Virus record (IMG/VR): IMGVR_UViG_3300006990_000071
Span: 1 to 39,531 of that record
Length of the DNA: 39,531 nt
Origin: a virus
Strand: one strand, 5' to 3'
In this document: positions 1 through 39,531 of the stretch, one piece after another
Layout: each line of letters starts with the position of its first letter
Numbering within the stretch: the stretch's first letter is position 1
Position numbers and translations under genes: made by a program
The notes under the pieces: generated by a model
What the model was told of the DNA's origin: nothing
The model's database searches: none
What the model saw: only the letters and a program-made list of their open reading frames with translations

Positions 1-150
1 ATGAAATGCTGGGAGGTGCATAGTCCGAGGTGCTACTTTATTACAAAGCGGGCAACATATTTCTTCATCTATTTCAGACATCTTACGTCTATCCTGAAAT
101 ATTGTCATTTCACATTCTTCGTTATTACAGATTTGATTATAAAGTGCCAT
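1..150 (-). CDS. Small zinc-ribbon protein (FmdB-like), 3' end outside window
   Basis: The first 50 codons of a minus-strand gene run off the left edge of the window. Two cysteine pairs are visible: Cys8 and Cys13 in an N-terminal knuckle (ICNNEECEM), then CCPLC near residues 35-39. This spacing resembles the small FmdB-like zinc ribbons common in phage genomes, which are usually of unknown function. The start at 150 has a GGGGAG ribosome site 7 nt upstream, and its ATG overlaps the stop of the 18-codon ORF before it (TAATG). The rest of the protein is not visible, so the family is only suggested. No other role is implied by its neighbours. Confidence 0.6.
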   Translation of the reverse strand, partial: MALYNQICNNEECEMTIFQDRRKMSEIDEEICCPLCNKVAPRTMHLPAFH

Positions 151-206
151 TATATTCTCCCCGTAAATAGTGCTACCCAAGCGTATGTTGATAAGTCGTC
201 ATTCAT
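150..206 (-). CDS. Tiny ORF, 18 aa, possible coupled leader peptide
   Basis: An 18-codon reading frame (MNDDLSTYAWVALFTGRI) sits exactly between two neighbours. AAGGAG lies 5-6 nt upstream of its ATG, and its TAA overlaps the ATG of the zinc-ribbon gene (TAATG). The fit of ribosome site, start and overlapping stop suggests it is translated, perhaps only to couple translation of the next gene. The peptide has no recognisable motif. It is too short for composition to help, and it could be chance. Confidence 0.35.
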   Translation of the reverse strand: MNDDLSTYAWVALFTGRI

Positions 207-208
207 TT

Positions 209-316
209 TTACTCTCCTTGTATAAATCTATTGTTATGTTTAACTCTCCATCCGCAAGATTGCGCTATAGATAGAGTTGCTTCTAAGTCTTCTGGCGTTT
301 CGCACCAGTGTGGCAT
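209..316 (-). CDS. Small hypothetical protein, 35 aa
   Basis: A 35-residue ORF starting MPHWCETPEDLEATL. I chose the start at 316 because GGAGG lies 7 nt upstream. The same frame stays open back to 433, but a start there would overlap the end of the preceding gene by 86 nt and has a weaker ribosome site. Two cysteines and two tryptophans (HWC, SCGW) are present in a short, mostly polar sequence. The family is not recognised. It is followed after 2 nt by an 18-aa ORF with its own ribosome site, as in a packed phage operon. Confidence 0.5.
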   Translation of the reverse strand: MPHWCETPEDLEATLSIAQSCGWRVKHNNRFIQGE

Positions 317-347
317 TACTTCGCCTCCCTCTGTAATAATCTTAACT

Positions 348-1103
348 TCAGTTGGCGTTTGTATCTTCACTTGCGTTTTTACTGTCAATTTCCTGTTGCT
401 TTTCATTTTCTTTCTCTTCTTCTGTGTCTTCACTTAGACTGGGCAACATTTTAGTGGCAAGTGTATCTCCTAACTCTTTAAGAGAATTTACGCTAACGCC
501 TAACTTTGCTGCTGCCTGAACTTGTATTTGTTTAGTATCAATATTATGAGTCTCAATCTGCCCTACAGCTAATGTGATTTGTTCTGCTCCTACTAATCTA
601 CTTCTACGCGTATTAGTATCGCCTATAATTTTCAGATAAGATGGGACTTCTTTTGCTAATGGGTCTATTTGAATAAGCTGCCAGCAGAAGTCTGCTATTC
701 TCTCATTCTCTCCATAGAGTTGTTCTCTTCTAACGTTTACTTTGTTAGGAGTTAAATCGCTTTGCCATTCTTCTTTAATCTCTTGGATAAACTTATTCGC
801 AGTAACGTGCGTTAATCCACAGATATCTCCTATCTTTCTGCTGCTTTTTACTCCCCTTACTAATAGTGTTTCTACTACATTTTTCCATCTTTCTTTATCT
901 CCACGTGAGAATGGTCCTTTAGTTTGAGATGGCACTTCGCAATCTCTGATAAATGAATGGACTTTGTCTGGATGTTGTAAAGGTGAAACGTAATCTTCTT
1001 TTTTAATGATTTCGCTTTTAGCTACTTTAGAAATCTTACTTGCTGCCTCTAAAGGTTTAGTGTCTGTTTCTAAATTTTCAGCTACTTTAATTTTATTACT
1101 CAT
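348..1103 (-). CDS. Putative terminase small subunit-like HTH protein
   Basis: A 251-aa protein. The N-terminal ~50 residues are charged and probably disordered. Residues ~70-110 hold a helix-turn-helix-like stretch (VRGVKSSRKIGDICGLTHVT, followed by a recognition-helix-like segment and KEEW). Next comes a helical region with RREQLYGENERIADFC and GDTNTRRSRLVGAEQ, which resembles the dimerisation region of phage small terminases where a short 'R..L.G' motif follows the helices. The C-terminus is acidic (EDTEEEKENEKQQE). Small terminase subunits recognise packaging sites and hand DNA to the large subunit, which is not in this window. I chose ATG 1103 (AGAGG 8 nt upstream) over an upstream TTG at 1133. 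The gene has its own promoter and lies downstream of a terminator. A non-terminase DNA-binding regulator is the alternative. Confidence 0.5.
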   Translation of the reverse strand: MSNKIKVAENLETDTKPLEAASKISKVAKSEIIKKEDYVSPLQHPDKVHSFIRDCEVPSQTKGPFSRGDKERWKNVVETLLVRGVKSSRKIGDICGLTHVTANKFIQEIKEEWQSDLTPNKVNVRREQLYGENERIADFCWQLIQIDPLAKEVPSYLKIIGDTNTRRSRLVGAEQITLAVGQIETHNIDTKQIQVQAAAKLGVSVNSLKELGDTLATKMLPSLSEDTEEEKENEKQQEIDSKNASEDTNAN

Positions 1104-1142
1104 TATGTGTTCCTCTTTAATAAATATATTCAATATGAAGAA

Positions 1143-1172
1143 ATTATATAAAAACTGTAAAATAATTGTTAA
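1143..1172 (-). promoter_or_regulatory. Sigma70-like promoter for the 348-1103 gene
   Basis: Reading leftward, TTAACA (1172-1167) and TATAAT (1148-1143) are separated by 18 nt. The -10 lies about 40 nt upstream of the chosen ATG at 1103. It follows the terminator of the preceding homing endonuclease gene, so a new transcript is expected here. Confidence 0.6.
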
Positions 1173-1195
1173 ATAAATAGAGCAGCGTGTGAGCC

Positions 1196-1216
1196 ATATC
1201 TATCTACGATAGATAT
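1196..1216. promoter_or_regulatory. Perfect 9-bp dyad upstream of promoter (operator-like)
   Basis: ATATCTATC and GATAGATAT form a perfect 9-bp inverted repeat with a 3-nt centre. It lies 24 nt upstream of the -35 box at 1167-1172. The size and symmetry fit a site for a dimeric regulator, but no cognate protein is identified and AT-rich DNA makes chance dyads common. Confidence 0.4.
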
Positions 1217-1227
1217 ATACTCTGAGT

Positions 1228-1249
1228 GAGTATCTTTACAGCTATCGAA
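1228..1249 (-). promoter_or_regulatory. Shared 22-nt motif downstream of terminator (copy 1)
   Basis: The plus-strand text GAGT, then CTTT, then AGCTATCGAA recurs with identical spacing at 2384-2405. Both copies lie within 7-10 nt downstream (minus direction) of a terminator T tract and upstream of the next promoter. Ten contiguous bases are identical and about 18 of 22 match overall. The function is unknown; an activator or phage-specific promoter element is possible. Confidence 0.4.
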
Positions 1250-1255
1250 TTGTAA

Positions 1256-1290
1256 ATAAAAAAAAGCCCAGAGGTTTTAAGTCTGGGCTT
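1256..1290 (-). terminator. Rho-independent terminator after the GIY-YIG gene
   Basis: On the minus strand a 9-bp GC-containing stem (AAGCCCAGA / TCTGGGCTT, 1282-1290 with 1264-1272) with a 9-nt loop is followed by an uninterrupted T tract. It lies about 43 nt past the stop of the 1333-2259 gene and isolates it from the downstream gene. Confidence 0.9.
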
Positions 1291-1332
1291 AGTTCAAAGA
1301 AAGGACTTGCTAAAAGCAATATTGTTAGTTTA

Positions 1333-2259
1333 TTATGCGGTTTGAGTTTGTAAAGGCTTTTTATTTCTTTTGTTTGTCTTCATCTTGTTTGCTTTCCAGT
1401 TGCTGTCGATAATTGCGCCTTCCATACGAGGTGGTCTTCCTGCTATGAAGCCTTGTTGAATATAGTGCATTACGTTTTCTGTATTACTTTGTATCTGCTT
1501 CCAATTTTGTCCTCTGCGATAGATGCTTTGGTTTGGGATGTGTATCCATAGTTTAGTGCTCTTTATCTCATAGCCTTTATTAAGATACTGAATAAGATTA
1601 GATGTTGGGACTTGGAGTTCTTCGTATTGTCCTAATGTGTCTTTCCATACTGTTGTGAATTTTTGTTTTTCTACAACATTCTTCAGTGTGCCGTTCATCC
1701 AGTGTGAGTTTAGGATGTCTTGAGCTGATATACCTTTAGCGAAGTTATCAAATGTGCTTAGTATTCTCTCTAATGCGTTATGATTACATTTAAAAGTCTT
1801 GCCGGTGTTTTTGCAGTGAAACATTTTCTTAGGCTCCTTAAAATGATTTGTTCCCCCTACAGCCATATTATAAGTGTCAGCCATTTTAAGATATGTTTCA
1901 TCTACAATTTGTCTCTCTGCGATTTCAGTCTCATCACGTGTTTCATAGAAAGACATAAAGTGCTGCTCGAAGTTATGAATGCCTTTTTGAGCAACCATAT
2001 AACGAAGAAGAGTGCCGCTTCCAACATATTTTCTGAATTTGGAGAATGATGCTGTGTTAATCTTTCCCCAGTATTCAAAGCCATTAGTGCGGTCGATTAC
2101 TTTGTAAACGCAGTGTATCTTGTTGTCCTCAGAAATGTATTGGTCAAAGAGTGCCGAGATAGTTGTATCACATAGTGCTCGTCCATTGAAAAACTTTGCA
2201 ATGTTGTTTGATGAAGAGCCGAATAAAATTTTTGATGTCTTGTTAGCTTTAGATGCCAT
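1333..2259 (-). CDS. GIY-YIG family homing endonuclease (Seg-like)
   Basis: A 308-aa protein with a GIY-YIG nuclease core at residues ~48-135. The first motif is CVY (Tyr52) and the second YWG (Tyr63-Gly65, Trp in place of Ile). The catalytic-Arg region follows (SFSKFRKYVGSG, Arg76), then the Glu helix (IAERQIVDE, Glu115) and the typical end YNMAVGG. The C-terminal ~150 residues contain repeats such as VPTSNLIQYLNKGY and TENVMHYIQQGFIAGRPP, resembling the short DNA-binding repeats of phage Seg-type homing endonucleases. Such enzymes cut intron- or gene-less alleles and spread by repair. The start at 2259 has AAGGAG 7 nt upstream. The gene has a private promoter and terminators on both sides, as expected of an inserted selfish gene. 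No split gene or intron is visible around it. Confidence 0.85.
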   Translation of the reverse strand: MASKANKTSKILFGSSSNNIAKFFNGRALCDTTISALFDQYISEDNKIHCVYKVIDRTNGFEYWGKINTASFSKFRKYVGSGTLLRYMVAQKGIHNFEQHFMSFYETRDETEIAERQIVDETYLKMADTYNMAVGGTNHFKEPKKMFHCKNTGKTFKCNHNALERILSTFDNFAKGISAQDILNSHWMNGTLKNVVEKQKFTTVWKDTLGQYEELQVPTSNLIQYLNKGYEIKSTKLWIHIPNQSIYRRGQNWKQIQSNTENVMHYIQQGFIAGRPPRMEGAIIDSNWKANKMKTNKRNKKPLQTQTA

Positions 2260-2310
2260 TTTGTTTCTCCTTAAGAACCGTTGTTTATTTTCTTTAGTTT
2301 AGTTTTTTTG

Positions 2311-2352
2311 GTTCCTATTACTATATATACTACAACTTGAGAAACATCTCAA
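2311..2352 (-). promoter_or_regulatory. Promoter and overlapping palindrome for the GIY-YIG gene
   Basis: Leftward, TTGAGA (2352-2347) and TATATA (2329-2324) are separated by 17 nt. A palindrome TTGAGAAACATCTCAA (2337-2352) covers the -35 region and could be an operator. The block from GTTG through AGTATATATA to TAGGAAC (2336-2311) recurs almost exactly upstream of the scaffold/capsid genes at 36679-36703, so it looks like a phage promoter class rather than a generic site. Confidence 0.6.
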
Positions 2353-2383
2353 TTTTTACAAAAAAAAATAAAAAAAGTTTTTG

Positions 2384-2405
2384 GAGTGCCTTTTGAGCTA
2401 TCGAA
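2384..2405 (-). promoter_or_regulatory. Shared 22-nt motif downstream of terminator (copy 2)
   Basis: Second copy of the GAGT / CTTT / AGCTATCGAA motif found at 1228-1249. It lies between the terminator at 2415-2444 and the promoter at 2311-2352. Confidence 0.4.
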
Positions 2406-2414
2406 AAGCGAATA

Positions 2415-2444
2415 CAAAAAAACCGAGGTTGTTCAGGCCTCGGC
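2415..2444 (-). terminator. Rho-independent terminator after the membrane-protein operon
   Basis: Minus-strand stem CCGAGG / CCTCGG (2443-2438 with 2428-2423), with a 9-nt loop, is followed by seven T. It closes the transcript running from ~4.75 kb to 2.6 kb. Confidence 0.85.
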
Positions 2445-2612
2445 TTCTCTGCGTTGTGCAAGTTAGAATACTTAAATCTACCAAACCTTCATCAGAACTT
2501 TAAGAAAGATGACATAACATAACATCTTATTATAAGAATAACTTAAAGCTGAAAATTAGGATTAGGAGTTCAGGTAAAGATACTATAGACACCTTTTTAG
2601 TAATGTATAATT
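2445..2612 (-). other. Non-coding 3' region, possible small RNA
   Basis: There is no convincing gene between the stop at 2613 and the terminator. Leftward, a TATAAT at 2534-2529 is followed by a small hairpin (AAGATG / CATCTT), then CTTAAA / TTTAAG flanking about 22 nt, then the terminator. A ~105-nt RNA could start near 2522 and end at 2415. The -35 box is poor, so this may simply be a long 3' untranslated region. Confidence 0.25.
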
Positions 2613-3122
2613 TTATTTTACTGAAATAGCAACTAATGTGCCTGTAAGTGATAGTATAACTGCTCCGCTTACCCACATAAGAGCTTTATTAAGATTTTCT
2701 TCTTTACCAAGTCTCGAATTTAAATCGTCTATAGTGTTTTTACGTTCTGTTAATTTATCTCTTAACTCTTTATTTATATCAGCACAATCTTTATCTTTCT
2801 GCACTAATTGTAAATCACAAGCAGCTCTTTCAGACTTAATAGAAAGGTCTATTCTTTTTTGTAAGTTATCTAATCTTTCTTTCATCTGGCCTAAATCTGA
2901 CCTATAGACTAAATAGCCTGCAATAGGAGCAATAAGATTTGGTCTTGGCATAATCCATACTGTCAGCTCTAAATCACCGACCTTTAGTTTTTTCTTCTGG
3001 GGTGACCATACCATTGGTGCTTCAGATAAATCAAAGTTATTCTCTGTTTTTATTTCTTGCGCTGCTACTGTGTTTATACATAAAGTTAGAGAAAGTAAAA
3101 CAGACATTATTTTAGAAATCAT
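2613..3122 (-). CDS. Exported coiled-coil protein with C-terminal membrane anchor
   Basis: 169 aa. It begins with a Sec-type signal peptide (MISKIMSVLLSLTLCINTVA, likely cut before AQEIK). A short domain (~25-75) follows, then a charged coiled-coil region (~75-145, with Cys near 102 and 112), and a C-terminal transmembrane segment (~147-167, MWVSGAVILSLTGTLVAISV). The predicted topology is periplasmic with a C-terminal anchor. Its start overlaps the end of the upstream membrane protein gene by 11 nt. The pair could be an envelope or lysis-related complex (spanin-like or receptor-masking), but no family is recognised. It is the last gene of its operon before a strong terminator. Confidence 0.6.
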   Translation of the reverse strand: MISKIMSVLLSLTLCINTVAAQEIKTENNFDLSEAPMVWSPQKKKLKVGDLELTVWIMPRPNLIAPIAGYLVYRSDLGQMKERLDNLQKRIDLSIKSERAACDLQLVQKDKDCADINKELRDKLTERKNTIDDLNSRLGKEENLNKALMWVSGAVILSLTGTLVAISVK

Positions 3123-3483
3123 CGCAACGACCTGCCTCTCTACATTGACCTATGAGTGCGCAGACGTCTGAGCATTGCAAGAAGTCGTTTGCTGCCATTT
3201 GTTGTTGTTTTGCGCTTTCAATTTCTTCTTCGCAAGTAAGTCTATCTGCATCTCTTTGTTCTCTTAATTGTTTAACACGAAGAGCATCTTTCTCTCCGAG
3301 CTTTTTTTGTTGTGAAACAATAGTTGCTTCTTCGCCTTCACATATTACAGACTTATCGACAGATTTTAGATTATATCCACCAATGACTGATAATGTGATT
3401 GCTAAGAATAATATCATTGCTCTTTGTGCTTTTTCATTCTTGAGCAGGAGTAATACAATTTCTTGTGCTGTGTCTAAATTCAT
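3112..3483 (-). CDS. Single-pass membrane coiled-coil protein (i-spanin-like topology)
   Basis: 123 aa from ATG 3483, which has AAAGGAAGAAG upstream; an in-frame extension to 3552 has no ribosome site. A transmembrane segment lies at ~20-40 (RAMILFLAITLSVIGGY). It is followed by a heptad-like charged region (~55-95) and a Cys-rich tail with about four cysteines (CSDVCALIGQCREAGRC). N-in/C-out topology with a periplasmic coiled coil is what inner-membrane spanins have, and the next gene encodes a second membrane-anchored coiled coil. No Rz sequence signature is visible, so the role is inference. Its ATG overlaps the previous stop (ATGA) and its 3' end overlaps the next start. Confidence 0.55.
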   Translation of the reverse strand: MNLDTAQEIVLLLLKNEKAQRAMILFLAITLSVIGGYNLKSVDKSVICEGEEATIVSQQKKLGEKDALRVKQLREQRDADRLTCEEEIESAKQQQMAANDFLQCSDVCALIGQCREAGRCDDF

Positions 3484-3698
3484 TTCTTCTTCCTTTTGGT
3501 CTGTCTCAAATCTTTTTCGTATTGTAAAGATTTTTTTAGAGTTGTTGTGCAAGCTTCACGCATTTCACGGAGTTGTCTTCTTAAATCTCTACCTCTTGTG
3601 ATTTTATTTTGTAAGCAAAACTCTTCTAAGTCTGCATTAGCTCTATTAATAATAGCAGTAATTTCTGCGAATGAGAGCATTAGTTCATCTTGTCTCAT
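3480..3698 (-). CDS. Small basic helical protein, 72 aa
   Basis: 72 aa, almost entirely helical and strongly basic toward the C-terminus (ending RQTKRKKK), with TRGRDLRRQLREMREA in the middle. The composition recalls small histone-like or H1-like proteins found near phage structural genes, but no motif confirms DNA binding. The start at 3698 has AAGGTGAAG upstream and overlaps the stop of the 3695-4348 gene by 4 nt. Its own stop overlaps the ATG of the membrane protein gene, so translation is probably coupled. Confidence 0.6.
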   Translation of the reverse strand: MRQDELMLSFAEITAIINRANADLEEFCLQNKITRGRDLRRQLREMREACTTTLKKSLQYEKDLRQTKRKKK

Positions 3699-4348
3699 TT
3701 CTTCACCTTACTTAATGTTAGTCTATTATTAAACATTACTTTATAGTCTTCACCTTCGAATAGAACCTTTGTTCTGCTGATAATCTTAGATGTATGTAAA
3801 ACTTCACCGTGTATGCTTAACCATCTTCTCAATATGATAGGTGTTATTTTCTTTTTATAACATCTTAGTTCTACGAGCAGCATACAAAAGAATGCAGAAT
3901 ATACTTGTTTTAACTCTGTTGAGCTTTCTTTCCATACATCTTTAACACCATAGTCTTTATATAGTTTTGAAACAGTGATACCAAGTATTGTTTCTATTGT
4001 TTTATTAAAGAAGTCTTTAAATAAGTCATCACCCAATTCAGATTTAAATTGAGAATAGACTTGTTCTTCCCACGTTAACTGCCTATCATTGGTATTATTA
4101 TTATTTTTAGAAGAAGATGGCTCCGCTTTTTCTGTTAACTGCCTATCAATGGTATTACTGTTATTTTTTAGGTGTTCTTCATAAGCACTTAGTAATTGTT
4201 CAGAGAATACATACTCATCTTTTACTTTATTAAAATATAAAGCATCGTGGTCTTTATCAAGCAGCTTCTTTGTTTCTTTAAGAGCAAGCCATTGTCCCGG
4301 TGCTTTACCTTGTTTATCGTGTTTGTTATACATTTCTTTTGCGTTCAT
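3695..4348 (-). CDS. Hypothetical protein with possible KilA-N-like N-terminus and repeat insert
   Basis: 217 aa. Residues ~1-60 (GQWLALKETKKLLD, then EYVFSEQLLSAYEEHL) loosely resemble KilA-N/AntA DNA-binding modules, but without the full pattern. Residues ~62-95 are a low-complexity Asn/Ser linker containing NTIDRQLT and NTNDRQLT. These are encoded by two copies of a DNA repeat (4074-4158) that also occurs in non-coding DNA at 38.6 kb. The C-terminal ~120 residues are helical with aromatic and basic positions; no enzyme motif is seen. The start at 4348 has AAGGAG 6-7 nt upstream. The linker looks like an in-frame insertion of a mobile or functional DNA element into a spacer that tolerates it. 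Confidence 0.6.
   Translation of the reverse strand: MNAKEMYNKHDKQGKAPGQWLALKETKKLLDKDHDALYFNKVKDEYVFSEQLLSAYEEHLKNNSNTIDRQLTEKAEPSSSKNNNNTNDRQLTWEEQVYSQFKSELGDDLFKDFFNKTIETILGITVSKLYKDYGVKDVWKESSTELKQVYSAFFCMLLVELRCYKKKITPIILRRWLSIHGEVLHTSKIISRTKVLFEGEDYKVMFNNRLTLSKVKK
4074..4158. repeat. Dispersed direct repeat, array 1 (two copies, 60-nt spacing)
   Basis: Copies begin at 4074 and 4134 with the core gttaactgcctatca (plus strand). The first copy matches the first copy at 38618 exactly for 25 nt. The second copy carries the same T-to-A difference (CAATG for CATTG) as the second copy at 38678. Both arrays have exactly 60 nt between starts. Here the repeats are inside a coding region, and 60 nt keeps the reading frame. 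A 25-nt exact match is far beyond chance in a genome this size. Confidence 0.9.
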
Positions 4349-4357
4349 ATTTACTCC

Positions 4358-4747
4358 TTAAAACGGTTTAATCTTTTCGTCATCTGACATTAATTGGTGC
4401 GAATAACAATATTCATCGATGTTATAGAAACTATATTGACCCTTTAATACCTTCAGACCTCTTACTTGGTCATATGCTGCACTACGTTTTGTTGGTGTGC
4501 TGAAGATTTGTTCTTTATTAAGCATTGGAGGACAATGATAGAAAAACCATTTAATACTCTTAAAGTCATCTATCAGGTCTAAGACTATTGTAAATTCTTC
4601 CATTGGATAACAATAATCATTTAAATCTGTAATAACTTCTATTTTAATACAGAACTTTTCTTTAGCTGCTACAAATCTTCTAAATACATCTACAATTCTT
4701 ACAGCATATCTACCATCTTCAAGTGATTTGACAAATATTTCGTTCAT
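4358..4747 (-). CDS. Hypothetical protein, 129 aa
   Basis: First gene of the minus-strand operon ending at 2.4 kb. I chose ATG 4747 (AGG 11 nt upstream); the frame stays open to a GTG at 4780. The sequence is rich in Tyr, Phe, Asp and Lys (DDFKSIKWFFYHCPPML, QYSFYNIDEYCYSHQLM), with alternating strand-like segments. It suggests a small globular cytosolic protein. There is no signal peptide, membrane segment or recognised motif. Spacing to the next gene is 9 nt, with that gene's ribosome site in between. Confidence 0.6.
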   Translation of the reverse strand: MNEIFVKSLEDGRYAVRIVDVFRRFVAAKEKFCIKIEVITDLNDYCYPMEEFTIVLDLIDDFKSIKWFFYHCPPMLNKEQIFSTPTKRSAAYDQVRGLKVLKGQYSFYNIDEYCYSHQLMSDDEKIKPF

Positions 4748-4863
4748 ATAATATAACCTATAATATATACTAAATATCACTTATATTACTTTTTGATAGT
4801 AATATCTAATATTTTTTTATATTTTATAAGTTATGAATACTAAGACGCTCGTAAAAAGAATAC
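4748..4863. other. AT-rich upstream region of the 4358-4747 gene
   Basis: Nothing coding is seen. Leftward it holds several TATA-rich stretches (for example TTATAAAATATAAA) suitable as -10 elements, but no -35 box can be chosen with confidence. Confidence 0.4.
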
Positions 4864-4978
4864 AAAAAAAGGCTAAGCTGACAATCCATAGCCCCTGTAT
4901 ATATTCAGGAGTTGCGAAATTCCCGTAAGCACTAAATGCCCTGTTTAAGAGTGTGTGGCCGTGTTTGTCAGCTTAGCC
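4864..4978 (-). ncRNA. Candidate structured small RNA ending in a T tract
   Basis: On the minus strand GGCTAAGCTGACAA (4978-4965) pairs perfectly over 14 nt with TTGTCAGCTTAGCC (4884-4871), which is immediately followed by seven T. The 80 nt in between is less AT-rich than the surroundings and holds further hairpins (CCTG / CAGG around 4894-4909, GCA / TGC around 4929-4939). A long closing stem around a structured interior plus a terminator-type end suggests a free-standing RNA of ~110 nt. It does not match tRNA, tmRNA, 6S or any riboswitch I recognise. An unusually long terminator is the minimal explanation. Confidence 0.55.
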
Positions 4979-5011
4979 ATATATACATATAAGATGTTTT
5001 GAAATCTTTTA

Positions 5012-5092
5012 TTACAAATGTGGCAATAAAAAGCACATAAAGTAAAAACAAGCTATACTTATAGCAACAGCATCAGAATTTTTATATTTCAT
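5012..5092 (-). CDS. Possible 26-aa membrane peptide
   Basis: A 26-codon ORF starting MKYKNSDAVAI with a hydrophobic stretch (IACFYFMCFLLPHL). AAAAAGG lies 8 nt upstream of the ATG. It sits between the divergent plus-strand gene at 5146 and the candidate RNA. The ribosome site and hydrophobic core are suggestive, but the size makes this uncertain. Confidence 0.3.
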   Translation of the reverse strand: MKYKNSDAVAISIACFYFMCFLLPHL

Positions 5093-5145
5093 TTTTAATA
5101 CCTTTTTAAAGTTTTAGTTATATATATTATTAAAGGAGAGAATTT

Positions 5146-5526
5146 ATGACAAAAATTATTAAAGACAAAAACGAAGATTTACTTGAAGAAACAATAAGCA
5201 ACTTTTTAGATGCATATCCTTGGTTTGAAAGACGTTTAAATAATATGGAGCAAGAGCATAGAGATGCTGTCGGGATTGTATTAGAAACACATCCTGCTTT
5301 GATGTTTCATTTAAAAAATGTTTTTGACAAAAATCTTGACGAATATGGATTTGACCTAAAAGAAGAAGGCCGTTGGTATATTACTCGTGAAGAATATACA
5401 ATGTTTGGTATGTTAGCGATACCTTATGAAGGTGATGAATTGTGTTTAACAAACTATAAAAAAGGCAGTGGCATTATCGGATTAGACGGTGTCGAAATAG
5501 ATAGCACACAAAAACAAATTTTATAA
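5146..5526 (+). CDS. Hypothetical protein, 126 aa
   Basis: Plus-strand gene with a strong ribosome site (AAAGGAGAG) 7 nt before the ATG. The protein is acidic, with helices in the first ~75 residues (NNMEQEHRDAVGIVLETHP) and a strand-rich end (GRWYITREEYTMFGMLAIPYEGDELCL). There is no known motif, no signal and no membrane segment. It converges with the next minus-strand gene, the two stops overlapping by 6 nt. An AT-rich TATATATATTATTA stretch just upstream could serve as its -10 region. The function is unknown. Confidence 0.65.
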   Translation: MTKIIKDKNEDLLEETISNFLDAYPWFERRLNNMEQEHRDAVGIVLETHPALMFHLKNVFDKNLDEYGFDLKEEGRWYITREEYTMFGMLAIPYEGDELCLTNYKKGSGIIGLDGVEIDSTQKQIL

Positions 5527-5721
5527 ATCAATCACAATCCCAATATCATCTTCAGGGTCCCTATCAACAGTGTCGATTATTATAACACGTTTAGCCTCTG
5601 TTTTATCTTCTTCCGGCTCTTTTGGTATTGGTTGAGGGACAGGTAACTCTAAAAACGGACGTTGTTCTGGATTATTTCTTTGTCTCTCTCTGATTTGTTC
5701 TATAATATATGCATCAAGCAT
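5521..5721 (-). CDS. Small Pro/Glu-rich protein, 66 aa
   Basis: The protein begins MLDAYIIEQIRERQRN, has a proline-rich middle (LELPVPQPIPKEPEED) and ends in a short Ile/Asp-rich hydrophobic stretch (RVIIIDT ... DDIGIVIDL). The start has AGGAGG 9 nt upstream, one of the best ribosome sites in the region. Helix, Pro-linker, hydrophobic-tail architecture suggests an adaptor or docking peptide. I recall similar short proteins in deltaproteobacterial-type genomes but cannot verify it. It lies alone on the minus strand between plus-strand genes. Confidence 0.65.
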   Translation of the reverse strand: MLDAYIIEQIRERQRNNPEQRPFLELPVPQPIPKEPEEDKTEAKRVIIIDTVDRDPEDDIGIVIDL

Positions 5722-5764
5722 TTTTCAATCCTCCTAATATTAAATATAACAAAGGATAAGTATT

Positions 5765-6508
5765 ATGGTAAGAAAAACACAAAAAGGTTTAGCACATACA
5801 GTTAGAAGCTCGTTGACTGCTAATAAAGAAAATATGAAGAAAAGTGGCCGAAGGGCTCACAAAAATGGTCTCACGCTCGAAAAGGCAGTTGAAGCATATG
5901 GCAGACAACTGATAGAAGATGATAACTTTGAGATAGAGTTATATAGAAATCACGACGCAATGCAAAAGGCTCGAGGACGTGGTGGCAGACTTACAGCATT
6001 TACAACTGGAGTTAGTCCTTGTGATTTTACATTCTTTTGCTCTACTAAAACTTTTGCTTGGGTTGAAGGTGGTATGATAGAAGCTAAAAGCAGACAACGT
6101 AAAAGTATAAATAAATCTGCTCTATCTCACCATCAAAAAGAACAACTAATTCGTATGGAGAAGTTAGGTAAGTGTGGATTAGTTTTAGTTTCACTTACTG
6201 ATAGTAATGATGAGCCTATGTTTTTTATTGTGCCTATTACTCATTGGTATCGTGGCCAGAAAAAAAGTCACAACATAGAAGATATGCACGCTATAGGTTA
6301 TCTCTGCAAGACTGTATCTGTTTGGGATGATAATCAAAAAGAACATAAAGCTCCGGACATACTATCAGTCTTAAAGCAAATTGACGCAGATGATGGTTAT
6401 AAAGATGTCCCTAAAAAATATAAAGATTTAAATGACAACAAGAAGCTTAAAAATCCAGTTTATTCAACAATAGATGAAGATTTTGAAGACATCTTAGATG
6501 TTGACTAA
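5765..6508 (+). CDS. RecU-like Holliday junction resolvase (PD-(D/E)XK)
   Basis: 247 aa with the RecU-type arrangement. A conserved Glu helix (NGLTLEKAVEAYG, Glu39) is followed by a Gly/Asp motif (GVSPCDFTFF, Asp87), the EAK motif (GGMIEAKSRQR, Glu106-Lys108), then HHQKEQL (His122-Gln124). A hydrophobic strand GLVLVSL and a strand ending IVPITHW complete the fold. In RecU the Asp, Glu and Lys bind metal and the HQ region follows. The enzyme would resolve recombination or replication junctions before packaging. The basic N-terminal ~30 residues probably bind DNA, and the tail after ~205 is charged and variable. Its stop overlaps the next ATG (TAATG). Confidence 0.75.
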   Translation: MVRKTQKGLAHTVRSSLTANKENMKKSGRRAHKNGLTLEKAVEAYGRQLIEDDNFEIELYRNHDAMQKARGRGGRLTAFTTGVSPCDFTFFCSTKTFAWVEGGMIEAKSRQRKSINKSALSHHQKEQLIRMEKLGKCGLVLVSLTDSNDEPMFFIVPITHWYRGQKKSHNIEDMHAIGYLCKTVSVWDDNQKEHKAPDILSVLKQIDADDGYKDVPKKYKDLNDNKKLKNPVYSTIDEDFEDILDVD

Positions 6509-6753
6509 TGAGAAAGCGCCAAAAAAGTTATCGTATTCCTGATAAGCTTCCTAAACTTAGACGTTTGCCTAAAGTTGCAGAGCTTTTATATATACAAGAC
6601 TTAGATGGTGAAATCTTTCCTGTAATTATTTTAGAAATAGTTTATGCGCAAACAAAAAAAGGCAAAAATACTAAAAAAGTAATTGCCGTTAATGTTTTAA
6701 GTGGTCATACTATTTATAACTGTATGCCACACGATTTAAAGTCTATGGATTAG
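6508..6753 (+). CDS. Hypothetical protein, 81 aa, coupled to resolvase
   Basis: The ATG overlaps the resolvase stop, so it is probably translated by coupling. The first ~25 residues are very basic (MRKRQKSYRIPDKLPKLRRL). A small strand-rich domain follows (GEIFPVIILEIVYAQ, KKVIAVNVLSGHTIY), SH3-like in its hydrophobic pattern. A nucleic-acid-binding partner of the resolvase is a reasonable inference only. It converges with the following minus-strand gene, stops overlapping by 4 nt. Confidence 0.6.
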   Translation: MRKRQKSYRIPDKLPKLRRLPKVAELLYIQDLDGEIFPVIILEIVYAQTKKGKNTKKVIAVNVLSGHTIYNCMPHDLKSMD

Positions 6754-7247
6754 TTGTTGACATAATCAAATAGATATTCAAAATGTTCTGTTTCTGGTAA
6801 AACAGCATTCTTTAGTAAAATATGACTGATTTCAAACCATTCGCTTTCATCTGCCCAAATAAATTCACTTTCTTCACACCAGTTTGAGTTATCCTTGCTG
6901 ATAGGTAATTTAAAGAATGGATTTGGATGACCTATGCCTCCTTCTTCAGATTGATGCCATTCTACTTTATCAATATGCCAGAAATAAACAAAATCATCGT
7001 CTCTTGCTACTGCATTAAAGTCAACTGTCATTCTACCACAAGTATCATAACACCAAGAAGTTGTTCTAATAGAAATCTTATCTTGTCCTAAAATAAAAGG
7101 CTTAGGCTCTTTAGACTTCATCAAAGCTTCATATGCTGCTTTCTCAAGTTCTCTTTGTTCTTGTTCTCTCTTCCATTGTTCAGCCATAGAATTTGTATCA
7201 TTGTCTAATTCTGCAAATAAGTCATCTAATGTTTTTTCGTTGTTCAT
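6750..7247 (-). CDS. Hypothetical acidic protein, 165 aa
   Basis: The N-terminal ~45 residues are a charged helix (DDLFAELDNDTNSMAEQWKR, EREQRELEK-like). The rest is strand-rich with many Trp and Phe (FVYFWHIDKVEWH, FIWADESEWFEISH) and Cys pairs (SWCYDTC). No family is recognised and there is no export signal. The ribosome site GAGGA lies 8 nt before the ATG at 7247. It is followed (leftward) by convergent plus-strand genes and preceded by the 7310-8116 gene with a 62-nt gap. Confidence 0.6.
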   Translation of the reverse strand: MNNEKTLDDLFAELDNDTNSMAEQWKREQEQRELEKAAYEALMKSKEPKPFILGQDKISIRTTSWCYDTCGRMTVDFNAVARDDDFVYFWHIDKVEWHQSEEGGIGHPNPFFKLPISKDNSNWCEESEFIWADESEWFEISHILLKNAVLPETEHFEYLFDYVNN

Positions 7248-7309
7248 ATTTAATCCTCGTTTTATTTTTATTTGTTTAATGTATATTTTATAGTAAATTG
7301 TATTTCGTT

Positions 7310-8116
7310 TTAACTGGCGTTAATCTCAACGTTGCCTGATATAAGATTGTTTATATTATTGAGTTTATTTTCTAACTGCTTAATGCGATTTGTTAGATTA
7401 ATATTATTATTCTCAAGACGATTAATCTTAGCGTTTTTATTTTCGATATCTTGGTCTGTATCATTTAGTTTGCTCTCAATCATCCTAATATATTGTGTCT
7501 TATATTTCTCAACATATTCTTTTCTGTTTCTAAATGACTTACCTAAGAACTCTGAAATTGATTTATCTAATAGAGTAATGATAATCTTATTTGTATCAGC
7601 AGTATCAAATCTCTGAAGAATATGTTGATGTTTTTCTTCTATGTTCATTAGCTCTTTATATTCTTGACAAGAATTAATATGTTTTTGAAAAGCAACAGAC
7701 ATAATTTGACGACCACATCCTGGACATTGTGCCTTCTGATGAAAGTTATGTGTGCCATTTTTCTTGTTAGTGAGAAATCTTTTTTGACCAGTTGGTAAAT
7801 CTCTGATAATACCTTCTTTTTTTAAATCTCTTAACTGTTGCTTCTCTTCAGCACTATCTGAATTATATAAGAACCAATGTTCTACCTTAGTGCAATAGTC
7901 TGATGAACATTTTTGTCTTGCAGTTGTGCCACAAATATTCCAAGCTCTCCAGTCACCTTCAGGTAAAGGTCCGTGTAAAGCTTTAAGTTTCTCAAGCATC
8001 ATATTATCTTTCTTACTTCTTTCTTTAATAGAAGAAGCTTTTCTAATGATGCAGTCATCAATGTTATTAATGTTATAGTTTAATCTATCTTTAAGGTTTA
8101 ATTCGTGATATAGCAT
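7310..8116 (-). CDS. Zinc-finger and coiled-coil protein, 268 aa
   Basis: Cys residues cluster at ~62-75 (ICGTTARQKCSSDYC). A C2HC-type finger with C-x2-C then H-x4-C spacing lies at ~130-155 (CPGCGRQIMSVAFQKHINSC). After a basic helical region (~180-215) the C-terminal ~50 residues form an Asn-rich leucine-heptad coiled coil (INRLENNNINLTNRIKQLEN). Zinc binding plus coiled coil suggests a dimeric nucleic-acid-binding protein, but no catalytic motif is present. The start at 8116 has AGGAGA 9 nt upstream. It faces the 273-nt divergent region before the endolysin gene. Confidence 0.6.
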   Translation of the reverse strand: MLYHELNLKDRLNYNINNIDDCIIRKASSIKERSKKDNMMLEKLKALHGPLPEGDWRAWNICGTTARQKCSSDYCTKVEHWFLYNSDSAEEKQQLRDLKKEGIIRDLPTGQKRFLTNKKNGTHNFHQKAQCPGCGRQIMSVAFQKHINSCQEYKELMNIEEKHQHILQRFDTADTNKIIITLLDKSISEFLGKSFRNRKEYVEKYKTQYIRMIESKLNDTDQDIENKNAKINRLENNNINLTNRIKQLENKLNNINNLISGNVEINAS

Positions 8117-8389
8117 AGTATTTTGTCTCCTAACTTAGCTAATTGTTACATATCTAATATATGAAGCAACCGATAAATTTATAATAATTTATTAATTATT
8201 TTTGATTATAAAAACTTTTTTTACAAAAAATTATAAATTAGCTTAACTTTTTATATATTATGTATGTCTCCTACATCAAAAAGCTAATCTATAATTATTT
8301 TTATATTTTTTTAAACTTAAATATAAAATATTTTAAAAAAAACATATATACTTGATAATTAGTATAGAACAACAAGAAAGAAGAAGTTA
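8117..8389. other. Divergent AT-rich regulatory region
   Basis: No gene is seen. It separates the minus-strand zinc-finger gene from the plus-strand endolysin operon, so it must carry promoters both ways. Candidate -10 elements abound, but none can be assigned with confidence. It contains the inverted repeat described at 8231-8294. Confidence 0.5.
8231..8294. repeat. Nested inverted repeat in the divergent region
   Basis: An outer arm pair TTATAAATTAGCTT / AAGCTAATCTATAA matches at 13 of 14 positions. Inside it ATGTA / TACAT flanks a 7-nt loop containing TGTCTCC. T-rich tracts follow the outer stem on both strands, so it could act as a weak bidirectional terminator or a structured leader. 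The loop's complement GGAGACA repeats the ribosome site sequence of the 8116 gene. Confidence 0.45.
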
Positions 8390-9181
8390 ATGCTTGAACA
8401 TCTAAACGACAATAAAACATATGTTAAACTACTCCAATCTGAAATAGGCGTTGCAGTCGATGGTATTGCTGGACCTAATACTTTAAGAGCTGCTGAAGAA
8501 TATTATGGCAAACCTGTTATTTCACATAATGGTAAATTAGTCCCAATCAATTTCAGTGGCAAGATTAATCATCAATATTCATTACACGAATTGCCTGATG
8601 GGAGTAAAAACTGGTATTACAGAAAGAATAACATTGACAATATTGTCGTGCATTGGGGAGGTCTTAATGCTCCACATTGTTATCAGGTATTCTTCAATCC
8701 TAAGTATGCTCATACTTCTTCACATTTCTTAGTTGGATTTAATCCTAAATCTAAAGAGCTTGAGGTATTACAATGCTTAGACACAGCACAAGTTGCTTAT
8801 CACGCAGGCAAAGCTAATAAACAATCAGTTGGTGTTGATATTTGTCAGCATCCTCAAAAGAAATACTTTGAAAGAACTAAGTCTTGGTATAAAGGTGCAG
8901 AGATTATTAAAAATCCTTCATCACGAGGACCTAAGGGTGATATAGTTGATATTGACCCACAACTTGCTGATTTTAGCAGAGAGTTTTTGGTTGCTCTACG
9001 AAGTGTTTTAGATTTAGACCACAAACCTGTTTGCACTGATGAAGAAGTTTATAAAATCGAAGATGTAAAACAACAATACTCAATTCTTGGTCATCACAAC
9101 TTTTCTGTGCAAAAATGGGACCCAGCACCTTGGGCTGATAAGCTTTATCACGGCATCGATGATGAAATGAAGATTTGTTAA
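8390..9181 (+). CDS. Endolysin: N-acetylmuramoyl-L-alanine amidase (Amidase_2) with peptidoglycan-binding domain
   Basis: 263 aa. The N-terminal ~40 residues carry a short peptidoglycan-binding repeat (LLQSEIGVAVDGIAGPNTL). The amidase domain spans ~80-250. Zinc ligands are His88 (IVVHWGG), His235 (LGHHNFSV) and Asp244 (QKWDPAPW, preceded by Lys242). SSHFLV (His112) and YHAGKAN (His138) are also present, as in the family. The enzyme cuts the MurNAc-L-Ala bond at the end of infection. There is no signal peptide, so release should depend on a holin; the best candidate is at 12482-12751. It is the first gene of a three-gene plus-strand operon ending at a terminator. The ribosome site is a purine-rich AGAAAGAAGAAG. 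Confidence 0.9.
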   Translation: MLEHLNDNKTYVKLLQSEIGVAVDGIAGPNTLRAAEEYYGKPVISHNGKLVPINFSGKINHQYSLHELPDGSKNWYYRKNNIDNIVVHWGGLNAPHCYQVFFNPKYAHTSSHFLVGFNPKSKELEVLQCLDTAQVAYHAGKANKQSVGVDICQHPQKKYFERTKSWYKGAEIIKNPSSRGPKGDIVDIDPQLADFSREFLVALRSVLDLDHKPVCTDEEVYKIEDVKQQYSILGHHNFSVQKWDPAPWADKLYHGIDDEMKIC

Positions 9182-9191
9182 GGTGAATAAT

Positions 9192-9836
9192 ATGACAACT
9201 CTAATCGAAGAAAAGCATAAGCAAATCAAAGAGTATTTGTGGGAGACTTGGCAAAATTCTGACCGTTATGGTGAGTTCATTATTGAATTAGACCATTATG
9301 ATGTCGAAGGAGCTAAAGAGATTGGTATTCGCAGATACGAAAACAATAGAGCAGCTAAGATTAAAAATCGTAAACTTTCAGCTAAACCTTGTAATGGTTC
9401 AGAAAGAGATATTTTAGGTGCTTGCGGTGAAATGGCAGCTATTAAATGGCTAAGAAAAAATGGTTATGATGCATCATTTGAAAAGTTTCATAATGTTGAG
9501 AATGTTAAAGGTGAAAACGATAAGTTTGATACTGATATAGTATTTGATGGCAAAGAGCTTACAGTTGAAATCAAGACTACAGAAAAGCCTTTAAACTCTA
9601 AACTAATTTATCCACTTCACAAAGGTAAAAAGAAAAATCAACCTGACGTTTTTTTACTTGTATGTCAAATAGATAGAAGACGACACGTAATAAAAGGTTT
9701 TACAACAGCAGAAAATATATTAAATAATATAGATGATAAGCTACCTACTAAAGCTTATTCAATACACGAAAACAAGTTATCATCGTCATTAGACGAAGTT
9801 ATAGAAGATATTTTAAAATCACAAGGAGAGAATTAA
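9192..9836 (+). CDS. PD-(D/E)XK superfamily nuclease
   Basis: 214 aa from ATG 9192, where AAGGTG lies 6 nt upstream; an in-frame GTG at 9183 is part of that ribosome site. The nuclease core includes GACGEMAAIKWLRKNGYD (Glu80), an Asp pair in KFDTDIVFDG (Asp113/Asp115) and the VEIKTTEKP strand (Glu126-x-Lys128), which matches the D...ExK signature with its flanking strands. The family includes restriction-type, resolvase-like and phage DNA-degradation enzymes; specificity cannot be read. The N-terminal ~65 residues are charged helices that may bind DNA. It follows the endolysin by 10 nt and overlaps the next ATG. Confidence 0.7.
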   Translation: MTTLIEEKHKQIKEYLWETWQNSDRYGEFIIELDHYDVEGAKEIGIRRYENNRAAKIKNRKLSAKPCNGSERDILGACGEMAAIKWLRKNGYDASFEKFHNVENVKGENDKFDTDIVFDGKELTVEIKTTEKPLNSKLIYPLHKGKKKNQPDVFLLVCQIDRRRHVIKGFTTAENILNNIDDKLPTKAYSIHENKLSSSLDEVIEDILKSQGEN

Positions 9837-10021
9837 TGTCTGAAGGCCTACAACTTACACAAAGTCAAGTTAAATCTGTAAATATTCTTATTGCAGCAGC
9901 TGGTGTTGCTCAAAAGAAGGGTGCATATTCATTGGAGGACGCAAAGGTTGTTTTTGAAGCAATCCAAGATTTAGTCCCAAGACCTGAGCCACAACAGGAC
10001 GAGGAGGTTGGGAGCGATTGA
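9836..10021 (+). CDS. Small hypothetical protein, 61 aa
   Basis: Its ATG overlaps the stop of the nuclease gene (TAATG), with AAGGAGAG upstream. Residues 1-45 form two or three amphipathic helices (LTQSQVKSVNILIAAAGVAQ, SLEDAKVVFEAIQDLV), followed by an acidic Pro/Gln tail. The compact helical form is typical of small phage accessory proteins; no family is recognised. It is the last gene before a plus-strand terminator. Confidence 0.65.
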   Translation: MSEGLQLTQSQVKSVNILIAAAGVAQKKGAYSLEDAKVVFEAIQDLVPRPEPQQDEEVGSD

Positions 10022-10067
10022 TTAGTTAGTTAAACTCATATTTTTGTTTGTTAAAGTTAAATGCACT

Positions 10068-10098
10068 AAGACCTCTTCAGAAATGTTGAGGTTTTTTT
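10068..10098 (+). terminator. Rho-independent terminator of the endolysin operon
   Basis: Stem AAGACCTC / GAGGTTTT (one G-T pair) with a 12-nt loop, followed by seven T on the plus strand. It lies about 47 nt past the stop at 10021. Confidence 0.85.
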
Positions 10099-10120
10099 GT
10101 ATTTGCTGACAGAGAATACT

Positions 10121-10160
10121 AAAACGCCGACGAATATGTTTTATCATACTGCCGGCGTTA
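10121..10160 (-). terminator. Terminator of the minus-strand cyclase/lipoprotein operon
   Basis: Minus-strand AACGCCG (10159-10153) pairs with CGGCGTT (10129-10123), with an inner GTATG / CATAT hairpin. It is followed by TTTT with an imperfect T tract. It faces the plus-strand terminator 25 nt away, so the two operons converge on back-to-back terminators. Confidence 0.6.
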
Positions 10161-10194
10161 TTTAAACAGACGTTAATCTGATAACTGATATGTA

Positions 10195-10404
10195 TTAATT
10201 TAGACCATCTGGACGACAACCTTCGTTGTAATGTCTTATTTGATGTTCTTTCAGTATATTGTATCTTAGTAAAGCTGTTGCTTCTGATTTGACTTTATCT
10301 GATAGATTAGAGTTTTCTATGATTTGACATAGTTTATTAATCTCATCTTTGATATTAACAAGCGCAGTCTTCACCTTCGCACTCACAATCCTCGTCAGAT
10401 GCAT
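10195..10404 (-). CDS. Small helical protein overlapping the lipoprotein gene, 69 aa
   Basis: A 69-aa ORF from ATG 10404, chosen because GGAG lies 6 nt upstream; the frame remains open further upstream but only as an antisense-like Lys-rich reading of the lipoprotein gene. It overlaps the lipoprotein's 3' end by 50 nt. The sequence is helical with heptads (KDEINKLCQIIENSNLSDK, SEATALLRYNILKEHQIRHY) and ends before a terminator. No motif is recognised. The region after the lipoprotein stop would otherwise be an unexplained open frame, which supports a real gene. Confidence 0.5.
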   Translation of the reverse strand: MHLTRIVSAKVKTALVNIKDEINKLCQIIENSNLSDKVKSEATALLRYNILKEHQIRHYNEGCRPDGLN

Positions 10405-10672
10405 CTTGGTCTCCAGCCTCCAAATCTTCTTCTTCGGCACCACCAGGAGCTTCTTCTTCTGGGTCCTCCGGGAGTTCTTCGTCCAGGCCCATATCAGCTT
10501 CTGGCTCTTCTTGCTCCATATCAGCTTCTTGCTCCATCTCTGGCTCTGCATCGCGGATTTGCTCACAAGGACAGTTGTCGCATTTACATTCTTCTTTTTC
10601 TTCTTTATCATCACATCCGAATGGTAATACAGATAACATAACAATAAGAACAATACTCAATAGTTTCTTCAT
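10355..10672 (-). CDS. Acidic, Cys-rich lipoprotein
   Basis: 105 aa with a type II signal peptide: MKKLLSIVLIVMLSVLPFGC, lipobox LPFG-Cys20. The mature part is extremely acidic (runs of Glu, Asp, Pro and Met such as EPEMEQEADMEQEEPEADMG). It has Cys clusters at both ends (CKCDNCPC just after the anchor; CECEGEDCAC at the C-terminus). Asp at +2 (CDD) would favour inner-membrane retention in enteric bacteria, but the rule may not apply in this host. The coding sequence is visibly richer in G and C than its neighbours. It could be a metal-binding surface lipoprotein, an outer-membrane spanin-like partner, or a superinfection-exclusion lipoprotein; nothing decides among these. Confidence 0.75.
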   Translation of the reverse strand: MKKLLSIVLIVMLSVLPFGCDDKEEKEECKCDNCPCEQIRDAEPEMEQEADMEQEEPEADMGLDEELPEDPEEEAPGGAEEEDLEAGDQDASDEDCECEGEDCAC

Positions 10673-10788
10673 AACGTTTTAAACCTTTCATTTAAGTAAT
10701 ATTTGTGTATAACGTTGATTAATTTTTTTCTCTGATAATTATATAATGTTTTATGAATTTGTGGATATTTTTTTTCAAATAAATGCAT
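10669..10788 (-). CDS. Small basic protein, 39 aa
   Basis: A 39-codon ORF beginning MHLFEKKYPQIHKTLYNYQR. GGGAG lies 7 nt before the ATG and its TGA overlaps the lipoprotein ATG (ATGA), a typical coupled arrangement. It is Lys, Tyr and His rich with no membrane segment. Its role may be limited to coupling lipoprotein translation to the operon. Confidence 0.55.
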   Translation of the reverse strand: MHLFEKKYPQIHKTLYNYQRKKLINVIHKYYLNERFKTL

Positions 10789-10845
10789 TTTAACTCTCCC
10801 TTGTTTATTGCATACTTATAAATATGCTCTAAACGGTGAGTTGTC

Positions 10846-11346
10846 CTATCTATTTTTAAATTTATCGTTATCTGATAAAGGTGTCCATTCATCTACTTCT
10901 GGATGTAATATAACTTGTTTAACATCTTTTGTTTTAATAGGGTTTTCATTTTGAAATACTGATAGTTTATTTATTACAGCATTCTGGAGTTCAAATATTT
11001 GCTCACGTAACAGTTGCATTTGTATTTGACTGTCTCTTAAACGTGCTATTAGAGCATTTCTATCTCCATCAGACTTTGCTAATTTATCTTTTAGCTCTTC
11101 AACTTCAGACGGGTCTCGTCCAGAAGCTATTGCCAGCATTGAACTTATGGCACCTGTTAACATACCAAGCATACCTACCAGAACGTCCCTGTTTTTCTCT
11201 TGTATCTCTACAAAGGATAGAAACATTATTAATCCTACAACTAACAACATAAAGAAAACAGAGAACCACCAGCCTTTTTTAGCTTTATCCTGTGATGAAA
11301 ACTGTTTTTGACTTATTTCTTTAGGCTTTTGACCGCTATCAACCAT
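10846..11346 (-). CDS. Two-TM membrane protein with cytoplasmic coiled coil, cyclase partner candidate
   Basis: 166 aa. Two transmembrane segments, ~25-47 (WWFSVFFMLLVVGLIMFLSF) and ~53-76 (DVLVGMLGMLTGAISSMLAI), are followed by a charged coiled coil (~80-130) and a short tail (VILHPEVDEWTPLSD). The second TM with a following Gly/Ser stretch resembles holin-like phage proteins, and the two-TM plus cytosolic domain layout also resembles membrane effectors of nucleotide-signalling systems. Its ATG lies inside the last codons of the cyclase gene (8-nt overlap), with AAAGGA upstream, so the two proteins are probably made together. Functional linkage to the cyclase is inference. Confidence 0.65.
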   Translation of the reverse strand: MVDSGQKPKEISQKQFSSQDKAKKGWWFSVFFMLLVVGLIMFLSFVEIQEKNRDVLVGMLGMLTGAISSMLAIASGRDPSEVEELKDKLAKSDGDRNALIARLRDSQIQMQLLREQIFELQNAVINKLSVFQNENPIKTKDVKQVILHPEVDEWTPLSDNDKFKNR

Positions 11347-12208
11347 TTAAAAATCCTTTCACGAATTCAAATATAAATATTGCTGCTGTGTTTATCCACT
11401 CAAATGGTCTGAAAATTAAATAATCTACGTCCCATAAGCGTTTTGCTCTTTCATTAGATAGAAAAGGCCATAACATATATAGCCAGAAAGCTGAAGAAAG
11501 AAATCCTAATCTATAAAAAAACCACCAAAACTTTTCTTGCAAATTCTTGTTTCTTAGTCTTGTCCTTATTTTCTTCTTACCACCTATTCGCTTAGCTTTT
11601 TCACTGTCAGGTGGAGGTTGTAATTGTGCTTCTATTAATCCTGCAGCATATAGTTGCTCTGGCTCTGATATACCTTTAAATTTATAAAGACCTACTAATG
11701 CAGTTTGCGCTTTTTTAGGTATGTAATTGCTTCTATGTCCAAACTTTTTATATTGCATAAATGCTGATTTAGATAATAAGATTTGCTCTGGACCACATAA
11801 TGACATTGTTCTTGCAGCAACATTCTTACCAATGCCTTCTAAGTTTATCCGTTTACCACCCGCTCTGACCATATGTTCAGCAGATTTGACTATTAACATT
11901 TTGTCCCAATGAATACCTACACGGCTTCTAAACGGAAACTTTTTTGTTCTTAAAACTTTCTTATATTCAAATCCAAACTCTAATGCTTCTACAACATTAC
12001 CAAAATACATTAAATGCCCATCAGAAGCATCTATAAGCTGACCGTTATGTCTTGCAATCAAATTCATAACAAATCTATCGTGTATGCCAAACCATTGAGC
12101 AGCAGCTCTTGAACCATTTTTCTGAACAAACTTTGTGCTACCTATTATATCAGTCAATACAATAGCTATTTTAGCCTCAATTATATTTTCTGGTAATGGT
12201 GCAGTCAT
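11339..12208 (-). CDS. Membrane-anchored class III nucleotidyl cyclase
   Basis: 289 aa. Residues ~12-195 form a class III adenylate/guanylate cyclase catalytic domain. The first metal Asp is in IAIVLTDIIGSTKF (Asp20) and the second in ASDGHLMYF (Asp63). RVGIHWDKM is the central strand. GIGKNVAARTMSL holds the transition-state Asn129 and Arg133, with ILLS following. The domain ends in the usual YKFKGISEPEQLYAAG. The position that is Lys in adenylyl cyclases is Ile59 or Asp60 here, and the second specificity position is Glu124, so the base used cannot be stated. After a Pro and basic linker (~200-225) come two hydrophobic segments (~227-250 and ~266-286) that should anchor it in the membrane with the catalytic domain in the cytosol. 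It overlaps the gene for a two-TM protein. Confidence 0.85.
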   Translation of the reverse strand: MTAPLPENIIEAKIAIVLTDIIGSTKFVQKNGSRAAAQWFGIHDRFVMNLIARHNGQLIDASDGHLMYFGNVVEALEFGFEYKKVLRTKKFPFRSRVGIHWDKMLIVKSAEHMVRAGGKRINLEGIGKNVAARTMSLCGPEQILLSKSAFMQYKKFGHRSNYIPKKAQTALVGLYKFKGISEPEQLYAAGLIEAQLQPPPDSEKAKRIGGKKKIRTRLRNKNLQEKFWWFFYRLGFLSSAFWLYMLWPFLSNERAKRLWDVDYLIFRPFEWINTAAIFIFEFVKGFLNG

Positions 12209-12213
12209 ACTAT

Positions 12214-12501
12214 TTATTCATCCTTTATAGTTATATTGCATTCACAGTTTTTCATCAACTCATCGCAAATCGGACAAGGACAAGCGTCTGAAGGCCATTT
12301 ACATTTAGGTGCTTGTTGACCACAAGGACAAATTTGAATTGTGCATATGCAATCAATATTACTACATAATGCACAAACAGTCGGTTCATCGTCAAACCTA
12401 ATATTTTCAGGGTCCCAGTCTCTAATAGTTTTACTTGGGTCCCAAGATGGTGGAGCTATTTCTGAAGGTGGTATTAAGTGTTTATTTTTTCTCTTTTTCA
12501 T
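12214..12501 (-). CDS. Cys-rich metal-binding protein, 95 aa
   Basis: The N-terminal ~40 residues are basic, then Pro/Asp-rich (PPSWDPSKTIRDWDPENI). The remainder holds about 14 cysteines in CxxC-type groups (VCALCSNIDCICTIQICPCG, ACPCPICDELMKNCEC), most likely binding several zinc ions. There is no signal peptide. The gene overlaps the holin-like gene's 3' end by 20 nt, has AGGGA 6 nt before its ATG, and precedes the cyclase gene by 5 nt. It is part of a continuous translational unit. Similar multi-CxxC proteins serve as protein-interaction scaffolds; no specific family is recognised. Confidence 0.6.
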   Translation of the reverse strand: MKKRKNKHLIPPSEIAPPSWDPSKTIRDWDPENIRFDDEPTVCALCSNIDCICTIQICPCGQQAPKCKWPSDACPCPICDELMKNCECNITIKDE

Positions 12502-12751
12502 TGTGGTCCCTATCTAATATCTCTACAGCACTGCTTAAATATTTTTCGAGACTTGCTACACCTAAAACATAACCTACTGTTAAGGCTGAAGATGATACTA
12601 ACATTGCAATAAGTAAAGCCAGTTCAGTATAGTCTAACTTTGATTGTAAATGCATCAGCATATAAAACATACCTGCCTTAGTTGTTATTTCTGATATTAG
12701 GTATGCTAAAAACTTTTTACTTTGCAAAGGCATTTTGTTTGTATCACTCAT
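12482..12751 (-). CDS. Putative holin
   Basis: 89 aa with hydrophobic helices at ~13-35 (FLAYLISEITTKAGMFYMLM) and ~43-66 (ELALLIAMLVSSSALTVGYV), a polar N-terminus and a charged C-terminal tail (VEILDRDHNEKEKK). Size and topology fit a class II-type phage holin, and the KKFLAYLISEIT start resembles a holin family seen after phage tail genes. It would let the amidase endolysin reach the cell wall, although the endolysin gene is 4 kb away on the other strand. The ATG overlaps the tail protein stop (ATGA), with AAGGA upstream. Confidence 0.6.
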   Translation of the reverse strand: MSDTNKMPLQSKKFLAYLISEITTKAGMFYMLMHLQSKLDYTELALLIAMLVSSSALTVGYVLGVASLEKYLSSAVEILDRDHNEKEKK

Positions 12752-14682
12752 AATAAATTCCTTGTAACTTGAACATATGTGTCATTTGACGGATTTTGAT
12801 TAGGATTAAGATAAGTCCCAAAATTATCTCCGCATCTTTGTTTTAAATAAATTTTATCATCTATATTAGCAGCACACATTATTAAGAAGTTTAAGTTTCT
12901 ATTACGTGTATTGCCCATTTCTTCTTCACCATTTAATCCACTAATAAATAAATCAAACTCAATGAAGTCTCTATTTAAATAGCTATCAAATCCTCTAAAA
13001 CACGTTCTTTCAAATCTAATATGAAAACGTCCTCCGTGGTCTTTAAATATAATCCAAGGCAGTATCTCAACATTACCATTTAACTCAGCAACATTTAAAT
13101 CTTCAAGGCTTTGAGCTAAGTCTTCATCCATACCATTCCAGTATGTGCATCCGACGTGGTCAATCTGATATGACATATTGCCACTATTATCTATAAATCT
13201 ATTGTTTATGAAATAAAACTTATTAAATATTCTAACAAGTCTTTGGACGTGTGAGCAATTTAAACTACTATCACCAATGTCATATAAAACACCTACATCA
13301 GGACGATAACTTTCATCTGTTCTCCACTCATTACCAAGTCCCCATCTATCAGGATTACCTATCTCGTCTGCGAATTTTCTAAACGTTAGTTGTGTATCGC
13401 TGAACTTAGGTTTAAAGTTTAATTGTCTAAACATCTCATAGAAATACTCAAAGATAACTCTCATTAGCTCTCTTTCGCCGTATTCTACTCTGTTATATGC
13501 TCTTTCAAAGTTTTCTTTAACTATCAGACCGGGATTTTGAAATCCTGTATTAATCAACTTGTAAAATAAATCAATCTCACTGAAATTGTAATGACTTAAA
13601 TAAACTCTCTCACCCGTTTGGATTATAGGCTCATCAGGCCCTTCTGAAAGAGCTAATTCATTTTTAATAGGGTCAAATATATCATCGTGCAATAAATTCT
13701 GGTCAAGTCCACTATAAATCTTTGGATTTTCAATCGGATGTTGTCTTGGATGTAATCCACTGCCTCTTACAAGTTTTTTAACACCTGTAATAAAGTGGAC
13801 GTTTGCGTCTGTTGCATCTCTACCTACACCTGAGTATTCATATTCATCGTTTCCGATTATTAAACGTCCACCATCTGGATTAAATCCTAATGATGTTTCG
13901 ACATATAGGTTATTAGAGCTTTCTTGAGTATAAGTTTGTGTAACTACTGTGTATGCATTATTGTATAGATTATTAAAAGTCTCACCTGTTGACTGAATTA
14001 GTGTATCCCAAGTGCCATCTTGACCTCTAACATATCCTCCACTTGCGTCGTATGCATCTGTTTTCTCACCAAGTGCCCAATATGAAGGCAAATTATGCTT
14101 AATTGACATTGTTTTATCAAATCTAAGACGAGTTATAACTTCATATGACTTAAGAACTTGTGGTCTACCTCTACCTGACAGGCTTATTTTAACGTTATAT
14201 GAGCCTTTAGGTAAAACAGGAGTTGTAAATAATATTTCTGTCTGGTCAGCATTTGAATATAAATTATGTCTAAGTCCTGGGATTGCACTTTCTGCCTTAT
14301 ATTTTACGCCAGTTTCTTGCAATCCTAAGTTTAATTGATAAAATTCAACTACAAATGGACCTAAAGGCACACCTGCACCTGGGTCTTGAGGCAATATTCT
14401 TCTAATCCCATTAAGGTTTCCAAATATTCTTAATACCTCACCACCATTATCAGCTAATTTATTAAAGTTTTGATATTTGCCAGGAGGTGGGTCTTTAGGG
14501 TCGTCAATCTGAAGTTTGGGTAATATAAACGGGTCCCCAAATCCTGCTTCAGAATTGTGATAAAACTCATTATTGCCTACAGACAATGGCCAAGGAGCAC
14601 CAAAGCCAGCGTCTCGAGGATTACCACTCCAGTTAGCAGAGCCAAATCCTATTTCTTTACCATTACTAATAATGTCAGCCAT
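12748..14682 (-). CDS. Large tail or baseplate-associated protein (receptor-binding candidate)
   Basis: 644 aa, no recognised domain. The first ~50 residues contain three repeats of a Gly-Phe-Gly motif (EIGFGSANW, DAGFGAPWP, EAGFGDPFI), which look like a short attachment or repeat segment. The next ~170 residues are strand-rich and Ig-like in pattern (LPKGSYNVKISLSGRGRPQV). The middle and C-terminal parts are aromatic and Asn-rich, with several Cys. It lies directly after the long fibre gene and before the holin-like gene, the usual place for a distal tail component that contacts the host. The start at 14682 has AGGAG upstream. The length and position suggest a structural protein; receptor binding is inference. 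Confidence 0.55.
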   Translation of the reverse strand: MADIISNGKEIGFGSANWSGNPRDAGFGAPWPLSVGNNEFYHNSEAGFGDPFILPKLQIDDPKDPPPGKYQNFNKLADNGGEVLRIFGNLNGIRRILPQDPGAGVPLGPFVVEFYQLNLGLQETGVKYKAESAIPGLRHNLYSNADQTEILFTTPVLPKGSYNVKISLSGRGRPQVLKSYEVITRLRFDKTMSIKHNLPSYWALGEKTDAYDASGGYVRGQDGTWDTLIQSTGETFNNLYNNAYTVVTQTYTQESSNNLYVETSLGFNPDGGRLIIGNDEYEYSGVGRDATDANVHFITGVKKLVRGSGLHPRQHPIENPKIYSGLDQNLLHDDIFDPIKNELALSEGPDEPIIQTGERVYLSHYNFSEIDLFYKLINTGFQNPGLIVKENFERAYNRVEYGERELMRVIFEYFYEMFRQLNFKPKFSDTQLTFRKFADEIGNPDRWGLGNEWRTDESYRPDVGVLYDIGDSSLNCSHVQRLVRIFNKFYFINNRFIDNSGNMSYQIDHVGCTYWNGMDEDLAQSLEDLNVAELNGNVEILPWIIFKDHGGRFHIRFERTCFRGFDSYLNRDFIEFDLFISGLNGEEEMGNTRNRNLNFLIMCAANIDDKIYLKQRCGDNFGTYLNPNQNPSNDTYVQVTRNLL

Positions 14683-14778
14683 TAACTATCTCCTGTTTGT
14701 TGTCTGTTTTATTTTATTTGATGTCTTGATTAAACCCATATAAAACTATAGAAGGATTATCTGGATTTAATCTACGTA
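14683..14778. other. Short intergenic gap in the tail module
   Basis: The 96 nt between the fibre stop and the next ATG contain a possible TATA-type -10 sequence, but no clear -35 box and no terminator. Nothing else is seen. Confidence 0.3.
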
Positions 14779-17433
14779 TTAACTAAAGTATGTTGTTTGA
14801 CTACATTCGAAAGTAATAACGATACGCTTATCATTTCTGTTAGATTGAGGTATATCTGTAACACATAGACCAATATATTCACCATTGTTAATAGTCGTTG
14901 ATGTTGTTCTTGTTGATGCAGCTTGACCTAAAACATTATCACTCCCTGAAGAGTTTGTTAGTGTAAATGAAGTGCCTACCTGTGTCCAAGTATTTGCTAT
15001 AGCAGCACTATCACTTGCAGCTTTACAAAGACTAAACCCAAGAGAAACATTCTTCATCTCACCACAGAATACGTGAGTTGCATTAAGAGTAATAGGATTA
15101 CCAGTTGTATTCTTGACCCAATAAATGCAAGCTTGTGATGCATCTGCAAAACTATTCATACTGCCACCAGTAAATGAAGCTTCACCAGCAACTTCTCGTG
15201 TAACGTGTGTTGAATAAATAATTTTCTCAACTGGAGACTCAAACTCTACTGTTGATACGCCAGTGCTTGTGCTTGTAATGACCATAACATCACCAGAAGC
15301 TCCAGCACCAGATGGCAACTCAATAGTATGGTCAGCACCTTGTTTAGACTGTGTTGTAAGGATTAACTTATCTCCACTACTATCAACAAGAGCAAGTTTA
15401 GGCTCAGTTGAAGCTGTTGTTGCTTGAACTTGGACTTCGTCTGTATTAAGTAATATATTACCTGATAAAGAAGCTCCGTTATCTCCTGCTAAGAACTTAA
15501 GTGTGCCTGCAGAGCCATTATCATTCAATGAAGAGAAATCTTGTAAAATTATCTGGCCACTTACTGTAAGTGCATCACCAACAGAAACATCGTCACCAAA
15601 TGAAGCATCTTCAGCCCAAAGCTTTCTAACACGTTTATTAGAAGAGCCTACGTCATATGTGCCAGTAACTTCTGGGAGTAAATGATTAGATGAGATATTC
15701 CAATTTGCTGCAGTAAATCCACCACTGCCATCTGCTAACTGTATATCATCAGCACTACCTGAAGAGCTACTCCCGCTCCCACCATTTGCTGCAACATAAT
15801 CTGCAATAGCTGCTGCTGTCATAAGTTGGTCGTCTGTATCTGCAAAAGTTTCTGAAGAAAGTAAAACGCTACTGTTTGCAAACTGTGTGAGAGTTAGACC
15901 GCTAACGTTTAATGTAACATCACCAGTTGTCCCTCCGCCAGTTAATCCTGTGCCTGCAACGACTGAAGTTATATCACCTGCAGATGTTACATAACCTTTA
16001 CTCTCAATTAAATCATTAATAGCAGCAGCACTCATTAGAGATGCATCGTTATCAACAAAACTTTCTCCGCTTGTCAATAAAGCAGAAGCATTGAGATGTG
16101 ATGTATCAAGGTTTGACACGTTTAAAGTAACAGTGCCAGCAGTGCCACCTCCAGTTAAACCTAATCCAGCAACTACTTCAGTAATATCTCCATTAGCAGC
16201 TGAAATTGTTTCGGTCACAAAGTTTGTGCCATCCCATTTAACGAAGCCGTTTGTCACCTTAGTCCCTAAAATACTTGGCACTTCTTTAGCAACACTACTT
16301 GCAGTGATACTCATTACACCGCCAGAAGCTATAGAAATAACACCGTTCTCCATATCTATGCTTTCTCCACTTAGATATAGGTCATTCCATCTTCTATTTT
16401 CTGCACCTAAGTCTATGCCTTTATTTGACTGAGGAGTGAAAGCTATTATGTCTGCAACTTGGATTTCATTCTCTTCAATATCATATCCCATTCTTGCATA
16501 AGTATTGTCGAGCTTAGTCCATAAGATTTCACCTACATCACCTGTATTTTGTGTTGGAGTAAATGCTTCATCTGCAGAGTTTAAGATAATGCCAGTATCA
16601 AATCTTCTGTGGTCGTAAGGTCTCCAATAAGAGTTAGCGTTATCCCAACGTAATCTATCTCCATCGTTAATTTGTCTTGTATATTCAATATCAGCTAATA
16701 TATCAGCATCTTGTCTTTGAAGCATTACAAGAGCACGGTCTTCAACAGCTTTAGCCATTAGATTTTCACCATTAACATCAATACCTGGGATACCTAAGCT
16801 GTCTGCGTCTTTTATAGCTGTAATTAGTTGTGATGGTATAAGAGCATAGAATGGGCCTTGACCAGCATCCATTTGTGCTTGAGTATAAGTAACTCCATCA
16901 TAGTCATTTGCTTTTGCAATATCTTGTGAAGCAGCTAACTCTACAATACCAGAAGTCCTTGTTGTTGGGTCTGCAGTGCTAAATCCGAATGCATTATTAA
17001 CATCAGCAGCTGTATCTAAGTTTGCTACATAATCAACTAATGCATAATATTCATCGTGCCAGTTTCTTTGACTTTTAGCAGGCTTTTGTAATAGTGTTGG
17101 GCTATGCCTTACCTTGATATCACAAAAAGCTTCATTAGGTGCAAGAAGGGGGTCTGTCTCTGATGATAGTCCAGTTGCCGGATTTGTGGCAATACAGAAA
17201 ACTCTGACTGTGCCCCATACATCCATAAATCCTGAAACAGTTCTACCATTATTGGGCAGAGCAAAGTTTGAACCTACAGGCTTGTCAACAACAGACCAAG
17301 AATATGTAAAGTTATCAGGCACACGATTTGGCTCAGCTGTGTCTGACGCGGTGCCTGTTAATATTGCTTCAAAGTTTAGGTCTGTTTGACTGACTGTATA
17401 TTCGTTATTATTTAACGTAACTGTAATTGCCAT
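14779..17433 (-). CDS. Tail fibre protein with GLTGGG repeats
   Basis: 884 aa. The N-terminal ~110 residues resemble an Ig-like attachment domain (FTYSWSVVDKPVGSN, TVRVFCIATNPATG). Residues ~410-550 contain two ~70-residue repeats built as DITxVVAGxGLTGGGTxGxVTLNVS, then FxDxDxxLMxAAAI, a pattern common in trimeric tail fibres of environmental phages. Further strand-rich segments follow (VSVGDALTVSGQIIL, GASLSGNILLNTDEV), and the C-terminal ~140 residues form a globular tip (NPITLNATHVFCGEM ... VITFECSQTTYFS). There is no chaperone (intramolecular or adjacent) signature. The fibre would be trimeric and contact the host surface. The start at 17433 has AAGGAG upstream. Confidence 0.8.
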   Translation of the reverse strand: MAITVTLNNNEYTVSQTDLNFEAILTGTASDTAEPNRVPDNFTYSWSVVDKPVGSNFALPNNGRTVSGFMDVWGTVRVFCIATNPATGLSSETDPLLAPNEAFCDIKVRHSPTLLQKPAKSQRNWHDEYYALVDYVANLDTAADVNNAFGFSTADPTTRTSGIVELAASQDIAKANDYDGVTYTQAQMDAGQGPFYALIPSQLITAIKDADSLGIPGIDVNGENLMAKAVEDRALVMLQRQDADILADIEYTRQINDGDRLRWDNANSYWRPYDHRRFDTGIILNSADEAFTPTQNTGDVGEILWTKLDNTYARMGYDIEENEIQVADIIAFTPQSNKGIDLGAENRRWNDLYLSGESIDMENGVISIASGGVMSITASSVAKEVPSILGTKVTNGFVKWDGTNFVTETISAANGDITEVVAGLGLTGGGTAGTVTLNVSNLDTSHLNASALLTSGESFVDNDASLMSAAAINDLIESKGYVTSAGDITSVVAGTGLTGGGTTGDVTLNVSGLTLTQFANSSVLLSSETFADTDDQLMTAAAIADYVAANGGSGSSSSGSADDIQLADGSGGFTAANWNISSNHLLPEVTGTYDVGSSNKRVRKLWAEDASFGDDVSVGDALTVSGQIILQDFSSLNDNGSAGTLKFLAGDNGASLSGNILLNTDEVQVQATTASTEPKLALVDSSGDKLILTTQSKQGADHTIELPSGAGASGDVMVITSTSTGVSTVEFESPVEKIIYSTHVTREVAGEASFTGGSMNSFADASQACIYWVKNTTGNPITLNATHVFCGEMKNVSLGFSLCKAASDSAAIANTWTQVGTSFTLTNSSGSDNVLGQAASTRTTSTTINNGEYIGLCVTDIPQSNRNDKRIVITFECSQTTYFS
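15780..16210 (-). repeat. Two ~210-nt coding repeats in the tail fibre gene
   Basis: The GLTGGG...TLNVS...LMxAAAI unit occurs twice in tandem within the fibre gene. The copies have diverged at the DNA level but are obviously homologous as protein. Such units vary in number between related phages and set fibre length. Confidence 0.7.
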
Positions 17434-17448
17434 TTCTATTTAATCTCC

Positions 17449-19248
17449 TTAAGTTATTTTCTTCAGACCAATCGAAACATTAAATCCGGGCTTAAAGTTT
17501 GTCGATTGATATGCGTATGTAAATATGCCGCTTGGACCCATTTGTAATCTAATACCAGGAGCACTAACTTTAACACCTTGATTATTAGTCCGTCCAATTG
17601 AAGTCGCAATATTAGCATTCGATAATGACTGTGATGTGCTCCATCCAGTTGTTGCGCCCGGTCTTGCATTGTCATCATCAAAGATAACAAATGCTTCTAC
17701 AAATTCTCTATTAGCTGTTATTTGTCTATGACCAGACCCTTGTTCAAAGTAATATGTCCCGTCTGGATGGTCAGGATAAGTTAATGTTTTTGTAATAGAA
17801 AAATGTGTAATCTTATATCCAAGATATTCTGGAGGTAATGAGATTACAAGGCTTCTAAACATTGCTTCGTAAAGTCCTGCATTAGAAATACCTTGACCTG
17901 AAGTGTTAAAAATTTTACCAGTCGCAGTTTCTGCACCTGCAGAGCCAACATCCATTGCAGGTTGAACGCCTTGAGGCTCAGTGATTGACAAGCTGGATGT
18001 AAATAGTTCATAAAAGTCTGGCAATATTGTAAAATCAAAATCATTACCGGACCCTGAGTTTGTTGTCATCTTAATAGCTGTTCTTGCTACATTGTCAGGA
18101 TATCCAGTTGCAACATATTTTTCAAACTGAAATGTTTTGCTTGAGTGGAGTGTATTATCTTCTTTTGCATCAATAACAGCTTTAAGACCACGTAATGAAT
18201 AAGGAGGGTGCTCCGCTTCGAGAGCGTTAGTAACAGTTTTGTTTACTCCAGTTTCGATACCGTAAGCATCATAAACTATATTAACATCATTTCTAACACC
18301 CAAATCAGTATCAGCTGGGTCGTTAAGACCAGCACACTGTATTCTATTGATTAGTCTTATAATATGGTCAAAAGCTAATCTAATATCATTTTTAGCTAAT
18401 CGACTTGATGTGTTTCTTAATGAAAACGGCTCTGTGATTGTATTAGGTAATTTATCTGCATTAGCAACAGCTCTATCAGAGTGAACGATTGTATTCATTA
18501 CGTTCAATTCATCAGATAAAATGCTGTTCCAGACTGAATTTGCAATCCATCCAGCTTGAGTTGCCCATCCACTAACAGGATTAAGTGTAAAGTTGCCTCC
18601 ACCACTATCAGTCCTCATAGAGCTTTCAATACGACCAAACTCCCATTTACCTAAGAATGTGGGATAGTTGCCATTAGCATCCTGTTTATTAACACCTATT
18701 TCATAAATATCAACAAAAGGCTGCAGTCTTGTTCTATTTCTAATAATTGTATTTTGCTGCACTGTTGAATTTGTATTTACATCAAAGAATGCTCTGTCTT
18801 CACGTTCTTGGTCAGAAACAGGATAAGCAAAAATAGCGAGAGAGGTATAGACTGAATTTACATCATTAAGTCTAAAGTCTGCGGCATTTTCATCAACAAA
18901 TGCTTGGACAGAAGTAAGTGGCATAACACCATAACCCAAATCAATGTCTTCTTGAGAAAAAGTGATAATATCACCTGTATTTCTTTCAACAACTGAAAAT
19001 GGTGTTTGTATGCTATAAGTATCATTTACTTGGTCAACTCCAATATATTGTATAATAGTGAGAGGACCATTCATAGCTCTAAACCTGGCAGTGTCTAACT
19101 GACCACTTATATCAGCAAGACCATAAGGACTGCTTTTATACTGTGCTCCAGTATATTCTTCGAGTTGAGCATAAATATGCTCTTGTAAGTCGTTTGCATC
19201 TACTTTGTCAAATCTTTGCAATTCGCTAAAGTTTATTTTTTTCTTCAT
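17449..19248 (-). CDS. Baseplate/tail structural protein, 599 aa
   Basis: 599 aa, no recognised domain. The start MKKKINFSELQRFDKVDANDLQ and the sequence of strand-rich, Asn/Thr-rich segments ending in GPSGIFTYAYQSTNFKPGFN are typical of phage baseplate-to-fibre connectors. It lies between the J-like baseplate gene and the fibre gene, where contractile phages encode the fibre attachment or wedge proteins. There is no signal peptide and no membrane segment. The ribosome site lies in the 13-nt gap after the J gene. Assignment as a wedge or fibre-joining protein is by position only. Confidence 0.55.
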   Translation of the reverse strand: MKKKINFSELQRFDKVDANDLQEHIYAQLEEYTGAQYKSSPYGLADISGQLDTARFRAMNGPLTIIQYIGVDQVNDTYSIQTPFSVVERNTGDIITFSQEDIDLGYGVMPLTSVQAFVDENAADFRLNDVNSVYTSLAIFAYPVSDQEREDRAFFDVNTNSTVQQNTIIRNRTRLQPFVDIYEIGVNKQDANGNYPTFLGKWEFGRIESSMRTDSGGGNFTLNPVSGWATQAGWIANSVWNSILSDELNVMNTIVHSDRAVANADKLPNTITEPFSLRNTSSRLAKNDIRLAFDHIIRLINRIQCAGLNDPADTDLGVRNDVNIVYDAYGIETGVNKTVTNALEAEHPPYSLRGLKAVIDAKEDNTLHSSKTFQFEKYVATGYPDNVARTAIKMTTNSGSGNDFDFTILPDFYELFTSSLSITEPQGVQPAMDVGSAGAETATGKIFNTSGQGISNAGLYEAMFRSLVISLPPEYLGYKITHFSITKTLTYPDHPDGTYYFEQGSGHRQITANREFVEAFVIFDDDNARPGATTGWSTSQSLSNANIATSIGRTNNQGVKVSAPGIRLQMGPSGIFTYAYQSTNFKPGFNVSIGLKKIT

Positions 19249-19261
19249 TATTAAGCTCCGT

Positions 19262-20707
19262 TTAAGTTATATCAACTGTTATAAAGTTTTCGTTAGTTCT
19301 AAACACGACCCTGTTTGACGAAGGATACCTGTCATTTAATAATGCGCAAGCATCTCTTTGTCCAGCAATTAAAATATTAGCTGAAATAATAGGTTGTGTG
19401 TTTAGAAGCTGTCTTACAAGTTGAGCTGGATAGAAAGGTTGCCCAGGAGAGAGTTGATTAACAAAATTAATAGCTTCATTTCTAACTTGGTCAAACAATG
19501 CATTTAAATCTACGTTGCCAGGATTTATAGGACGAATGACAATATCAAATATTAAGTCTTGAACATCAGGTGGCACCACTCTAACTCTTGTCCCAGCTGC
19601 TCTCCATCCTCGAAGTATATTGCCTCTATTTACATTGCCTTCAATCTCTTCTTGAAGCTCAGCAATAAATCCTTTATAGACATCGTATGGTGCTAATCTA
19701 AATACATCACCTTCTTCTAATACTCCATCATCAAAAAATATTATACCTCTCTCAGGTATAACTTGATATTTGCCTTCGAAATTAAATGGATTACCGAATG
19801 CGTCTATTTTTTCGTTGCCATTTGAGTCAACAACTGTAAAATCAAATTCGTGGTCAAATGTGTCTTTAACTGCAGGTCTTTCGAATGAAACAAAGTTTGC
19901 TCCACCTTCAGGAGCTCTAAAAGAAACTCCATAGCCTCTGCCCTTAGAGTTGTATTCTCCTGTGCCGTCGTCAACAATAAGTTCGCAAAGTCCTGGCTTA
20001 GTTGGGTCTTCATAAACTGCTGCAAACGGAAAAGTTGTATTATTTGTATCAATAAAAGATGTTGCTAAAAACTCTAAAGCTGAAATTGATGTTCTACCCA
20101 TAGAGTTAAGATAACGAATAGCTCTATCTCTAAGACTTTGGTCACTTTCTTCTTCGATACCATTAACAAGTGGTGATGAGTTAGTAACTTCTGATATCTC
20201 ACCGGGCATATTGATTATTTGATTAATAACTCCAGTTGCAGCATTACCTACTAAGCCTGTGGCATTACATACAATGCTCACGTTTTCAACTTCTGTAAAT
20301 CCTGCAAGTATTACGGCATCTTGTGTGATTGTATAAACTGTGCCATCTTCTGAGGATGCTACTGTTGAGCCGGCTGGTATTATTAGATTTGCTGTTGGGT
20401 CTGCTTCAAGTCTTGTGATAGTCAAAACACTACCACTTGCTGAAGTGCCTCTTTTTCTTGCAATGCCAACAGGAGGCAATTCAGAAACACGAGCATCTAA
20501 ATCGGACCCACTTGCATTTTCAAGTGCATAACTTTGTCGCAAGTTAAACATACGACCTTCAGTATTAGAAATTTCGTGTGCTATTGCATTCATAAGTGTA
20601 AAAAGAGAAGACCCAACGTTTATATCGTTTAAGTCAGTTCTATTTACAACTTTGCTCAACAAATCCCTTAATACTGGGAGTGGCAATCTCGGTGTAAAAC
20701 GTGGCAT
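19262..20707 (-). CDS. Baseplate J-like wedge protein
   Basis: 481 aa with the baseplate J organisation. An N-terminal helical part (RDLLSKVVNRTDLNDINVGS, then the ANAIAHEISN-like helix and YALENASGSDLDARV) is followed by a strand domain with TVYTITQD and VGNAATGVINQI. EESDQSLRDRAIRYLNSMGR is the family's 'E+D..lR.R' motif. The C-terminal DVQDLIFDIVIRPINPGNVD and QPFYPAQLVRQLLNTQP end the domain as in P2 gpJ/T4 gp6-like proteins. It forms the wedge ring with the gp25-like domain encoded by the preceding gene and indicates a contractile tail. Confidence 0.85.
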   Translation of the reverse strand: MPRFTPRLPLPVLRDLLSKVVNRTDLNDINVGSSLFTLMNAIAHEISNTEGRMFNLRQSYALENASGSDLDARVSELPPVGIARKRGTSASGSVLTITRLEADPTANLIIPAGSTVASSEDGTVYTITQDAVILAGFTEVENVSIVCNATGLVGNAATGVINQIINMPGEISEVTNSSPLVNGIEEESDQSLRDRAIRYLNSMGRTSISALEFLATSFIDTNNTTFPFAAVYEDPTKPGLCELIVDDGTGEYNSKGRGYGVSFRAPEGGANFVSFERPAVKDTFDHEFDFTVVDSNGNEKIDAFGNPFNFEGKYQVIPERGIIFFDDGVLEEGDVFRLAPYDVYKGFIAELQEEIEGNVNRGNILRGWRAAGTRVRVVPPDVQDLIFDIVIRPINPGNVDLNALFDQVRNEAINFVNQLSPGQPFYPAQLVRQLLNTQPIISANILIAGQRDACALLNDRYPSSNRVVFRTNENFITVDIT

Positions 20708-20766
20708 AAATTCTCCTGTCGTTCTTTATTATATATTCATTTTAAGCGTTTTTTATTGATTTTTTT

Positions 20767-22599
20767 TTAAATAGGATACGGAGCACGAAGCGGAAACGTC
20801 TCATTATTAATTGTTTTTAAGTCTAAGCTTACATTAACAGTGCTTTGTTCAATCTCAATAATAATATTGTTTGCATCCGATATTCTTGGGTCTGATATCA
20901 ATAAGTCTCTTATTAGTGTTGCAAGATATGAGCTATCGTTAATCCTACTTAGATTTCTTAGTCCATATGTTTCAAATCCAGGGAGCTCTCCAGCTACTGT
21001 AAATAGTGCATTCTTTACTGCTTGTTTAACGTTATCTATACCACTTATTAATTCTATTTCTTGTAATCTATCGTTTAAAACAGCGTCATTATAGGGCATT
21101 CTAATGTCAAATCCTATTAAGTCACCTTCAGCAAGAAAAGGATTGTTCTCAATAAGCAGACTGTTTGGTATTAAAATCTTATCTCCGGGCTGAGGATAAT
21201 CACCTTGTGCATTTCTTCTAAAATCTCTCCAGCCGTTTAAGTCTTGTAAAAGTCTTGCATTAGCTGCTGTCCCTGTAATTTTAGTTGCGATTTGTATTAA
21301 ATCATCATACTTACTTATTTCATATGGTATAGTAAAACGTGTATCTATTTCACCACTACCATTATTACCGTTTTGATTAATAGAAGAAAGATTACTTTCG
21401 TTTGATAACCATTCACCCAGTCTATATTCAGAACCTGTATGTCTCTCGTTAAAATATTCTCTTGGGACAAATCCTCTTAGCACTTGACTATCATTTTGTA
21501 ATGCACTTAATGATGCAACAAATTGAGATGTTCTTGTATCTAATATGTCATCACCTGTTAGCGCTGGAGTATTTAACATACTTTGTGCAGTTTGTCTTAA
21601 CGAATGTTTAGTTGATGATAATGAAACTACATCTTCGCTTAAACCATCAAAATACTGATTAAACTCTTCAGAAGATGGATATAAAGATGTAACATCTTCA
21701 ACTGCTTTATTAAAGTCTGATACTACACCTGCAACATTTCTTGCTAAAGAGCCTGCAGTCTGCGGGATATCTTTAATCCTATTCATAGCAGAAGAAACAC
21801 TTCTTAAAGGTTTTCTTACTCTACTAACATAGTCATTAGATACATTGTCAATAACGTTAGAGACTGTGCCTATTGCTCCAGCTGCTGCATTAATATAAGC
21901 GTCTGCTGTATCTAAAGCATTTAATATTTTATTGCTATATGCTGAAGAATATGCATAATCATATGCTTTCAATACTAATTGATATGCTATATCGTGTTTA
22001 TTTGCTGCTGCATTTCTACTATATTGAAATCTCATAGGCTCTACGAACAAATGTAAGTCTTCTTGTATACATCTGACAACCATTTGAACAGAATTTGATG
22101 ATGCACCAGTTTGTGTAACCTTTTTAACGTATTCGTCTGGTGAAGTAATAAGTTTGTTTCTAATGCCGTAATCTAAATTAGAAAGCTCAGTATATCGTTT
22201 AAGAAACTCATCAAATTCTTTAAATGCGTCAAGACCTACTAAGTTTGATATGCCTCCATCACGTGTATATGATATACGTTGAGCAATACCACTTCGTCCT
22301 TCGAATGTTATTTCGTGAGACCTGATAGTATTTGCTTCTCTTATTACTCCACCTAATGTGTATGTAACGTTATGAGGATTTTGTCTGGCATAATTCATAG
22401 TTGACGGGTCGTAAGGAAAAGATATGACACTATCAACTTGACCACCTTTTCTTATTTCAAGATAGTATTTAGCTGGTATTCTTTGCAGCTGTCCCCAAAA
22501 AGAGTTAGGGTCTGCACCAAATCGATTAAAACCTGGGATTTCTTTACGTGCTCCGGGTATTTTTTTACCAGTTGTTAGAGACTTTGTGCTAAACATCAT
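20767..22599 (-). CDS. Composite baseplate protein: hub-adaptor domain, LysM-like and gp25-like wedge domain
   Basis: 610 aa. Residues ~30-205 are strand-rich, in the style of tail-tube-binding initiator proteins (RKGGQVDSVISFPYDPSTMN, RSHEITFEGRSG, LHLFVEPMRFQYS). A helical linker with many small residues follows. A LysM-like module lies at ~425-475 (KYDDLIQIATKITGTAANAR, then PQPGDKILIPNSLL). The last ~110 residues match gp25/W-like wedge proteins (DNVKQAVKNALFTVAGELPG, then LLISDPRISDANNIIIEIEQ). In most phages these are separate genes; here they are fused. The gp25-like part should bind the J-like protein encoded next. The start at 22599 has AAAGGAG upstream. Confidence 0.7.
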   Translation of the reverse strand: MMFSTKSLTTGKKIPGARKEIPGFNRFGADPNSFWGQLQRIPAKYYLEIRKGGQVDSVISFPYDPSTMNYARQNPHNVTYTLGGVIREANTIRSHEITFEGRSGIAQRISYTRDGGISNLVGLDAFKEFDEFLKRYTELSNLDYGIRNKLITSPDEYVKKVTQTGASSNSVQMVVRCIQEDLHLFVEPMRFQYSRNAAANKHDIAYQLVLKAYDYAYSSAYSNKILNALDTADAYINAAAGAIGTVSNVIDNVSNDYVSRVRKPLRSVSSAMNRIKDIPQTAGSLARNVAGVVSDFNKAVEDVTSLYPSSEEFNQYFDGLSEDVVSLSSTKHSLRQTAQSMLNTPALTGDDILDTRTSQFVASLSALQNDSQVLRGFVPREYFNERHTGSEYRLGEWLSNESNLSSINQNGNNGSGEIDTRFTIPYEISKYDDLIQIATKITGTAANARLLQDLNGWRDFRRNAQGDYPQPGDKILIPNSLLIENNPFLAEGDLIGFDIRMPYNDAVLNDRLQEIELISGIDNVKQAVKNALFTVAGELPGFETYGLRNLSRINDSSYLATLIRDLLISDPRISDANNIIIEIEQSTVNVSLDLKTINNETFPLRAPYPI

Positions 22600-22613
22600 T
22601 ACTCCTTTTATGT

Positions 22614-23480
22614 TTATCCTTTAAATGGTGTCTGAATGTATGGATTTAGTGCTTGTCTTGCATAATCCTTAGCTACTTCAGTTGTTGTTGATAAAGCAGT
22701 GCCTGCTCCTTCTCCTAAAGCTAATGTATCAGCTGCAGCTTGATTATCTTCTCGAGCGTTTGCATCTTCTAATTGTGCTAAAGGCTCATTAGGTGGCTGT
22801 AATGCTCTTGCTGCTGTTGCTGCAGTTGTATGCACACCTGCTGCTGCTACAAACTGTTGATTAACAATAGGAGTTGCATTTTGTATCCATTGTGAATGTT
22901 GATTTATTTTATCTTCTAATTCTTTTATATAAGCAAACAGATTGTCAATAAACTCAGACCCATCAAGCGTATTATCTTGAGTTTGTCCAAATCTACTTAC
23001 TCTTAATGCAGCATTTTCACCTAATTGCATTCTAATAGTTCTTTCGCTATCTATAACTATGCCGTTTAAGTGAGTTAAATTTATTTTATTGCCATCGTTA
23101 TATAAGACTAAATCTCTTACGTTGTATGATTTTCTATCACTATTATCATCAGCAACTGATAATCCTTGCTCAAATCCTATTTCAGCCGGCTTTAAAGCTC
23201 CTCCTATTGCAACAAGCGGTGCATTACTAAATGTTTTAAGACAGTAAACATATCCACCTATTTCTAAAGGTTGATGGACATATCCTGCGCCGTTTGTCCC
23301 ACCACAAAACAGAACATCTACGTTATGATGTAAAGTGCCATCATTAAGTAATACTGAAATGACAGGCTTTAAGTCAGTGGCTCTGGGCGCTATATTTTTT
23401 ATTTGTCCGACAACAACTTCTGGGTCTGATATTTCACCTATTTGTTGTCCTACAGATGCATATAGTGGTGCTTGTTTCAT
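22614..23480 (-). CDS. Baseplate spike/assembly protein (gpV-like)
   Basis: 288 aa. The N-terminal ~95 residues form an OB-like strand pattern (VVVGQIKNIAPRATDLKPVI, YVHQPLEIGGYVYCLKTF) ending in GGALK, as in gpV/gp45-type spike bases. It continues with strand and helix segments (DLVLYNDGNKINLTHLNGIV, TIRMQLGENAALRVSRFG), which resemble the later OB and beta-helix part. The C-terminal ~80 residues are Ala-rich helices without a clear His-containing spike tip. It lies between the hub gene and the composite wedge gene, the usual spike position. No lysozyme domain is present. A hub adaptor without the tip is the alternative. Confidence 0.6.
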   Translation of the reverse strand: MKQAPLYASVGQQIGEISDPEVVVGQIKNIAPRATDLKPVISVLLNDGTLHHNVDVLFCGGTNGAGYVHQPLEIGGYVYCLKTFSNAPLVAIGGALKPAEIGFEQGLSVADDNSDRKSYNVRDLVLYNDGNKINLTHLNGIVIDSERTIRMQLGENAALRVSRFGQTQDNTLDGSEFIDNLFAYIKELEDKINQHSQWIQNATPIVNQQFVAAAGVHTTAATAARALQPPNEPLAQLEDANAREDNQAAADTLALGEGAGTALSTTTEVAKDYARQALNPYIQTPFKG

Positions 23481-23481
23481 T

Positions 23482-26475
23482 TTACTGTCCTACTGTTTTT
23501 GTTTGTGATGGATTAGTTGAAGGTGTTTGATTTACTGTTATTGGTGTTATAAATCCTTCACCTACTATTTTTGTAAACGGTGCAGGTGTAAATCCTTTGA
23601 CTGCTGGTCGTTTATCTTTAGGTATGAAAACAAAATTGCCATCGGCGTGTTGATACCATTCGAAAAATCCATCATTGTCTAAATCAAGATATTGAGTTGC
23701 CGTTTTTGTGTCAAAAGATTTTGATATAACAGCATTTGTTGGAAGATTTGTAAAAGCTGAGAAGAAAGCTTCATTTCTTCTTTCTAAAGCTGCAGGGTCG
23801 CCATAACTACCCCATTCATCAGAATGAAATCTTACTGTGGACGCTGTGGCTTGATGCACTTTTGTCTGTGGCTGTTGTTGTGGTCTTCGAGGTGAAACTG
23901 GGCGTTTTTCAACTGTTGATGTAATAGCTTGTTGTTTTTGCTCTCCTTCGAACGAAATAGTTCTATATGCTGGAAGCTCAGGTATAATGCCACCCCAAGA
24001 GCCTCTTGAATAAGATATAATAGACCTTGCAAGAATATTACCTGTAATTGGGTCTGTTTGAAGGTCATAGCTTATTTGATTAACATAACATATAAAGTAA
24101 TTCATTCTATCTGACTTAACATTCATAAACTCTGTGTTAGCTTTGTCACTGAAGTTAACAGCTATCCAGCAACCTTGTTTAATAGCGTAAGTTGTCTCAA
24201 GAAATATTATTAATGTGCCTTCAGCATATTTAGAGCCATCACCCATTGTCATATATAAACGTTCAGCTGTTGAATTGCTTTCATTAACAGCACCTTTTTC
24301 TTTAGGTGATAAAGTCTGGAATGGATAGTTAGTTTGATAGTATCTTAATCCATAACGGCTTGCATCATAAACGTTAATATAAGGCTCAGTTAATATATCA
24401 CCTGCTTTAGGGTCAATTAGAGAATAAGGATGCATAACTTGCACACCATTAACTCTAACACTTTCGTTATAAGAAAAATTAAAGTCTATAACATCTCTAA
24501 ATGGTAAAACTGGCATATAAGTTAAATCTGGAAAATATTCTTTTACTTTTTCAGGAGCTTCGTTTTGCAATTTAACATTAGAATTGTTTATGACACTATC
24601 AATACTCATAAACCCTTCTTGATTTTCTCTTAACATTTCGCTCTGAGGTGTGTATGTTATATTTCTATAGTATGGCTCGTTTTGTCCCTTCGCAGTTTTA
24701 GGTGGTTCTGATGAGAATATTCTTTGATAATTTTGATATTCAGCATTTAAGCTGTCCTTGTTTATCTGAATATATGGGTGCATTGGCTTTTTTCTATAAA
24801 TAAGAGCAACGATGCCACCTAATTTTCTTTCATAGTCATTAGCAGCTGCATACCATCTTTTGTTTGTTATAGGTATAATGACTGGGAATAACTCGTGTGT
24901 TTTATCATCAGGCTGAAATGTTGATATGCAAGCTCCCCATATTGTTTGACCTTTAGAATATAGATTATTTATTTTATTTAAGTTTTCGCTAAATAGAGGT
25001 TTTGCTGCTAATCCTTGCACCCAAGGAAATTGATTAAGGTCTTCACTCTGAATATTAGAAGGAAAGTCTTGAGTTGATGAGATAACGCGTATAACATCAC
25101 CTATTCTTTGCTCAAAACCTTCAGTAAACTCACCACTTGTTGGCAACTTAGCTTCACCTCTGACTAACTCTTCTTGTAAAAGTCTTGCAGCAACAGTTGT
25201 ATCACCCGGTGCAGTTCTTTGAGTTGCAAATTCTTGGTCGCTATCACCTATTTCTACATCTCTATATTGAACAGCTCTATTAACTTCTCTACTTTGAAAA
25301 ACTCCAGGCTTAGTTGGGTCAGGATTTTTAGTAACTTCGTCTAAGATTGCTAATATGTCTTTGCCTATTTGTTTAATCTTCTTTTCAGAAACACCTTGTG
25401 TCCTTAGAAGTCTGATATAACTAACAGCACCTTTGTCTAATTCTTTTTCAATATCAGCCACCCATTGTTCTAACGTAAACTTTGCTGTTAGAGATGTGGG
25501 AAACTTAGGATAACCTAAAAACGTTAAAACGTCCTTTAAATCCTTGCCATTGTCCTTACGTATTATACTACCATCAACTACTAACTGAAGAAATTGATTA
25601 TATAGGTCATTATCAAAGAAAAATTCTGATACTAAATCACCTTTTGTCTCTGTCTGACGTTTTGTGCTAAAACTTCTTGTAAATGCTCTTCTCTTAGGAC
25701 TATCAGCAGGGACGCCTAAGGCATCTAAGCTTCTATTGATTTGCCCAAAGTCTTTTCTAATACGTGGGTCTTCAGGTCCTAATGATTTATGGACTGTGGG
25801 TGAAACAACATATTGACCTGTTATTAGTGGCGAAATAAATGAGCCACAAGCAAGTGTCAAATTAGTCATTATCAGTCCCGTATTTGTATCTGTTGTTAAG
25901 GAATAACTAATATTTGTAATAACAAGTAAATGTGTTAAAAAGTGCTCACTGCGTAAAAGTGGGTCATCTATTTTATTATTAGACGTTGGAGCACTTTTTT
26001 GTCTGATAGAAATAAATCCACCAGTATCTAATCTGCCTCCACCGTTTTTAAATAAAACTTGAATATGCTCAAAAGGTAATTTAAGATTTATTGTTGCTGT
26101 TGTATATGGAGCATCAATGATTTCATTTACTGATAGATTTGTTATAAAAGGTGTTAAAGGGAGCGGAATAGGAATATCGTGATTATGATACATTACAGAA
26201 AATTTAGCACCAAAATCTGTTTTATCTACTTTTAAGTATTCTTTAACTTTCTGCACCATCCATTGAATAAGTGTAACAATACTTTGTCCGTGTTTACCAC
26301 CTTGCTTATCTCTAAGTTTAGCAGCATCTGCTACTGGAAAAGGTTGTCTTTGACTTGCTGGAAGTGTGCCTTGTTCATCTACAGGTGTAACAGGTTCGCC
26401 ATTTCGATGAGTAACAGTAAAAACAGCAGTGCTGCCTCCGCTACCTCCTGATGATGGTTGATTTTGTGTTGCCAT
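23482..26475 (-). CDS. Large baseplate hub protein, 997 aa
   Basis: 997 aa, far longer than simple gpD-type hubs (about 350-400 aa). The N-terminus is a Gly/Ser-rich linker; residues ~85-215 have the beta-rich pattern of hub domain 1 (PFITNLSVNEIIDAPYTTAT, SISYSLTTDTNTGLIMTN-like). A long insertion with helices (~220-500) follows. The second half returns to hub-like strands (YFICYVNQISYDLQTDPITG, ILARSIISYSRGSWG). The C-terminal ~150 residues contain a small domain with a DxDNDGF-type turn (YLDLDNDGFFEWYQ) and a Pro-rich end. It should form the centre of the baseplate between tape measure and spike. A peptidoglycan hydrolase domain in the insertion cannot be excluded but no catalytic motif was found. 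Confidence 0.6.
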   Translation of the reverse strand: MATQNQPSSGGSGGSTAVFTVTHRNGEPVTPVDEQGTLPASQRQPFPVADAAKLRDKQGGKHGQSIVTLIQWMVQKVKEYLKVDKTDFGAKFSVMYHNHDIPIPLPLTPFITNLSVNEIIDAPYTTATINLKLPFEHIQVLFKNGGGRLDTGGFISIRQKSAPTSNNKIDDPLLRSEHFLTHLLVITNISYSLTTDTNTGLIMTNLTLACGSFISPLITGQYVVSPTVHKSLGPEDPRIRKDFGQINRSLDALGVPADSPKRRAFTRSFSTKRQTETKGDLVSEFFFDNDLYNQFLQLVVDGSIIRKDNGKDLKDVLTFLGYPKFPTSLTAKFTLEQWVADIEKELDKGAVSYIRLLRTQGVSEKKIKQIGKDILAILDEVTKNPDPTKPGVFQSREVNRAVQYRDVEIGDSDQEFATQRTAPGDTTVAARLLQEELVRGEAKLPTSGEFTEGFEQRIGDVIRVISSTQDFPSNIQSEDLNQFPWVQGLAAKPLFSENLNKINNLYSKGQTIWGACISTFQPDDKTHELFPVIIPITNKRWYAAANDYERKLGGIVALIYRKKPMHPYIQINKDSLNAEYQNYQRIFSSEPPKTAKGQNEPYYRNITYTPQSEMLRENQEGFMSIDSVINNSNVKLQNEAPEKVKEYFPDLTYMPVLPFRDVIDFNFSYNESVRVNGVQVMHPYSLIDPKAGDILTEPYINVYDASRYGLRYYQTNYPFQTLSPKEKGAVNESNSTAERLYMTMGDGSKYAEGTLIIFLETTYAIKQGCWIAVNFSDKANTEFMNVKSDRMNYFICYVNQISYDLQTDPITGNILARSIISYSRGSWGGIIPELPAYRTISFEGEQKQQAITSTVEKRPVSPRRPQQQPQTKVHQATASTVRFHSDEWGSYGDPAALERRNEAFFSAFTNLPTNAVISKSFDTKTATQYLDLDNDGFFEWYQHADGNFVFIPKDKRPAVKGFTPAPFTKIVGEGFITPITVNQTPSTNPSQTKTVGQ

Positions 26476-26487
26476 TTATTCTCTCCC

Positions 26488-28515
26488 TTAAATTGATGGT
26501 ATTTGTTTACCTTTAGGCAATTTCTTATTAATTGCTTTTATTAACTCGTTCATCGTTTTAACTAAATCACCTGAGGTCTGCTCAAAAACTGTATTTAAAG
26601 ATAATACTGCGTTTGTATGTGCTTTTTGAAGCTCAGCATTGTCAAATAATTGTTTTTGAAGAGCATTGTTCGAGTCAACAAGAGTTGTAACTTTGTCTAT
26701 ATTGTCATATGTTTGCTTAACTCTTTCAAACTGTCCCGCAGCTTGCTTTGACGTGATTTTCATTTTTGAACCAGGGCCACCTTTTCTTACAGCAGCTCTA
26801 CCTGCTATAATATCTGATGTTATTCTGGCACTACCTGCTGCTTGTGTATCGTCTAAAGCAAACTGAATTTGTGCTTCATCTAATCCCTCACCTAACAATC
26901 TTGCTTGTATGACATCCTCAGACATACCTGCTTCTCTCATTTGCTGGACTTTTTGTTGTGGTGTGCGAGCTCTGCTAAGTCTATTAGCTTCTCTCATTAT
27001 TTGAACACCACTTGCTCCAGCACCTAAGTTTTGTCTTGCAGCTCTAACATCCATAGCAAACCCAAGATTATCAGCCATACCTCCAAACATTCTACCCATT
27101 TGACCAGAAGTGCCTTCAAACATTTGCTGATGTGTCATAAATGACCTGTTTATTGCATTCTGAAAACCTTTAAATGATGTGGGATTGCCATCTTGATTTT
27201 CAAATCCCATAGCTTCTTCGAATAATCTTCTACGACCTCCTGTCATACCAAACATATTTGCTTGTTGTCCTAAAGCTTTCATACTTTCTGTAAGAACGTT
27301 CATACCTCGAGCACCTAATTGATTACCTGCACCAAAGTTAGCAATATTACTTATGGCACCACCTATTAATCCTCGAGCTCCACTACCCCTCATCTGCATT
27401 TCTTGTATGCCACCTAAAACAGTTGAGCCAAAACCTACGTTTTTAAATTTAAAAATATCACCAACTGTAAAGCTTTTCTCTAAAGCATCACGTCCAGTGC
27501 CACCTATTCTATTAGTCCTAAATCCACCTGTTGTATATACGTCTAAGATGTTCTCCATAGCCATTTCAGGTGAATATCCATATTTCGCTGCCATCCCCCC
27601 ACCATTTGCAGTCGCGACCATATTTGCAACTCCACCAAAGCCGCCACCAATAGAAGCACTTGTTCTAAAAGCCATTCTTTCAAGGCCAGCCATTTGACTT
27701 GCTCTATGTTCTAAAACAGCAGCATCCTGTGCCTTTTCAGCGCCAAGTCCAAAAGGAAGATTACTAAAAATGCCACTAACAGTTGTCCCAGCACCTATTT
27801 GACCGATGCCTAAAAGGTGTTTACCAATTGTTGATGAAATACCACCTAATTCTCTAACAGCCTTAGGTATTTTAAACTCAAATAAGTTTTTAGGTCCTCC
27901 AAATCTGTGTAATGGATTAGGTATTTTAAAGTCTGGGATGTGTTTAGCACCAAGACCTAAACCCAACATTAATCCACCCACTATAGGCTGCGACATTTTT
28001 GAACCTGAATTTGGGTCATCTGGGAAATCTCCGTCATCACCTCCACCACCGCGGCCTCCGCCTCCTCCACGTATTTTAGGGTCTTTCTGAAGGTTTAACT
28101 GCTCGAATATACCCATTGGGTCTCCGCCACCGGCTCCGCCACCCATAGAGCCCATACCAAATCCACCTCCACTTTTGCCCATAGCTGCTGCTAATTTATT
28201 TAATGCACCTACAAGTTTATTGTTGCTTGCAATAAGTTTATTTATAGAGCTACTAAGACCTGCCATCCCTCCGCCACTTTGGCCTCCACCAGGGCCGGAC
28301 ATCATAGGTAATTTAGAAGCAGCAGCACCTGCAGCACCACTCATAGCGAATGGATTAGTCGCACCTGCGGCTGCCAGATTATTTTGACCTCCAAATTGAG
28401 CACCACTAAAGTCAGGCATCTTAGGCCCTGCTTGACCAAAGGCTGATAGAGCGTCTAATGCTCCTTGGGGTGCAGCGTTTTTATTTGCACTCCCTAATAA
28501 TGACAAGGCATCCAT
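26488..28515 (-). CDS. Tape measure protein
   Basis: 675 aa. The first ~200 residues are Gly, Ala and Met rich low complexity (GGGMAGLSSSINKLIASNNK, GKSGGGFGMGSMGGGAGGGD) with an early Leu/Asn helix. It is followed by hydrophobic and helical stretches typical of tape measures. A helix-rich end (LQKQLFDNAELQKAHTNAVL) follows, with about 30 Gly-rich residues around PGSKMKI. It directly follows the frameshifted chaperone gene, the diagnostic position. At about 0.15 nm per residue it would set a tail of about 100 nm, a rough figure because the N-terminus may not be extended. No peptidase domain is visible. Confidence 0.8.
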   Translation of the reverse strand: MDALSLLGSANKNAAPQGALDALSAFGQAGPKMPDFSGAQFGGQNNLAAAGATNPFAMSGAAGAAASKLPMMSGPGGGQSGGGMAGLSSSINKLIASNNKLVGALNKLAAAMGKSGGGFGMGSMGGGAGGGDPMGIFEQLNLQKDPKIRGGGGGRGGGGDDGDFPDDPNSGSKMSQPIVGGLMLGLGLGAKHIPDFKIPNPLHRFGGPKNLFEFKIPKAVRELGGISSTIGKHLLGIGQIGAGTTVSGIFSNLPFGLGAEKAQDAAVLEHRASQMAGLERMAFRTSASIGGGFGGVANMVATANGGGMAAKYGYSPEMAMENILDVYTTGGFRTNRIGGTGRDALEKSFTVGDIFKFKNVGFGSTVLGGIQEMQMRGSGARGLIGGAISNIANFGAGNQLGARGMNVLTESMKALGQQANMFGMTGGRRRLFEEAMGFENQDGNPTSFKGFQNAINRSFMTHQQMFEGTSGQMGRMFGGMADNLGFAMDVRAARQNLGAGASGVQIMREANRLSRARTPQQKVQQMREAGMSEDVIQARLLGEGLDEAQIQFALDDTQAAGSARITSDIIAGRAAVRKGGPGSKMKITSKQAAGQFERVKQTYDNIDKVTTLVDSNNALQKQLFDNAELQKAHTNAVLSLNTVFEQTSGDLVKTMNELIKAINKKLPKGKQIPSI

Positions 28516-28525
28516 ATAATAACTC

Positions 28526-28894
28526 CTATTGGTATTTCTTTAGCATATCCATTAATGAACTGTTATCACCTTCTGCGAAAGCTTTCTCCATTTCAAATAT
28601 TGATTGTTCAGCAACAATTTCATCTTTGATACTTTCAATGTCAATATTCTCTTCGTCTGAAGTTTTCTTAGGTGCAGCTTTAAGTTTAATGATTTCTTTC
28701 TTTTTAAGTTGTTCTTTGGATTTACTTTTAAAGTCTCTCCATAATATGTCAAATTGCTCGTTCTCTAAAGACAGTAAAGAGAACTCTAAATTCTCCCAAC
28801 AAGTGATATTTTCTGTATCTAATACAGGCAAAGCTGAGTGTTCGAGTTTAGTCCTTACCAAAACGAAAGCGGGGTTTGCTCTCTGTTTCTTCAT
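28526..28894 (-). CDS. Tail assembly chaperone, C-terminal (frameshifted) part
   Basis: 122 codons from the first ATG of this frame at 28894, overlapping the preceding chaperone ORF by 47 nt in the +1 frame. GAGG directly abuts the ATG, with no usable spacing, so independent initiation is doubtful. The frame is open well upstream of the ATG. A +1 shift within the overlap would give a 268-aa fusion regardless of the exact site. The sequence is charged and helical (KEQLKKKEIIKLKAAPKKTS, IFEMEKAFAEGDNSSLMDML), as in the GT-type extension that binds the tape measure protein. This arrangement (short form plus extended form just before the tape measure) is the rule in tailed phages. Confidence 0.75.
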   Translation of the reverse strand: MKKQRANPAFVLVRTKLEHSALPVLDTENITCWENLEFSLLSLENEQFDILWRDFKSKSKEQLKKKEIIKLKAAPKKTSDEENIDIESIKDEIVAEQSIFEMEKAFAEGDNSSLMDMLKKYQ

Positions 28895-29333
28895 CCTCGG
28901 GACTATTGTTTCGAAAAAATGCGCCTTCGTGCTGAAGAAGCCTCCCTCCTAACTCAAAACAAAACTCTAAGTCTTCTCCTGCTGCTTCTAATACCCAACT
29001 TGGTGGTGCGTCGAGCTGACAAACAATACGCGCAACGCATAAATGTCTATTTTTAGTCTCATAAGGTAATCTATCAAAATAAACACCATCAGATAGAGCT
29101 GATAATACTCTTTCATACTCTAAACGAGACTTACTGTTCATAACTTTAGAAATAAGTTTACATTTCTTTATTGTGCCATCATCAAGCATATATTCAAGAG
29201 GAAACTCTTTTACTCTTGGCTCAAAAGTATTGTCTTCTTCGCTGATTTGTGATGTTTTCTTTTGCTTTTTAATTTCAGTAATGCTCGGTGCTTCTGCACT
29301 GTCTACTTCTTCTTTAAGTTTATTTAAATCCAT
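28848..29333 (-). CDS. Tail assembly chaperone, N-terminal part
   Basis: 161 aa. The N-terminal ~45 residues are charged (LNKLKEEVDSAEAPSITEIK). A compact domain follows (FPLEYMLDDGTIKKCKLISK, YERVLSALSDGVYFDRLPY, HLCVARIVCQLDAPPSWVLE), in which the central region resembles P2/Mu-type chaperone ORFs that read 'L..G......L.......A.I...i..pP.W...a'. It is located after the tube gene and before the tape measure. The short product keeps the tape measure soluble; the frameshifted form bridges to tail tube assembly. It is preceded by its own promoter (29350-29379). Confidence 0.75.
   Translation of the reverse strand: MDLNKLKEEVDSAEAPSITEIKKQKKTSQISEEDNTFEPRVKEFPLEYMLDDGTIKKCKLISKVMNSKSRLEYERVLSALSDGVYFDRLPYETKNRHLCVARIVCQLDAPPSWVLEAAGEDLEFCFELGGRLLQHEGAFFRNNSPEDEETESKPRFRFGKD
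28871..28919 (-). promoter_or_regulatory. Candidate +1 programmed frameshift sites in the chaperone overlap
   Basis: Two slip-prone sites are in the right frame. TTT-TTT-C (28919-28913) is followed in-frame by the rare Arg codon CGA, where a Phe tRNA could slip from UUU to UUC. CCC-C (28874-28871) is where a Pro tRNA could slip +1. Either leads directly from the 28848-29333 frame into the 28526-28894 frame. A -2 shift, as in phage Mu, would also join the frames. Confidence 0.5.
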
Positions 29334-29349
29334 TTTGCTACTCCCAGAT

Positions 29350-29379
29350 TTTATATTACTATATATAATTATATGTCAA
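29350..29379 (-). promoter_or_regulatory. Promoter for the chaperone/tape measure/baseplate genes
   Basis: Leftward TTGACA (29379-29374) and TATAAA (29355-29350) with an 18-nt spacer. A TATATATAGTAATA stretch lies inside the spacer and repeats the core of the promoter block at 2311-2336. It follows the terminator at 29488-29548. Confidence 0.65.
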
Positions 29380-29487
29380 ATCGCGTTTTTTTTATTTTAT
29401 TTGCTATGTTTATTACAATATTGTGGATTTGACTTAATAAGTTGTATGTTTTTGATGTCGCAACGAATACTTTTATTACTTTTATTA

Positions 29488-29548
29488 AATAAAAAAATAC
29501 CGATTAAATTGATACACAGAATAACGTGCAGCAACTTAGCCGGTATTT
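29488..29548 (-). terminator. Terminator after the sheath/tube genes
   Basis: Minus-strand AAATACCG (29548-29541) pairs with CGGTATTT (29502-29495), followed by a T tract of at least seven. The loop is 38 nt, unusually long for a simple terminator, and may fold further. It separates the abundantly needed tube and sheath transcript from the downstream baseplate genes. Confidence 0.7.
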
Positions 29549-29610
29549 AAGTATATATTTATAGGTGATTTCGTAAATATATAAACAGAGATAAACGTCG
29601 TTTCTTTATA

Positions 29611-30138
29611 TTATGCTTCTATGCCATCAGGGTGTCTGATAAGATAGAGTGCGTCAACAGAGACCTGCACACCCATAAGTGAGCCACGGTCAACAACGAT
29701 GCTTTGTGATGATGGACGACATCCCACAACTGTATAAATCTTACGGTCTTCATCTTGAATACTGCCGTCAGCTTCGCCTGGTGCAGCACTGTCGTAAATC
29801 TCTAAGTCGAATGCTGAAGATGAAAGTGCATTGTCAGTTCTTGCAGAAGCTGTTGGATTTTGTCCTTCAGCAACTTGCTCAGTTGTAATCATTGAGCTTT
29901 CATCTACTTCTTCGGCCTCAACAAGTCCGTTGTTAGAATTAGTTTTAAAAATACGTATAAAGTTAATAGTTGCTGTAACGATGCGTGAAATAGGTGTAAT
30001 CTCTCGACTATCAATAAAACCTAAACTCTCTACACGTCCATTAAGCTGACTTTCTTGTATAGAAATGCCTGTTGCATATCCACATACTTTGCCGTCGACC
30101 TTAACTATTGCTTTAGCTCCTGTAATTATGTTTGCCAT
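29611..30138 (-). CDS. Tail tube protein
   Basis: 175 aa, beta-rich (AIVKVDGKVCGYATGISIQE, LGFIDSREITPISRIVTATI, KIYTVVGCRPSSQSIVVDRG). It starts with the usual 'agvk.kVdG..iGyat.i.i.' tube pattern and sits directly after the sheath gene and before the chaperone. Its hexamers stack to form the inner tail tube. The length is normal for myophage tubes (~140-200 aa). Codon use is richer in G/C at third positions than in the surrounding small genes, consistent with high expression. The ribosome site is GGAG before 30138. Confidence 0.85.
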   Translation of the reverse strand: MANIITGAKAIVKVDGKVCGYATGISIQESQLNGRVESLGFIDSREITPISRIVTATINFIRIFKTNSNNGLVEAEEVDESSMITTEQVAEGQNPTASARTDNALSSSAFDLEIYDSAAPGEADGSIQDEDRKIYTVVGCRPSSQSIVVDRGSLMGVQVSVDALYLIRHPDGIEA

Positions 30139-30149
30139 TGTTTATCTCC

Positions 30150-31841
30150 TTATTGGCCTGCTACGATATTAGCAGTAATGCGAATGAAGTTGAGTGGCTC
30201 GATAAGTGCAACGTCAAAGTCAATAAAAATAGTATCAGCCTCACGTCGGAGTTGAATATTTCTAAAGTCTTGGATAGCACCTAAATCACGAAGTTGAGTT
30301 AAACGCTGCTTAGCAAGCGCTGATACTCTATTACCAGTTGAATTAGTAATACGTGAGCCAAGCTCGGATGTTAAAAATTTACGAAGTTCTCTTACACATA
30401 CGTCAATACTTTCTCTACAAGATACTTCAGTATTAACTGAAAGGTCATCTTTACGCCAAGATGTTAGTGAGCGAATAACCTCAAGTTCATTGCTTGACCC
30501 AAGTTTAACAGCAACGATACTCTTTTGAGCAACGCTATTGCTGGCACGCTCTCTATCCCAGTTTTCTTTTGTATCAAAGATGTTAAGTGCTTTACGAGTT
30601 AGTGGCTCTGCAGGAGGCAATGCACCTTGAGCACACATCAACATAAATGCTAAATACTCAGGTCCTTCATCTCTACGTGCGCCTTTATGGTCTGCAAAAG
30701 TAATGTCTTGACCAACAACTGATATTCTAAAGTCGTTCATCTTTAAAACGTATCCACTGTAAATATCAGCAAGACTTGTTTGTGAAGGTGCACCGACCCA
30801 AGCATTTCTCTCACGACCTGCAATGTATGCAAGGTCTAAGTGTCCTTTAAGAAGGTCGTGATGGTCCTGGTCTGTTGAGAAAACTGTGATTGTTGTAATG
30901 TCTTTATTCTCAACAGAAGCAAAAGCAGCAGAATACTGTGCATCTGTTGGAGCTCCACCGTTAACTGCAGCAGTTGATGGACCAGTATATACAAAGTCTG
31001 GAAGTAATCTATATCCATCAGCAAGCTCAACATCAAATGGAAGGCTTGAGAAAGACTCGATAGTATCGATAAGTTCTGCAGTATGTGCGTGTAATGCGAT
31101 TGTGTTTTGTCCCACTGATGTATAATCTAATACGTCGAGCTTTGATGGGACGCTAAATGATAAAGCGATACCAGCTAAAGCAGCAGGTAAAACAGCAACT
31201 AATTCATCCATACGAGAATAATCTGAAAGTATGAATGTTTGTGCAGCTTGACCGCTTGGCGTATAAACCATTGTCTTAGAAGTTGTAATCTCAAGCTGGT
31301 CTCCGTCTGCAAGAGTAAGTTGCAATTGGTCACCGCCGTCGATTACATATTCAGCATCTGTGTCTTGCCAGGGTGCGCGAAGACTTAGTTTATAGTATGG
31401 TCCGGAAGCGGAAAGCTCTGCAGGCAACGATGAAGGGTCGTCAAGTTGAAGTCTAATATCATTGCCGCTTGTGCCGTAATATGTTGACTTAAGTGTGAGT
31501 GCATCCGTCGCAGTTGCGTCTTGCAAGACCCATTGAGCCTGTGTGCTTTGTGCTGCACTAACGTAAGTGATAGATTTGGAAATGCCGTCTGCAACAGCTA
31601 ATGAGCGTCTCCAAATTTTATCAAGTGTTAGCAATTTCGCGTCCATAGGATAAACTTCAGTTAAATCGAAGCCTCCTTGACCGAATTTGTATGGTGTATC
31701 TTTTTTGAGTATGGGGAACTCCCCAACTACACAAAGATTTTTTGCTCCAAGCTGACCACTGGTATCGAGTGTATTTACAACATCGACAACAACGCTTGGC
31801 TCATAAAGCCTTGTGCCTCTAAATGTAATTGATGATGGCAT
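30150..31841 (-). CDS. Contractile tail sheath protein
   Basis: 563 aa. It has the sheath layout. An N-terminal strand and arm (GTRLYEPSVVVDVVNTLDTSG) is followed by variable beta insertions (~100-250). The middle protease-resistant region has TTITVFSTDQDHHDLLKGHL and GRERNAWVGAPSQTSLADI. The conserved C-terminal domain includes EVSCRESIDVCVRELRKFLT, LTQLRDLGAIQDFRNIQLRR and the handshake strand ending FDVALIEPLNFIRITANIVA. Such C-terminal patterns are diagnostic for sheath proteins of non-T4 myophages. The tube gene follows by 12 nt. It shows the virion is of the contractile type. Confidence 0.9.
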   Translation of the reverse strand: MPSSITFRGTRLYEPSVVVDVVNTLDTSGQLGAKNLCVVGEFPILKKDTPYKFGQGGFDLTEVYPMDAKLLTLDKIWRRSLAVADGISKSITYVSAAQSTQAQWVLQDATATDALTLKSTYYGTSGNDIRLQLDDPSSLPAELSASGPYYKLSLRAPWQDTDAEYVIDGGDQLQLTLADGDQLEITTSKTMVYTPSGQAAQTFILSDYSRMDELVAVLPAALAGIALSFSVPSKLDVLDYTSVGQNTIALHAHTAELIDTIESFSSLPFDVELADGYRLLPDFVYTGPSTAAVNGGAPTDAQYSAAFASVENKDITTITVFSTDQDHHDLLKGHLDLAYIAGRERNAWVGAPSQTSLADIYSGYVLKMNDFRISVVGQDITFADHKGARRDEGPEYLAFMLMCAQGALPPAEPLTRKALNIFDTKENWDRERASNSVAQKSIVAVKLGSSNELEVIRSLTSWRKDDLSVNTEVSCRESIDVCVRELRKFLTSELGSRITNSTGNRVSALAKQRLTQLRDLGAIQDFRNIQLRREADTIFIDFDVALIEPLNFIRITANIVAGQ

Positions 31842-31873
31842 ATTATCTCCTTGTTTATTTAATAAATATAATG

Positions 31874-32452
31874 TTAGCTTTCGATGATGTTAGGATTTAA
31901 CTCCCAAGGTCCGTCCCAAACAACTACTGGAGGCTTGGCGTTAATTTGCTTCTGTGCAGTAAATGTCAATGAACGAGCGTAAATATCTACGCCTGATGTG
32001 ATTAACTCATCTTCAACTTCTAAGTTTGTGCTTTTTTGAAACTGTATATTTAAATATCCAATAGCTAAGAAATTTTTCTTAAAAATCAACATTGAAGCCT
32101 GAATTAGTCTATGCAATATCCTAATACTGTCTAAATCGTCAACATATATATTAATATCGCATACTTGATTAACGAGCAGAGATAAGTTTGACTGAATGCC
32201 TCTATTACCTAAAGGTTGAATTGCATCACTGCTCTTTTCTTCTACAGACACTGTTATTAATGGGAATTTATCGTGCTTTTTACGAAACGCCACATCATAT
32301 TTTATGTCTAAAGCTAAAAGTTTATCGTGATAAGCAGCTTTTAAGTTTGCACCAATGTCATAAAACAGTTCGTTGAATGCATTCTCATTATCAGCATAAT
32401 ACTTAATGCCGTTAGCAATAGTATGTGTTATGTGTAAGTCAACAACACTCAT
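31874..32452 (-). CDS. Tail terminator/completion-like protein
   Basis: 192 aa. Its position between the head-tail adaptor genes and the sheath gene is that of the tail terminator or neck protein. The pattern of an N-terminal helix (HTIANGIKYYADNENAFNEL), central strands (DKFPLITVSVEEKSSDAIQP, NLSLLVNQVCDINIYVDDLD), a second helix (IRILHRLIQASMLIFKKN) and a final strand resembles tail terminator folds. It caps the tube and joins it to the head. Its ATG overlaps the stop of the preceding gene (TAATG), with GGAG in that gene's last codons serving as the ribosome site. Confidence 0.6.
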   Translation of the reverse strand: MSVVDLHITHTIANGIKYYADNENAFNELFYDIGANLKAAYHDKLLALDIKYDVAFRKKHDKFPLITVSVEEKSSDAIQPLGNRGIQSNLSLLVNQVCDINIYVDDLDSIRILHRLIQASMLIFKKNFLAIGYLNIQFQKSTNLEVEDELITSGVDIYARSLTFTAQKQINAKPPVVVWDGPWELNPNIIES

Positions 32453-33240
32453 TAGTCAATCTCCATTATACATTCTACTTGAACTGGCATAGGAGAAGGG
32501 ACTTCAACTTGATTTGTTCTTACGAATGTGTCTCTTATTGTATGAGGATGCCCAACAGCAATGAAAGTTGGTGAATGATAATACGATACAGAAATCTTTG
32601 CTCCTTGTGGAGGTGAATTTGCTGCGTTATTAAACGTTATTGTATCGCCGTTTAGTGTTATATCACTTACAGGTATTTCTGCATTAAGTTGAGCAATACC
32701 ATTAGCGTCTGAAGGATAGATATGTAAAATATTTACATCAGTTTGTCCTCCGGCTAATGTTAATGTCCTTGTTTGTGGAGGATTTCTTAGTGTTGCACTA
32801 CCTTGTGCTACAATATCAACTACTTCACGTTTAACATAGACACTGTCTAATAGTAAAAATTTATCACCATAGCTTGGCAAATGCTCAGGCTCTAATGTAA
32901 TCTTACATCTTTCTTTTCTGTGCAGACCGAATTTTTCTACTGTTTCTTCGCCTGCTGATGATGTCATTATTGCTTTGATTTCTTGTGCTGAATGTCTTAT
33001 CTGCCCTGTCCCTTTACAAGCTGGACAGTTTGGATTAGGACCTGCTTCATTAGCATCAATATCTTGAACTTCTATTAAATTCATACCAACACTTGTTGAA
33101 GACTTAAGAAAACAAGGACAAGAAACGGTTTGCTCCCATTGAAGTCTAATGCCTTTTTGTTGAATGAGCTTTCTAAACTCTTCTATTCTAAAATCGGCTC
33201 TTGTTTTTGTTAAGCTTTGTTGTGGTGTTTGTAAAATCAT
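32452..33240 (-). CDS. Head-tail connector protein with zinc-binding Cys motif
   Basis: 262 aa. An N-terminal helix (~10-30) is followed by two Cys pairs, SCPCF (~40-43) and NPNCPACKGTGQI (~70-82), that should bind one zinc. A strand-rich central part (RKERCKITLEPEHLPSYGDK, FLLLDSVYVKREVVDIVAQG) and an Ig-like C-terminal segment (NGDTITFNNAANSPPQGAKI) follow. Zinc-knuckle adaptor or stopper proteins of this kind occur between the head adaptor and the tail terminator in many phages. It lies 2 nt after the adaptor gene's stop. Head-closure (stopper) function is inferred from position. Confidence 0.6.
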   Translation of the reverse strand: MILQTPQQSLTKTRADFRIEEFRKLIQQKGIRLQWEQTVSCPCFLKSSTSVGMNLIEVQDIDANEAGPNPNCPACKGTGQIRHSAQEIKAIMTSSAGEETVEKFGLHRKERCKITLEPEHLPSYGDKFLLLDSVYVKREVVDIVAQGSATLRNPPQTRTLTLAGGQTDVNILHIYPSDANGIAQLNAEIPVSDITLNGDTITFNNAANSPPQGAKISVSYYHSPTFIAVGHPHTIRDTFVRTNQVEVPSPMPVQVECIMEID

Positions 33241-33242
33241 AA

Positions 33243-34244
33243 TTAGAAGCCTGCAGCAATCTTAGAAACTTTATATTTCTTTTTAAGTGTTGCCATAGCA
33301 GTTTTCAGCTGGTCTTTATAAGAAATAATCTTAGCGCCATAACCTGCTGAAGTTGCTGAAGATGTTGTTGCAATGTTTTGACTTAGTCCGTCAACTGCAA
33401 CACTAAACTGTCCTATACCTGCTCCTGCAAGTAAATCACCTGCAGTATCTAAAGGTAAAATAGCAGCTGTGTATAGTATTGCCTTAACAATAAGAGGTGG
33501 CACTGTGTGTAATTTATAACTAATAACTACATCACCTTGTGCTCCAGCTGTGCTAATCTCTACACTAAATGATTTATCAGATAATCCGAATGGCTTAACA
33601 GTGGGAGGTGTTGCACCTGCTTGATTACCATTGCCATCGTCTGTGATTTCAAAAATAAATCTTGGTCTATCAATTAAGTTTTCGCTAATAGAAATATCAG
33701 AAACTTCTGTTTGACCTTGCGGGACCGTAATAGTGCCTTCTAACATCGTAAATCCTGCTGTATAGTCATAACTAAAGTATGCAGGCACTCTGCTATATAC
33801 ACCGTGATTTGCTATTGGGTCAATCAAAAGAGGTAAAACATTACTAAATCTAAAAGTCCCAATACTTTCAGCAGTTGGTATTAAGCTGACAGATGATGTT
33901 TCTGGGGATGTTATATTAAGCCAAGCGTCTGGTATTTGAACTGGTGTATATTTGCCATATGAAATTGTTAAATCTTTAACTTCTTTAAGCGGCCTTCTAT
34001 CTAATTGTTGTCCATACCAAGCATTTCTTTGGTCGTTATATAAATCGTGTCTTTCGTTATTGACTGTAAATGGGTCTATTGTTATTTCTAATTCTTCTTC
34101 TATTAAACTTATTGCTTGTTCTATAGCTTCTTCAAAAAGCTCATCAGGATATGCATTACCAGCGTCGTCTGTTAGGTCAACACCTGTAAGCATTGTCTTT
34201 TTTAATAGGTCTGCTGTAATAATGTCTCTTAATACTAATGCCAT
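33243..34244 (-). CDS. Head-tail adaptor protein with inserted beta domain
   Basis: 333 aa. The N-terminal ~100 residues have the adaptor pattern of helices with acidic ends (DELFEEAIEQAISLIEEELE) and the NERHDLYNDQRNAWYGQQLD turn before LKEVKDLTISYGK. The C-terminal helical part (LIVKAILYTAAILPLDTAGD, then IISYKDQLKTAMATLKKKYK) also fits. Between them lies a beta-rich insertion (TVPQGQTEVSDISISENLID, FIFEITDDGNGNQAG) absent from short adaptors of ~110-170 aa. It joins portal to stopper. The first gene after the pseudoknot-terminator element, it has its own promoter and AAGGA before the ATG. Confidence 0.65.
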   Translation of the reverse strand: MALVLRDIITADLLKKTMLTGVDLTDDAGNAYPDELFEEAIEQAISLIEEELEITIDPFTVNNERHDLYNDQRNAWYGQQLDRRPLKEVKDLTISYGKYTPVQIPDAWLNITSPETSSVSLIPTAESIGTFRFSNVLPLLIDPIANHGVYSRVPAYFSYDYTAGFTMLEGTITVPQGQTEVSDISISENLIDRPRFIFEITDDGNGNQAGATPPTVKPFGLSDKSFSVEISTAGAQGDVVISYKLHTVPPLIVKAILYTAAILPLDTAGDLLAGAGIGQFSVAVDGLSQNIATTSSATSAGYGAKIISYKDQLKTAMATLKKKYKVSKIAAGF

Positions 34245-34306
34245 ATTTGTTGTCCTTATGAGTTATCTGTTTGATGTCGGTGAAACTTTCTTTGATTATC
34301 TATGGT

Positions 34307-34335
34307 ATTATAATAAATCTAAGTTTCTTTTTAAC
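34307..34335 (-). promoter_or_regulatory. Promoter for the head-tail connector operon
   Basis: Leftward GTTAAA (34335-34330) and a consensus TATAAT (34312-34307) with a 17-nt spacer, about 63 nt upstream of the ATG at 34244. It follows the structured terminator after the capsid gene, so connector and tail genes can be transcribed independently of the capsid. Confidence 0.6.
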
Positions 34336-34354
34336 TACGTCTAATCTGCGTATG

Positions 34355-34466
34355 AAAAAAAACCTCTCTAATCTGACTGGGAGAGCAAGAGCCATTTCGA
34401 GAGGTTAAAAAATCTGAATATATCGAACTTCTGATTTTTTGAAAGACTAATAGTGCCTCTCCCAGT
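34355..34466 (-). ncRNA. Pseudoknot-like structured element ending in a terminator
   Basis: Leftward order: arm A ACTGGGAGAG (34466-34457), hairpin C AAAAAATC / GATTTTTT (34440-34433 with 34414-34407), arm B AACCTCTC (34406-34399), arm A' CTCTCCCAGT (34385-34376), arm B' GAGAGGTT (34368-34361), then eight T. A pairs perfectly with A' (10 bp) and B with B' (8 bp), so the two stems interleave as a pseudoknot. B can also pair with GAGAGG in arm A, which offers an alternative fold that would release B' and disable the terminator. It lies in the 3' untranslated region of the capsid gene, 23 nt after its stop. Confidence 0.65.
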
Positions 34467-34488
34467 TTTTCTAAATCCTAATTAAAGA

Positions 34489-36006
34489 TTATTTAGAAGC
34501 TGCGTTTCTAAGAACGAAGTTCTTCTTAGGCACCTTAACTGATGGAGCACCGAAGAGCATAAGAAGGAATTGCTTAGCAGCGCCAACTTCTGCAAGAGGA
34601 CGACGGATGAAGTCGAGAAGACGTGCAAACTCGATAACACCTTGGTCGAGCTGAGTAATGAGAACGCTGTCGCAATCATTTTGCTCAAATCCTGCGTCAA
34701 ACCAATCAGCACCGATAATCTCATCAGCCTTAACTTCACCGATGAGCTGTGCTTTACGAAGACACTGTGCATCACTAAGGTCGCCTTTGCAACGATAGAT
34801 ACGAACGTAAAGAGGAGCATCACCTGCAGTTTGAGCAGCGAGGTTGAACTTAGGAATTTGACCGTCGTGTGCATCAACAGCGTCAGAAAGAATAGGGTCA
34901 GAATAACCTTTCTTATTAACCATTACGAATACATAGCGATAATCACCTTGGTGGTCGCCATTACCAGTTGGGTCCCAACCTACTGAAGTATCAAGGTCAG
35001 CATTTAATGCAGTAACAGCAGCGCGATAATTTACATCTGTATCAACACCTTGTGAAGTGAAACGTGCAGCGCCGTTTTGGAGAGTAAGGTCAGAGCTTGC
35101 AGATTTAACTGAAGGTGGAGCAAGACGACGGCTGATAAATGGAGCAGCAACTACAGGTACGGGTCCCATAGGTCCCATAACGTGGATGCGAGGTCCAGCA
35201 CCAATAGTGTGAACGCCTTGGTCTCCTTGATTAACCATAATCATTGAGTCGTGGCGACCATTCTGTGCACTATCGCTGATAAGCTTGCTGTATGCCTTAG
35301 GAGACATAAAGATTGCGTCAGGCTGTCCAAAACGAGGAGCAGAGTAAAGCTCACCAAGAACTTCGTGAAGCTTCTCACCAGTTAAAGCAGAACCGCCTAG
35401 GTCCTCTTGGTTGTCAGAGAAATCACGGCCAAAACGGAATGGATTACGTCGACCGCTATCGCCACGCTCAATTTGCTTAAGAACACCGTCAAATGCATTA
35501 ACATTTACGTCTTCATCACCGTGGAAAAGTTGAACCTCCATTTTACGAAGAAGGCTCATTGTGCCGCGCTCAGTCTCTTCAGCAAGAGCGTCTGCGTTAG
35601 GACCAACAATACCTACAAGGCTTGCAACGTCAGAGATGCTGCGTTTTTCTGCCATATATTTAATCTTTACAGATTTTCTCTCGTATTGTGATGCTGATGC
35701 ACCAAACTCACTACCGCCACCTTCGCTGATGAATGGGTCGAGGTCTTCACCGTGGTCGCGAATAACTGCATACTCGTGAAGAGTGTTAGTTGCTTGGACC
35801 TTAGGAAGCATTGGCCATAGAGCCAAATCGCGCATAGTGTGAGCAGCAGAAGCTAAAGTTCCTTCAATTGACTGAGGGACGATAGGTGAAAGTGAGCCTG
35901 CGCCCATAGTGTTGCTCTGATAACCTACTTCGCTGCTTTTGCGAAGAGTATCATTTAGACGGGTAAGTTCGTTAATAGTAACGTTTTCATTGATATTAGG
36001 TAACAT
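34489..36006 (-). CDS. Major capsid protein
   Basis: 505 aa. The HK97-fold layout starts with an N-terminal arm (~1-60), then WPMLPKVQATNTLHEYAVIR, the E-loop region with YERKSVKIKYMAEKRSISDV, and the spine helix (NADALAEETERGTMSLLRKM). The P-domain has QLFHGDEDVNVNAFDGVLKQ and DAIFMSPKAYSKLISDSAQN, and PVVAAPFI follows. Residues ~330-450 form an inserted beta domain (NYRAAVTALNADLD, DYRYVFVMVNKKGYSD, PLYVRIYRC), fibronectin III- or Ig-like in pattern. The domain then returns to the A-domain end (VIEFARLLDFIRRPLAEVGA, KQFLLMLFGAPSVKVPKKNF). The codon use is distinctly richer in G/C than its neighbours, expected for the most abundant virion protein. It follows the scaffold-like gene. Confidence 0.85.
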   Translation of the reverse strand: MLPNINENVTINELTRLNDTLRKSSEVGYQSNTMGAGSLSPIVPQSIEGTLASAAHTMRDLALWPMLPKVQATNTLHEYAVIRDHGEDLDPFISEGGGSEFGASASQYERKSVKIKYMAEKRSISDVASLVGIVGPNADALAEETERGTMSLLRKMEVQLFHGDEDVNVNAFDGVLKQIERGDSGRRNPFRFGRDFSDNQEDLGGSALTGEKLHEVLGELYSAPRFGQPDAIFMSPKAYSKLISDSAQNGRHDSMIMVNQGDQGVHTIGAGPRIHVMGPMGPVPVVAAPFISRRLAPPSVKSASSDLTLQNGAARFTSQGVDTDVNYRAAVTALNADLDTSVGWDPTGNGDHQGDYRYVFVMVNKKGYSDPILSDAVDAHDGQIPKFNLAAQTAGDAPLYVRIYRCKGDLSDAQCLRKAQLIGEVKADEIIGADWFDAGFEQNDCDSVLITQLDQGVIEFARLLDFIRRPLAEVGAAKQFLLMLFGAPSVKVPKKNFVLRNAASK

Positions 36007-36018
36007 TATGTATTCTCC

Positions 36019-36543
36019 TTAAAAATTTACTTTATCAATATCTACACCCGCCTCAAGACGACTAATCGCTTTAAAGAGTTGGGCTTTTCTTTCGAAAGAG
36101 GCAGAAGATAGCTCTGCCATAGCTTTGTTAATTAATTCGGTGCGAGTTGGAGCAGCAGCTTCTGGAGCTTCTACGCTAACTTCTTCTTCTACGACTACAG
36201 TTGCTGATTTAACTACTGGCTCATTCTCAAGGTCTTCTACCTTTTTATTAAGCTCTTCAGTTTTTTCTTCAACGTTTTTCGTAATCTCTTCAGCTTTAAC
36301 TTCAATTGCTTTCTCAATATCCTCTTGTGAAGGGATGTTAAGAGCAGCTACTGCGTTAAGGATGCTGTCAAGTTTTGCTGAAAGTTCATCTACAGATTTG
36401 CTTAGACCTTCAAACTTAGCCGTATGCTCGGCTACTAAGGCGTCTGCTGACTTAGCAAGCTCTGTTGAAACTTTATTTTCAATTTCGAGAGTTTCCTTAA
36501 TCTCAGTAAGGATTGTCTCAACATTATTATTAGTTTCTGACAT
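36019..36543 (-). CDS. Scaffold-like acidic coiled-coil protein
   Basis: 174 aa from ATG 36543, which has AGGAG 9 nt upstream; the frame extends to 36591 without a ribosome site. It is almost wholly helical with clear heptads (ILTEIKETLEIENKVSTELA, AIEVKAEEITKNVEEKTEEL, NKKVEDLENE), acidic in the middle, and has a short C-terminal helical segment (LSSASFERKAQLFKAISRLE). Scaffolding proteins are encoded between protease and capsid, and the composition matches. As the preceding protease also carries a scaffold-like tail, this could instead be a second scaffold or a capsid-decorating protein. Its leader contains the promoter block at 36679-36703. Confidence 0.6.
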   Translation of the reverse strand: MSETNNNVETILTEIKETLEIENKVSTELAKSADALVAEHTAKFEGLSKSVDELSAKLDSILNAVAALNIPSQEDIEKAIEVKAEEITKNVEEKTEELNKKVEDLENEPVVKSATVVVEEEVSVEAPEAAAPTRTELINKAMAELSSASFERKAQLFKAISRLEAGVDIDKVNF

Positions 36544-36678
36544 TGTGTTTTCTCCTATAGAATTTATAATCTTATTTGATGCCGTTTGCATAGGCTTTGC
36601 TTGTTGCTATTGTTTGTGCAATATATACAAATATACCTTACTTGACAATAGAAAAACAATTAGAGCGAATTTTAGCGC

Positions 36679-36703
36679 GTTCCTATATTATATATACTGC
36701 AAC
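36679..36703 (-). promoter_or_regulatory. Promoter block for the scaffold/capsid genes, shared with the GIY-YIG promoter
   Basis: Reading leftward, GTTG, one base, AGTATATATA, then ATATAGGAAC. The block at 2336-2311 reads the same except for one substitution and a small change just before TAGGAAC. It has a TATAAT-like -10 but a weak -35, and it leaves a ~135-nt leader before the ATG at 36543, within which CTATTGT and ACAATAG can pair. Confidence 0.6.
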
Positions 36704-36809
36704 TGATTAATTTATTTAGTTATAAGTATATTTTTTTTATGTTTTGTTAGTTTAGATGTCGAAAACTTTATCTTTATATATTAAAAGCAAGTTTTATTTA
36801 TTTATTATT
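36704..36809. other. AT-rich non-coding stretch upstream of the capsid promoter
   Basis: No gene or clear structure is seen in this part of the 346-nt gap between the protease stop (36890) and the scaffold start (36543). It is almost purely A and T with several short T tracts. Confidence 0.4.
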
Positions 36810-36870
36810 CTGTTTTTATAGAAATATTTTTTTATATGTTTAATAATATATTTAAATTCTATAAAAACAG
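36810..36870. repeat. 14-bp perfect inverted repeat after the protease gene
   Basis: CTGTTTTTATAGAA (36810-36823) and TTCTATAAAAACAG (36857-36870) are perfect inverted repeats around 33 nt of AT-only sequence. It lies 20 nt past the protease stop on the minus strand. There is no T tract directly after the stem in that direction, so it is not a canonical terminator. An RNase III-type processing site, an mRNA-stabilising hairpin or a protein-binding dyad are possible. Confidence 0.6.
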
Positions 36871-36889
36871 AGTTAATCTGGGTTGTCTA

Positions 36890-38164
36890 TTAGCTACAAT
36901 ATTGTTTGATATATTCTTGCATTTTATCGACAGGTAATCCCATTTCAAGCATACCCAAAATAAGTTGCTTCAATTCTTCAGGTGAAAGTCCTTCTGGCAT
37001 TTCTACCTCAGGCATATCTTCTTTATCCATAGGCTCCATATTCATATCTTCTGAAGCTAAAGGCTGCTCATCGTCTTCTAAGCTTTCAGGCTGAATAGGA
37101 CTTAGGTCAGACATTTTATCCATTTGACTATGTATTTCTGCCATAATCTCAGGGTCTGCTAATTCTGGATGAATTTCTAAAAGTTTTTGGGCTTTACTCT
37201 TTGGGTCTTCACCGTCTTCGTAATCGATTTTCTCTTTCTTAAGACCTTCTAAGAAACGAGCATATTCCATCATTTGTTGTCTGTCCATTTTATCCATCTC
37301 TTCGTCAGACTTATAATATCCCTTTTCCATCTCAAAAGACTGAGGATAATCATTATCTCTATCGTAAAGTGGTGGCTCAACATCTTCGGGAGCATCTACT
37401 ACTTCTTCTCGCAGTGCGTCAATATCTTTATCCATCTCTTCTTGCATCTCTACTTCAAGATAGTGATATGCTGCCTGAAGGTAATCAAGAGCTTTTGTAA
37501 TCTTTCCTTGGACCCATTCTGGTAAGTCTGCATCCATTGGCATTGATTTGAGTAATGCACAAAGCTTTTCAGAATAGTCTTCGAGCATTTTACTTTGCTT
37601 ATATGTCATAGGCAAATCATCGTATTGTTTTTCCATAGTTTCTGTTTTCTCCATATCTGTCAAAATAGATTTAACTAAAGCTACAGTTGCTTCAGTATTA
37701 CAAGGTTGATGTGTCAATGAAACATTTAAAACCTTCGCACGAGTAATAATATGTGGATTTTTATTATCTCTTGCTAAGACTTGGCCTTCTATACTAAAGC
37801 CTAATTGTCTAATATCTCCTGCGCTCTTCATTGCTTTATAGTTTTCGACTAAGTCTTTAACTATTTGTTTTTTAGCATAAAGAATGCCTTTAATTGATGT
37901 TGCGTTTTTACCTCTATGTTTAATCCTATTAACGGATTGAGGAGCACCTACAATAAAACGTGGTTCATTCTGGTGGTCGTAATTAAATGCACCATTTTTA
38001 AGACAATAGCTCCAGTCAATACCATCTTGCAGAATAATCTCTCCTGCACTATCTTGATGTTCTGTTGTTGCTATGCCTTCAATATCTATAGTCTCTTTCT
38101 CATCATCTTTATTAAGATTTAAAGTTAGAGGCTGAAATTTACTAAATACGTCAAGTTTGCTCAT
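36890..38164 (-). CDS. Prohead protease fused to a scaffold-like acidic tail
   Basis: 424 aa. Residues ~25-165 form an HK97/herpesvirus-type prohead protease domain. IEGIATTEHQDSAGEIILQDG opens it, NYDHQNEPRFIVG supplies the catalytic His64, and RQLGFSIEGQVLARD supplies the Ser124 nucleophile. AKVLNVSLTHQPCNTEA closes it. The remaining ~255 residues are acidic and helical (MDKDIDALREEVVDAPEDVE, MSDLSPIQPESLEDDEQPLA, ELKQLILGMLEMGLPVDKMQ), as in proteases that carry their own scaffold (delta-domain-like) part. It would assemble inside the prohead and then degrade itself and the scaffold. The ATG overlaps the previous stop by 4 nt with AGAGGAAAG upstream. Confidence 0.8.
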   Translation of the reverse strand: MSKLDVFSKFQPLTLNLNKDDEKETIDIEGIATTEHQDSAGEIILQDGIDWSYCLKNGAFNYDHQNEPRFIVGAPQSVNRIKHRGKNATSIKGILYAKKQIVKDLVENYKAMKSAGDIRQLGFSIEGQVLARDNKNPHIITRAKVLNVSLTHQPCNTEATVALVKSILTDMEKTETMEKQYDDLPMTYKQSKMLEDYSEKLCALLKSMPMDADLPEWVQGKITKALDYLQAAYHYLEVEMQEEMDKDIDALREEVVDAPEDVEPPLYDRDNDYPQSFEMEKGYYKSDEEMDKMDRQQMMEYARFLEGLKKEKIDYEDGEDPKSKAQKLLEIHPELADPEIMAEIHSQMDKMSDLSPIQPESLEDDEQPLASEDMNMEPMDKEDMPEVEMPEGLSPEELKQLILGMLEMGLPVDKMQEYIKQYCS

Positions 38165-38616
38165 TTATCTTTCCTCTCAAATTGTGTATTTAACGCCTCA
38201 TTGAGAGGCTTGCCACTATCTAATAGTTTTTGAAGCTCTTCTAAAGCATAACTTCCTACAACGTGCCACTCAGGTCTTTTATAACCAAATCTTTGCTGAA
38301 TTGTAAATGCTTTTTGTAATTGTGATAGTTTAATGTTTTTAGCAGCTATAGCTTTTGCTATTCTTCTACTTGCCCCATTAGGACCTTTTAGTTTACTTTT
38401 CTTTACTTTTTGTATTGCAGCTGCAGACTGTTCGATAATAGCATCACCAATAGTAATGACGTTTTCTTCTGTTTTATTTATTTCTTCTTTATGAGTATTT
38501 ATAGGTTGTTCATCTAAATTATGAACGTCAGCTAAACGACTAACATCTTTTGATTTATTTAGAGTTTGTCTTGCTTCTGACCTTGCTTTTTTTAATATGT
38601 CTTGAAATGTTGTCAT
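38161..38616 (-). CDS. Hypothetical head-region protein, 151 aa
   Basis: 151 aa, basic and helical. The first ~80 residues are charged and probably flexible (KKARSEARQTLNKSKDVSRL). A conserved-looking core follows (SKLKGPNGASRRIAKAIAAK, TIQQRFGYKRPEWHVVGSYA, LEELQKLLDSGKPLNEALNT). No family is recognised. It is just upstream of, and overlaps by 4 nt, the prohead protease gene, so a head-assembly role is likely by position. The only purine-rich site before its ATG is AGGCAG within the dispersed repeat at 38618, which thus may act as its ribosome binding site. Confidence 0.6.
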   Translation of the reverse strand: MTTFQDILKKARSEARQTLNKSKDVSRLADVHNLDEQPINTHKEEINKTEENVITIGDAIIEQSAAAIQKVKKSKLKGPNGASRRIAKAIAAKNIKLSQLQKAFTIQQRFGYKRPEWHVVGSYALEELQKLLDSGKPLNEALNTQFERKDK

Positions 38617-38617
38617 T

Positions 38618-38699
38618 GTTAACTGCCTATCATTGGTATTATATATATTATTATTTGTTTTTTAGTTTGGATTAACTCTTAACTGCCTATCAATGTTAT
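38618..38699. repeat. Dispersed direct repeat, array 2 (two copies, 60-nt spacing)
   Basis: Copies begin at 38618 (exact 25-nt match to 4074-4098) and 38678 (the core from the second base on matches through CAATG, like the copy at 4134). They fill the non-coding gap between a 34-aa gene and the 38161-38616 gene. Orientation and 60-nt period are the same as in array 1, while the sequence between copies differs. Confidence 0.9.
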
Positions 38700-38707
38700 A
38701 TATTATA

Positions 38708-38812
38708 TTATTTAGACTTATTACGTTTACCGTATTCTGAAGGTGGGACTTTATCTTGTTGTTTACTTTGAATAGATATCCAGTATGCCCATTGTTGTTC
38801 TAAATCACTCAT
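38708..38812 (-). CDS. Small hypothetical protein, 34 aa
   Basis: A 34-codon ORF beginning MSDLEQQWAYWISIQSKQQD and ending in a basic tail. Its ATG overlaps the stop of the preceding head gene (TAATG), with AGAAGGA 5-6 nt upstream inside that gene's last codons. The tight coupling and good ribosome site support translation. Trp-rich short proteins of this kind often occur near phage head genes; no function is known to me. Confidence 0.6.
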   Translation of the reverse strand: MSDLEQQWAYWISIQSKQQDKVPPSEYGKRNKSK

Positions 38813-39531
38813 TAATCTTTTAATCCTTCTACAAATATTTCTTTAGTTTCTTTTATAGACAGAGATTTTTTACTTTCTAAATGTTTATCCCATAAGTGCT
38901 TATCAGCTTTACGTGCTCCACTCTTACTGTCAAATAAGAAGGCATAGCAACGGGCTCTTGCCCAAGATTGTGGTGTTTGTCCCGGTCTATGTCCACTTGT
39001 TGCTGCAGCAGCTAAACCTTTATCATATACTTCTTCAATAATCTTCTTAGAAACACCACTTACTTTACTTGCAGCACGAATAAATTCATCTTTACCGGGC
39101 TTTTTAATCTCTTCTCTTACTTCATCAGCCTTTTTAGACTTAGTGCCTTTATTTTGTTCAGCTTTATCAAAATCGTAATCATCTCCAGGGAGTGGTCCAT
39201 AAATCTGTTCACCAGTCTCCTTGAAATGTTCTTGGCGTCTTTCTATTTCTTTTTCTCTTTCTCTCGCAATATCCTCAGGTAATCCTTCAAAGTATTGTGC
39301 TGGGTGTCCTTCTCCGTCTCCGTCAAAATCTACCTTAGCTTTTTCCATATCTTCTGAAGTTTTTCTATCTACTTCGTATAATAATTCTTCTACCCAAGCT
39401 AATGCTTCAAATCCACCCCATAACATATATGAGATATATCCTCTATCAGTCCAAGGTTTATCCTCGTTTGATGGCTTTGCGTTTTTCTTATGCCTTATAA
39501 GAAAGCTATACATTCTTTCAATGATGTTTAA
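38812..39531 (-). CDS. Head-region protein with DUF5824-like domain, 5' end probably outside window
   Basis: At least 233 aa. The frame is open to the window edge (codons LNIIER before the ATG at 39513, with no ribosome site), so the true start probably lies further right. IERMYSFLIRHKKN followed by the RGYISYMLWGGFEALAWVEE motif is a segment seen in phage head-associated proteins. The C-terminal ~95 residues (KDEFIRAASKVSGVSKKIIE, EVYDKGLAAAATSGHRPGQT, PQSWARARCYAFL) resemble DUF5824, in which GHRPG and a W-A-R-Y/F pattern are characteristic. The acidic middle (~65-125) is probably a linker. It precedes the protease gene cluster and may be the end of a larger portal- or protease-associated protein. 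Confidence 0.65.
   Translation of the reverse strand, partial: LNIIERMYSFLIRHKKNAKPSNEDKPWTDRGYISYMLWGGFEALAWVEELLYEVDRKTSEDMEKAKVDFDGDGEGHPAQYFEGLPEDIAREREKEIERRQEHFKETGEQIYGPLPGDDYDFDKAEQNKGTKSKKADEVREEIKKPGKDEFIRAASKVSGVSKKIIEEVYDKGLAAAATSGHRPGQTPQSWARARCYAFLFDSKSGARKADKHLWDKHLESKKSLSIKETKEIFVEGLKD

Follow-up and report, generated by a model that had tools for sequence, protein, structure and literature searches.

The window analysed here, the whole 39,531-nt IMG/VR virus record IMGVR_UViG_3300006990_000071 (positions 1-39,531), encodes a tail sheath, baseplate proteins and a major capsid protein distantly like their counterparts in SPO1-like and Thermus phages; it also encodes a homing-endonuclease-like protein at 1333-2259 on the minus strand (phrog_314, E 3e-7). 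The locus of interest comprises a gene for a possible single-stranded DNA (ssDNA)-binding protein (4747-4358, minus strand), a candidate structured RNA (4978-4864, minus strand), an unannotated tiny ORF (5092-5012, minus strand), a 122-126-aa gene (plus strand), a 64-66-aa gene (minus strand) and a resolvase-like gene (5765-6508, plus strand), and this order is the same in all three of the phages compared below.

Read from 4978 to 4864, the minus strand would give an RNA of ~115 nt with the order GGCUAAGCUGACAA-ACAC-GGCC-ACACACUCUUAAACA-GGGCAUUUAGUGCUU-A-CGGGAAUUUCGCAACUCCUG-AAUAUAUACAGG-GGCU-AUGGA-UUGUCAGCUUAGCC-UUUUUUU. Its closing helix, P1, consists of a 5' arm (GGCUAAGCUGACAA, 4965-4978) and a 3' arm (UUGUCAGCUUAGCC, 4871-4884) that are fully complementary over 14 bp and enclose 80 nt, and a TTTTTTT tract (4870-4864) abuts the 3' end of P1 on the minus strand only, the plus strand having none after the stem. 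A sequence-only reading of the window had singled out this perfect 14-bp stem around 80 nt, ending in a T tract, and the description was confirmed: the minus-strand fold of 4864-4978 has a predicted energy of -41.2 kcal/mol against a shuffled mean of -22.4 (z -5.73), a value equalled by none of 200 shuffles. Perfect inverted repeats of at least 14 bp with a loop of at most 150 nt occur twice in the window against 0.035 per shuffle, and one such repeat with a T tract at one end was found against none in 200 dinucleotide shuffles. For an intrinsic terminator, a "loop" of 80 nt within the stem is unusual. The same reading had placed the element in a gap without a convincing gene, which stands insofar as there is no ORF of at least 60 aa at 4864-4978 and the overlapping ORFs of at least 20 aa are not conserved among relatives, but it missed the conserved 26-aa ORF upstream. 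No DNA similar to 4864-4978 was found in the annotated phage collection, no host motif was recognised in the RNA, and a search for GTGTGTGG inside the phage returned as its sole match the complement of the RNA itself.

Using the resolvase-like gene as a lead, we reached three IMG/VR records (L002, L003 and L008). The RNA in L002 is identical to that of the window; the neighbouring resolvase-like protein is 76% identical in L003 and 63% identical over the alignment in L008. A first covariance model (R1), built from the window sequence alone with no homologue in its training, gave as its best matches beyond the window and the identical copy a site in L003 (9213-9100, minus strand; 71.7 bits, E 3e-17) and a site in L008 (8525-8411, minus strand; 36.0 bits, E 2.5e-7 filtered and 4e-8 unfiltered), all of these E-values being rough by the tool's own warning, and with filters off the next best match after L008 had an E-value of 0.05. 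Both sites lie on the minus strand in the expected syntenic slot, between the downstream gene and the 122-126-aa gene, where the L003 RNA aligns directly with that of the window and the L008 RNA has a closing stem of very different sequence. Single-sequence minimum-energy folds of the L003 and L008 RNAs, made without the alignment, both give P1, P2, P3 and P4, while the window's own minimum-energy fold contains P1, P2 and P3 and lacks P4.

The RNA can be written as P1-J1/2-P2-[J2/3]-P3-P4-[J4/2] followed by a U7 tail. P2 pairs a 5' arm GGCC (4957-4960) with a 3' arm GGCU (4890-4893), is supported by the covariance-model match and by covariation, and reads GGGC/GCCU in L008, a compensatory change from C-G to G-C. 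J2/3 (4942-4956) is a predicted single strand that starts ACACAC and keeps CACAC-A/U-C in all three phages; the P3 hairpin (4927-4941, GGGCAU-UUA-GUGCUU) has two invariant outer G-U pairs, and P2 has one. The P4 hairpin (4906-4925, CGGGA...UCCUG) pairs in all three phages despite differing sequence, and J4/2 (4894-4905), likewise a predicted single strand, has a conserved AAU at its start in the alignment. The intrinsic-terminator-like U tract (4864-4870), directly 3' of P1, is invariant in all three phages. Compensatory changes affect 10 of the 14 P1 pairs and are also found in P2, P3 and P4.

In an alignment of the three distinct sequences (A13), all from one phage group and fitted to the window's structure, which biases it in that structure's favour, 95.3% of cells pair and 16 of 29 pairs have changed on both sides. 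None of 500 shuffles of the alignment reaches any of five covariation measures, sliding the pairing partners by 1-3 columns lowers pairing to 27-53% and destroys the signal, and RNAalifold recovers the same helices. Identity between the window and L008 varies by region (P1 8/28, J1/2 7/9, P2 6/8, J2/3 10/15, P3 stem 7/12, P4 stem 3/8, J4/2 6/12, U tract 7/7), with J1/2 and P2 the best conserved apart from the U tract and the drift in sequence lying in P1, which argues that P1 and P4 have been kept as pairing and J1/2 and P2 as sequence. What has persisted is therefore not a bare terminator stem around a lost interior. The G-U pairs that are invariant in P3 and P2, together with the one-sided U tract, fit a minus-strand RNA alone; an RNA from the plus strand was rejected because, read on that strand, the conserved G-U pairs would turn into C-A and no T tract would follow. 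On this comparative evidence, the minus strand of 4864-4978 encodes a structured RNA domain of ~115 nt whose structure, strand, ends and position are all conserved, and the earlier proposal of a structured RNA is strongly supported by homologues with compensatory changes that a covariance-model search of phage contigs located in L003 and L008, in the same slot.

A three-sequence model finds one copy of the RNA per record in four IMG/VR records, which represent three distinct phages, always in the same slot. Degenerate core-pattern scans of viral_contigs and genome_contigs yielded no further copy backed by this model, and the pattern matches in L006 and L019-L039 were treated as chance, the model giving no support at the matched places. 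Scans with resolvase and endolysin alignments yielded no additional record bearing the RNA; one endolysin relative, L012, has a different context and lacks the RNA, and there was no resolvase relative in genome_contigs. With one copy per record and no further supported copies, the family appears confined to this phage group within the collections searched. The viruses that carry it are uncultured contractile-tailed phages of one group. The L003 record (62,095 bases) has TerL-like halves at both ends, in which Walker A and B motifs can be read and whose Pfam match is weak (E 8.8e-4, below cut-off); this split of the terminase over the two record ends suggests a circularly permuted genome of ~62 kb. 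Elsewhere in the window, a perfect 15-bp hairpin (36809-36871) lies upstream of the gene at 36019-36591, and the syntenic place in the record of L003 (L045, ~831-895) has a hairpin with a different sequence; this is possibly a second conserved RNA element.

The sequence-only reading had recognised no RNA family, in agreement with Rfam 15, in which no copy matched a family at the gathering cut-off and the window RNA gave only chance-level matches at a relaxed cut-off. A weak match of L003 to the L10-leader (14.1 bits against a cut-off of 44), seen for neither the window nor L008, was dismissed as chance. Hammerhead and twister ribozymes were rejected, since they gave no Rfam match and we take their conserved core residues to be absent from this RNA. 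By these searches, the RNA belongs to no catalogued family and is previously uncatalogued. It resembles the small RNAs (sRNAs) derived from phages and from mRNA 3' ends, which have an intrinsic terminator at their end (PMC12197685, PMC9438474), in being small, terminator-ended and beside or 3' of a short coding gene, but here the core inside the terminator stem is branched and conserved, and neither a seed or target nor a sequence relative is known. It is also like the abiF motif RNA, or RCd22 (RF03085; PMC12373285), which is likewise structured, carried by phages, 88-132 nt long, equipped with a terminator and located 5' of a gene; RCd22, in contrast, combines two repeated hairpin motifs with a terminator that is separate from them. 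The abiF reading is not supported, as the RF03085 model does not match the RNA, and there is no Abi_2 protein among the neighbours tested. With ToxI the locus shares the order of RNA, terminator and protein gene, but ToxI consists of pseudoknots repeated in tandem, whereas here there is a single junction and no toxin was found in the neighbours. The packaging RNA of phi29 is ~115-120 nt long, with a closing helix and a branched interior, and our RNA is similar in all three respects. However, it has no match in Rfam, and the phages here have what appears from the L003 Walker motifs to be a conventional large terminase, which counts against a phi29-type packaging RNA, so that this identity is likewise not supported.

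The tiny ORF lies 33 nt upstream of the RNA on the same strand, is preceded by AAAGG, a ribosome-binding-like site, and encodes a 26-aa peptide with one predicted membrane segment (MKYKNSDAVAISIACFYFMCFLLPHL). Its homologues in L003 and L008 have 24 codons (MKNSDSIVISISLLYFFCFLLPCL and MKNTDNIVICISSFYFVCFLLSSI), and each of the three peptides has one hydrophobic stretch. Changes between the window and L003 number 13 at third positions versus 7 and 4 elsewhere, and dN is 0.25-0.31 with dS at 1.28 or saturated, values that indicate purifying selection on the ORF in all three phages. Upstream of the ORF lies a sigma-70-like promoter candidate (5152-5124, minus strand; TTGTCA-N17-TAATAT) whose hexamers are the same in L003, sigma-70-like sites being no more frequent in the window than expected by chance. 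The earlier description of the RNA as free-standing is doubtful, given the conserved tiny ORF 33 nt upstream and the promoter-like site ahead of that ORF; the most fitting reading is that the RNA forms the 3' domain of the short tiny-ORF transcript, probably as its terminator-bearing end. When the inferred whole transcript was folded, the RNA domain was mostly self-contained, with ~1.3-3.9 expected pairs to the 5' part versus ~29-32 internal ones.

The explanation that we tentatively place first is that the P1-clamped RNA forms the terminator-bearing 3' domain of the tiny-ORF transcript and acts in trans via a partner. RNA polymerase would start near 5117 and transcribe the gene for the 26-aa membrane peptide and then the RNA; P2-P4 would fold as they emerge, drawing the strands of P1 together, and P1 and the U tract would stop transcription and seal the 3' end, so that P1 would serve as both clamp and terminator. 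The product would be a ~250-nt transcript with the RNA as its 3' domain or, alternatively, this domain may be set free as a stable sRNA whose two ends are secured within P1. A partner would bind to a surface made up of the conserved J1/2-P2 region and the ACAC-rich single-stranded junction, which is the least certain step: our confidence falls from termination at P1 and the U tract, through the placement of the RNA as 3' domain of the peptide transcript, to the binding of a partner by the junction. We infer the partner-binding role, and our guess for the partner would be a host or phage protein; no binding partner or target of the RNA was found. The sequence-only reading had noted that phage small RNAs with long closing stems can sponge proteins or mimic host RNAs; either role is conceivable for this RNA. 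A bolder version, in which a new class of phage RNA closes its junction with a clamp and uses the ACAC-rich single strand to capture a host protein or RNA, as a decoy in counter-defence or takeover, and is made as one unit with the tiny membrane peptide, is in our view rather unlikely.

The most credible competitor, although doubtful, is a free-standing sRNA gene with its own promoter in the 33-nt gap, separate from the tiny ORF and acting in trans as a decoy or by pairing. P1 does mark both the 5' and the 3' end of the fold, as in many stable sRNAs, and the AT-rich gap has TATA-like strings, but no other part of the unit is conserved so little: the gap contains indels, keeps no hexamers across the phages and yielded no promoter-like site ahead of P1. 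Since this gap is poorly conserved and the promoter candidate lies upstream of the ORF, a single transcript is favoured over a separate sRNA promoter.

The downstream gene (4358-4747, minus strand) raises the question of control in cis. It is conserved in all three phages and encodes 129 aa from a conserved ATG, or 140 aa from an upstream GTG; the protein matches no Pfam family and no toxin family in Pfam or PADLOC. In one member, PHROG gives a weak hit to a single-strand DNA binding family (E 0.001), and a predicted model of low confidence (pLDDT 69) has several ssDNA-binding proteins among its weak, non-significant matches, so that the protein possibly leans towards an ssDNA-binding, OB-like fold. 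The RNA might then be a conditional terminator (attenuator) of this gene with the tiny ORF as leader peptide, a reading we consider improbable. The RNA-terminator-gene order is kept in all three phages, and autogenous control by an ssDNA-binding product, known for T4 gp32, would be conceivable by analogy. Yet P1 is 12-14 bp long and contiguous or nearly so, no alternative antiterminator pairing was noticed, and what is conserved in the peptide is a membrane segment rather than a string of regulatory codons. Furthermore, an AT-rich promoter-like motif (4769-4757, minus strand) lies between the terminator and the gene, which consequently need not rely on read-through. This motif, TATATWATATAGG, occurs 20 times in the window with up to two mismatches against 4.9 expected, a fourfold enrichment, with a further copy at 36682-36694 (minus strand) and 18 other places besides 4757-4769; it is enriched in L003 as well.

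A type III-like antitoxin RNA for a neighbouring toxin is very improbable: the RNA-terminator-gene order resembles the toxI-toxN and RCd22-abiF loci (PMC5086642, PMC12373285), but the element is single and not tandemly repeated, RF03085 does not match it, and the downstream product has no toxin family match and may instead bind ssDNA, which counts against a type III toxin. That the RNA is an ordinary terminator of the tiny gene, its interior kept by chance or recent descent, would fit a stem ending in a U tract, but this equally remote reading is already largely refuted by the comparative data, with P1 drifted between the window and L008 and J1/2 and P2 kept, and with compensatory changes in all three interior helices.

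What began as an observation on a single sequence is now an RNA family: its consensus structure has been tested, its boundaries are defined, a partner gene is likely and a covariance model can be used for searches. Comparative evidence has, to our knowledge, revealed few phage RNAs, and should this one act in trans, it would represent an uncatalogued kind of phage RNA for takeover or counter-defence.
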